Assembly: GCF_017432245.1 (NCBI RefSeq) | Contig: NZ_JAFRJO010000013.1 | Location: 1 to 40,429 of the forward strand | Origin: Methanobrevibacter sp. | Lineage (GTDB): Archaea; Methanobacteriota; Methanobacteria; Methanobacteriales; Methanobacteriaceae | DNA length: 40,429 bases | Direction of reading: 5' to 3' | Notes under the pieces: model-generated | Told to the model about the DNA's origin: nothing | Seen by the model: the letters and a program-made list of their open reading frames with translations, nothing else | Database searches by the model: none | Part shown: positions 1-40,429 of the stretch, in pieces | Layout: every line of letters starts with the position of its first letter | Numbering within the stretch: the stretch's first letter is position 1 | Program-made: the position numbers and the translations under genes

Positions 1-740
1 ATCTTGCCCTTATATTTTTCAATTATTTCATAATCATCATAATTAAAGTCATTTTCCAAGAAATCATCTAAAATTTCATTTTGCCTTTTATAATCATAAT
101 TTGAAAACAATCCAATTCTAAATATATTTTTACTCACTGGAATCTGCCATATGAATCCTGGGAATAAATCTCCATAAGCGTATAAATCTACAAATGACAT
201 ATTATTGTTATCTTCTTCAATTTTTACTAAATATTGGCTTGCACAATAATAATCGAAATCATTGCCAATTGCAGAAGAAACAAGGGAAAGAGGCCCATCT
301 GCACCTACAATAATCTTGGATTTGATGCTTTTTTCAGCTGATTCATTTTGAAATGAGACTTTTCCTTCAACATCATCAATAGCCACAACTTTAGAAGAAA
401 GATATGAATCGGCACCGTTTTCAATAGCTCTATTGTATAGGAATTGGTCCAATGAAACCCTATCAATTATTAAGGCCTGATCTTCCTCTTTAGAAACGCT
501 TAAGCTATGATTTTTACTGTGTAAAACAGCACCTTTAACCTTATTTAATATTAATTCATCAGGAAAGTGATTGATATTCAAAACTCTTTTATTGATTATG
601 CCTGCACATTGCAATGGCAATCCTATTACTTTCTTCTTATCTATAAGGCAGACATTGATATCATCTTTAGCCAATTCATAAGCCAAAGTAGAACCAATAG
701 GACCTGCTCCAATGATTGTAACATCATAATCAAAACTCAT
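1..740 (-). CDS. FAD-dependent oxidoreductase, geranylgeranyl reductase family (3' part cut by window edge)
   Basis: The reading frame starts at an ATG at 740 and stays open to the window edge, so the C-terminal part is missing. The N-terminus (MSFDYDVTIIGAGPIGSTLA) is a Rossmann FAD-binding motif, followed by an acidic end of strand 2 (CLIDKK) and, about 140 residues in, the family's second FAD motif (IIVGADGP). This order is typical of the geranylgeranyl reductase/flavin hydroxylase superfamily. In methanogens such proteins saturate isoprenoid chains of membrane lipids or quinone-like molecules, but the substrate cannot be told here. A better-supported lipid reductase lies at 29366-30553, so this is a paralogue whose role is open. 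No Shine-Dalgarno is obvious before the ATG. The upstream gap (741-875) is A+T-rich and contains a duplicated AATTAATTTAAAAATT. Confidence 0.8.
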   Translation of the reverse strand, partial: MSFDYDVTIIGAGPIGSTLAYELAKDDINVCLIDKKKVIGLPLQCAGIINKRVLNINHFPDELILNKVKGAVLHSKNHSLSVSKEEDQALIIDRVSLDQFLYNRAIENGADSYLSSKVVAIDDVEGKVSFQNESAEKSIKSKIIVGADGPLSLVSSAIGNDFDYYCASQYLVKIEEDNNNMSFVDLYAYGDLFPGFIWQIPVSKNIFRIGLFSNYDYKRQNEILDDFLENDFNYDDYEIIEKYKGK

Positions 741-875
741 AGTTAACCCACATAATTGAAATAAAAGAGCTTAGAAAAACTAAAAATTAAACTTAATTAA
801 AAATATTAAAATAAAAAATTGATAATTAATTTAAAAATTAAAATTAATTTAAAAATTATTTATCAATATAAAAAA

Positions 876-2609
876 TTATCTCCTGAATTTTCTGGAATGC
901 TTTTCAAAGAGATCATCGGAAGTCTTATTCTTTTTATCCTTTCCAGATTCTGCAGTATCCTCATCTCTATAGTGATTATAATCATCATAATGAGAACTGG
1001 AATTGCGTCCAGACCTTTTTCTGGATTCCCTAGGGCTCATGTATTTATAATCTATCTCATCATCACCAGAGTATGTTCTGGTACGATTTGCATCATAATG
1101 ATTGGAACTGGAGCCATAATTATGATTTCTTGAATTAGATTTCCTATAACTCTCATTTTGCCCATAATCTCTTTGATTATAACTATCATGACGATTATCA
1201 TAATGATTAGGATTATTATAATTGTCTCTTAAAGGTCTTGAATCCTGATATCTATGGGAATTAACATTTCTATCATAGTAGTCATCATAATATCTGTCAT
1301 CATAGCCATCATAATTTCTATCATAGGCTCTATCATGCCCTCTAGGTCCATGATTATAATCATCTCTAAAGCGATTATCATTTGACGGCTGGAACTTAAT
1401 GTTATCATCCATTTCATGCATAGCTTGATTTATAGTGGTATCAAACTCTGCATCAGAGATATCTTCATAAATATCTTCATCCTTATTGCTTGAAAATGGA
1501 TTTAATCTTGAAAGCCCTCTGGATTTCTTTTCTACCTTTTGAGGCTCTTGGTTATAATCCTCGCCATACTGATTTCTGCCTTGAATGTAATCATCATAAT
1601 CTCTTTGAGCATCTAGATTACTTTGATGGAATTCCTCATAATTATTTGCAAAGTATTTGTCAGGATTTCTTGAATAAGAGTCTTTGATAGCACCGGAATA
1701 CTGATGATGATGTGAGTCAGGCCTTCTTCTGGAATCATATTGATTATTGTAATCATTTCTAGGAGCTCTGCTTTCTCTATAGTTCCTATCTCTTGAATAA
1801 TCATCATAATCATAGCCGCCATAATCATTATAACTGTTATAATCATCATAATATGGATCATTGGAGCCATAAGGAGAATCATAATTGGAATTGTAATTTG
1901 AGTTATAATTTGGATTGTTTCTGGACCTTTTAGCTTGGCGTCTTATTTCTCTAAGTTGTCTTTTACGCTCTTTAGCATCAACCAGTTCCAAATCATCCAA
2001 GTCTTCCATACGTCTATAATGGCCAGGTTCATGATTTGGCCTTATTGGATTGAAATCATCATCATAAATATTGCGACGCATTAAATGGGTTCCTCTCATA
2101 TTCTCGAAAATGATATCTTCAATCTTTTTAGGGCTGGAAACGTCCTTTAATTCCATATCCTTTCCATCATAAGCGCTGTATAAGGTAATAGTGCCTACAG
2201 AAAATATCTTTCCTAAAAGACTTTGGGAACGGCTAACATCCTGAATAGTGTTAAAAGGCATGTAGTTTTTCTTTTGCAAGAGTATGCCCTTTTCAACAAT
2301 CACTCTGCTTTCAGTGATTGTATACTTGATTGAAGTCCAGATTAAAAGCTTTAAGATGATGTATAACAATACAATCATTATTAAGATAAAGACAGCTATT
2401 GCAAAATAACGTGTCATTGGAACTTTGGTTGACTCAATCAAATAGACATTCATGTTCCCAATGTATTGAATTCCAGCAGAATACAAGAAAAATAAAAATC
2501 CGAGCACAAACATTGATATTAAAATTCCTTTTGAATAGACAAAAATATTAGGCTGTGTCTCGTATAATACCTTTTCATGATATTCTTCTTTTTTATCTTT
2601 ACCAAACAT
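876..2609 (-). CDS. Bacterial-PH-domain membrane protein with very long Asp/Tyr/Asn/Arg-rich disordered tail
   Basis: The first ~175 residues look like the YdbS/bPH2 membrane family: two hydrophobic helices (about residues 29-51 and 70-92), then a PH-like beta domain beginning KYTITESRVIVEKGIL and including PFNTIQDVSRSQSLLGKIF and a GTITLYSAYDGKD strand. The remaining ~390 residues are low-complexity, made of Tyr, Asp, Asn, Arg, Ser and His with YNSN repeats and many DDY and RNY steps, so probably disordered and cytoplasmic. Codons GAT and TAT recur, giving a TTATGAT microrepeat in the DNA. The start can be GTG 2612 or ATG 2609; neither has a clear Shine-Dalgarno, and a TATA-like stretch near 2657-2664 would serve as promoter. 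The PH part is well supported; the function of the tail is unknown. Confidence 0.8.
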   Translation of the reverse strand: MFGKDKKEEYHEKVLYETQPNIFVYSKGILISMFVLGFLFFLYSAGIQYIGNMNVYLIESTKVPMTRYFAIAVFILIMIVLLYIILKLLIWTSIKYTITESRVIVEKGILLQKKNYMPFNTIQDVSRSQSLLGKIFSVGTITLYSAYDGKDMELKDVSSPKKIEDIIFENMRGTHLMRRNIYDDDFNPIRPNHEPGHYRRMEDLDDLELVDAKERKRQLREIRRQAKRSRNNPNYNSNYNSNYDSPYGSNDPYYDDYNSYNDYGGYDYDDYSRDRNYRESRAPRNDYNNQYDSRRRPDSHHHQYSGAIKDSYSRNPDKYFANNYEEFHQSNLDAQRDYDDYIQGRNQYGEDYNQEPQKVEKKSRGLSRLNPFSSNKDEDIYEDISDAEFDTTINQAMHEMDDNIKFQPSNDNRFRDDYNHGPRGHDRAYDRNYDGYDDRYYDDYYDRNVNSHRYQDSRPLRDNYNNPNHYDNRHDSYNQRDYGQNESYRKSNSRNHNYGSSSNHYDANRTRTYSGDDEIDYKYMSPRESRKRSGRNSSSHYDDYNHYRDEDTAESGKDKKNKTSDDLFEKHSRKFRR

Positions 2610-2818
2610 CACTTTATATTTATAATTTTTATTTTAAATATAGTTTATGTACATTATATATAATTTATACAATATAATGGAAAAATAGCTAAAAAAGTGA
2701 AATTGAGTTTAAAATCCATAAAATAAGTAAAAATGGAATTGAAAATCTAATAAAAAAAGTTAAAATTAAGTTAAAATAATAAAAAAAGAAAATAAGAAAA
2801 AAGAAAAAGTCAATTTAT

Positions 2819-3115
2819 TTAAAGATCTACAGCATTTGCATCAAATACATCAATGATAAGGTCTTGTGCTACTAAATCTTTAATGTTGTCTCCAAATCTG
2901 ATGAAGTGGTCGGTTTGCAAATGTGAACCTAATATTTCTACAGATTCCCATTGTTCGACGAATAACAATGTTCCATCAGCAGTGTTGGAGTATAAATTGT
3001 AATCTATGTTTCCTTCTTCCTTTTTAGTGTTTTCAATTAAATCTTGTGCAAATTCTACAATTTTTTCACAAGCGTCTTCATCTTTAGGAATTGCTTTAGC
3101 TAAAACTAATATCAT
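2819..3115 (-). CDS. Antibiotic biosynthesis monooxygenase (ABM/YgiN-like) domain protein
   Basis: A 98-residue protein that is a single ferredoxin-like ABM domain: an N-terminal strand (ILVLAKAIPK), a long helix (CEKIVEFAQDLIENTKKEEG), a central YNLYSN strand, then FVEQWESVEILGSHLQTDHF, which is the family hallmark (E-x-W followed by a conserved His). Relatives are small dimeric proteins that oxidise quinols or other aromatic substrates without a bound cofactor, or degrade haem; in strict anaerobes the substrate is usually unknown. The start ATG at 3115 has AGGTGA five bases upstream, and a TATA-like ATATATTTA lies about 20-30 bases further up. It is the last gene downstream of npdG on the same strand, but 271 bp away, so probably transcribed separately. 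Confidence 0.8.
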   Translation of the reverse strand: MILVLAKAIPKDEDACEKIVEFAQDLIENTKKEEGNIDYNLYSNTADGTLLFVEQWESVEILGSHLQTDHFIRFGDNIKDLVAQDLIIDVFDANAVDL

Positions 3116-3386
3116 ATAATCACCTATTAATATAGTTTTAAATAAATATATACGGTTTAATAAATAAAAATATTTCGAATCATAGGTTATGGCAATCTAG
3201 AGAAAAAAACTAATTCGTTCGGAGAATGAAAGTCAAATATCATAAATTAAGATAAGAGGCAACATAATTTTTAAATATTTAACTGGGTTGAGAAAAAAAT
3301 GAATTCGATGAAAAAATTACTTATCAAACCATATAATTTATTTAAAACCTATTTTCCCTTATACTAATCCAATAAATAGATTATAG

Positions 3387-4070
3387 TTAGTCTTCAAATT
3401 GAGGAATTCCAGTAATTCTTAATCCTCCGTAATGGGATCTGTATTTAATGTTCAATCCAATAAGAAGTGGAGTGATTTTTTCAATAATTCTGGATTTTTC
3501 TAAAATTCCTGTATCAATTGCTTTTACACCTGGAAGTTTATTAATGAGTTCAGCAGCAATTTCCTTTGCTTCCTTATCATTTCCTGCAATCAAGCAATCA
3601 CAGTCTATGTCATTTGGAATATTAGATAAGTGAGAGTTACTTATATTACAGAATGCACAGATGACTTTTGCACCAGTTCCAGCAAGGATTTTGTCAGTTC
3701 TTTCTGCAGCAGACCCTTCCATCAAGTCAATGAAACGGAATGGTTTTCCACCGATAGCTGTTTCAAGAGGTACGGTTGCATCGAGAACGATTTTGTCTGT
3801 ACAGAATTCCTTGATTCCTTCAAGAGTAGGTTTTTGTGCTGCAAGAGGTACTGTGAGAATTAAGATGTCTCCAGCTTTTGCTGCATCTTCATTTGCCATT
3901 CCTACAATGTTTAAGTCATAATCCTTAAGTTCTTCAATTGTTTCTTCAACAATTTGCAATGCCTTTTCTTCCTTACGGGAACCTACAATAACTTCCACAC
4001 CTTCAATTGCAAATCTTTTTGCAATTCCTAAACCTTGCGGACCAGTTCCACCAATAACTGCAACTTTCAT
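3387..4070 (-). CDS. npdG: F420H2:NADP+ oxidoreductase (NADPH-dependent F420 reductase)
   Basis: This enzyme moves hydride between coenzyme F420 and NADP(H), linking NADPH-producing dehydrogenases to the F420 pool of methanogenesis. The 227-residue length and the N-terminus (MKVAVIGGTGPQGLGIAKRF) are typical of Fno/NpdG; the glycine loop is followed by EVIVGSRKEEKA, where S-R-K fits recognition of the NADP 2'-phosphate. Further family features are the ILTVPLAAQ segment and the C-terminal HYGGLRITGIP. The start ATG has a perfect AGGAGG six bases upstream. The alcohol dehydrogenase gene lies 139 bp upstream on the same strand, separated by a strong hairpin terminator and a TATA-like TTTTATAAAA near 4130. 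It can therefore be transcribed on its own, although the two products are natural partners. Confidence 0.92.
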   Translation of the reverse strand: MKVAVIGGTGPQGLGIAKRFAIEGVEVIVGSRKEEKALQIVEETIEELKDYDLNIVGMANEDAAKAGDILILTVPLAAQKPTLEGIKEFCTDKIVLDATVPLETAIGGKPFRFIDLMEGSAAERTDKILAGTGAKVICAFCNISNSHLSNIPNDIDCDCLIAGNDKEAKEIAAELINKLPGVKAIDTGILEKSRIIEKITPLLIGLNIKYRSHYGGLRITGIPQFED

Positions 4071-4150
4071 GTTATCCTCCTAAAAATATCATAAAAGATA
4101 ATTAAATAGATAATTTTCATATCAACAATTTTTTTATAAAAAATTTTTAA

Positions 4151-4182
4151 AAAAAAAGTAATGGAATAAATCCATTACTTTT
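4151..4182 (-). terminator. Hairpin plus poly-U terminator after the alcohol dehydrogenase gene
   Basis: A perfect 12-bp inverted repeat (arms 4154-4165 and 4171-4182, AAAGTAATGGA core) with a 5-base loop lies 27 bases past the adh stop codon and runs into a U-rich tract on the minus strand. This is the clearest intrinsic-terminator-like structure in the window and separates adh from npdG. Confidence 0.7.
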
Positions 4183-4209
4183 AAAATCCCTAATTCAAAA
4201 TCAACGAAC

Positions 4210-5286
4210 TTAGTCGATGTCTAACATTACTACAGGTTTGATTAAGTCTTTAGGTTTTTCTTTCATCAAGAGTAATGCATCTTCGATTTTTTCAAGGCCT
4301 TTGAATTTGTGGGTAACTAATAATTCAGGGTCTTGTCTACCGCATAATGCTAAGTCAGCAAGTCTTTCCATTCTTACTGCTCCACCAGGACATAATCCGT
4401 TTTTAATGTTGATGTTGGACATACCGCAACCCCATTCTACACGTGGAATCAATACGTTGTCAGCACCACTTAAGTAGTTTACGTTGGATACGGTTCCTCC
4501 TGCTTTTGCAGATTTAATAGCTTCTGCCCATGTGTTTTCTAAGTTACCACCAGCGATAACTACTGAATCTACACCAGCACCATCAGTAAGGTCTCTGACT
4601 TGTTCGTCGATAGCTCCGTTTTTATAGTTAATGATGTCAGTTGCACCGTATTTTTTAGCAACTTCGACAGAAATTGGACGTGTACCTGCAGCGAATAATC
4701 TACCTGCACCTAAACATTTTGCACCAGCAATAGCTGAAAGACCTACTGCACCAATACCGATAACAAGTACGGATCCACCTAATGGAATGTCAGCGTTTTC
4801 GGATCCCATCATACCAGTAGACCACATGTCGGTTAACATTACAGCACCTTCCTCGGATAATCCATCTGGGATGAAGGTTAAGTTTGCGTCAGCCATGTTT
4901 ACGTGGAATCTTTCACCAAATACACCGTCTTTGAAGTTGGAGAATTTCCATCCACCGAGAGGTTCGGTTGTTTGTGAAGGGAATCCTCTTTGAGCAGCTT
5001 CGTCATCCCAGTCAGGGGTAATAGCAGGAACAATTACACGGTCACCAGGTTTGAATTTGGTAACGTGGCTACCTACTTCTACAACTTCACCGACTGCTTC
5101 GTGACCTAAGACCATGTCTCTTCTGTCACCGATTGCTCCTTCCCATACAGTGTGAATATCTGAAGTACATGGGGATACACAAGTTGGTTTAACAATTGCA
5201 TCATATGGTCCACATTCAGGTACTTCTTTTTCTACCCAACCAATCTCATTGAGTCTTTTCATTGCAAATCCTTTAAAAGTTGCCAT
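4210..5286 (-). CDS. adh: NADP-dependent zinc alcohol dehydrogenase (secondary/primary alcohol type)
   Basis: A 358-residue medium-chain dehydrogenase very close to the Thermoanaerobacter TbADH / Clostridium CbADH group, which oxidise 2-propanol, ethanol and other short alcohols with NADP+. The catalytic zinc site is visible: Cys40 (SPCTSD), His62-Glu63 (LGHEAVG) and the Asp in MLTDMWSTG that replaces the usual Cys. The structural-zinc cysteine lobe is absent, as in TbADH. The Rossmann loop is GIGAVG, and the GTRP after strand 2 plus the downstream Tyr (INYK) correspond to the NADP-selecting Gly-Ser-Arg...Tyr of TbADH. GAGGTG precedes the ATG. With npdG downstream, NADPH made here can be converted to F420H2. 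An inverted and a direct repeat upstream (5376-5434) suggest regulation. Confidence 0.93.
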   Translation of the reverse strand: MATFKGFAMKRLNEIGWVEKEVPECGPYDAIVKPTCVSPCTSDIHTVWEGAIGDRRDMVLGHEAVGEVVEVGSHVTKFKPGDRVIVPAITPDWDDEAAQRGFPSQTTEPLGGWKFSNFKDGVFGERFHVNMADANLTFIPDGLSEEGAVMLTDMWSTGMMGSENADIPLGGSVLVIGIGAVGLSAIAGAKCLGAGRLFAAGTRPISVEVAKKYGATDIINYKNGAIDEQVRDLTDGAGVDSVVIAGGNLENTWAEAIKSAKAGGTVSNVNYLSGADNVLIPRVEWGCGMSNINIKNGLCPGGAVRMERLADLALCGRQDPELLVTHKFKGLEKIEDALLLMKEKPKDLIKPVVMLDID

Positions 5287-5945
5287 TTTTTCACCTCAAA
5301 AATATAAAAATATTTATAAAAAACCTATTTTTCATTTTTCTAATCATTATTTTCAAAAAGAAAAATTAAAAGTGTCTAAAATTTTCGAAAACCCAAAAAT
5401 TTTAGAAAAAATCAAGATTTAAACAAGATTTAAACACTTATTTTCTAAAAAAAATTAATAAAATCAATTTAATTTAGAAATAGATAGATTTAGTACAAAT
5501 ACTTTTCAAATAAAGGTTTATTTAATTCTATATATAAAATTTACTATTTTTTCATAGATTAAATTCAAATTTATGGACATATGACGATTTAATAAGAAAA
5601 ATAAGACCTTATGATAATTTTTCATACTTATGATGTGAATTTCAATATATATCGCAAAACTGTAAAAAAATGAAAAAAATTAGATTAATAAAAAAAATTT
5701 CAAAATAAATATAGAAAACAAAAATTTAGGATAAAAAATTTTGATAATGATGAAAAAATTATTATTTATCTAAAATTTAAAAATGAAGAGGATGTTAAAG
5801 AAACTCATGATAAAAAAACATGTTGATGATGAAAATTAAAATCAATGATAAAAACAATTTAAAAACTAGATATCCATAAAAAGAAAAGAATAGATATGAT
5901 AAAAGAAAATAATTAAAAAGAGAAAAATAAAAAATAAATAAAAAA
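5287..5945. other. 659-bp A+T-rich gap upstream of adh
   Basis: No convincing gene. The adh-proximal third holds its ribosome site, TATA-like runs near 5309-5318 and the repeats listed separately. Around 5692-5822 on the plus strand there is a short open frame without a start codon that reads like coding sequence in its second half (KNEEDVKETHDKK); it may be a decayed gene fragment or chance. The rest appears featureless. Confidence 0.5.
5376..5434 (-). promoter_or_regulatory. Inverted repeat and tandem 11-mer upstream of adh (possible operator region)
   Basis: CTAAAATTTT (5376-5385) and its exact reverse complement AAAATTTTAG (5396-5405) flank a 10-base spacer about 90-120 bases before the adh start. 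Directly behind lie two head-to-tail copies of CAAGATTTAAA (5413-5434). This combination is more ordered than the surrounding A+T DNA and is suited to binding a dimeric regulator; the FilR1-like genes immediately upstream are candidates. This is inference only. Confidence 0.35.
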
Positions 5946-6761
5946 TTATACTATTTCATTCTTGAAAAACCTATAGAACCTATAAGCATCATTTAAATTG
6001 GATTCACCATCTAAAAGAAGCATTTGAGAATTGTCAAACACTACATCGTCATAAAAAAGGAATAATGAACCAAAAACATCTGTGACCGTGAAGAAGATAT
6101 TTGGCATGTCCTCGACAATATAAAGATTGATCTTTTTATCCCTCATCAAACTCCTAAACAATTTTTCATTATCCGATTTAATAATTAAATCATAGATATT
6201 TTTTGTAGTGATTATATCCAAATAGCCATCATGCTCAATTAATGCTTCAGCAATAGCATCCATAAAGAGTTTAGAGAAAACTGGCAAAATCATGCAGATA
6301 TAAGTAGATTTCCTAATGTTTTCCAAATACATATTAATAGGCTTTGCGAATTCTGTAATTGTTGATTCAACTAATGTAGAACCATAGAAAATGGACAATT
6401 CCTTTAAAAATTTGTTAGGAATAGACCTTAAGGAATGATTTTCACTAAATTCTTCAAAATAATTAATATTATCAAAATAGAACATCAGATTTTCCAAATT
6501 TTTCACAAGCAAAAAGCCTATTGATGAGATGACATACAATTTATTTGGAAGTCTTTCGATTAATTTACAGGACATCAATTCATTCAGCCCTCTGGAAATA
6601 TTTCCTGATTTTCTATTGAACTCTCCCTCCAATTCCTTTATTGATTTGGAGGATTCATACAAACTAAACAATAATCTCAATCGCAATTCAGAGCTGACAA
6701 CAAATTTCAGTAAGTTAAAATCTGCCAAATCACATATTCCTTCAAAGAACTCTTCACTAAT
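5946..6761 (-). CDS. Winged-helix regulator, FilR1 (DUF1724) family, second copy
   Basis: Methanogen transcriptional regulator with an N-terminal winged helix (SSELRLRLLFSLYESSKSIKEL, then the recognition part NRKSGNISRGLNEL and wing KLIERLPNKLYVIS) and a C-terminal FilR1-type domain (EDMPNIFFTVTDVFGSLFLF...LLDGES). It is a divergent paralogue of the gene just upstream, and the two overlap. The frame extends to a TTG at 6839 with ATGs at 6830 and 6809, but none has a ribosome site. The only strong one (AGGGGGG, 6768-6774) lies six bases before an ATT at 6761-6759. Starting there gives 271 residues and an N-terminus the same length as the paralogue's, so an ATT start coupled to the upstream TAG is my preferred reading; a TTG/ATG start remains possible. 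Target genes and ligand are unknown. Confidence 0.75.
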   Translation of the reverse strand: MSEEFFEGICDLADFNLLKFVVSSELRLRLLFSLYESSKSIKELEGEFNRKSGNISRGLNELMSCKLIERLPNKLYVISSIGFLLVKNLENLMFYFDNINYFEEFSENHSLRSIPNKFLKELSIFYGSTLVESTITEFAKPINMYLENIRKSTYICMILPVFSKLFMDAIAEALIEHDGYLDIITTKNIYDLIIKSDNEKLFRSLMRDKKINLYIVEDMPNIFFTVTDVFGSLFLFYDDVVFDNSQMLLLDGESNLNDAYRFYRFFKNEIV

Positions 6762-7617
6762 AATTATCCCCCCTTCCGTTAGGATAAATAATGTCTTCCA
6801 ATGACACATAAGGCCCACATAATTGTTCATATTCTTCAAAAAGCTTTAATCCGAAAGTTATAGCTTCAGGATTAGTTGAAACCAATACTGAATTTTGATT
6901 GAATTGCCCTGATTTAGTATAGAAAGCCAAAACTAAACATTTGTCAGAAACTGTAAATGCAAATTGGATATTATGGTCATTAGGCTTTAATTTGACAAAT
7001 CTATTCTTAATTCCAGGGCTCTTTGGAACATAATCTATAATGAAATTTTTTACAGCTTCAGAAACTTCATCAGGAAGTATCAATTCGACAGTGCAATCAT
7101 TATCTATCCAATAGCTGATAATGTCATGATGCCTTGGATGGAAATATGGAAAAATTCCCTTTAAAAATTTAAAACCCATCAAAGAACGTTGAAATATCTC
7201 AGTAGCCTTAAATAAATCAGTGCTGGTGGATTCAATTAATCTAGACCCATCCAGAGCAGATAAATCTTTAATGATATCTATATTAATATCTAAAAGAGAG
7301 CGATTTAGAAAATCAGCATTTTCTCTTAAAAACTTAGCAGATTTGTTAAAATAGAGAATATTAATTAATTTTACCCTTGTCTTATTATACAAATAAAACT
7401 TATCGTCTATATTATAAATAAATTCTTTTTGCTCTAGCTTGTTTATATTATCAAGAATTGAACTATAGCTATAATTAGTTTTCGCTTCAATTTGTTTTAT
7501 TGAAGCACCGGAATTATATAAGCAGCCTAATATCTTTAAACGAATCTCAGAGTTAATCAAAAACTTAATGTCCTCTTGAAACTTAAGGAAATTTTCTTCA
7601 TTAGATAGATTTGTCAA
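6757..7617 (-). CDS. Winged-helix regulator, FilR1 (DUF1724) family, first copy
   Basis: A 286-residue protein with the same architecture as its downstream neighbour: winged helix at about residues 18-85 (NSEIRLKILGCLYNSGASIKQIEAK, recognition segment YSYSSILDNINKLEQ), a linker, and a FilR1-type sensor domain ending FAFTVSDKCLVLAFYTKSG. The family is common in methanogens; FilR1 itself was described as a regulator of methanogenesis in Methanosaeta/Methanothrix, but individual ligands are mostly unknown. The start is TTG at 7617, fixed by AGGAGG seven bases upstream. Its 3' end carries the ribosome site of the second regulator and overlaps it by a few bases, so the two are translationally coupled. 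A tandem pair suggests a heteromeric or duplicated sensor. Confidence 0.8.
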   Translation of the reverse strand: MTNLSNEENFLKFQEDIKFLINSEIRLKILGCLYNSGASIKQIEAKTNYSYSSILDNINKLEQKEFIYNIDDKFYLYNKTRVKLINILYFNKSAKFLRENADFLNRSLLDINIDIIKDLSALDGSRLIESTSTDLFKATEIFQRSLMGFKFLKGIFPYFHPRHHDIISYWIDNDCTVELILPDEVSEAVKNFIIDYVPKSPGIKNRFVKLKPNDHNIQFAFTVSDKCLVLAFYTKSGQFNQNSVLVSTNPEAITFGLKLFEEYEQLCGPYVSLEDIIYPNGRGDNY

Positions 7618-7795
7618 ACTTTTACCTCCTTCAATTGTTAATAATAGTTATATAATAAAATGTATTTAAACTTTTTAATTGTTCAACAATTTTAGAATAA
7701 AAATGATAAATAACTTGTTTAGCAAAAATTTACTGAAAAATATTCTGAAAAAATTTAAATTTGTTTAAATGATTTAAAAAAAGAAATAAGAATTA

Positions 7796-7859
7796 AATGG
7801 CCTCAGATCGCCCATCATTCATCACGTATCAGAGCTCATAGGGTTCATCACAGGCCATT
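7796..7859 (-). ncRNA. Archaeal C/D box guide sRNA (two 12-nt guides)
   Basis: On the minus strand this G+C island in A+T-rich DNA shows every element of a C/D box sRNA in order: C box GTGATGA (7851-7845), guide ACCCTATGAGCT (7844-7833), D' box CTGA (7832-7829), 3-nt spacer, C' box GTGATGA (7825-7819), guide ATGATGGGCGAT (7818-7807), D box CTGA (7806-7803). A 7-bp stem closes it (AATGGCC 7859-7853 with GGCCATT 7802-7796). Both guides are exactly 12 nt. Such RNAs bind L7Ae, Nop5 and fibrillarin and direct 2'-O-methylation at the target base pairing with the fifth guide position before D/D'. That predicts a C in AGCUCAUAGGGU and a C in AUCGCCCAUCAU; I could not assign these to rRNA or tRNA. It lies 132 bases past the PAN stop codon. 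Confidence 0.9.
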
Positions 7860-7990
7860 ATATGATTTTAACTAAGTTAAAGAATAAAAAATTAAAAATT
7901 AAAAAATAAATGATTTTTAAATAAAAAACTTTAAAAGATAATCGGATAAAATAAAAAAAAAATAATTAGATAAAAAAGCAATATCTGGAA

Positions 7991-9265
7991 TTATCCAAAC
8001 ATCACTCCACCATTGTCATCTAATTGACCTTCTTTATTTTTACCTAAAATCTTGTTAATAGCATCCTCAAAGTCTGCCATAATGATATGGTCTCTTTCTT
8101 CACGGATAGCAAACATACCTGCTTCTGTACAGATAGCCTTTAAGTCTGCACCAGCGAATCCTTCTGTAAGAGCGACAATATCATTAAGATTAATATCAGA
8201 AGATAAATTCATTCTCTTGGTGTGAATCTTGAGAATCTCAAGTCTTCCTTCTTCATTTGGAGCTGGAACTTCAATGAATCTGTCGAATCTTCCAGGTCTG
8301 AGCAATGCTGGGTCTAAGATATCAGGTCTGTTGGTAGCGCCTATGATACCAATATCTCCACGGGATTCAAATCCATCCAATTCTGCAAGCAATTGCATAA
8401 GAGTTCTTTGAACTTCCCTATCTCCACTGGTTGAACTTTTAAGTCTTTGTGCAGCTACTGCATCAAGCTCATCAATGAAGATGATACTTGGTGCCTTTTC
8501 CTTAGCAAGCTCAAATACTTCTCTAACCATTCTTGCTCCTTCACCAATGTATTTTTTAACGAATTCGGAAGCAACAACCTTAATGAATGTTGCATTTGTT
8601 TCATTAGCTACTGCCTTTGCAAGCAAGGTCTTACCAGTTCCTGGAGGACCGTACAATAGAATACCTTTAGGTGGGTCAATACCGACCTTTTCAAACAATT
8701 CAGGATGTTTTAAAGGTAATTCTACAGTTTCCTTAACTTCAATGATTTGATCATCCAAACCACCGATAACATCATAGGTTACATCAGGTTTGGTGTCAAT
8801 TTCCATACCGGAAACATTTGCATCCTTCTCAGATGGCAATACTTCAACAACACCAAAGGTTTGTTGATTTAAAGCTACTCTTGAACCTGGTTTCAATAAT
8901 TTTTCATCCAAGAATTTTGAATAGTTGATGAGGAAACTTGGTCCAGTACTGCTTTTTACAGTCAATCTTGAATCATCAATGACTTCAGTAATTGTAGCCA
9001 ATATAAGTGGAGGTGATCTGAATCTTTCAACTTCACCTCTTAATGATTTTAACTCTCTTTCTAAACGAATCTTTTCATTTTCAGTTAGAATCTTATCCTT
9101 TTCAAGCTTTCTAACCTTCCACATGAGATTACGTTTGGTTTTTGTATTCTCTGCCTTAAGCAAATCTAGTTCTTTTTGAAGTTCTTCAACGGTTTTAGGC
9201 TCATCCACTTCTTCTATTTTAGTAGGACTAGCGATATTTTGAACTTCATTTGGAGAATCTTCCAT
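7991..9265 (-). CDS. pan: Proteasome-activating nucleotidase PAN (AAA+ ATPase)
   Basis: PAN unfolds proteins and feeds them to the archaeal 20S proteasome, the counterpart of the eukaryotic Rpt ring. In order there are an N-terminal coiled coil (about residues 24-83), an OB domain (about 84-145), and an AAA+ module with Walker A GPPGTGKT (206-213), Walker B FIDELDA (263-269), the second region of homology around ATNRPD...RPGRFDR, and a small C-terminal lid. An upstream in-frame ATG (9295) is possible, but AAAGGAGGAG lies directly before ATG 9265, giving 424 residues. The protein ends M-F-G instead of the usual hydrophobic-Tyr-X tail that docks into the proteasome, so the docking tyrosine is a Phe here. 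No proteasome subunit lies in the window. Confidence 0.95.
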
Positions 9266-9582
9266 AATACACTCCTCCTTTAAATTAGTTATCATCTATA
9301 TAAATTTTAAATTTAGTTTTCAAATGTACTAATTAATTTTATATCATATTTTTACAACAATTTTACATTTTAAGTATAGATAGAAATTATAATAATTGTT
9401 ATATATTATAATTCTATTTTAATCTAAATATTCGTAGATTATAAAATAATTTATACATAGTAATATATAAAGTTTTTCTTAATTTTAGTAAGAAAAATAA
9501 TTTCATAAAAAATAATCGAAAAATAGATTAAAAAATAGAATATAAATCCTGAAAAAATGAAATTGAAAATATTGTAAAAGGA
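9266..9582. other. 317-bp gap with PAN promoter region and a hairpin
   Basis: A+T-rich. Just upstream of the PAN ribosome site is a TATA-like TTTATATAG (about 9298-9306, minus strand). A 9-bp inverted repeat TTTTTCTTA...TAAGAAAAA (9473-9497, 7-base loop) lies about 86 bases past the MBF1 stop and may mark its transcript end. No coding potential seen. Confidence 0.4.
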
Positions 9583-10086
9583 TTATTTCCTTTTGATCTT
9601 TACAATACTTCCTAATGTATTTGGACCTGATGCAGAACTTTTAAATGATTCCAAATCCATTTCATCATATTTTTCAATTATAGTGATGCCCAAAGTCTTT
9701 TCGAATTTTTTAGCTAACTTTATATCCGGTTCCATCTTTCCAGATTCGATTCTGTTGATTACTGAAACCTTTTCATACATCTTAGCCCCTAATTCTTCTC
9801 TTGTCCAACCCTTAGATTCCCTTGCCTTTCTGATTAATAGATTGTAATCTTCTACAAGCTCATCCATAGGTTCTTCTCTGCGTCTTCTTTGAACATTCTG
9901 CTTGTTTGCTTGAGGTCTTTGAGGGTTTCCCTTTTTGTTTCTTGAAACAAATTTTCTCTCAAGAGGAGTGTCCTTTTGAACTCTTCCGAATTTAGAACAT
10001 TCCTTGCAAACTTCTAAAACTGAACCATCTATTTTTGTTCTAATAGGTCTGCCTTCTATAGGTTTACCACATATTTCACAATTCAT
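9583..10086 (-). CDS. Archaeal multiprotein bridging factor 1 (zinc ribbon + HTH)
   Basis: A 167-residue protein with an N-terminal zinc ribbon (MNCEICGKPI...LEVCKECSKFG, four Cys in two CxxC pairs), a basic linker (KKGNPQRPQANKQNVQRRRR), and a C-terminal Cro/C1-type HTH (YNLLIRKARESKGWTREELGAKMYEKVSVINRIESGKMEPD) followed by a short tail. This is the layout of aMBF1, the archaeal homologue of the eukaryotic coactivator MBF1, which associates with the small ribosomal subunit in archaea. ATG 10086 has no clear Shine-Dalgarno, so translation may be leaderless. The 202-bp stretch up to the next gene holds only A+T-rich DNA and an implausible low-complexity frame. Confidence 0.88.
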   Translation of the reverse strand: MNCEICGKPIEGRPIRTKIDGSVLEVCKECSKFGRVQKDTPLERKFVSRNKKGNPQRPQANKQNVQRRRREEPMDELVEDYNLLIRKARESKGWTREELGAKMYEKVSVINRIESGKMEPDIKLAKKFEKTLGITIIEKYDEMDLESFKSSASGPNTLGSIVKIKRK

Positions 10087-10290
10087 GTTTAAATATATGA
10101 TTTTTGAATTATATAATACTTTTTAATTAATTCTAATAAGTTATTTACCAAGTTAACTGAAAAATAGATGAGAAAAAGAGAAATGGAGATTGAAAATAAG
10201 AAAAAAATAGTTAGAAAAATAGTTAGAAAAATAAATAAAAATGAGAAATGATAAAAAGTTAACAATGAAAAAATAAAGGGATTACGCCAA

Positions 10291-10680
10291 TTATTCATTA
10301 TTAGCCTTATAATCCTTCATTTGAGTTGATTGTTTTTTGCCGGAGTAATATCCTTTGAATACTTTTGCATCGTTGAATGATTTATTTAATTCCTTATAAT
10401 CCTCATAATCATTGCTGATTACGACAATATGAGCAGGAGGATGAATTTTTTTGATTTGAACAATTGCAGTTGCAGTGTCTTCTTTTATACGAAATGCAGT
10501 AGCTACATTTGATTTGGTTCTTAATGGAGCCTTTAAAATGTTTTCAACAATTTTATCTGCATATTTTGCGTCAATCCTTTTAGGTTTTGTAGTTAAATTT
10601 AAATTTGCATGCCTTTCAACATCTGCAATTGCATTAAGAATTTTTGAATTGTTTTCTCCTCTAATCAATACCAAAGCCAT
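10291..10680 (-). CDS. DUF356-like conserved methanogen protein
   Basis: A 129-residue soluble protein starting MALVLIRGENNSKILNAIADVERH, which I recognise as the methanogen family DUF356; no biochemical function is established that I know of. The sequence alternates strands and helices (RIDAKYADKIVENILKAP; ATAIVQIKKIHPPAHIVVISNDYEDYKELN), consistent with a small alpha/beta fold, and has a Lys-rich tail. There are no transmembrane segments and no cysteine clusters. A weak GGGAT precedes the ATG. It sits upstream of MBF1 on the same strand with 204 bp between. Confidence 0.6.
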   Translation of the reverse strand: MALVLIRGENNSKILNAIADVERHANLNLTTKPKRIDAKYADKIVENILKAPLRTKSNVATAFRIKEDTATAIVQIKKIHPPAHIVVISNDYEDYKELNKSFNDAKVFKGYYSGKKQSTQMKDYKANNE

Positions 10681-11015
10681 ATTATCCCTATAATCATTAA
10701 TAAAAAAATAAAATAAATGATTTACATTATTTAAAAATCTACATATTACTTTATATTTTTTTATTTAAATATATTACTATTAAAAACTAATTAAATTTAA
10801 AAATAAACAATAATATTAAAAATATTGAATAAAAACTAACGAATATTTAAAAAAATTGAATAATAAATAATTTTAATCCAATAAATAAAAAAATAAATAA
10901 AAAACAATAGAAAAAATGAACAAAAAATTATGGAGAAATATAAAAATAGAAAAGAAAAATAGAAAAATAGAAAAATAAATAAAAAATAAGAAAATGAAAA
11001 TTGGTAAAAACCAAT
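10681..11015. other. 335-bp A+T-rich gap, no gene seen
   Basis: Almost only A and T with repeated AAATAAA and GAAAAATAG steps. It contains the 3' end of the extracytoplasmic gene pair transcript and the promoter of the DUF356-like gene. No open frame, hairpin or G+C island stands out. Confidence 0.5.
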
Positions 11016-12290
11016 TTAAGAAACACGATCTCTAAATGATTTCAATAATCTTGTTCTAAATACAACCAAGACTATTAAAACAAAACCAATTGCTGTTTGA
11101 ATAGAACCTAAAATAGTAAGCACTATGGAATTAATAGGTAAATTCCATGCAGGAGAAGTTCTGCCATTAGGTAATGCATTGTAGTATACCCCTACAGCAC
11201 GAACATCAGGTTTTACATTCAAGTCACTCGGTTCTACATAATCCACTCCAACAATAAGACCATTATTGATACCCTTATTAATGGAACCGGCTATTGTCGA
11301 TGCATTATAACCATACTTCTTAACTGATGCCTTTACCACTTCTCGGGTAATATCAGACAACCCTGCCTTTTCGCTTCCATAGACAGAAACAGAAACAGCA
11401 TCTTTGGAAATTGTAATTTCATTAATCAATACATCTGTAGCAGAACGAACTTCAAGTTCATGATTACAGATTGGACATACATTATAGTTTTCTGCATCAG
11501 GGAATCCAGTAGCCCAACCACAGTCCAAACATACTTTAGAATAATTTTCATCCATTGGATAACCAGTGGTATTTACTTGTTTTGGTACAAACATGTCTCC
11601 AGTGCTGATTAATGAAACAAGGTTTACTGCACCACCACCGTATTTCTCACCAGAATCTCTAGCTACTTCTTCCATAGCTTTACCGACAATGTAGGTAGCA
11701 GGATATCCATCTCTAATCATTTTACCGATATTTACTGCAGTTTCTCTACGTACACGATCCGCAGTACCATACATAGGGTTACCTGCACTGTTTCTCAAGT
11801 GAATGATAGCTCCTTTTGAACCTTGAGGTAATTGTACAACTCCCCCTTCATGGTGAGTAACTCTGATAGTTCCACTATCATCTACAACAACAAGATATGC
11901 ATTATAGTCCCCACCAATAGCTGCACCCATTGAAGGTCCACCAATAACAAGACGAATACCATTAAAACCACTTGCTAAAGCAGCGGCAGCAGCTGGACTT
12001 GAACCATGTTGCATAGCTCCGAGTGCATCAATAATCGCATAGTTCCTTTCTGTACCATTACCTTCCCCCCCGGAAAGCATAGCATATCCATCATTTTTAG
12101 ACATGATGAATGAAGATTGGAACATGTTATTTGCAAAGGACATACTTCCTGCAGCAGCACCATTTGGATCTTCACCTGAAGGGTCTGTAATAACAATTAC
12201 GTTACAGGTAGCTGAAGCAGTAGCAATTACTGTAAAGAGCATTAAAAATAAAAATATTAAACCAATGATTCGTTTATTCCATTTATTCAA
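11016..12290 (-). CDS. Unrecognised exported, membrane-anchored protein with extracytoplasmic zinc ribbon
   Basis: Family not recognised. The 424-residue product has an N-terminal signal peptide (hydrophobic about 8-27, then ATASATC), a glycine/alanine-rich domain (about 29-230) with VIVITDPSGEDPNGAAAGS, a GGPSMGAAIGGDYN loop and VTHHEGGVVQLPQGSKGAIIHL, a four-Cys zinc ribbon (C254, C257, C272, C275), an alpha/beta segment, and one C-terminal helix (387-411) followed by a basic tail. The topology puts the body, including the zinc ribbon, outside the membrane. Cys29 would be at or near the mature N-terminus, so a lipid anchor or an N-terminal nucleophile is conceivable but unproven. The start is TTG at 12290 with AGGAGG seven bases before it. 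It lies 11 bp behind the POTRA-like gene, clearly in one operon. Confidence 0.7.
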   Translation of the reverse strand: MNKWNKRIIGLIFLFLMLFTVIATASATCNVIVITDPSGEDPNGAAAGSMSFANNMFQSSFIMSKNDGYAMLSGGEGNGTERNYAIIDALGAMQHGSSPAAAAALASGFNGIRLVIGGPSMGAAIGGDYNAYLVVVDDSGTIRVTHHEGGVVQLPQGSKGAIIHLRNSAGNPMYGTADRVRRETAVNIGKMIRDGYPATYIVGKAMEEVARDSGEKYGGGAVNLVSLISTGDMFVPKQVNTTGYPMDENYSKVCLDCGWATGFPDAENYNVCPICNHELEVRSATDVLINEITISKDAVSVSVYGSEKAGLSDITREVVKASVKKYGYNASTIAGSINKGINNGLIVGVDYVEPSDLNVKPDVRAVGVYYNALPNGRTSPAWNLPINSIVLTILGSIQTAIGFVLIVLVVFRTRLLKSFRDRVS

Positions 12291-12301
12291 ATTTTAACCT
12301 C

Positions 12302-12799
12302 CTATCCAGCAATACTATAATTATAAACGCTTTTTGAACTCTCTTGATATGAATTATCAGAAGAAGTAGTTTTATTACCTGTAATATTAATAGTTGAGAA
12401 ATCTTCAATAACAGTAACAGTAACAATACCTGTATCCCTGTTTACACTAACATCCGCTCCTGCAATAGGGGCGATTTTGGTACCTGGGATTGTTGATCTT
12501 CGAACGAATTTTTCTGCATTGGCCTCGGCCTCTGTCACAGGCAGCTCCCGTATGGATGTCTTAAGGATATCACCATCAATATAACTGCCTTCTCTTAAAC
12601 CAGAGTTCTGAACATTATAACGAATACTGTCAATAGGAACTATATCATTTCCTTTAACAATAATACCTGCAATAGGTACACCTTCAGCGACTTCAGCAGA
12701 GGATGCATATGCTACATAGATAATTAATCTGTCACAAACAATTAAGATAAAAGCTAATAATAAAATTATTAAAGTGTCTCTCCTAATTTTTAAAAACAT
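12302..12799 (-). CDS. Membrane-anchored protein with POTRA-like domain
   Basis: A 165-residue protein with one N-terminal transmembrane helix (about 9-31) and an outside domain that reads as POTRA: a first strand IAGIIVKGNDIVP, a helix DSIRYNVQNSGLREGSYID, a second helix GDILKTSIREL / VTEAEANAEKFVRR, and a beta hairpin ADVSVNRDTGIVTVTVIED. The phrase 'V-K-G-N ... S-G-L-R-E-G' is the POTRA signature pattern seen in FtsQ/DivIB and BamA-type proteins. A short Ser/Asn-rich tail follows. AGAGG precedes the ATG. FtsQ-like proteins have one TM helix plus POTRA, as here, so a cell-wall or division role in this pseudomurein-walled archaeon is an inference to test. It is co-transcribed with the exported zinc-ribbon protein. 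Confidence 0.6.
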   Translation of the reverse strand: MFLKIRRDTLIILLLAFILIVCDRLIIYVAYASSAEVAEGVPIAGIIVKGNDIVPIDSIRYNVQNSGLREGSYIDGDILKTSIRELPVTEAEANAEKFVRRSTIPGTKIAPIAGADVSVNRDTGIVTVTVIEDFSTINITGNKTTSSDNSYQESSKSVYNYSIAG

Positions 12800-12934
12800 A
12801 ACATGCCTCTATAAATATAAATTAATTATTTAAATCTTTAAATAAATTCAAAAATTTTTAAATGAATTCATAAATTAAATAAATATTTGAGAATAAACAA
12901 GCGATTCCCAAATTAATGAAGATTATATTAACTC

Positions 12935-12954
12935 TACAATTCGATAGAATTGTA
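12935..12954. promoter_or_regulatory. Palindrome upstream of the POTRA-like operon (possible operator)
   Basis: TACAATTC and GAATTGTA form a perfect 8-bp inverted repeat around a 4-base centre, between the radical SAM gene and the POTRA-like gene, about 135-155 bases upstream of the latter's start. No U-run follows, so a binding site is more likely than a terminator. The remaining 12800-13098 interval is A+T-rich without genes. Confidence 0.3.
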
Positions 12955-13098
12955 AATAAAATATAATATAAATATTTATTTAATTTACATATTATTAATA
13001 GTTAACTATAAAAAGAGTTTTTAAAATATTAAAAGATTAAAATAAGTAAATAAAGAAAATAAAAATAGAAAAAAGATAGAAAAATTAAAAAAACTTGG

Positions 13099-14238
13099 CT
13101 ACATTTTTGTCATTAAGTCCATAATTGAAAAAGGCTCACCTTCTTTTCTCACTCTAGGAGCTCCACCAAAAGCAGCCATAGCATTCTTTTTAAAGTCTTC
13201 ATTAGCTTTTTTTGAAACTTCACCAAAAATCATTTTATAAGCTTCACATTGAGGGTCTACAGCCCTAGGAGATTGGGTGGCAACAATTCCATTATAAGGA
13301 CATCCTCCTCTACAGAACTTAATGAATTTGCAATCTGCACAGTCTTCATCAACAAAATTCTTGAATTCCATTAATTTGCTCCATGCTTCAGACTTCTCTA
13401 AATCTTCCATAGATGGCTCATCGTAAACATTTCCCATTATATATTCTTCCATTCCAACAAAACGATAGCAAGGGTAAATGGAACCATCATGACCAACTGC
13501 AAGTGTAGTTCCCATACAATCATTGAATGTGCAGAGAGTGCCTACCCTTCTAAGGCTACTTTTTGCAATGTGGTCCAAATCCATTATAACAAACTTATCC
13601 AAATCGTATAGGTACTTATCTAACCAATCAATCAACAATTTTCCATGCTCATCTTGAGGAAGTGCCCATGGATCTGCATTATCACCACGTAAAGAAGGTA
13701 AAGCTGCATGAATCTTTAAGTTTAAACCATTTTCCTTAAAGAAATCATATATTTCATCCGAAAAATCCTTTGAATAAGAAGTAAAAGTACAAACAAAATT
13801 GATTTGTATGTCATTTTCAGTAGCTAACTTAACGGATTTCATGGTTTTATCAAAGTATCCTTCACCTCTTTGATAATCATTTATTTCCTTAGGGCCATCA
13901 ATGCTTGTACTGATAGCAATATTGTATTTTGAGAATAATTTTGCCATATCCTCATCTAAAAGCCATAAATTGCTTTGCAGGGAAAAACCTTCAGTTTCAT
14001 GAGTGGTTGCATCATTAAGCAATGGAAGTGCTTTTTCATAGAATTCATAACCTGCAAGCAAAGGTTCACCACCATGGAAAGTGAAATGTACAGGTTCATC
14101 TCTAAAATTAGCTAACCATTTAACAATCTGATTGATTACATCAATATCCATTAATTCTGAATTTTCTTCAGAACCCCAACAGTATGCACAATTGGATGGG
14201 CATCCTAAGGTAGGTATAATCATTACATGAAAAGTCAT
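13099..14238 (-). CDS. Radical SAM/SPASM enzyme, putative peptide-modifying
   Basis: A 379-residue radical SAM protein. The SAM-cleaving [4Fe-4S] motif is C13-x3-C17-x2-C20 (LGCPSNCAYCWG), followed by FTFHGGEPLL, the glycine-rich SAM contact. The C-terminal third is a SPASM domain with further cysteines (CTFNDCMGT, IYPCYRF, CADCKFIKFCRGGCPYNG, DPQCEAY) for auxiliary Fe-S clusters. Such enzymes mature sulfatases or install crosslinks in ribosomally made peptides. The gene lies 71 bp behind a small Cys-rich peptide gene with its own GAGGG ribosome site, so both are probably in one transcript. From memory this resembles the TIGR04083 (Mhun_1560-type) family of methanogens, paired with TIGR04165 peptides. 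The chemistry is not known from sequence. Confidence 0.88.
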   Translation of the reverse strand: MTFHVMIIPTLGCPSNCAYCWGSEENSELMDIDVINQIVKWLANFRDEPVHFTFHGGEPLLAGYEFYEKALPLLNDATTHETEGFSLQSNLWLLDEDMAKLFSKYNIAISTSIDGPKEINDYQRGEGYFDKTMKSVKLATENDIQINFVCTFTSYSKDFSDEIYDFFKENGLNLKIHAALPSLRGDNADPWALPQDEHGKLLIDWLDKYLYDLDKFVIMDLDHIAKSSLRRVGTLCTFNDCMGTTLAVGHDGSIYPCYRFVGMEEYIMGNVYDEPSMEDLEKSEAWSKLMEFKNFVDEDCADCKFIKFCRGGCPYNGIVATQSPRAVDPQCEAYKMIFGEVSKKANEDFKKNAMAAFGGAPRVRKEGEPFSIMDLMTKM

Positions 14239-14309
14239 TTAATCCCTCAAAAATTTAATTAAAAAACAAACAAAGCAATCATTGTAAATTACTTTTAGAA
14301 GAATAATAA

Positions 14310-14528
14310 TTATAATTTTTTATTTAATTCAGTGATAAGATCTTTTTTAATTGTTTCTTCATCAGTTTTTTCATTATCCCTGCCAGTTTCAAAAACATAT
14401 CCGCAATTGTCACATTTAAATTCCTTTAATTCAGCATGTGCGTGATGATTATCAATGAATCTCCTGTGAGCAGTCTTATCAGTAGAACCACATTTAGGAC
14501 ATTTTGCAATTAAATCTTCAAATTTCAT
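14310..14528 (-). CDS. Small Cys-rich CxxC peptide, candidate radical SAM substrate
   Basis: A 72-residue polypeptide with two CxxC pairs (C10/C13 in KCPKCGS and C39/C42 in KCDNCGYVF) around a His-rich centre (RRFIDNHHAHAEL), and a charged helical tail (DEETIKKDLITELNKK). Alone it looks like a zinc ribbon. Its place directly upstream of a SPASM radical SAM gene on the same strand fits the methanogen Cys-rich peptide family recorded (from memory) as TIGR04165, proposed as modification target. AAGGAGAG precedes the ATG. Whether it is a modified product, an electron carrier or a structural partner cannot be decided from sequence. There is no obvious leader/core cleavage site. Confidence 0.8.
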   Translation of the reverse strand: MKFEDLIAKCPKCGSTDKTAHRRFIDNHHAHAELKEFKCDNCGYVFETGRDNEKTDEETIKKDLITELNKKL

Positions 14529-14795
14529 TTTATCTCTCCTTTATTTTTAAAAAATAATTTAATTTTATTATTATAATATTGTTTGTCATTATTAATATAA
14601 TTTAATTAATCTCCAATATTTTAGTTAAATGTGCTAAATACTTAGATAATCAATAAATATTAATTTAGTTAATTAATCCAAAAGATTATATAATCATTTA
14701 GAAATAAATATTATAAAGATATCGAAATAAATATAAATACTTAATATGAAAATATATTTTATATATTATATAATTCTATTTACTAAGGTAACACT
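14529..14795. promoter_or_regulatory. Divergent promoter region between the peptide gene and the ABC exporter
   Basis: A 267-bp A+T-rich interval between divergently read genes. On the plus side TTTATATATT (about 14758-14767) is a good archaeal TATA element about 30 bases before the exporter start, leaving a very short leader with AAGGTAA as ribosome site. A second TATA-like AATATAAAT lies near 14731-14739. For the minus strand a promoter must lie near 14560-14600, where several TATA-like runs compete. Confidence 0.4.
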
Positions 14796-15575
14796 ATGAC
14801 ATTAGAACTATTAATTAAGGGAAGTAGTGAAAACTTTTTATTAAGGCAATTGATTAAAAAGAATTTTACTTCCAAATATAAAGATTCTGTATTGGGAATC
14901 CTTTGGAGTTTTTTAAAACCTTTAATAGAAATGGCTATTTTAACAGCTATCTTTTCTACAATATTTGCTAAAAGTATTGAAAATTTCCCTGTTTACTTTA
15001 TGGCAGGACGTTGTATCTTAGACTTTTTTAATGTTGGAACAAAATCCGCTATGACCTCTATTAAGAGCAATAGAAGCATTTTGCAGAAAATTTATGTTCC
15101 TAGATATATCTTTGCTTTAGGTAATATCTGTTCAGAATTCCTTAACTTTTTAATGACAATGATTGTTATGGTAGCCATTATGATTGCAACTAAAGCTCCA
15201 TTTTATGCAATGTCCCTGTTTGCAGTCATTCCTCTAGCAACTTTATTCATATTAATCACAGGTGTAGGATTGATTTTAGCAATTGTATGTACCAAGTTTT
15301 CTGATATTGAATATTTATATAAAATCTTCACAGGTCTATTGACATATGCTTGTGCAATATTTTACCCAATTGATATCGTTCCTCAACCAGTAAGAGGTTA
15401 TATGGAATTGAACCCTATTTATGGGATCATTGCACAATTCAGAGAATTCATAATGTTTGGAAGATTCCCTTCAACCAGACTTATGCTAACTACATTTGCA
15501 TTCTCTGTAATAATATTCATTATAGGAGTATTGATTTTCAGAAGATATCAAGATAAGATTACCTTAGAATTATAA
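14796..15575 (+). CDS. ABC-2 type polysaccharide/polyol-phosphate export permease
   Basis: A 259-residue permease of the Wzm/TagG family. The N-terminus has the family amphipathic element RQLIKKNFTSKYKDSVLGILWSFLKPL, then six hydrophobic helices (about 38-58, 61-80, 100-125, 140-165, 175-195, 230-250). The segment FYPIDIVPQPVRGYMELNPIYGIIAQFREFI before the last helix is also diagnostic. It would move a lipid-linked glycan across the cytoplasmic membrane. The ATPase gene follows 54 bp downstream with its own AGAGA site. Together with the glycosyltransferase and nucleotide-sugar genes behind it, this forms a surface-glycan locus; which polymer is exported is not evident. One of few plus-strand genes here. 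Confidence 0.9.
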   Translation: MTLELLIKGSSENFLLRQLIKKNFTSKYKDSVLGILWSFLKPLIEMAILTAIFSTIFAKSIENFPVYFMAGRCILDFFNVGTKSAMTSIKSNRSILQKIYVPRYIFALGNICSEFLNFLMTMIVMVAIMIATKAPFYAMSLFAVIPLATLFILITGVGLILAIVCTKFSDIEYLYKIFTGLLTYACAIFYPIDIVPQPVRGYMELNPIYGIIAQFREFIMFGRFPSTRLMLTTFAFSVIIFIIGVLIFRRYQDKITLEL

Positions 15576-15629
15576 GAAACTTTTAAAAATTAATAAATTA
15601 AAATAAAATCAAATTCATGGAGAGATAAT

Positions 15630-16523
15630 ATGGCTAAAAGTCAAAATGAAAAGGAAAGCATCATTACTAAAATCATTAATTTATTTAGGAATATTATCTC
15701 ACCAAAAGATAAGCTTTTAGAAAACAAGGAAGGAGTAGATGACAATATAGCTATTGAATTGAAAAATGTTTCTTTAAGCTTTAAAATCGGAAATGACAAA
15801 ATTGATAATTTAAAGGAATATGTCATCAGAACATTGAACAGAACAAAAGAAAAGAAAACTATTTTTAAAGCAACTGATGATGTATCATTTAAAATTTACA
15901 AAGGCGAAAAAGTCGGAATTATCGGCTTTAATGGTGCTGGAAAAAGTACATTGCTTAAAATCATATCTGGCGTTTACACCCCTGATGAAGGGGAAGTTAT
16001 CATTAATGGAAACATTGCACCTCTTTTATCATTAGGTGCAGGATTCGATAAGAATTATTCAGGTAGAGAAAACATTTTCCTAAATGGGGCAATTCTTGGA
16101 TATGATGAGAAATTCTTAAGAGCAAAATATGATGAGATTCTTGAATTTTCCGAACTAGGAGAATTTATTAATCTTCCTGTAAAAAATTACTCATCAGGTA
16201 TGCTATCAAAACTTGGATTTTCAATTGCTACAATTGTAGATCCTGATATTTTGATTCTTGATGAAGTTCTTGGAGTAGGAGACATTAACTTTAGAAAAAA
16301 AAGTAAGGAAAAACTCAAGTCATTAATGGCTTCAAATACTACTGTATTACTTGTATCTCACTCCATTGAGGAAATTAGAAGCATATGTGATAAAGCTATT
16401 TGGATTGACAAAGGAAAAGTAATAGATTTTAATGAAGTGAATTCCGTTTGTGACAAATATGAAGAAGCTGCAAAGAATGCAAGCAAGGAAAAAACTAAAA
16501 AATTAAAACCACAAAGATTTTAG
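15630..16523 (+). CDS. ABC transporter ATP-binding protein for polysaccharide export
   Basis: The nucleotide-binding partner of the upstream permease. Walker A GFNGAGKST is at 99-107, the signature YSSGM at 187-191 (with LSKLGFSIA), Walker B ILILDE at 207-212, followed by VLGVGD and the switch histidine in LLVSHS. The long insertion before Walker A and the phrase PLLSLGAGFDKNYSGRENIFLNG are hallmarks of the Wzt/TagH group. At 297 residues it lacks the C-terminal carbohydrate-recognition domain of long Wzt proteins, so recognition of a capped glycan is not expected. A ~35-residue charged N-terminal extension precedes the ATPase domain. The transcript ends at a hairpin with a U-run just past the stop codon. 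Confidence 0.93.
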   Translation: MAKSQNEKESIITKIINLFRNIISPKDKLLENKEGVDDNIAIELKNVSLSFKIGNDKIDNLKEYVIRTLNRTKEKKTIFKATDDVSFKIYKGEKVGIIGFNGAGKSTLLKIISGVYTPDEGEVIINGNIAPLLSLGAGFDKNYSGRENIFLNGAILGYDEKFLRAKYDEILEFSELGEFINLPVKNYSSGMLSKLGFSIATIVDPDILILDEVLGVGDINFRKKSKEKLKSLMASNTTVLLVSHSIEEIRSICDKAIWIDKGKVIDFNEVNSVCDKYEEAAKNASKEKTKKLKPQRF

Positions 16524-16556
16524 GTTACGGCTATTTAATAGATTACCTATTTTTTT
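16522..16556 (+). terminator. Terminator after the ABC exporter genes
   Basis: AGGT...ACCT (16522-16548) encloses an inner CTAT-TTA-ATAG hairpin and is followed by seven T residues on the plus strand (16550-16556), immediately after the ATPase stop codon and before the convergent glycosyltransferase gene. A weak stem, but the T-run is of the type known to end archaeal transcripts. Confidence 0.55.
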
Positions 16557-16577
16557 ATTAAACAATCCAAAACTAAT

Positions 16578-17258
16578 CTATTTTTTAAATGTTCTAATAA
16601 TCTTATCCTTTGCAATATTGAATAGAACACCGACTCCATGAGTTATTGGATCTTTTGTAGAACCATCAACATCATAACGGACAGTAATAGGCACTTCAAC
16701 TATTTTTAGACCTGATTCAGCTGCATCTACAAGCATTTCACTTTCAATTCCAAAACCGGTTCCCTTAAATCTAAAGCAATCTTTTGACTTGCTGGAAAAT
16801 GCCCTAAAACCGCTTTGAGAATCTGTAATACTAATACCTGCAGAAACATTTGTGGCAATATCCAAAACCTTTTGGCCAACTCTCCTATAAGCGGGAGTAT
16901 TCTCTTCAGGACCATTCATATATCTGCTACCATTAACCAAATCAGCACCATCTTCAATAATTGGCTTAATCAAAATAGGAATTTCATCTGGATTATGTTG
17001 ACCATCACCATCAATTGTTACAATGATAGAATCATCTTTAATAGCTTTAAAACCAGATTTTAATGCTTCCCCTTTTCCTAAATTAGTGCTATGACTAATT
17101 AGTTCAGCACCTGCTTCAATAGCTACTTCTGCAGTCTTATCAACACTGCCATCATCAACAACAATAACCTTATCCACATATTTTAAAGTTGTAGCTATTA
17201 CATTAGCCAACTCTTCTTCTTCATTGTATGCAGGTATGATAGCCACTATATTTGCCAT
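16578..17258 (-). CDS. Family 2 glycosyltransferase (polyprenyl-phosphate sugar synthase type)
   Basis: A 226-residue GT-A glycosyltransferase with no transmembrane helices. Family 2 marks are IIPAYNEEEEL near the N-terminus, VIVVDDGSVDKT (nucleotide-binding Asp), TIDGDGQHNPDE (the metal-binding DxD-type motif) and GSRYMNG. The C-terminal ITDSQSGFRAF and EVPITVRYDVDGSTKDP are typical of dolichol/polyprenyl-phosphate mannose or glucose synthases. It would transfer a sugar from a nucleotide donor to a lipid phosphate carrier on the cytoplasmic face, feeding glycan or S-layer assembly. It converges with the ABC exporter genes. Confidence 0.9.
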   Translation of the reverse strand: MANIVAIIPAYNEEEELANVIATTLKYVDKVIVVDDGSVDKTAEVAIEAGAELISHSTNLGKGEALKSGFKAIKDDSIIVTIDGDGQHNPDEIPILIKPIIEDGADLVNGSRYMNGPEENTPAYRRVGQKVLDIATNVSAGISITDSQSGFRAFSSKSKDCFRFKGTGFGIESEMLVDAAESGLKIVEVPITVRYDVDGSTKDPITHGVGVLFNIAKDKIIRTFKK

Positions 17259-17300
17259 TTTATCACTTTAATAAGTTTAATTGAAAAAAGAAAAAAGAAT

Positions 17301-17416
17301 TACAAATCTTTAAAATAAAATAAAGAATTTACAAATCTTTAAAATAAAATAATGAATTTACAAATCTTTAAAATAAAATAAAGAATTTACAAATCTTTAA
17401 AATAAAATAAAATAAA
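17301..17416. repeat. Four tandem copies of a 29-bp A+T-rich unit
   Basis: The unit begins TACAAATCTTTAAAATAAAA at 17301, 17330, 17359 and 17388, giving an exact 29-bp period. The third copy is preceded by AATG instead of AAAG, and the last ends with extra AAAATA steps. It fills most of the space between the epimerase 3' end and the glycosyltransferase start. It looks like a slippage-generated minisatellite rather than an ordered regulatory array. Confidence 0.9.
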
Positions 17417-17430
17417 GAATGAAGATTAAT

Positions 17431-18402
17431 TTAATCTTCTATTCTGTAATACCATCTCATCCATTCAACAGTTCTTTTGATTCCTTCTTTAGGATCAACT
17501 TTAGGGTCATGCTTTAAATCACGAATTGCTTTTGAAAAGTCAATGGTTTTAACTTTGGTAGTGAATGCTTCAGCAGGTGTGTAAGTTACCAATGAATCAT
17601 CAACACCTACGGCTTCAAGAACCAAATCAGAATACTCTTCAATAGTCATTTCCCATTCCTGTTTACTTCCAACATTGTAAACTTCACCAGGAATGAAGTT
17701 ATCGACGATATTTGCAAAGGTATTTGCAGTATCTTCAACATAATCAATAATTCTTTTATGGCCTTTATGAACAGAATAAGGTAATCCATGAAGGGCTTTA
17801 TAAATAAAAATTGGAATGAACCCTTTATAAGGGGAATAAGCTTCATGAGGACCATAACAATTTACAGGGCGAACTCTTACAGTTTCAGTTCCAAACATGG
17901 TTGCAGAGTTCATGCACATCAATTCTCCAGCCCATTTGGAAATGGCATAGTCATTCATTTGATAGGTATCCTTTATTGGCCTATTTTCCATAACATCTTC
18001 AGTCATGATACCCTCATAATCCCCATAAACTTCTGCAGATGAAAATGAAATCATTCTAAATCCTAATTTCTCTTGAAGACGAATCATGTTCTTTAATCCG
18101 ATTACATTGGTCTCCCAAAGGTTTTCATAATAACCTTCACCATTCCATCTTCCATATTCTGCTGCTAAGTTATAAACATAATCAAATTTTTCATTATCAT
18201 CAAAAATCCTCTCCATTTGACGATAATTACGAATGTCTCCTCTAACATAGTCAGAATAGGAATCAGAGTATAAATCCGCTTCATCTTCATGATGCAATAA
18301 GTCTACGGACAATACTTCATGTCCTCTACTTCTAAGCTCATTTACAAGATTAGTTCCTATAAATCCACTTCCACCAGTTACCATAATTCTTTGAGTTTCC
18401 AT
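17431..18402 (-). CDS. NAD-dependent sugar-nucleotide epimerase/dehydratase (extended SDR)
   Basis: A 323-residue extended short-chain dehydrogenase: NAD loop MVTGGSGFIGTN near the N-terminus, then DLLHHED for the adenosine ribose, NLAAEYG, the catalytic Ser in ISFSSAEVYGD and the Y-x3-K pair in DYAISKWAGE. The VNCYGPHE and YVEDTANTFAN segments are typical of the UDP-glucose 4-epimerase / dTDP-glucose dehydratase / UDP-glucuronate branch. The exact sugar is not evident. A GTG at 18411 is inside AAGAAGGTG, which is better read as the ribosome site of ATG 18402. It lies between a coiled-coil gene 64 bp upstream and a glycosyltransferase downstream, so a role in the same surface glycan is likely. 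Confidence 0.88.
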   Translation of the reverse strand: METQRIMVTGGSGFIGTNLVNELRSRGHEVLSVDLLHHEDEADLYSDSYSDYVRGDIRNYRQMERIFDDNEKFDYVYNLAAEYGRWNGEGYYENLWETNVIGLKNMIRLQEKLGFRMISFSSAEVYGDYEGIMTEDVMENRPIKDTYQMNDYAISKWAGELMCMNSATMFGTETVRVRPVNCYGPHEAYSPYKGFIPIFIYKALHGLPYSVHKGHKRIIDYVEDTANTFANIVDNFIPGEVYNVGSKQEWEMTIEEYSDLVLEAVGVDDSLVTYTPAEAFTTKVKTIDFSKAIRDLKHDPKVDPKEGIKRTVEWMRWYYRIED

Positions 18403-18466
18403 AAAAAACACCTTCTTTAATAAATACCATTAATAAATATCATAAATTTCCAATACAAATCAAAAA

Positions 18467-19012
18467 CTAAATATCAATATCATCTAGGCTTTTAGGTTTT
18501 TTACCTCTTACCCGATCAAAAAATCCTAAATCTTCAAATTCATTTAAAGCATATTTCAAATCTGCTAATTTTGTATATGCTATATCCAAACGATTTTCCA
18601 AAAAGAAAGTTCTTTGATTTTGACGAATCCTTGATTTCTTAAGTTCCCTTTCCAAACCAGCAATTTCATAATTAGCATCATTCAATTCTTTTGTTAAATT
18701 ATTTATCAATTCATTTAATTTTTCATTATCTGCCCTTTCAGTCTTAAGATATCTTCTAAGTACATCAATTCTATGATTTAATTTTTTAGTTTCAAGAGCT
18801 AATTCTTCAATATCATATTGACGCACTTCCAGTTCCAAGGATTCGAATCGCATAATGTCTCTTGAAAGATTCTCCCTTTCTATAGCAAAATGCTCTATTC
18901 TATCCTCATAGGATTCACACCTTTGCTTAAGAATACGATTTTCCTTCCTATAATTGGAAAGCTGTATCTTTAACTCTTCTATCTCTTCCTGAGGGCTTTT
19001 CTCATTATTCAT
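18467..19012 (-). CDS. Coiled-coil protein of unknown function
   Basis: A 181-residue, almost entirely helical, strongly charged protein. Heptad-like hydrophobic spacing runs from about residue 6 to 150 (for example EIEELKIQLSNYRKENRILK and ELNDANYEIAGLERELKKSR), and the C-terminus ends in a short non-coil segment (FEDLGFFDRVRGKKPKSL). No signal peptide, membrane helix or catalytic motif is visible. It sits between galU and an epimerase gene on the same strand, with 101 and 64 bp gaps, so it may scaffold glycan-synthesis enzymes, but that rests only on position. Confidence 0.7.
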   Translation of the reverse strand: MNNEKSPQEEIEELKIQLSNYRKENRILKQRCESYEDRIEHFAIERENLSRDIMRFESLELEVRQYDIEELALETKKLNHRIDVLRRYLKTERADNEKLNELINNLTKELNDANYEIAGLERELKKSRIRQNQRTFFLENRLDIAYTKLADLKYALNEFEDLGFFDRVRGKKPKSLDDIDI

Positions 19013-19113
19013 TGAATCACTTAAAAATCATTTTAAGATAAAATTAAAAACTGAAAAAATTAAAAAATGATAACAAATGAAAGATAAATAAATATTTAAA
19101 AATATTAAAATAA

Positions 19114-19959
19114 TTAAATAATTTCATTTTTAATAAAATCTAAAATTTCGTCTTTAGCCTTCTCATCATATAATGCAATTTTTAAAGAAGACTTTAACCA
19201 ATCAATACGATTACCAATATCAAAAGATTCCCCTGTAAATACTTGGCCATATATTTCATCCAATTTAGATAATGCATCAGTCAATTGGATTTCTCCACCA
19301 TAACCTGGCTCAACATTCTCTATATGGTCAAAGATATCTGGGGTTAAAACGTATCTTCCCATAATAGCTAAATTACTTGGTGCAACTCTTAAAGGAGGTT
19401 TTTCAATCAATTTATCTATTTTGTAGATATTAGGTTCAATCTCTTCTCCTCCAATAATACCATACCTTTCAACTTTCTCATCAGGAACTTCCTCTAATGC
19501 AATTACTGATTTGCCATACTTGTTATAAATGTCAATCAATTGTTTTGTGCAAGGAACCTTATCTTTTGTAATTGTGTCCCCTAACATTACAACAAATGGA
19601 TCATCCCCAACATGTTTTTTTGCACAATAAATAGCATCTCCAAGACCTTTTTGCTTTTTTTGCCTTATGAAATGAATATCTGCCAAATCAGAGATGTATT
19701 CAATTTCCTTTAAAAAGTCTTCTTTGCCTTTAGTTTTTAAGTGATGCTCCAATTCAAAAGATCTGTCGAAATGATCTTCAATTGATCTTTTTCCTTTACC
19801 AGTCACAATTAAAATGTCATCAACACCAGAGCTTACAGACTCTTCGATTACATATTGTATAGTTGGTTTATCATAAACAGGTAACATTTCCTTTGGTTGA
19901 GCTTTAGTTGCAGGCAAGAATCTTGTTCCTAAACCTGCTGCAGGAATAACCGCCTTCAT
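19114..19959 (-). CDS. galU: UTP--glucose-1-phosphate uridylyltransferase
   Basis: Makes UDP-glucose from UTP and glucose-1-phosphate. The N-terminal MKAVIPAAGLGTRFLPATKA with QPKEMLPVYDKP is the pyrophosphorylase signature (nucleotide-binding Gly loop and catalytic Arg/Lys). Further GalU features are ILIVTGKGKRSIEDHFD, FIRQKKQKGLGDAI, VMLGDT and the C-terminal GESFDIGNRIDWLKS. The length of 281 residues is normal. Two ATGs are adjacent; the second (19959) sits five bases after GAGGTG and is the better start. With the epimerase, GT2 and exporter it supplies activated sugar for surface glycans; galE at 28.1-29.1 kb would make UDP-galactose from its product. Confidence 0.95.
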   Translation of the reverse strand: MKAVIPAAGLGTRFLPATKAQPKEMLPVYDKPTIQYVIEESVSSGVDDILIVTGKGKRSIEDHFDRSFELEHHLKTKGKEDFLKEIEYISDLADIHFIRQKKQKGLGDAIYCAKKHVGDDPFVVMLGDTITKDKVPCTKQLIDIYNKYGKSVIALEEVPDEKVERYGIIGGEEIEPNIYKIDKLIEKPPLRVAPSNLAIMGRYVLTPDIFDHIENVEPGYGGEIQLTDALSKLDEIYGQVFTGESFDIGNRIDWLKSSLKIALYDEKAKDEILDFIKNEII

Positions 19960-20148
19960 CATTACACCTCAAAAAATTAGAATTTTAAAATTCTCAAATA
20001 TTAAAGAATTTATATATTTTAATTTTATTAATAAAAATATATAAATATGATGAAAAAATAGGCTTTTTTAAAAAAATAGCAATGAAAATATGTTAAAATA
20101 AAAAAGTTAAAAATCAGCAAAAAAAATTGATAAAACCAGATTATAAAA

Positions 20149-20235
<87 letters not shown>

Positions 20236-20275
20236 ATTAAAAATAGTAAAAAATTAACCATATTAATAATACAGT

Positions 20276-20289
20276 ACTATATAATATGT
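20276..20289 (-). promoter_or_regulatory. TATA box of tRNA-Leu
   Basis: On the minus strand ATATTATATAGTA lies about 43-52 bases upstream of the mature tRNA 5' end, the usual archaeal box A spacing with a ~20-nt leader. Confidence 0.5.
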
Positions 20290-20343
20290 TTATTATCTTA
20301 TTTAAACCTTACTACAAAATAAAAGAAAAAATAAGCATTTTAG

Positions 20344-20757
20344 TTAACATAGAATTATATTAACCTCCATAGATTCGCCATTAGCCAAATCCTTAATCAG
20401 ATTCCTATTCAAATCAATAGCTGCCTTATTAGATTTAATCATTAAAGTTCTAGAGCAAACAAATGTGCTTTTTCTGCAAACGATATCTGTTGGATGGGAT
20501 AAGCTTAAATCATGGTGACCAAACCCTTCTATGCTATCTGAAGCATTAGGAGTCCTTAATTCAACAATAACTCTTGTATCATCATTAGCAAGTTTCTCTT
20601 TAAATTCATTAGGGAAATCCTCCATTGACTTATCAATATCCAATCCGATAATGCAATCTCCAGCCAAGCTAAGATCCTTATCCTTTGTTATTTCAAAAGT
20701 GGATTTGTGCAAAGACAATACATTTTCGTGTCCCTTTGCCATAATCTTAAAATTCAT
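20344..20757 (-). CDS. DUF371 domain protein
   Basis: A 137-residue archaeal protein of the DUF371 family, recognised by FKIMAKGHENVLSLHKSTFEIT near the start, the GDCIIGLDIDKS segment, and the GFGHHDLSLSHPTDIVCRKSTFVCSRTLMIKSNKAA region with its conserved His pair and Cys. The fold is mostly beta. No function is established that I know of. The ATG follows CTTATT without a Shine-Dalgarno and a TATA-like TTTATAAAA lies about 25 bases before it, so the mRNA is probably leaderless. It is divergent from the DUF1848 gene. Confidence 0.75.
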   Translation of the reverse strand: MNFKIMAKGHENVLSLHKSTFEITKDKDLSLAGDCIIGLDIDKSMEDFPNEFKEKLANDDTRVIVELRTPNASDSIEGFGHHDLSLSHPTDIVCRKSTFVCSRTLMIKSNKAAIDLNRNLIKDLANGESMEVNIILC

Positions 20758-20856
20758 AATAAGAATTATGCAAATTATTTTATAAAAATATTTTTAAAAA
20801 GCCAATTCCAAATAGATATATGATAGAGAATAAAATTTTTATAGAGGAGTTTTTGA

Positions 20857-21795
20857 ATGATATTGAATACTGGCTTAAGAACTGACATTCCAGGATTTTT
20901 CAGCGAATGGTTCTATAATAGAATCGATGAAGGATTCGTATATGTAAGAAACCCTTATGCAAAGAACCAAATCTATTCATATAAATTAGATCCGGAACTT
21001 ATAGATTGCATAATCTTCTGCACTAAAAATCCGAGGCCAATGCTTAAAAATCTTGAAAAGATAGACAAGTTCAATCAGTATTGGCACATAACAATAACAC
21101 CTTATGAAAGGGAGATAGAACCAAATGTCCCTCCAGTAGATGACGTTTTAGAAAGCTTCAAATATCTTTCAGACAAGTTAGGAAAGGAAAATGTGACATT
21201 AAGATATGATCCAATTTTCATCAATGAAAAATACACATTGGAAAAGCACATCGAATCCTTTGATTACATAGCCAATTCATTATCTGATTATACAACTGAA
21301 GCAATCATAAGCTTTATTGACCTTTATGAAAAGACAAAGCACAACTTTCCACAGGCAATAGAAGTGGATAAAGAAGAAAGATTAAAGATAGGCAAAGAAT
21401 TTGCTAAAATAGGAAAAGAAAACAATATACTTATTAAAACATGCGTTGAAGGAAATGAATTGGACAAATTCGGAATAGACTCAAGCGGTTGCATGACAAA
21501 AGAGGTGATTGAAAGAGCAATAAATAAAAATCTAGATATGCCTAAGCAAAAAGCAAGAAATGGGCAGTGCTATTGTCTTTTAAATAATGATATTGGAGAA
21601 TACAACACATGCAATCATGGATGCTTATACTGCTATGCAAATTCAAATAAGAAATTAGTCAAAAGGAATTTGAAACTTCATAATCCTAAATCTCCGATTC
21701 TAATAGGAGAAATAAAGGAAGATGACATCATCAAAGAGACAACTCAAAAAAGTCTTATCATAAATGATAATACTGTACAAACAAAATTATTCTAA
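20857..21795 (+). CDS. DUF1848 protein with C-terminal radical-SAM-like cysteine motif
   Basis: A 312-residue protein of the DUF1848 family. The body contains CTKNPRPMLKNLEKI, WHITITPYEREIEPNVP and TLRYDPIFINEKY, reminiscent of the barrel strands of spore photoproduct lyase-type radical SAM enzymes. Unlike normal radical SAM proteins, the CX3CX2C motif (C252-N-H-G-C256-L-Y-C259) is near the C-terminus, with a further CYC at 238-240. Pfam notes this resemblance for the family, as I recall. The substrate is unknown. GAGGAG seven bases upstream fixes the ATG. It is followed at 30 bp by a DUF3795 gene on the same strand, so probably one operon. Confidence 0.82.
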   Translation: MILNTGLRTDIPGFFSEWFYNRIDEGFVYVRNPYAKNQIYSYKLDPELIDCIIFCTKNPRPMLKNLEKIDKFNQYWHITITPYEREIEPNVPPVDDVLESFKYLSDKLGKENVTLRYDPIFINEKYTLEKHIESFDYIANSLSDYTTEAIISFIDLYEKTKHNFPQAIEVDKEERLKIGKEFAKIGKENNILIKTCVEGNELDKFGIDSSGCMTKEVIERAINKNLDMPKQKARNGQCYCLLNNDIGEYNTCNHGCLYCYANSNKKLVKRNLKLHNPKSPILIGEIKEDDIIKETTQKSLIINDNTVQTKLF

Positions 21796-21825
21796 AAAAT
21801 TAAAAAACCCAAGATGAGGATTACT

Positions 21826-22161
21826 ATGAACGAATACATTGCATATTGTGGATTGGATTGCGAGACCTGTGAAGCTCGCATTGCAACAGTAAATGATGAC
21901 AATCAACTACGTGAAAAAGTTGCAAAGCTTTGGAGCGAACTAAATGGTGTTGAAATAAGCCCTGAAATGATCAATTGTGTCGGGTGTAGAATTGATGGAG
22001 TTAAAACTCCATTCTGTGATTCCATCTGCCCTATAAGAAAATGCGCTTCAGCCAGAAAATATGAAACATGTGCAGATTGTGCAGAAATTGAAGAATGTGA
22101 AAAAGTAAAAATGATATTTGAAAACAATGCCAATGCATTAAAAAATCTAAAAAGAATATAA
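21826..22161 (+). CDS. DUF3795 Cys-rich protein
   Basis: A 111-residue cysteine-rich protein: YCGLDCETCEA at the N-terminus, CVGCRIDG and FCDSICPIRKC in the middle, and YETCADCAEIEECEKV near the end. This spacing is the DUF3795 pattern and suggests metal (zinc or Fe-S) binding; no activity is known to me. An upstream in-frame ATG at 21814 overlaps the ATGAGGA ribosome site of ATG 21826, so the latter is chosen. It lies directly behind the DUF1848 gene. Confidence 0.8.
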   Translation: MNEYIAYCGLDCETCEARIATVNDDNQLREKVAKLWSELNGVEISPEMINCVGCRIDGVKTPFCDSICPIRKCASARKYETCADCAEIEECEKVKMIFENNANALKNLKRI

Positions 22162-22257
22162 CATTTACACATAATAATTTATGCACAAAAACATTCCATT
22201 TATTTAATAAAAATAATGATTAATTAAATTAAAAATAAAACTAAAAGTTGTTAAATT

Positions 22258-22716
22258 ATGAAAGGAACATACTGTTTAATCATATCGATGAAAAAAAGTG
22301 AGAAACTTAACATAGGGCATCTACATCAAGACTATAAGTTTAGGAAAGGACACTATGTTTACATAGGTTCAGCAATGAATTCACTTGTTGCAAGAATAAA
22401 CAGACATTTGTCTGATGACAAGAAACTTCATTGGCATATTGATTACCTGCTTAAAAATGAAAGCAGTGAAATAAGGGATGTTCTCTTTAATCTTTCAGAT
22501 AAGAAGATTGAATGTGATTTAGCAGCCATAATAGCTGAAGATGGTGAGGAAGTTCCTAAATTCGGATGTTCTGATTGCAATTGCAATTCTCATTTAATCT
22601 ATTTTAAAAGAAAAAGAGATGCTATGAATTCTGTAAAAAGCGCATATGATAAAATAGATATGGAATATCATAATTTAAGCTATTTTAAAAAAGAGTTAAT
22701 TAAAAATAAGAATTAA
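22258..22716 (+). CDS. GIY-YIG-like (DUF123) nuclease-related protein
   Basis: A 152-residue protein of the DUF123 family, related to GIY-YIG nucleases. MKGTYCLIIS and HYVYIGSAMNSLVARINRHL supply the paired GIY/YIG-like strands and the following Arg. KLHWHIDYLL is the conserved His motif, and FGCSDCNCNSHLIYF forms a Cys/His cluster. In some organisms the domain is fused to endonuclease III, pointing to DNA processing, but catalysis has not been shown as far as I know. There is no Shine-Dalgarno before the ATG (AGTTGTTAAATTATG). The gap to the DUF3795 gene is 96 bp. Confidence 0.82.
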   Translation: MKGTYCLIISMKKSEKLNIGHLHQDYKFRKGHYVYIGSAMNSLVARINRHLSDDKKLHWHIDYLLKNESSEIRDVLFNLSDKKIECDLAAIIAEDGEEVPKFGCSDCNCNSHLIYFKRKRDAMNSVKSAYDKIDMEYHNLSYFKKELIKNKN

Positions 22717-22815
22717 AAATCAACCAGGAATAAAAAAAATAGTTCTCAGATTTTAAAAAGAATAAAATTAGTTATAAAATTAAAAAAAGTAAATAAAAAA
22801 AGAAAGAAAAAGCCA

Positions 22816-23619
22816 TTAATCTAAGAATGACTTAAAGAAATTTTCAAAATCCTCATCTTCCATTGGTTCTGGAGTTGAGAAATTATCATTGATGAAAATA
22901 TCGCTTGCTAATTTTCTATAAGCTTCTGCCTCATCTGAATCAGGAGCATATTCAACTACTGTTTTTGCATCCAATTCACTTCTTTGAATCAAATTGCTTC
23001 TACCTATAACTCCAATGACTTGAGTCTCGATTTTTTCTGCAAAGGAACTGACAATTTCCTCCTCATTTTCAATGCCTTTGCAATTGCAAATGATTCCTCC
23101 AAGGTTTCCCTTAAGCTTCTTGATTCCTTTGGAAATATTATTTGCAGCATATAAAGACATATATTCTCCAGAGGATACAATAAATACTTCATCAGCATAA
23201 TCTTCTCTAAGAGGAACAGAAAATCCTCCGCAGACAACATCACCTAAAACATCATAAAGAATCACATCAAACTCCTCATCAAAGGCATTTAGATTCTCTA
23301 AACGTTTCATTGCAACGATAACTCCACGTCCTGCACAGCCCACTCCAGGTTCCGGGCCTCCACTTTCAACACATTTGATTTGATTGAATCCTTCAAAAAC
23401 CAGATCAGAAAGCTCTGGAGCCTTATTATCCTTTAAGGTGTTTACAATTGTAGGTATCCTTTTACCGCACAAGGTTCTTGTAGTGTCAGATTTAGGATCA
23501 CAACCTATTACCATAACCTTCTTATCATCTTCACTATAAGCTGCTGCAATATTAGCTACTGTGGTACTTTTTCCAATACCTCCTTTTCCATAAATAGCTA
23601 TTTTCTTTTGTCTTTTCAT
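22816..23619 (-). CDS. cfbC: NifH-like ATPase, CfbC (Ni-sirohydrochlorin a,c-diamide cyclase reductase subunit)
   Basis: A 267-residue P-loop iron-sulfur ATPase of the nitrogenase-reductase family. Walker A is YGKGGIGKST, the switch region GCDPKSDTTR, and the two Cys that bridge a [4Fe-4S] between subunits are C95 (GVGCAGRG) and C130 (DVVCGGF). In methanogens without nitrogen-fixation neighbours, this form is CfbC, which with CfbD drives the reductive cyclisation step of coenzyme F430, the nickel cofactor of methyl-CoM reductase. No nifDK-like gene is beside it. GGTG precedes the ATG. The U32 family gene is 49 bp upstream on the same strand. A true NifH is less likely given the C-terminus and length. 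Confidence 0.85.
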   Translation of the reverse strand: MKRQKKIAIYGKGGIGKSTTVANIAAAYSEDDKKVMVIGCDPKSDTTRTLCGKRIPTIVNTLKDNKAPELSDLVFEGFNQIKCVESGGPEPGVGCAGRGVIVAMKRLENLNAFDEEFDVILYDVLGDVVCGGFSVPLREDYADEVFIVSSGEYMSLYAANNISKGIKKLKGNLGGIICNCKGIENEEEIVSSFAEKIETQVIGVIGRSNLIQRSELDAKTVVEYAPDSDEAEAYRKLASDIFINDNFSTPEPMEDEDFENFFKSFLD

Positions 23620-23668
23620 CTTTACACCAATAGTTTTAAAATATCCGTAATTTGAGCAAGTATAATAA

Positions 23669-24925
23669 TTATTCTCTAGGGATTAACTTATAAACAAAAT
23701 CGCTTTCCCTCAATTTCTCATCAATTGCTATTGCCACATTTGAACCTTTTTCTGCCTTTTCAATAGCTTTTCCATCAATTTGCATAGAGTCGATTACATG
23801 GGTGATTGAACCTGTTGTTGGCCCTTGGACCATGATCTCATCACCAATAGCCAAATCATCCCATATCTTTAGCTCTGCAACCCTAATCTTATTATAATAA
23901 TTCACAACCTTTCCAATATCCTTCTTAATGAATTTTGATTGGTTGTTTTCACTGATTTCATAAGGAACATTGAAGTAAAATCCAGTGTCATAACCTCTAT
24001 TGAACACTTTCATCAATTCCTCCATCCATTTAGGATCATATTGATAGTTTTCCGGATCTTCCTGATACAAGTCAATAGCTTCCCTATAGACCTTAACTGC
24101 AGTTGCAACATAATCTGGAGATCTTGCTCTTCCTTCAATCTTAAAGGAATCGATTCCAGCTTCAATGAGTTCTGGAATATGTTCTATCAATGCCATATCC
24201 TTTGGAGAGAAGAAGTTTGTCCTATAGGAATCATCATAGGAATTTGATATGATGAATGACTCATCATCACAGTCTGAAAAATTGATTACATCATCATTTT
24301 CATCTTCCTCAAAGCTTAGTTTCCATTCCTTTCTGCAAGGCTGGAGACAATCTCCACAATTAGCGCTTCTCCCATACAATCCATAGCTCAAGAAGCATCT
24401 GCCGGATATTGCCATGCACATTGCACCATGAATGAACACTTCAGTTTCAATGGAAGAATCACTTTCCTTAAGCTTTTTAGTGATTTCCTTGATTTCATCT
24501 AAAGACAATTCCCTTGATAGAATAGCTCTTTTAACACCTAATCTCTCCAAAGCCTTCAATGCATAAAAATTGGTTGTGTTTTCCTGAACGCTCATATGGG
24601 CTTCAAGGCCATTTTCAACTGCTAAATCTATTAATGAAATGTCTGATAGGATGATTCCATCTGCACCATACTCCTTGATATAGGGTAATTGTTCCTTTAG
24701 CATTTCAATGTCTTTGTCTTTCATTATGGTATTTGTGCAGACATATAGCTTAGCTCCATACTCTCTTGTAATTTCACTTGCCTTTTTAATGTCTTCAAGG
24801 GAAAAATTACTTGCATTAACCCTCATATTCATATCTTCAAGGCCAATATAAACCGCATCTGCACCGTTTTTAAGTGCACTGGTTAATGAAATAAAATTTC
24901 CTGCAGGAGCTAACAATTCCACCAT
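23669..24925 (-). CDS. Peptidase U32 family protein
   Basis: A 418-residue U32 family protein: TIM-barrel start MVELLAPAGNFISLTSALKNGADAVYIG, then DGIILSDISLI, ELSLDEIKEI, and the characteristic VFIHGAMCMAISGRCFLS followed by NCGDCLQPCRKEW, whose four conserved Cys probably bind a cluster or metal. The C-terminal part (ARSPDYVATAVKVYREAID, then a beta domain from ~330) is the usual extension. Bacterial relatives take part in tRNA and ubiquinone hydroxylation (TrhP, UbiU/V); the archaeal role is unknown to me. A 26-residue acidic stretch (EEDENDDVINFSDCDDES) interrupts the region after the Cys motif. It precedes cfbC by 49 bp. Confidence 0.87.
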   Translation of the reverse strand: MVELLAPAGNFISLTSALKNGADAVYIGLEDMNMRVNASNFSLEDIKKASEITREYGAKLYVCTNTIMKDKDIEMLKEQLPYIKEYGADGIILSDISLIDLAVENGLEAHMSVQENTTNFYALKALERLGVKRAILSRELSLDEIKEITKKLKESDSSIETEVFIHGAMCMAISGRCFLSYGLYGRSANCGDCLQPCRKEWKLSFEEDENDDVINFSDCDDESFIISNSYDDSYRTNFFSPKDMALIEHIPELIEAGIDSFKIEGRARSPDYVATAVKVYREAIDLYQEDPENYQYDPKWMEELMKVFNRGYDTGFYFNVPYEISENNQSKFIKKDIGKVVNYYNKIRVAELKIWDDLAIGDEIMVQGPTTGSITHVIDSMQIDGKAIEKAEKGSNVAIAIDEKLRESDFVYKLIPRE

Positions 24926-25019
24926 AAAAACAACTCATTCATAAATCTAACAAATTTAAAGAATTAAATATCAATAAAAAATAGAAAAATAGACATTAAA
25001 AAAATAAAAAGATGAAAAA

Positions 25020-26462
25020 CTATTCATCTTCTTCAGCTGCATCTCTTAAAGGTTGATAATAATCATAGTAGGATTCCGCTTCTAAGTCATCTGGAATCTC
25101 AGTAGGGTAGTCCTCATTGATACAACCTAAGCATAATTTGTCTCCATCAATGCCAATAGCTTCAATAAGAGATTCAATGCTGATATAACCTAAAGTTTCT
25201 GCACCTAACTGCTTTCTGATATCATCAATTTCCAAATTAGCAGCAATCAATTCCTCTTTAGTAGCAAGAGCAACACCGTAGAAACATGGTGCAATTACAG
25301 GAGGGCATCCAATCAACATATGTACCTCTCTAGCACCTGCTGCCTTAAGGATTCTTACCAAGGATTCGGAAGTTGTACCTCTAACGATACTGTCATCAAT
25401 TACAACAACACTTTTTCCTTCAAGTTCATGTCTTAATGGGTTTAATTTAAGTCTTACAGCAATTTCACGCTCTTCTTGGGTTGGCATAATGAAAGTTCTT
25501 CCAACATATCTGTTCTTGATTAAACCTTCACCATATGGAATGCCTGAAGCCCTTGCATATCCAATAGCTGCAGGGATTGATGAATCCGGAACAGGCAATA
25601 CCAAATCTGCATCAATAGGGTATTCCTTATACAATGCTTCACCGATTTTAAGTCTTGTATTGTAAACGCTTCTCTCATCGATTACGCTATCAGGACGGGC
25701 AAAGTAAACATATTCAAACATACAATGTGCCCTTTTGGAACCTTTTGCAGATGGCAAGATATAGGAGTTAACCTTATTGTCCTTAAAGTAAAGCAATTCA
25801 CCTGGTTCCAAATCACGAATAAGCTTTGCATCGATAACATCAAATGCTACAGTTTCAGATGCAACTACAAAATGGTCATCTGTTTCACCTAAAACCAAAG
25901 GTTTCATAGCCATAGGATCTCTTAAAACGTAAAGTTCATCATTGATTAGAATTACTAATGAATATGAACCTATTAACTTTTGAGAAACTGCATCGATAAC
26001 TTTTAAAATATCTTTCTCCTCTTTAGCCTCTTCCTTAATCAAGTAACAGACAACTTCAGAATCAGTATCAGATTTGAATTCATAACCTTTCTTAATCAAT
26101 TCCTCTCTTAAGGAACCTGAATTGACAATATCACCATTATGAGCCATAGCGATGAATCCATCCTCCAGTTCAGTGTAGAATGGCTGTGAGTTTTCTATCT
26201 TTGATTGGCCAGTAGTTGAGTATCTTACATGTCCGATACCTACATTTCCAGCTAAGCTTTTGATTAAAGCATTATTGAAAACATCAGTAACCAAACCCAT
26301 TCCACAATGGAAGTTCAAACCATAATTAATGTTATGAGTAGCTATACCTGCAGATTCCTGTCCTCTATGCTGTAAAGCATATAAACCGTAATAAATCAAG
26401 TGAGAAACATCCTTAAGATTGTCCTTAGAATGTATTCCTACAATACCACACTTATCTTTCAA
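25020..26462 (-). CDS. purF: Amidophosphoribosyltransferase
   Basis: Catalyses the first committed step of purine synthesis, PRPP plus glutamine to phosphoribosylamine. After a four-residue propeptide the nucleophile is Cys5 ([10 protein letters not shown]), with the N-terminal amidotransferase continuing through [11 protein letters not shown] and MAHNGDIVN. The PRPP loop [13 protein letters not shown] is at 352-364. Cys247, Cys393, Cys444 and Cys447 match the [4Fe-4S] ligands of the Bacillus-type enzyme, so the form is oxygen-sensitive. The start is a TTG at 26462, preceded by GGAGAT. An acidic tail (EESYYDYY-like, many D/E) extends past the cluster motif. Upstream DNA is A+T-rich with a TATATAAT element near 26546-26560. 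Confidence 0.97.
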
Positions 26463-26742
26463 TATTTAATCTCCTTACCCTATTAAGACATAAAATTTTT
26501 AATAATTTTAAATCATGAATATAATATTTTGAACTTAAAAAAATATTATATAATTATTTATAAATTTTCTAATATTTATAATAAATCTTTTTGAAAAAAA
26601 TTTTAAAAAAAATTATGAAAAAATAGATAAGAAATATATTGAAATTTTTAAAAAAAATTGAAAGAAATAAGATAAAAAATAGTTAAAAATAGTAAAATAA
26701 ATAAAATTACAGTGCAAAAAGAAAATTAAAATGAACGATTAT

Positions 26743-28074
26743 CTAGCCCCAAAGGTTTGAAAAAGCATTGTAGATTTCCTCTTCATCATCATCTGCATTT
26801 TCACCATCATCATAATCATAATCTTCTTCATCATTGTCATAACTTGCATTTTCACTTGAGTCATCCTCTTCATCCTCAATTGACTTGAGAGACTTGAGAT
26901 TGAAAACATTTATGTCTTCCTTTTTGGACTCATCAATGAAAGCATTGCTAAATAGATCATCATCAATGATGGAATCATTAGAATCATCATTTCCTTCGAA
27001 TCTTTCATTATAGATAAATCCGTCATCTTTTGGAGTATTGAAAATGTCACTCTCTTCTATTGTCTCAAATCCAGATGTGGAAAATGAAGAGCTTGAACCG
27101 AACTCATCAATGTCATCGAACTTGAAATTGCTTTTGAAATTATTGTAATCCAAATCCTGCTTGTTTGTATCAGCCAAGATAAATGCTGTCTTAATGATCT
27201 TTAACCAATCCAATGCATCTTCCTTAGACTCTGCACAAATAGCTCCTTGACCTATCATAATGTTCTTAGGACGGAAATTGTCTGTACTGATTAAAATAAA
27301 CTTATAAACATCCTGAGACAAGTATTCTCCAAACAAGTCATACCACAATTCATTTAAGGAATAGACTTCCAAAGAGTTTTTGCTATGAATTCCCTCAAAT
27401 CTTGATTTCAAATCTGAAAAGTCTGACTTGATTTGATCCAATTGCCTTTGAAGTATTTTTACTTCTTCTGAAAGCTTTTCATTTTTCTCTCTAATTGCTT
27501 TGGATTCCTTGACTAAAAGTTCGTTTTCTTTAGTTATCTTATCATATTTCAATGATTCATCTTCAAAATCCTTTTTAAGCTCATGGTATTTTCTTTTGGA
27601 GTTATTGATTGAAGATAGATTTGAAATGCTGTATAATCCTCCACGAATGATTGAATTTGCTATTTCATCCTCAATGATGTTTTCATCATAATCTCCGTAT
27701 TCATAACCATTCAATTCATCAAGTGAAGGAAGCTTTAAGTATTCTATGTAATTAAACTCATTCTTTAATGATTTCTTAAAGTTTTGATATAATTTATGGT
27801 TTTCTGCATTGTTTTGAGCTGCAATTAAAACCAAATCTGCACCAATTACAGTATTTTTAGCTATTTCAATGTCTTTTGTTGGAATTATGGAAGAAATATT
27901 CACATTAAAATTAGATAAGTCAAAATTGCTTACAGCCTTAGAAAGGAATTCCAAATAATCAAGATTAGTTAGGATAATTCTAACATCAACCAATTCTTCT
28001 GCATTTAATTCATTTGAGTAAGTATCTTCAAAATCGTTAAATCCATAATCATTCTCTTCAAAATTATTATCCAT
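26743..28074 (-). CDS. Unrecognised coiled-coil protein with acidic low-complexity tail
   Basis: No family recognised. The 443-residue protein has a charged start, a small alpha/beta domain (about 30-130, VDVRIILTNLDYLEFL ... GADLVLIAAQNN), reminiscent of a receiver or Rossmann-like fold without clear catalytic residues, then a coiled coil (about 160-240, EEVKILQRQLDQIKSDFSDL). A second globular part follows (VYKFILISTDNFRPKNIMIGQGAICA ... EDALDWLKIIKTAF), and finally a ~130-residue Asp/Glu/Ser/Asn tail ending FSNLWG. GGAGTG precedes the ATG. It lies 25 bp behind galE in the same operon. Possibly a Methanobacteriales-specific protein; no function assigned. Confidence 0.75.
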   Translation of the reverse strand: MDNNFEENDYGFNDFEDTYSNELNAEELVDVRIILTNLDYLEFLSKAVSNFDLSNFNVNISSIIPTKDIEIAKNTVIGADLVLIAAQNNAENHKLYQNFKKSLKNEFNYIEYLKLPSLDELNGYEYGDYDENIIEDEIANSIIRGGLYSISNLSSINNSKRKYHELKKDFEDESLKYDKITKENELLVKESKAIREKNEKLSEEVKILQRQLDQIKSDFSDLKSRFEGIHSKNSLEVYSLNELWYDLFGEYLSQDVYKFILISTDNFRPKNIMIGQGAICAESKEDALDWLKIIKTAFILADTNKQDLDYNNFKSNFKFDDIDEFGSSSSFSTSGFETIEESDIFNTPKDDGFIYNERFEGNDDSNDSIIDDDLFSNAFIDESKKEDINVFNLKSLKSIEDEEDDSSENASYDNDEEDYDYDDGENADDDEEEIYNAFSNLWG

Positions 28075-28099
28075 TTTAACACTCCACTCTTAAATCAAC

Positions 28100-29074
28100 T
28101 TAAATATGAATCTTTTTATGCCAATTCCAAGCAGATTCCACTATGTCTTCCAACTCTGTAATTTCAGGTTTCCATCCCAATATCTCTTCAGCCTTTTTGG
28201 AATCAGCTATTAGTATATCAGGATCACCTGGACGTCTTCCTTCAATCTTTACATTAAAGTCAATTCCAGTAACCTTCTTGCATGTGTCAACAACATCCTT
28301 TACTGAAAATCCACTGCCATTTCCCAAATTGAAAATATTGCTGTCATTGAATGGCTCTTCCAAATACTGCAATGCTTTCAAATGGGCATCAGCCAAGTCA
28401 TTTACATGAATATAATCCCTAACGCAAGTGCCGTCAGGAGTGCTGTAATCATCACCAAAAATGGAGATGCTTTCTCTTCTTCCAATTGCTGCATCCAATA
28501 CCAAAGGAATCAAATGAGTTTCAGGGTCATGGTCTTCACCGATTTCACAATCCAAGTCTGCACCTGCTGCATTGAAATATCTTAAGGAAACATATTTCAA
28601 GCCACCGAAATCGGATTCATCCTTCAAAAGATTTTCAACCATTAATTTTGATTCCCCATAAGGGTTGATTGGCCTCAATTCACTCTCTTCACTGATTGGA
28701 ATGGATTTTGGAATTCCATACAATGCAGCTGTGGATGAAAAGATAAATTTTCTCACTCTAAATTCCTTCATGATCATAAGCAAATTCAAGGTGTTTTCAT
28801 AATTGTTTTTAAAGTATTTTTCAGGTTCCTCAACAGACTCTGCTACAGATGAAAAGGCTGCAAAGTGCATTACTGCCTCAATATCATTGTCTTGAAAGAT
28901 TTCCCTTACTTTTTCACTGTCACTTAAATCTGCATTAACCAATTCACCCCATTTAACTGCAGACTTATGACCTTTAGATAGGTTATCCAATACAATTGTC
29001 TCATAACCTGATTTATTAAGCAATTTATTGACATGGGAGCCTATATATCCTGCTCCACCAGTAATTAATATCAT
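28100..29074 (-). CDS. galE: UDP-glucose 4-epimerase
   Basis: Interconverts UDP-glucose and UDP-galactose (possibly also the N-acetyl forms). A 324-residue extended SDR with NAD loop ITGGAGYIGSH, VLDNLSKGH, the H-F-A-A motif (MHFAAFSSV), catalytic Ser in FIFSSTAALYG and Y-x3-K in NPYGESKLM, then RYFNAAGAD and the GTCVRDYIHVNDLADAH block that is diagnostic for GalE. The ATG has no clear Shine-Dalgarno. A good TATA element (AAAAAGTTATATATTC, minus strand) lies near 29193-29207. It provides galactose for surface glycans and uses the product of GalU; the following unknown coiled-coil gene is coupled to it. Confidence 0.95.
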   Translation of the reverse strand: MILITGGAGYIGSHVNKLLNKSGYETIVLDNLSKGHKSAVKWGELVNADLSDSEKVREIFQDNDIEAVMHFAAFSSVAESVEEPEKYFKNNYENTLNLLMIMKEFRVRKFIFSSTAALYGIPKSIPISEESELRPINPYGESKLMVENLLKDESDFGGLKYVSLRYFNAAGADLDCEIGEDHDPETHLIPLVLDAAIGRRESISIFGDDYSTPDGTCVRDYIHVNDLADAHLKALQYLEEPFNDSNIFNLGNGSGFSVKDVVDTCKKVTGIDFNVKIEGRRPGDPDILIADSKKAEEILGWKPEITELEDIVESAWNWHKKIHI

Positions 29075-29295
29075 ATTATCACAAATAGCTATTATTGAAT
29101 TAATAAAATATTTTCCATTATTAAATTTGAAAAATATTTGATTTTTAATCTATGTTTAAAATATATATTAATATTTACTTTATTTTAATGAATATATAAC
29201 TTTTTATATTAATTTAGTGAAAATAAAGGAAAATTATTAGAAAAAGAGTAAAATAAGATAATTAAAATTATTAAAAAATATAAAAAAAGTTAAAG

Positions 29296-29364
29296 AAAAT
29301 TCCTCCCAACTAGTGAAAAGAATTTTGGTCCAGGTTTTGCGCTCCGAAGGAGCGGAAAAGCTGG
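29296..29364 (-). terminator. Two consecutive hairpins just after the geranylgeranyl reductase gene
   Basis: Starting one base after the stop codon, CCAG/CTGG, TTTT/AAAA and CGCTCC/GGAGCG form a 14-pair hairpin with two single mismatches and a GAA-size loop (29330-29364). A second 7-bp hairpin AAAATTC/GAATTTT follows (29296-29326). The G+C-rich stem is unusual here. It may stabilise or end the transcript; no clean U-run follows the first stem. Confidence 0.5.
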
Positions 29365-29365
29365 G

Positions 29366-30553
29366 TTATAAGAACAATTTACGTAATTTTAAAGCTGCAC
29401 TTGGTTGAACTTTAATTAAAGCCTTTACAAGTTCAGTGGTTCCAAGAGTTTCAAATTCAATGTCTTGGAAAGCTTTTGCAATGCTGTTTAAGTCATCATC
29501 ATTTAAAGACCATAAGTAGTCACAAGCTTTGGTGTATTTGTCCATATCGTGACCCATAGCTTCATCAACTAATTCAGCATACTTTTTAAGGAATTCTTTG
29601 GAGCAGTCTCCTGCTGCAATAGCTTCAGCAGCGGTTTGTCCTGCTAATTTACCACCAGTAATACCACTGGTGATTCCTCCACCGGTTAATGGGTTAACTT
29701 GACTTGCAGCATCTCCACAAAGCAAGATGTTGTCATTGTACATTTCCTTTACAAGTCCACCAACAGGATCTCCACCTACATTCAATTCTACAGGTTGAGC
29801 ATCCTTAAGTGCGTAACAGTTGTTTACAGCATCAACTAAGTATTCGTAAGCGGATTTTTCAGCCATTTCAGGAATGATAGCAAGTCCTGCATTTACGATA
29901 TCGTCACCTTTAGGGAATAACCAGAAGTAACCTCCAGGTGCTACGCTACCGAAGTAGAACTCAAGCACATTGTTTCTTTCCATTTTGGCATTACACATCT
30001 CGAATTGGATACCAGATTCCATATGTTTAGGTTTGGTGATTGCCTTAAGACCTGCCCATTTAGCTACGTGGGATTCAGGACCGTCAGCACCAATGAGTAT
30101 CTTAGCATTGATGTCGTAAACATCACCCATGGTTTCAACAGTTACAGTGTAGGATCCATCTTCCTCTTTTTTAAGACCTTTTGCTTGGGTTTTGATTCTG
30201 ATTTCCACACCTTCTCTTCCTGCTTCCATAGCCAAGTGTTTGTCAAAGACTTTTCTTTCTAAGATGTAACCTGCTTCTGGAAGTTCCACTACATCATTGG
30301 TAATCCATACATCAGTTCCATCAGGTGCAATCAATCTTACACCTTCAATTTCCTGAGTAATCCAATGAGGGTCCGCTTCAAGCTCTAAAATATCAAAGGT
30401 CTTTTTGGAAACACCTTCTGCACATCTTTTAGGAGCACCGATTTCGGATTTTTTATCAATAAGAATTACTTTAGCTCCTCCTTTTGCAGCAAATCTAGCT
30501 GCAGTGGAACCAGCAGGTCCAGCACCAATAACTAATACATCAGTTTTAATCAT
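29366..30553 (-). CDS. Digeranylgeranylglycerophospholipid reductase (geranylgeranyl reductase family)
   Basis: Reduces the double bonds of the geranylgeranyl chains of archaeal ether lipids. A 395-residue flavoprotein with FAD motif VLVIGAGPAGSTAARFAAKGG, IDKKSEIGAPKRCAEG (the Cys-containing segment conserved in archaeal enzymes), LIGADGPES, and DNILLCGDAASQVNPLTGGGI. The middle domain with FYFGSVAPGGYFWLFPKG is the substrate-pocket signature (PxxYxWxFPK-like). A TTG at 30562 is possible, but GCGAGG sits eight bases before ATG 30553. The ferredoxin gene ends 15 bp upstream, so the pair is one operon; a ferredoxin-dependent reductase of this type is documented in Methanosarcina. Confidence 0.93.
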   Translation of the reverse strand: MIKTDVLVIGAGPAGSTAARFAAKGGAKVILIDKKSEIGAPKRCAEGVSKKTFDILELEADPHWITQEIEGVRLIAPDGTDVWITNDVVELPEAGYILERKVFDKHLAMEAGREGVEIRIKTQAKGLKKEEDGSYTVTVETMGDVYDINAKILIGADGPESHVAKWAGLKAITKPKHMESGIQFEMCNAKMERNNVLEFYFGSVAPGGYFWLFPKGDDIVNAGLAIIPEMAEKSAYEYLVDAVNNCYALKDAQPVELNVGGDPVGGLVKEMYNDNILLCGDAASQVNPLTGGGITSGITGGKLAGQTAAEAIAAGDCSKEFLKKYAELVDEAMGHDMDKYTKACDYLWSLNDDDLNSIAKAFQDIEFETLGTTELVKALIKVQPSAALKLRKLFL

Positions 30554-30568
30554 AATAATCAACCTCGC

Positions 30569-30736
30569 TTATTCCTCTTCCATTTCTAATGCCGCTAAAG
30601 GACAAGCATCTACACAAATTCCACAGTTATTACAGTTATCATCAAAAACTAAAGCAGTTTCCTTTACTTCTATGCAGTTTCTTACACAGACACCTGCGCA
30701 ACAACCGCAGTAAGAACACCAATCTTTTACAATCAT
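30569..30736 (-). CDS. Small 2[4Fe-4S] ferredoxin, likely electron donor to the lipid reductase
   Basis: A 55-residue protein with MIVKDWCSYCGCCAGVC at the start and a classic CNNCGICVDACP at the end. Cluster-type spacings are C7-x2-C10-x2-C13-x3-C17 and C35-x2-C38-x2-C41-x3-C45-Pro, i.e. two [4Fe-4S] centres, plus two extra cysteines (C12, C21). GGAGAT precedes the ATG seven bases upstream. The stop is 15 bp from the geranylgeranyl reductase start, which overlaps its ribosome site, so translation is coupled. This supports a dedicated reductant for double-bond saturation of archaeal lipids. It is a very short gene. Confidence 0.93.
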   Translation of the reverse strand: MIVKDWCSYCGCCAGVCVRNCIEVKETALVFDDNCNNCGICVDACPLAALEMEEE

Positions 30737-31109
30737 AGTTAAATCTCCATAATAATAATAATAATTAAAATTTAATTTAAATTAATTTCAACAAAAGTTG
30801 TATAAAATCTAAATATTTCAAAATATTTTAAAACAAAATTAAATAAACCTTAAAAAGCTTGTTTTAGAATATTTTAGAATAAATAGTCTTAATACATAAC
30901 ATAAAAATATATCTTTTTTATTATATATAACCTTTCGGTTAAAATAAGGAAAAATAAGGAATAAATGAGGAAAAATAGAATTAAAAATTAATAAAAATAG
31001 AAAATAAACTAAAAATACTTAATAAAATTAACAAATAAAAAAGAAAAAATAGAAAAAATTCTATTTAAGAAATTAAAATAATAAAAAGAAAAAAAGAAAA
31101 ATTCCAAAA
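30737..31109. other. 373-bp A+T-rich gap upstream of the ferredoxin gene
   Basis: Contains the ferredoxin promoter; the nearest TATA-like element is TTTTATAC around 30805, and a stronger TATATATAA (about 30922-30931, minus strand) abuts the inverted repeat TAACC-TTTC-GGTTA at 30930-30944, which could be an operator. A tandem TTTTAGAATA pair lies near 30862-30882. No open frame is convincing. Confidence 0.35.
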
Positions 31110-31715
31110 TTAAATCATGTTTGGAACTCTAAGTGAAGTAGGCAATGGCTTGATCTTTGCAGGTGTACCAATAGCCAAGTAATAAGGAGGTACACTACGG
31201 GTTACTACAGCACCAGCAGCTACAATAGCTCCTTCACCAACTTCAATATTGGATAGGAATGTTGTATTTCCACCAACGGAACATCCTTTTCTAAGTTGAG
31301 GTCCTTTCAAATCATATTCAACTCTAACAGGATATCTGTCATTGGTAAAGCAGGCACATGGTCCGATGAATACATTGTCCTCAATGATACTGTTTCTTGG
31401 AATGTACACATTTGATTGAATGCTTACATTGTTTCCAATCTCACATCCACCTTCAATGACAGTGTTTGTACCTATCAATACATCATTACCAATAGTAGTA
31501 TGATCTCTTACAACAACATTATGTCCAGTTTTAAAATCATCTCCAATGATTACATCATTATAGATTACAGTATTAGACCTAAGCAAAATGTTTTTGCCTA
31601 AAACAGGCTCTTTACTAAATCTTTTATAATTAACTCCTAATTTGATTCCTTCCCTTATTAGTCTAGGGTCTTTAGAGTCATTATTATTTCCACGTAAATT
31701 TAAAAAACTAGGCAT
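31110..31715 (-). CDS. Left-handed beta-helix acyltransferase (hexapeptide repeat family)
   Basis: A 201-residue protein made largely of hexapeptide repeats ([LIV]-G-x4): [57 protein letters not shown] and so on, for about ten coils, ending in the family cap [26 protein letters not shown]. The internal [10 protein letters not shown] loop is the usual active-site insert. Relatives such as WbbJ/WlbB-type enzymes O- or N-acetylate sugars, so a surface-glycan modifying role fits, but the acceptor is not evident. It has a clear AGAGGTGAT ribosome site and a palindrome between TATA box and start. Confidence 0.9.
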
Positions 31716-31733
31716 AATATCACCTCTTTTAAA

Positions 31734-31762
31734 AAGTTCAATGAACTTAAAATTTTTATAAT
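31734..31762 (-). promoter_or_regulatory. Promoter with operator-like palindrome for the acyltransferase gene
   Basis: A TATA-like ATTATAAAAATTT (about 31750-31762, minus strand) is directly followed by AAGTTCA-A-TGAACTT, a 7-bp perfect palindrome (31734-31748), just before the AGAGGTGAT ribosome site. It would overlap the transcription start, a usual place for an archaeal repressor site. Confidence 0.4.
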
Positions 31763-31876
31763 GCTAATATATTCAAATAATAGTATGTTTGATAAAGTAT
31801 AAAAATATAATGATTTAAATTGAATATTTTTTAAAGCAAATTAAATGAAAATTGGAATGAATTATTTTTAAGGCAA

Positions 31877-32188
31877 TTATAAGTCCAATTCCCTTAGTTT
31901 CTTATCCAGTTCCTCTTCAGTGAGCTCATCTTCCTCTTCCAATTCCATTTCCTCATCTAGGATTTCATCTTCACCAGATGCAATCTGTTGTGCTCTTATA
32001 TTTTCCTCTTCAAGATATTTTTCCTTATTCTCTTCCCAATCAGCCTTGATTTCTGCAATCAAATCATCATCAGCTTCAATGGCAGGTCCAGTGTATGAAC
32101 AATCCTTACATTCCCATTTAGACCAAACCTGTGGAATGATCCAATCAATATTGCTTGAACCGCAACGTGGACAAATAGTTCTTTTCAT
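31877..32188 (-). CDS. Zinc-ribbon protein with acidic helical tail
   Basis: A 103-residue protein. The first 34 residues form a zinc ribbon (ICPRCGSSNIDWIIPQVWSKWECKDCSYTGPA; C6, C9, C27, C30). The remainder is a highly acidic helix (EEENIRAQQIASGEDEILDE, then repeated EE/DE) of low complexity. It resembles the ribbon proteins near RNA polymerase or RNA-processing genes in archaea, but a specific role is not recognisable. AAGGTGAAAA precedes the ATG. It sits 62 bp downstream of the KH/PP-loop gene on the same strand and may be co-transcribed with it. Confidence 0.8.
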   Translation of the reverse strand: MKRTICPRCGSSNIDWIIPQVWSKWECKDCSYTGPAIEADDDLIAEIKADWEENKEKYLEEENIRAQQIASGEDEILDEEMELEEEDELTEEELDKKLRELDL

Positions 32189-32250
32189 ATTTTCACCTTA
32201 ATAAAAATTATCAAAATTATGAAAATTCAAAATTAAATTATTTCAAATTA

Positions 32251-33375
32251 TTAGTCTGTATTATAAAAACTCCAAATCAAGTCCAATGCCTCACCAGGTT
32301 CAAGTACACCTGATCTGGTTTCCCTTAAAATTCTTTGAATTGAGTACCTTTTCATATGTGGAAACTTCTTATGAACTTCATACAACAAAGGACATCCGAA
32401 TCCTTTAAACTTGATTAGATTATAATGACTAGTCAAGGATTTGTTCTCTAATTTTGACACGGATAATGAAGCAGGTAAGTTGAGTCTAATAATCTTATTA
32501 TTTTCAACTTCTTTATCTACATCAGTTGATTCATTTTTAGTATTTTCATCAAAATTACAAATTTGTTCAGTGATACATTGACTTCCAGTTGCCAACATAT
32601 CTCCAAAAATTACAATAGGAATTTCATTCTCTAAGGCATATTTGTATAAAGTGTCTTCAATGATTTTTGAACATCTTCCACAAGGGTGGAATCTTCCTGT
32701 AAATGATTCCTCTATCAAATCACTATAGTCAACTTCAATGTATTCATGTGGAACATCCAATTCACTTACTAACTTATCAATATTATGCTTGAATTGCTTT
32801 GGAAGAACAATTGTTCCAGGATCAACTGTAACAGCTATTGGATTGAAACCCAATTTCTTTGCCAATATGAGTGAAAAGCTGCTGTCAGTTCCACCAGACA
32901 ATGCTACAATAGCTGCTGGCTTTTCAGCTTCAAAATAACCATATGGACCCTCTTCCAAATCCTTGAAATACTTGTAGAAATTGAATGAATAGAGATTTTC
33001 CAATTTTATCTTTAGAATATCAATTAGATTGTTCAATGCTATGAATGAACCATAATCCAAATTATCCTTGTTTTCATTTACAAAGGAATTCAGCTTATTT
33101 AATGAAAGGTTCATCCTATACTCCTTTTGTAGGAAATCAGAATAGCTTTCAACATGAATGCTACCGATTTCAAGCTCTTCTCTGAGTCTGCCAACAACCC
33201 ATCCACCTTTACCTATAATGGCTGATTTGTCGGGACGGTCATTGGTAATTATCCACATCTCATTAGTATCTATATCATATAGAACTTCCTTAATGTCTAT
33301 ATTGACTTCCTCATGACCTATTTCCTTTCTAATCCTATTAATGTGATTTAGAAGAGCATTTACATCATATACCAT
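32251..33375 (-). CDS. KH-domain / PP-loop ATPase fusion, putative RNA-modifying thiotransferase
   Basis: A 374-residue protein joining an N-terminal RNA-binding KH domain (IIGKGGWVVGRLREEL, GKGG at 55-58) to an adenylating PP-loop domain (ALSGGTDSSFS, 160-166). Past the loop come a C232-GR-C235 pair, C267 (GSQC), C273 and a Cys in FGCPLL. TtuA/NcsA-type tRNA thiolases also carry a CxxC plus a distant third Cys as [4Fe-4S] ligands, so I infer tRNA sulfur chemistry with the KH domain binding the RNA. The substrate is unknown. A ~45-residue acidic, poorly conserved insert (NFDENTKNESTDVDKEVENN) lies before the C-terminal part. GGAAATATG precedes the start. argH lies 79 bp upstream. Confidence 0.8.
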   Translation of the reverse strand: MVYDVNALLNHINRIRKEIGHEEVNIDIKEVLYDIDTNEMWIITNDRPDKSAIIGKGGWVVGRLREELEIGSIHVESYSDFLQKEYRMNLSLNKLNSFVNENKDNLDYGSFIALNNLIDILKIKLENLYSFNFYKYFKDLEEGPYGYFEAEKPAAIVALSGGTDSSFSLILAKKLGFNPIAVTVDPGTIVLPKQFKHNIDKLVSELDVPHEYIEVDYSDLIEESFTGRFHPCGRCSKIIEDTLYKYALENEIPIVIFGDMLATGSQCITEQICNFDENTKNESTDVDKEVENNKIIRLNLPASLSVSKLENKSLTSHYNLIKFKGFGCPLLYEVHKKFPHMKRYSIQRILRETRSGVLEPGEALDLIWSFYNTD

Positions 33376-33454
33376 ATTTCCACCATTAGAAACAATAATA
33401 TTTTAACAATAGTTATAAAATTATTCAAAAAATAAAATAAAGAATGAAAAACAA

Positions 33455-34873
33455 TTAGATTCCTTGTTTTTCAAATTCATTATCTAAAAATATGTTCATA
33501 TTGTCAATAGCCAATTGGACCATTTCAGGAGAAGGTCCTCCAGGAACCTTTCTTATCTTAACGTTTTCAATAGGATTCAAAGCATTGTGAATCAATTCAT
33601 CATCAAGATTCAATTTATCGAATCCAAGCTCTTCAGCCACATTATCCACATATGTACCATCAATATCGCTTGGATTAACTCCTTCAGCTACCGCTTCATT
33701 TACAATTCTTCCTACAATCTTGTGAGCTGTTCTGAATGGTATCTTTCTTTCTCTTACCATAATGTCTGCCAAATCGGTAGCTGTAGCGAAGTTAGCTCCA
33801 GCCAATTCAAGGCATCTTTCTGTATTGAAAGTGACAGTCAAGAGCATATGGTTGACTATCTTTAAGGTATCATAAGCCACATCACATGCATTCCATAAGT
33901 GAGGAGTGATTTCCTGCAAATCCCTGTTGTAAGTGTATGGAATAGCTTTCAATATTGTAAGGATAGTTACAAGTTCACCGTTTACAATAGCGCATTTTGA
34001 TCTTGCAACTTCAGCAACATCAGGATTTTTCTTTTGTGGCATGATTGATGAAGTGGAAGAGTATTCATCTGCCATTGAAACGATTCCAAACTCATAAGTG
34101 CTCCAAAGAACCAGTTCTTCACAGATTTTTGACAATGTAGTGCATAATGCGCTTAAGTCAAATACGGTCTCTGCAATATGGTCTCTTGATGAAACACCAT
34201 CCATGGAGTTTTCAAGATAATCATCAAATCCCAATAGTTGAGTTGTCAAGTCCCTATCAATTGGAAAACTTGTAGTTGCCATAGCAGCAGAACCTAATGG
34301 GTTTAGATTGACTCTCTTATAGGTGTCATCCAATCTTTGGTAATCCCTTTTTAGGGCTTGTGCATGTGCCATCAAGTGATGAGCCAATGTAACCGGTTGA
34401 GCATGCTGCAAGTGAGTGTATCCAATCATGACGGTTTCCTTATGCTCCTTTGCAAGCTCAAGGATTCCTTCAATGAATTCAAGGATACCTATTTGGATTT
34501 CAGTGATTCTATCTCTTAAAAGAAGTCTTATGTCTGTTGCAACTTGGTCATTTCTTGACTTTGCAGTATGCATGAATCCTGCTTCAGGACCTACAAGCTT
34601 TGTCACATAGTTTTCTACAGCCATATGAACGTCTTCAACGGAATGGTCAAATTCAAGGGCATCAAAGCCTTCATCACTTAGCTTATCCAATGCTTCAAGG
34701 ATCTTATCTGCTATTTCTTCATCTATAATTCCTTGTGCCTTAAGCATTGAAGTGTGAGCGTAATTGCATTGAATGTCTGCATCAAAGATAAATCTATCAA
34801 ATTCCAATGAAGAGGTGTACACTGCAGCTTCATCGGTCATTTCCTTTTCAAGTCTTCCAGTTCTAATTTTCAA
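33455..34873 (-). CDS. argH: Argininosuccinate lyase
   Basis: Last step of arginine synthesis, argininosuccinate to arginine and fumarate. The family marks are [22 protein letters not shown] at the N-terminus, [54 protein letters not shown], and the catalytic-serine loop [21 protein letters not shown]. About 472 residues, a normal length. The frame opens at a TTG at 34882, but the TTG at 34873 follows GAGTTGAT by a suitable distance and leaves LKIRTG as the usual N-terminus. A TTTATATAA element near 34991-34999 is the probable promoter, about 120 bases upstream. Confidence 0.97.
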
Positions 34874-35134
34874 GGATATCAACTCATTAAATTCAGTAGT
34901 AAATGAAAATTTTTAATTATAATCTTAAAATAAGAATTCGTGAAAATTCTTTAATTACTTATATATTATTAAATTTTAGTTTTAATAATTTATATAAATA
35001 TCTAAAAATTAGAAAAATTATTTAAAAAATAGGATTGTTAAAGAAAATTAGAAAAAATAGAATATTAAAAATAGTTTAATAAAATGTTAGTAAAAAATAA
35101 TTAAAAAAGTAAAAAAGTAAAGTAAAGAATAAAT

Positions 35135-35293
35135 CTATTCTTTAGCTTTCATTTCAGTGTATCCACATTTACCGCAAGCGAATCTGTCACCGTGGTCAGC
35201 CATGAAGACACCTTCACCACAACGAGGACAGAATGGGTTTTTCCTTACGATTTTGTCTCCTTCTACAGTGTATAAATCTTTTTTATCAGGCAT
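35135..35293 (-). CDS. rps27ae: 30S ribosomal protein S27ae
   Basis: A 52-residue ribosomal zinc-ribbon protein: [19 protein letters not shown], then [29 protein letters not shown] with four zinc Cys (C22, C25, C40, C43). AGGAGG precedes the ATG. It is the last gene of dephospho-CoA kinase - S24e - S27ae, 27 bp behind S24e, an arrangement common in euryarchaea; Kae1/Bud32 genes, which often follow, are not here. Confidence 0.96.
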
Positions 35294-35320
35294 AATAATA
35301 TCCTCCTAAACATTAATCAT

Positions 35321-35638
35321 TTATTCTTCCGCTTCATCTTCTTCTTCAGCAGGAGCTTCTGGTTCTTTGTTCTTTTCAATGACGCTTGGTTTTTCCACAT
35401 CAATTAAAGATGATTCTCTACCATACACTTTAGCGTAACCAGTTGCTTTAGGTTCACCGTATCCTGGTTGAATGTTGTCTACAACGATTAATTCTTTTTT
35501 AGTGTCAAGCATAGCAACTAATTTGCTTTTGACATCTAAAAGCTTAGGAGTTGGTTCTCCTACATATGAAACATAAAATTTAACTTCAGTTCTATCAAAT
35601 AAAACGTTTTCTTTCTTTTCAAAAATTTCAATTTCCAT
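35321..35638 (-). CDS. rps24e: 30S ribosomal protein S24e
   Basis: A 105-residue protein with the S24e start MEIEIFEKKENVLFDRTEVKFYVSY, the KSKLVAMLDTKKELIVVDNIQPGYGEPKATGYAKVYG core, and an acidic, Ala/Glu-rich tail (APAEEEDEAEE). AGAGGT precedes the ATG. Co-transcribed with dephospho-CoA kinase (57 bp upstream) and S27ae (27 bp downstream). Confidence 0.97.
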   Translation of the reverse strand: MEIEIFEKKENVLFDRTEVKFYVSYVGEPTPKLLDVKSKLVAMLDTKKELIVVDNIQPGYGEPKATGYAKVYGRESSLIDVEKPSVIEKNKEPEAPAEEEDEAEE

Positions 35639-35695
35639 TATAAAAACCTCTCATTTTTAGGGTTTGAATTTAATTAATTATAAAATACAATTAAA

Positions 35696-36199
35696 CTAAG
35701 CCATTTCCTTAAAGTAAGTCATGAGCTTAGCAGCTTTGTCTTTTCCTTCGAAAACATTTACAAAGACCAATCCTTCATTAGGTTGGCCATATAAAATAAC
35801 GGCATCTTCAGGTGCAACCAATAAGCATGGAAGAACTGCAAGATCTTCTTCCCCTTCAACTACAATGATGCGTTTTTCGCTATCTTTCAAAGTTAAAGAA
35901 ATAGCTTCCTCTATGGTTTCCCATAGATTTTCAGTGATTGTACCAGCAGGATTGTCCGCCTCTAAAATGTTTTCTGTACGAATAATATCATGATTATGAT
36001 CTTTACGTTGAATACGATGGTCTATGATTCCCAAATCAGGAATCAAATCGTTATCAAGTAGATTTTTAGTGGTTTGATCACCAACAGAGATTAAGAAATT
36101 AGCTTCTTTAATCATAGGAATTGCATCTTCAAATTCAGCATACAATTTACCTAATGGCTTTTTGAATTCACCTATTAAATTCTCATCTAACTTAAACAA
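35696..36199 (-). CDS. GTP-dependent dephospho-CoA kinase (DUF359 family)
   Basis: A 167-residue protein of the archaeal family long called DUF359, identified as the GTP-dependent dephospho-CoA kinase that completes CoA synthesis in archaea. Visible marks are FKKPLGKLYAE, NFLISVGDQTTKNLL (Asp/Gln-containing nucleotide site), LGIIDHRIQRK, TENILEADNPAGTITENLWETIEEA, and the IIVVEGEEDLAVLPCLLVAP block with its acidic pair. The start is TTG at 36199 behind AGAGG. It heads the S24e/S27ae operon, a gene order seen in many euryarchaea, which supports the assignment. Confidence 0.92.
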   Translation of the reverse strand: MFKLDENLIGEFKKPLGKLYAEFEDAIPMIKEANFLISVGDQTTKNLLDNDLIPDLGIIDHRIQRKDHNHDIIRTENILEADNPAGTITENLWETIEEAISLTLKDSEKRIIVVEGEEDLAVLPCLLVAPEDAVILYGQPNEGLVFVNVFEGKDKAAKLMTYFKEMA

Positions 36200-36321
36200 G
36201 TTTTAACCTCTATTAATCAATCCAAATAATAATATTTTAATTAAATATTTGAGCAAAAAATATATAGTAAAATAATTATTATACTTTAATATTTATCTAA
36301 TTTAAGATATATAAAGTTTAG

Positions 36322-36437
36322 CATGAAAATGCTCTAAATAGAGAAAAATTAGTTAAAAAAAGAAAAATAGTTTAGAGCAAGATACTCTAAACATTAGTAA
36401 AGATTTTTGTCTAGGCACTACGGACTGAAGCCTAAAA
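36322..36437 (-). terminator. Series of short hairpins after the DUF4013 gene
   Basis: Going away from the stop codon: TAGGC/GCCTA with flanking TTTT/AAAA (36404-36437), TTTAGAG/CTCTAAA (36371-36391, 7-base loop), CTCTA-AA-TAGAG (36333-36344) and GCAT-GAAA-ATGC (36322-36333). Together they resemble a structured 3' end; only the first two stems would be stable. Confidence 0.4.
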
Positions 36438-36444
36438 TTTGAAT

Positions 36445-37254
36445 CTATTCCGCATCAGCGTAAAGATTACCTAAAGTTCTAGCACCAAATAAAGCTATAA
36501 ATGGAGCGCCGACTAAAAATGCAATCAATATACCAATATATGGAATAGCAGTAATAATACCTAAAACAAATCCTAGAACGAAAGCACAAATAAATAAAAT
36601 AATGAACCATGCAATGAATCTTCCGATACCGATTGCTTGAATGTCAGCAATTACTTCCTTAAAGTTTATAGCTTCTCCAATATCCCCAGATTTAGCTAAT
36701 CTGCACATTGCAATCTCCAATAATAAACCAAATATGAGATATAAGATTACTGCAACAATTCCAGTGATTGCAAGACCAGTGAATAATGGAGCCCAAAGAT
36801 CTTGAGGAACTGCACTAATAGCCATACTAGGATCAACTGTATCTGAAACGTTATTTCCTATAAAGGCTAAAATTTCAGCCATAGCGGAATAAGTTCCGGA
36901 AACCCAACCGACAAGCAAAACGATAATTGTTGGGATAATGTAATAAACAATTTGCACAACCAATAATTTCAATCCGTCAATGAAATTCTCAAGAATATTT
37001 AAAGCAGGAATCTCATCCCCGAGATTGATTGTTTCCTTTAAAACGCTTAAGATATAACCTTCAGTTACAAAATAAAGAATTAATGAGATAATAGCCAATA
37101 AACTGATTACAGCCCCACTAATTTCAATGTTCCATGCAATCAATACAGAAGACAAATTAGCAATAAGGAAAATGACTCCAAAAATAACTAATGCCTTATA
37201 GTCTTTAGTAGGGTATACTAAAGCTTCTTTGAATAAGTCAATTAAACCAGTCAT
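36445..37254 (-). CDS. DUF4013 multi-pass membrane protein
   Basis: A 269-residue hydrophobic protein of the DUF4013 family, which is abundant in Methanobrevibacter. Roughly six membrane segments are visible (LVIFGVIFLIANLSSVLIAW, SLLAIISLILYFV, LLVVQIVYYIIPTIIVLLV, GLAITGIVAVILYLIFGLLLE, FIAWFIILFICAFVLGFVLG, and the C-terminal IGILIAFLVGAPFIALFG). Between them is a PSMAISAVPQDLWAPL loop. GGAGGTTTTTT precedes ATG 37254; an upstream GTG/ATG at 37275 is not needed. No catalytic motif is evident. It interrupts an otherwise conserved information-processing cluster, lying between Spt4 and the dephospho-CoA kinase gene. Confidence 0.85.
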   Translation of the reverse strand: MTGLIDLFKEALVYPTKDYKALVIFGVIFLIANLSSVLIAWNIEISGAVISLLAIISLILYFVTEGYILSVLKETINLGDEIPALNILENFIDGLKLLVVQIVYYIIPTIIVLLVGWVSGTYSAMAEILAFIGNNVSDTVDPSMAISAVPQDLWAPLFTGLAITGIVAVILYLIFGLLLEIAMCRLAKSGDIGEAINFKEVIADIQAIGIGRFIAWFIILFICAFVLGFVLGIITAIPYIGILIAFLVGAPFIALFGARTLGNLYADAE

Positions 37255-37553
37255 AAAAAACCTCCAAATAAACAAATAATTATAAAATTACTTAATAGGA
37301 TTAATAAAATCCAATAATATATTAAACAACATCTTATTTAAGTTTATTGTAAAAATACAAGTTTTTAATTGATTTTAGAATAAAATAAGTGTAATAATCG
37401 ATTAAAAATAGCAAAATAATAAAAATAATCATTAAAAATAGCAAAATAGGATAAATAATTAAAAATTAATAAAATTAAAAACTTAAAATAGATAAAATAA
37501 ATAAAATTGAAAAAAAGAAAAATAGAAAAAAATAGAAATAAGAGTTAAGAAAA

Positions 37554-37736
37554 CTATCTTACTCTTAATGCGTATTCGCCAGCTTTTTTAATTCCTAATT
37601 CGCGAGCAACTTCTGACTCATCAGGATTAGTAATTATTAAAAGTCCACTCCAGTTAGAAGAAGTAGGGTTTTTACATTCCGGGCATTGTTCCTTTTCAGT
37701 TAATAAACTGCAATGTGTACAAGCTTTCAATACCAT
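37554..37736 (-). CDS. spt4: Transcription elongation factor Spt4 (RNA polymerase subunit E'')
   Basis: A 60-residue zinc-ribbon protein (ACTHCSLLTEKEQCPECKNP, two CxxC pairs) ending LGIKKAGEYALRVR. Spt4 pairs with Spt5 to hold RNA polymerase processive. Its ATG shares one base with the TAA stop of the Rpo7 gene, so the two are translationally coupled, as in most euryarchaea. Confidence 0.95.
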   Translation of the reverse strand: MVLKACTHCSLLTEKEQCPECKNPTSSNWSGLLIITNPDESEVARELGIKKAGEYALRVR

Positions 37737-38320
37737 TATTCTTCCACCTTAGCCATAGCTTTATTTTCTTTTGCCTTATTCTTTTCAGCTTCAATCCATT
37801 CAAATTTACCTAAGTTAGGTTGTCTCATTGTAAGACCAATCTTAGATTCCTTAATGGATTTTCCTTTAAGGCTTAAAGTAACTATTCTTGCTCTAATTTT
37901 ATCTCCTTCAGTTAAGATCTTTTTAGATTCATTACCAATAAGAGATGAATTTTTTAAATCATAATTAATGTAATCATCAGTTACTTGTGATACATGTACA
38001 AGACCTTCCATTGGACCAATTTTTACAAAAGCTCCAAATTCAGTAATGTCATTAACTTCTCCTTCAACAATTTCCTGTTGTTCCGGCTTGAAGAAAATTG
38101 CATTGAATACAACATTATGGTAAGCAGCGCCATCACCCATAATAAGCACTCCTTCACCGATTTCCACAATATTGAATGCACCAACCATTAAACCTAAATC
38201 TTTATCAAGTTGACCTATGTACTCTTCATTTAAAGTTTCAATGGCTACATCCTCAAGAGGATCATCAAATCTGTAAGGTGGAATTCTTACAGTTCCCTCA
38301 ATAGTTGTCATGTAATACAA
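37736..38320 (-). CDS. rpoE: DNA-directed RNA polymerase subunit E' (Rpo7)
   Basis: A 194-residue subunit of the polymerase stalk. The N-terminal RNP-like domain ([30 protein letters not shown]) with [23 protein letters not shown] is followed by an S1 RNA-binding domain ([28 protein letters not shown]...DDYINYD) and a Lys/Glu-rich tail. The first codon is a TTG at 38320, six bases after GAGGG; a nearer ATG at residue 4 is too far from that site, and homologues begin MYK/MYY. Followed directly by spt4. Confidence 0.96.
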
Positions 38321-38527
38321 AATAATCCCTCGTTTAGTGAAATTAAATTTTAAATAAATTTGTAATAAAGCTAATTTTTATGTTATTATAAATTTAAATT
38401 TTATAAATTTATAGTAAATTAAATTAATAAATTCTATAAATTTTTTAAATTTTTAGTAAATTATGAATATCAATTAAAAATATAATAATGAAACTATTTA
38501 AAGTTAATTAAAATGATTAATTAACCA

Positions 38528-38932
38528 TTAAACCAGATAACCTTCAACTGCCAGATATTTCTTTTGTCTTAGAATAACTAAAGCAATTCCTTTTTTCTTG
38601 GCTTTCTTTCTTAGATTAGCATCATTTGTTGCCAATACTTTGGATAGTCTAATTAATGCATCATCCACGGATTCACCATCATTTAAAGGAATGTCTCTAA
38701 TTTCAATCTCACCAGATTGAGCAATTTTCAATCCTAAGCCTGCAGCTAATCTAACTTTGCCCTTACTGTTATTCTTTAAGCCCTTAAGCTCATTTATAAC
38801 AAAGTTTGTAGTGACCAATTGATAATTAGGCAAGATTCTTTTAAATTCCTCTAGAATATCCACATTGAATTGAAAAGGAATCATAAAAAAGTTAGTATCA
38901 ATAAATACTTCTCTTTTATCTCCAGATTCCAT
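38528..38932 (-). CDS. PIN domain protein, Fcf1-like RNase
   Basis: A 134-residue single PIN domain with acidic metal residues in place: D12 (VFIDTNFF), E48 (FVINELKGL), D90/D91 (ESVDDALIRL) and D104 (ATNDANLRKKAKKKG). The positions and the adjacency to eIF2 gamma are typical of the archaeal Fcf1-like PIN protein found in the eIF2 gamma - Rpo7 cluster, thought to act in rRNA or RNA processing. It is not next to an antitoxin-like gene, so a VapC toxin is unlikely. AGTGATAAC precedes the ATG. It is 53 bp behind eIF2 gamma. Confidence 0.87.
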   Translation of the reverse strand: MESGDKREVFIDTNFFMIPFQFNVDILEEFKRILPNYQLVTTNFVINELKGLKNNSKGKVRLAAGLGLKIAQSGEIEIRDIPLNDGESVDDALIRLSKVLATNDANLRKKAKKKGIALVILRQKKYLAVEGYLV

Positions 38933-38985
38933 GTTATCACTGACTAAATTTTAAAATGAAATTCAATAATTTAAAAATGTTAAAC

Positions 38986-40209
38986 TTATTGAATAATACC
39001 AAATCCAATTAATCTCCAACGTGCACCTACTCTACGGGATAAAGCAACCCTATCCCCTTTATCTGCACATACAGGTAATTTCAATGCAACACTAACGTTT
39101 TTCTTAACTTTAGTTACTACACCAATGGTGGTGGTTGTACCACAGTTAATCATTAAAGGTTCTTTGATTTTAATTGGATCTACTTTTCTTTCATCTTTAG
39201 TTCCTACAACACGTTCCAATAATTCAGTTTTCATATCAAAGCTATGCAATACCTCAGGCAAAGTGCCTTCAGCACCAGCAACAGAACCAGATAAGGAATC
39301 TGCTTTGGTTAATGCAGGATCTAATTTAGTAGCTACACCAATAAGGCCTCCAGGACCTACTTCTTCAACAGATTCTCCACCAGCTTCCAATCCGATGATT
39401 TCAGAAGTCAAGCTGATCCATTTGTTCTGTTTGCTTTCCTTAATATTAATTCCAGGCCTAATTTCAATGATGTCTCCTAATTTAAGAGTACCTTGAACTA
39501 AACTTCCACCGATTACTCCACCTTTAATCTTTTTAGGGTGGGAACCAGGTTTATTAATATCAAATGATCTAGCCACATGCATTCTAGCAGGTTTGTCCAA
39601 TTCTTTTTCTGGTGTAATGATAGTGTCATTAATAGCTTTAATAAGAATATCAATATTCGCTCCTTGTTGAGCAGATACTGGAATGATTGGTGCATCTTCC
39701 GCACAAGTGCCTTTAACAAATTCCTTGATTTCCTTATAACTCTCAACAGCTCTTTCTCTAGGAACAATATCCACTTTGTTTTGAACTACAACTACATCCT
39801 TTACACCAATAACATCAAGTGCCATCAAGTGCTCTTTGGTTTGTGGCTGTGGACATTCCTCGTTAGCTGCAATTACCAATACAGCACCATCCATAATTGC
39901 TGCACCAGATAACATGGTAGCCATTAAGGTTTCGTGTCCTGGAGCATCTACAAATGATACTTTTCTAATTACTTCAGTTTCACTTCCACAATGTTCACAA
40001 ACATCTTTAGTAGTGTAACATAAAGGTTCCTCACATTTAGGACATTTTCTAAATTCAATGTCAGCATATCCTAAACGGATTGAAATACCTCTTTTTGTTT
40101 CTTCACTGTGAGTATCTGTCCATACACCAGATAATGCTTTAGTAAGTGTTGTCTTTCCGTGATCGACATGGCCCACAAGTCCTATGTTTACATCAGATTG
40201 AACTTTCAC
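38986..40209 (-). CDS. Translation initiation factor 2 subunit gamma
   Basis: A 407-residue GTPase that binds Met-tRNAi and delivers it to the small ribosomal subunit. The G1 motif is [16 protein letters not shown]3 DAPGHE, G4 QNKVD, and an inserted zinc knuckle ([22 protein letters not shown]) is diagnostic of eIF2 gamma versus EF-Tu. C-terminal domains end [16 protein letters not shown]. The start is GTG at 40209 behind AAAGGTG. It heads the minus-strand cluster PIN - Rpo7 - Spt4, as in other euryarchaea. Usually cited as eif2g or aif2g. Confidence 0.97.
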
Positions 40210-40429
40210 AGATTACACCTTTAATTTTTTTAAATAAATAATTTGAATTAAATAATAAACATAAATGAATATTAGATAATAATGATAATTAATAATAAAT
40301 TCAACAATGAAATTTATATTAATATTTAATTACACTTATGAATAATCTCACTTTTTAAATTAAAATCATATTTATAATTCAATTTTAATATAAACATGAT
40401 TTAATGCTTTTTAATAATAAAATATAATA
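40210..40429. other. 220-bp A+T-rich segment upstream of eIF2 gamma
   Basis: Holds the ribosome site AAAGGTG and presumably the cluster promoter. Nothing else is seen before the window edge. Confidence 0.5.

Follow-up and report, generated by a model that had tools for sequence, protein, structure and literature searches.

What does a radical SAM/SPASM enzyme act on when its gene sits beside that of a small Cys-rich protein? The pair in question lies in a stretch of 40,429 nucleotides from Methanobrevibacter sp. (NZ_JAFRJO010000013.1, positions 1 to 40,429), analysed whole and called the window here, with the peptide gene 71 bp upstream of the enzyme gene on the same (-) strand (Table 1). The initial annotation, made from the letters alone, had taken the two for a peptide-modification system, named the families TIGR04083 and TIGR04165, and supposed that the peptide is modified at or near its Cys or His residues. 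Both reading frames are present as it described them, with the CX3CX2C motif, the SPASM cysteines and the two CxxC pairs, and the family names it gave are correct: the enzyme scores 591 bits against TIGR04083 (NCBIfam; curated cut-off 300; model positions 1-376 of 376) and the 72-aa protein 92 bits against TIGR04165 (NCBIfam; curated cut-off 60). The NCBIfam pair consists of exactly these two families, and its enzyme is named "peptide-modifying". Unlike that name, the present data indicate McrA, a subunit of MCR, as the substrate, the peptide being missing from the enzyme-bearing Methanosarcinia tested. TIGR04083 quite probably converts one Asp of McrA to didehydroaspartate, with TIGR04165 as its helper in Methanobacteria and not its product. 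The families, folds, gene linkage, phyletic match and M. wolfeii lesion described below were all computed here.

Table 1. Position of the two genes and their conserved elements in the window
Feature	Position	Strand	Basis or remark
Radical SAM/SPASM enzyme, TIGR04083, 379 aa; proposed MCR aspartate desaturase	13099..14238	-	NCBIfam, AlphaFold model, mcrA-linked orthologs in Methanosarcinia
C-terminal tail (I/V)MDLMxK of enzyme, conserved	13102..13125	-	Enzyme alignment; missing from M. wolfeii ortholog
SPASM region, eight Cys (236, 241, 257, 300, 303, 309, 313, 331)	13246..13533	-	Invariant in 18- and 33-enzyme alignments
Radical SAM cluster motif CX3CX2C (Cys13/Cys17/Cys20)	14179..14202	-	Invariant in 18- and 33-enzyme alignments
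Small Cys-rich protein, TIGR04165, 72 aa; predicted TFIIS-like zinc ribbon and variable C-terminal helix	14310..14528	-	NCBIfam, model, fold matches
Second knuckle CDNC (Cys39/Cys42)	14403..14414	-	Invariant in 25 diverse peptides
His-rich turn HHAH (residues 28-31)	14436..14447	-	Not conserved in genus g12
First knuckle CPKC (Cys10/Cys13)	14490..14501	-	Invariant in 25 diverse peptides

Family and Fold of the Enzyme

The window enzyme carries both marks of a radical SAM/SPASM protein, the CX3CX2C motif and the SPASM cysteines (seven or eight are expected), and is 93-98% identical to its nearest named relatives, which come from M. olleyae and other Methanobrevibacter bins. Family searches relate it to the peptide maturases PapB, DynA and AmcB. 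The closest PDB fold to its AlphaFold model (pLDDT 86.5) is anSMEcpe (TM 0.78-0.83), which is also its best PDB sequence match (26% identity). The radical SAM domain begins at residue 4, and the enzyme therefore has no N-terminal peptide-recognition domain. In this, and in joining a radical SAM domain to a SPASM domain with eight Cys, it resembles anSME (TIGR03942; PDB 4K36-4K39), which acts on a protein segment through C-beta oxidation. It differs from anSME in falling below that family's cut-off, in its conserved C-terminal tail, in its linkage to mcrA or TIGR04165, and in having Tyr258, directly after Cys257, where anSMEcpe has the catalytic Asp277. This Tyr is invariant in the 33-sequence alignment and found in nearly all orthologs, with Gln only in the distant L101.

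The Gene Pair in Methanobacteria

Both genes were found in 134 of 152 Methanobacteriota genomes, neither in 14 and only one in four; the gene lies at a contig end in the two enzyme-only genomes, and the two peptide-only genomes are bins 63-64% complete. The co-occurrence has a Fisher p of 6e-16, a value inflated by joint loss in incomplete bins. The initial annotation had proposed comparing gene order across Methanobacteriales, and the comparison bears out the arrangement: the pair is adjacent, on one strand and within 1 kb in 103 genomes, the peptide being upstream in 102. The neighbours of the pair vary from genus to genus, which argues that the adjacency itself is under selection, and chance adjacency is excluded, as the same order recurs in these 102 genomes across the order among different neighbours. 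In genera g12, g13 and g17 the pair is unlinked, yet both genes are kept; g12 we take to be Methanosphaera, judging from genome G128.

The Enzyme without the Peptide in Methanosarcinia

An alignment-based scan of GTDB genomes returned full-length orthologs (53-56% identity) from ANME-2, Methanoperedens and other Methanosarcinales, and no TIGR04165-like ORF was found near those loci. The enzyme exceeds its cut-off in at least 152 of 238 Methanosarcinia genomes, among them Methanosarcina, Methanothrix, ANME-2 and Methanoperedens, almost always in single copy and with scores of up to 723 bits, above those in Methanobacteria. Whole-genome searches of 12 enzyme-bearing Methanosarcinia for the peptide gave none, the best match being 19 bits inside a 295-residue ORF; with M. 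acetivorans, a named control that has the enzyme and no peptide, this makes 13 of 13 tested. The initial annotation had said that an enzyme found without the peptide in most genomes would tell against its proposal, and in this class that is largely what we see. Hence the enzyme has a function there that does not need the peptide. In the enzyme tree a single branch separates Methanobacteria from Methanosarcinia (support 100/97), and by sequence the enzymes of both are one family. The tree's sole outgroup, L101, is a very long branch, and its rooting fits peptide loss in Methanosarcinia or gain in Methanobacteria.

Linkage to mcrA

Almost all biological methane comes from MCR, which also sets off the anaerobic oxidation of methane. 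In 36 Methanosarcinia genomes we searched the surroundings of the enzyme gene, up to 20 kb in each, with Mcr proteins. Ten of the 36 loci (L301-L303, L316-L322) have mcrA 159-478 bp ahead of the enzyme gene and four more (L325, L306, L310, L279) 1.5-5 kb ahead, always on one strand, so that 14 are linked to mcr; mcrA was not found in the remaining fetched Methanosarcinia stretches, and the Methanobacteria loci examined show no such linkage. Against a role in MCR stands the separation of the gene from mcr in Methanosarcina, most ANME-2 and Methanobacteria, as does a terminator-like hairpin with a T run in the gap between mcrA and the enzyme gene of L302, so that the two may be transcribed separately.

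Two of these loci, from the Methanoperedens-type genomes G693 and G695, carry a 718-residue B12-type radical SAM protein directly behind the mcr operon (L279:9142-11298 and L310:11840-13993). At 62 bits against a family cut-off of 360, this protein does not qualify as MgmA, and it is a candidate for making the 3(S)-methylhistidine of McrG that has been reported only in ANME-2d (PMC12413448).

Match to the Distribution of Didehydroaspartate

Didehydroaspartate (Asp470 in M. acetivorans), one of several modifications of MCR alpha, is unevenly distributed and has no known enzyme (PMC7581889, PMC8070964, PMC7058361); its report dates from 2016, and in reviews of 2020-2022 the way it is made is still given as unknown (PMC7581889, PMC8070964). 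Table 1 of PMC9081873 lists M. marburgensis, M. barkeri and M. acetivorans as having it, and M. kandleri, M. formicicus, M. wolfeii, M. thermolithotrophicus, M. shengliensis, ANME-1 and Ca. Ethanoperedens as lacking it. ANME-2c and two ANME-2d also have it (PMC12413448). In wild-type M. acetivorans the tryptic McrA peptide 461-491 gives m/z 3432 (PMC5589413). We assigned genomes to the species of published MCRs through McrA comparison. The McrA of G151 is identical at 550 of 550 residues to PDB 5A8K, which is M. wolfeii (PMC9081873, PMC9118554). G144 is M. marburgensis, its McrA differing from that of M. wolfeii at exactly the five sites where PDB 3POT does. The McrA of G666 (Ca. E. thermophilum) is identical to 7B1S at 595 of 595 residues, that of G181 (M. 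kandleri) matches 1E6V almost throughout, and that of G655 (ANME-2c) is almost identical to PDB 9QM5. We take G797 to be M. acetivorans C2A, and G799 is presumably M. barkeri MS. On the C2A chromosome the TIGR04083 gene occupies 4,090,849-4,091,973 (+ strand).

The gene is intact where the modification is present: in M. marburgensis, M. acetivorans, the putative M. barkeri (G799), ANME-2c and ANME-2d (Methanoperedens). No enzyme gene was found in M. kandleri, Ca. E. thermophilum or the Methanococcales tested (M. jannaschii as control), and that of M. wolfeii is interrupted. For five groups with and four without the modification, Fisher's exact p is 0.008 with Methanococcales counted once and kinship ignored, or 0.018 without Methanococcales, kinship again ignored. 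Contrasts within close groups fit the pattern as well, in M. wolfeii against M. marburgensis and in Ethanoperedens against Methanoperedens. The comparison covers nine species or groups and leaves out M. shengliensis and ANME-1; the Methermicoccus McrA was not found among the McrA sequences of G670, G732 and G834.

Among the listed MCR modifications no other has the same distribution as the gene (PMC9081873, PMC7058361). Three were considered as the product and rejected on the same sources: S-methylcysteine, which already has McmA, occurs in M. wolfeii; M. kandleri, where no gene was found, contains methylglutamine; and 6-hydroxytryptophan is absent from M. marburgensis, where the gene is intact (PMC9081873, PMC7058361). 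As for predictions, G001, a complete 1.2 Mb genome of the same class as the window, has neither enzyme nor peptide, carries two mcrA genes and is predicted to be without didehydroaspartate.

Interrupted Orthologs

The M. wolfeii enzyme gene has one in-frame stop, a TAG where the orthologs encode an invariant Tyr, in a frame that is otherwise open. It removes the last 39 of 375 residues, from just behind the last SPASM Cys, including the (I/V)MDLMxK tail, though the strain is possibly not the one crystallised and a single stop codon could be an assembly error. Of about 284 orthologs that exceed the cut-off, three are interrupted (the G151 stop, a one-base frameshift in G149 and a TGA in G058), and one of the three thus belongs to M. 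wolfeii, the sole species of its genus known to be without the modification. The TIGR04165 gene of M. wolfeii is intact although the enzyme gene is broken, which suggests that the peptide may have a use of its own. The frameshifted gene of G149, presumably M. thermautotrophicus delta-H, lies at L213:3712-4835; the frameshift could stem from a sequencing error of old date, or else the gene was naturally lost a second time, which would predict plain Asp in that MCR.

The Small Protein as a Predicted Zinc Ribbon

The AlphaFold model of the TIGR04165 protein (mean pLDDT 74.5) has a hairpin between the two CxxC knuckles, with strands E18-24, E32-39 and E45-48. Two knuckles around a beta-hairpin are the mark of TFIIS-like zinc ribbons, and the best fold matches are indeed the zinc ribbons of Pol I RPA12 and TFIIS, weak as these are (E 0.09-0.5). 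TFIIS/RPA12-type ribbons and archaeal small zinc-finger proteins share this layout with TIGR04165, at 50-80 residues; unlike them, it is linked to a radical SAM gene and keeps DK and R without variation behind its first knuckle. Across 25 diverse peptides the invariant residues are M1, K2, C10, P11, C13, G14, D17, K18, R22, C39 and C42, and the length of the C-terminal tail ranges between a few residues and about 25. The initial annotation had also pointed to a His-rich centre, which holds for the window peptide (His21, 28, 29 and 31, between the CxxC pairs) but not as a constant feature, being lost in g12, where F or Y replaces H, and partly lost in g4, g18 and g19.

A RiPP precursor would be expected to combine a conserved leader with a variable core, and to lie beside the enzyme wherever the enzyme occurs. 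Here the body of the predicted zinc ribbon is conserved and the tail variable, and as modelled the protein is a zinc ribbon rather than a leader/core precursor. So far TIGR04165 has been found only in Methanobacteria, where in all likelihood it assists the enzyme and is not its product; the help would consist in docking to McrA or, less likely, in carrying electrons.

There are two kinds of TIGR04165 paralog, which keep the knuckles and the DK and have a longer loop; none lies directly beside a radical SAM gene. Those with the longer loop and without the His motif are at L082:14872-15096, L077:4025-4252, L086:5429-5647, L087:5936-6172 and L088:6204-6422. The two that were scored, from L082 and L087, exceed the TIGR04165 cut-off. 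The NCBIfam model mixes paralogs with the pair peptide. Three of the longer-loop paralogs have ferredoxin genes and a formyltransferase-like (Ftr) gene in their neighbourhood, which is possibly the eha region. The peptide gene itself is near those of a 54-residue two-cluster ferredoxin and a flavoprotein of the geranylgeranyl-reductase family in L075, L090, L091 and L093 (g12), L077 (g14) and L072 (g10). A link to geranylgeranyl lipid reduction was considered and set aside as a side observation, these neighbours being limited to g10, g12 and g14 and, near the enzyme, g5.

Alternative Explanations

The reading closest to the initial annotation, in which the enzyme modifies the TIGR04165 peptide as a RiPP-like or thioether-forming pair, would account for the close adjacency and co-occurrence of the two genes, with the peptide first, and would suit both the enzyme's kinship to PapB, DynA and AmcB and its family name. 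It is nevertheless unlikely, since the enzyme of Methanosarcinia goes without the peptide and is linked there to mcrA, the small protein has a zinc-ribbon body without a leader/core pattern, its paralogs with the same Cys lie away from the enzyme, the pair is unlinked in three genera, and the His residues that were to be modified are not conserved. The pairing in Methanobacteria is nonetheless strong, and MCR alone does not explain it, which counts against the desaturase reading. A narrower alternative concerns the helper: it could resemble rubredoxin and serve in Methanobacteria as a redox partner, accepting or donating the electrons of the radical SAM reaction. Its CxxCGYxF resembles a rubredoxin knuckle (Pfam RUBY_RBDX, E 2e-5, below that family's cut-off), and the ferredoxin and flavoprotein genes near it in three genera point the same way, but the fold matches are to TFIIS/RPA12 zinc ribbons and not to rubredoxin, Methanosarcinia do without it, and the flavoprotein is by family a lipid enzyme. 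We regard this role as rather doubtful; it touches the helper only and is compatible with the enzyme being a desaturase.

Linkage to mcrA names no residue, and nine species or groups are a small sample, so the enzyme might act on MCR in some other way, through an unreported modification or a step of assembly or repair, its match to didehydroaspartate being coincidental. This seems improbable to us, as didehydroaspartate is the only modification in PMC9081873 with the observed pattern, the M. wolfeii exception included, and a two-electron oxidation without methyl transfer suits a SPASM enzyme that has no B12 domain. The sequence and fold matches to anSMEcpe could also be read to mean that the enzyme is an anaerobic sulfatase maturase. 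That it makes formylglycine is extremely unlikely, and we rejected it, because it reaches only 187 bits against the curated cut-off of 349 and lacks the general base Asp277, replaced by Tyr258. We propose instead that its nearness to anSME in fold and family, an enzyme of C-beta oxidation on a protein substrate without an N-terminal recognition domain, favours the desaturase by analogy.

A Proposed Aspartate Desaturase

On balance, TIGR04083 is likely the first radical SAM/SPASM aspartate desaturase to be identified, installing the didehydroaspartate of MCR with a dedicated zinc-ribbon helper in Methanobacteria and with none in Methanosarcinia. Our literature search, which left preprints and many subscription papers outside its scope, found no paper on TIGR04083 or TIGR04165 and none naming a didehydroaspartate gene, so an earlier identification is possible. 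We infer the substrate, the position, the chemistry and the helper's role from the results above. The target in McrA would be Asp470 (M. acetivorans numbering) in the loop LGFxGxDLQDQCG. By analogy with the anSME fold, the radical SAM cluster would cleave SAM, and the resulting 5'-deoxyadenosyl radical would abstract hydrogen at C-beta of the Asp side chain; an electron would then pass from the substrate radical to an auxiliary SPASM cluster, and the radical would lose a proton. As the loop is buried, access to McrA would be needed ahead of assembly, and the enzyme would thus work before the MCR hexamer closes, much as anSME does on a stretch of sulfatase that is still extended.

Mmp10/MamA (5-methylarginine) and MgmA (2-methylglutamine) are likewise radical SAM enzymes that act on McrA and are patchily distributed in methanogens; they are B12-dependent methyltransferases, whereas TIGR04083, which lacks a B12 domain, would desaturate rather than methylate. 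If the assignment is true, it adds the C-alpha=C-beta desaturation of Asp to radical SAM chemistry, corrects the "peptide-modifying" name, and completes a part needed for expressing fully modified MCR. A candidate gene in the genetically tractable Methanosarcina makes the synthesis and purpose of didehydroaspartate directly testable. More generally, it appears that close pairing of two genes within a single lineage can mislead about the substrate.

Genes around the Pair

Downstream of the enzyme gene in the window are tandem genes of the Mfer763 and Mfer764 families, of unassigned function (11016-12799). On the other side, at 14796-19962, divergent polysaccharide-export ABC transporter genes are followed by a GT2 glycosyltransferase, an epimerase and a nucleotidyltransferase, forming a surface-glycan cluster that adjoins the pair. 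One bin with 8% contamination (G108) has two full enzyme-peptide pairs, on contigs C293 and C187 (L017, L072).
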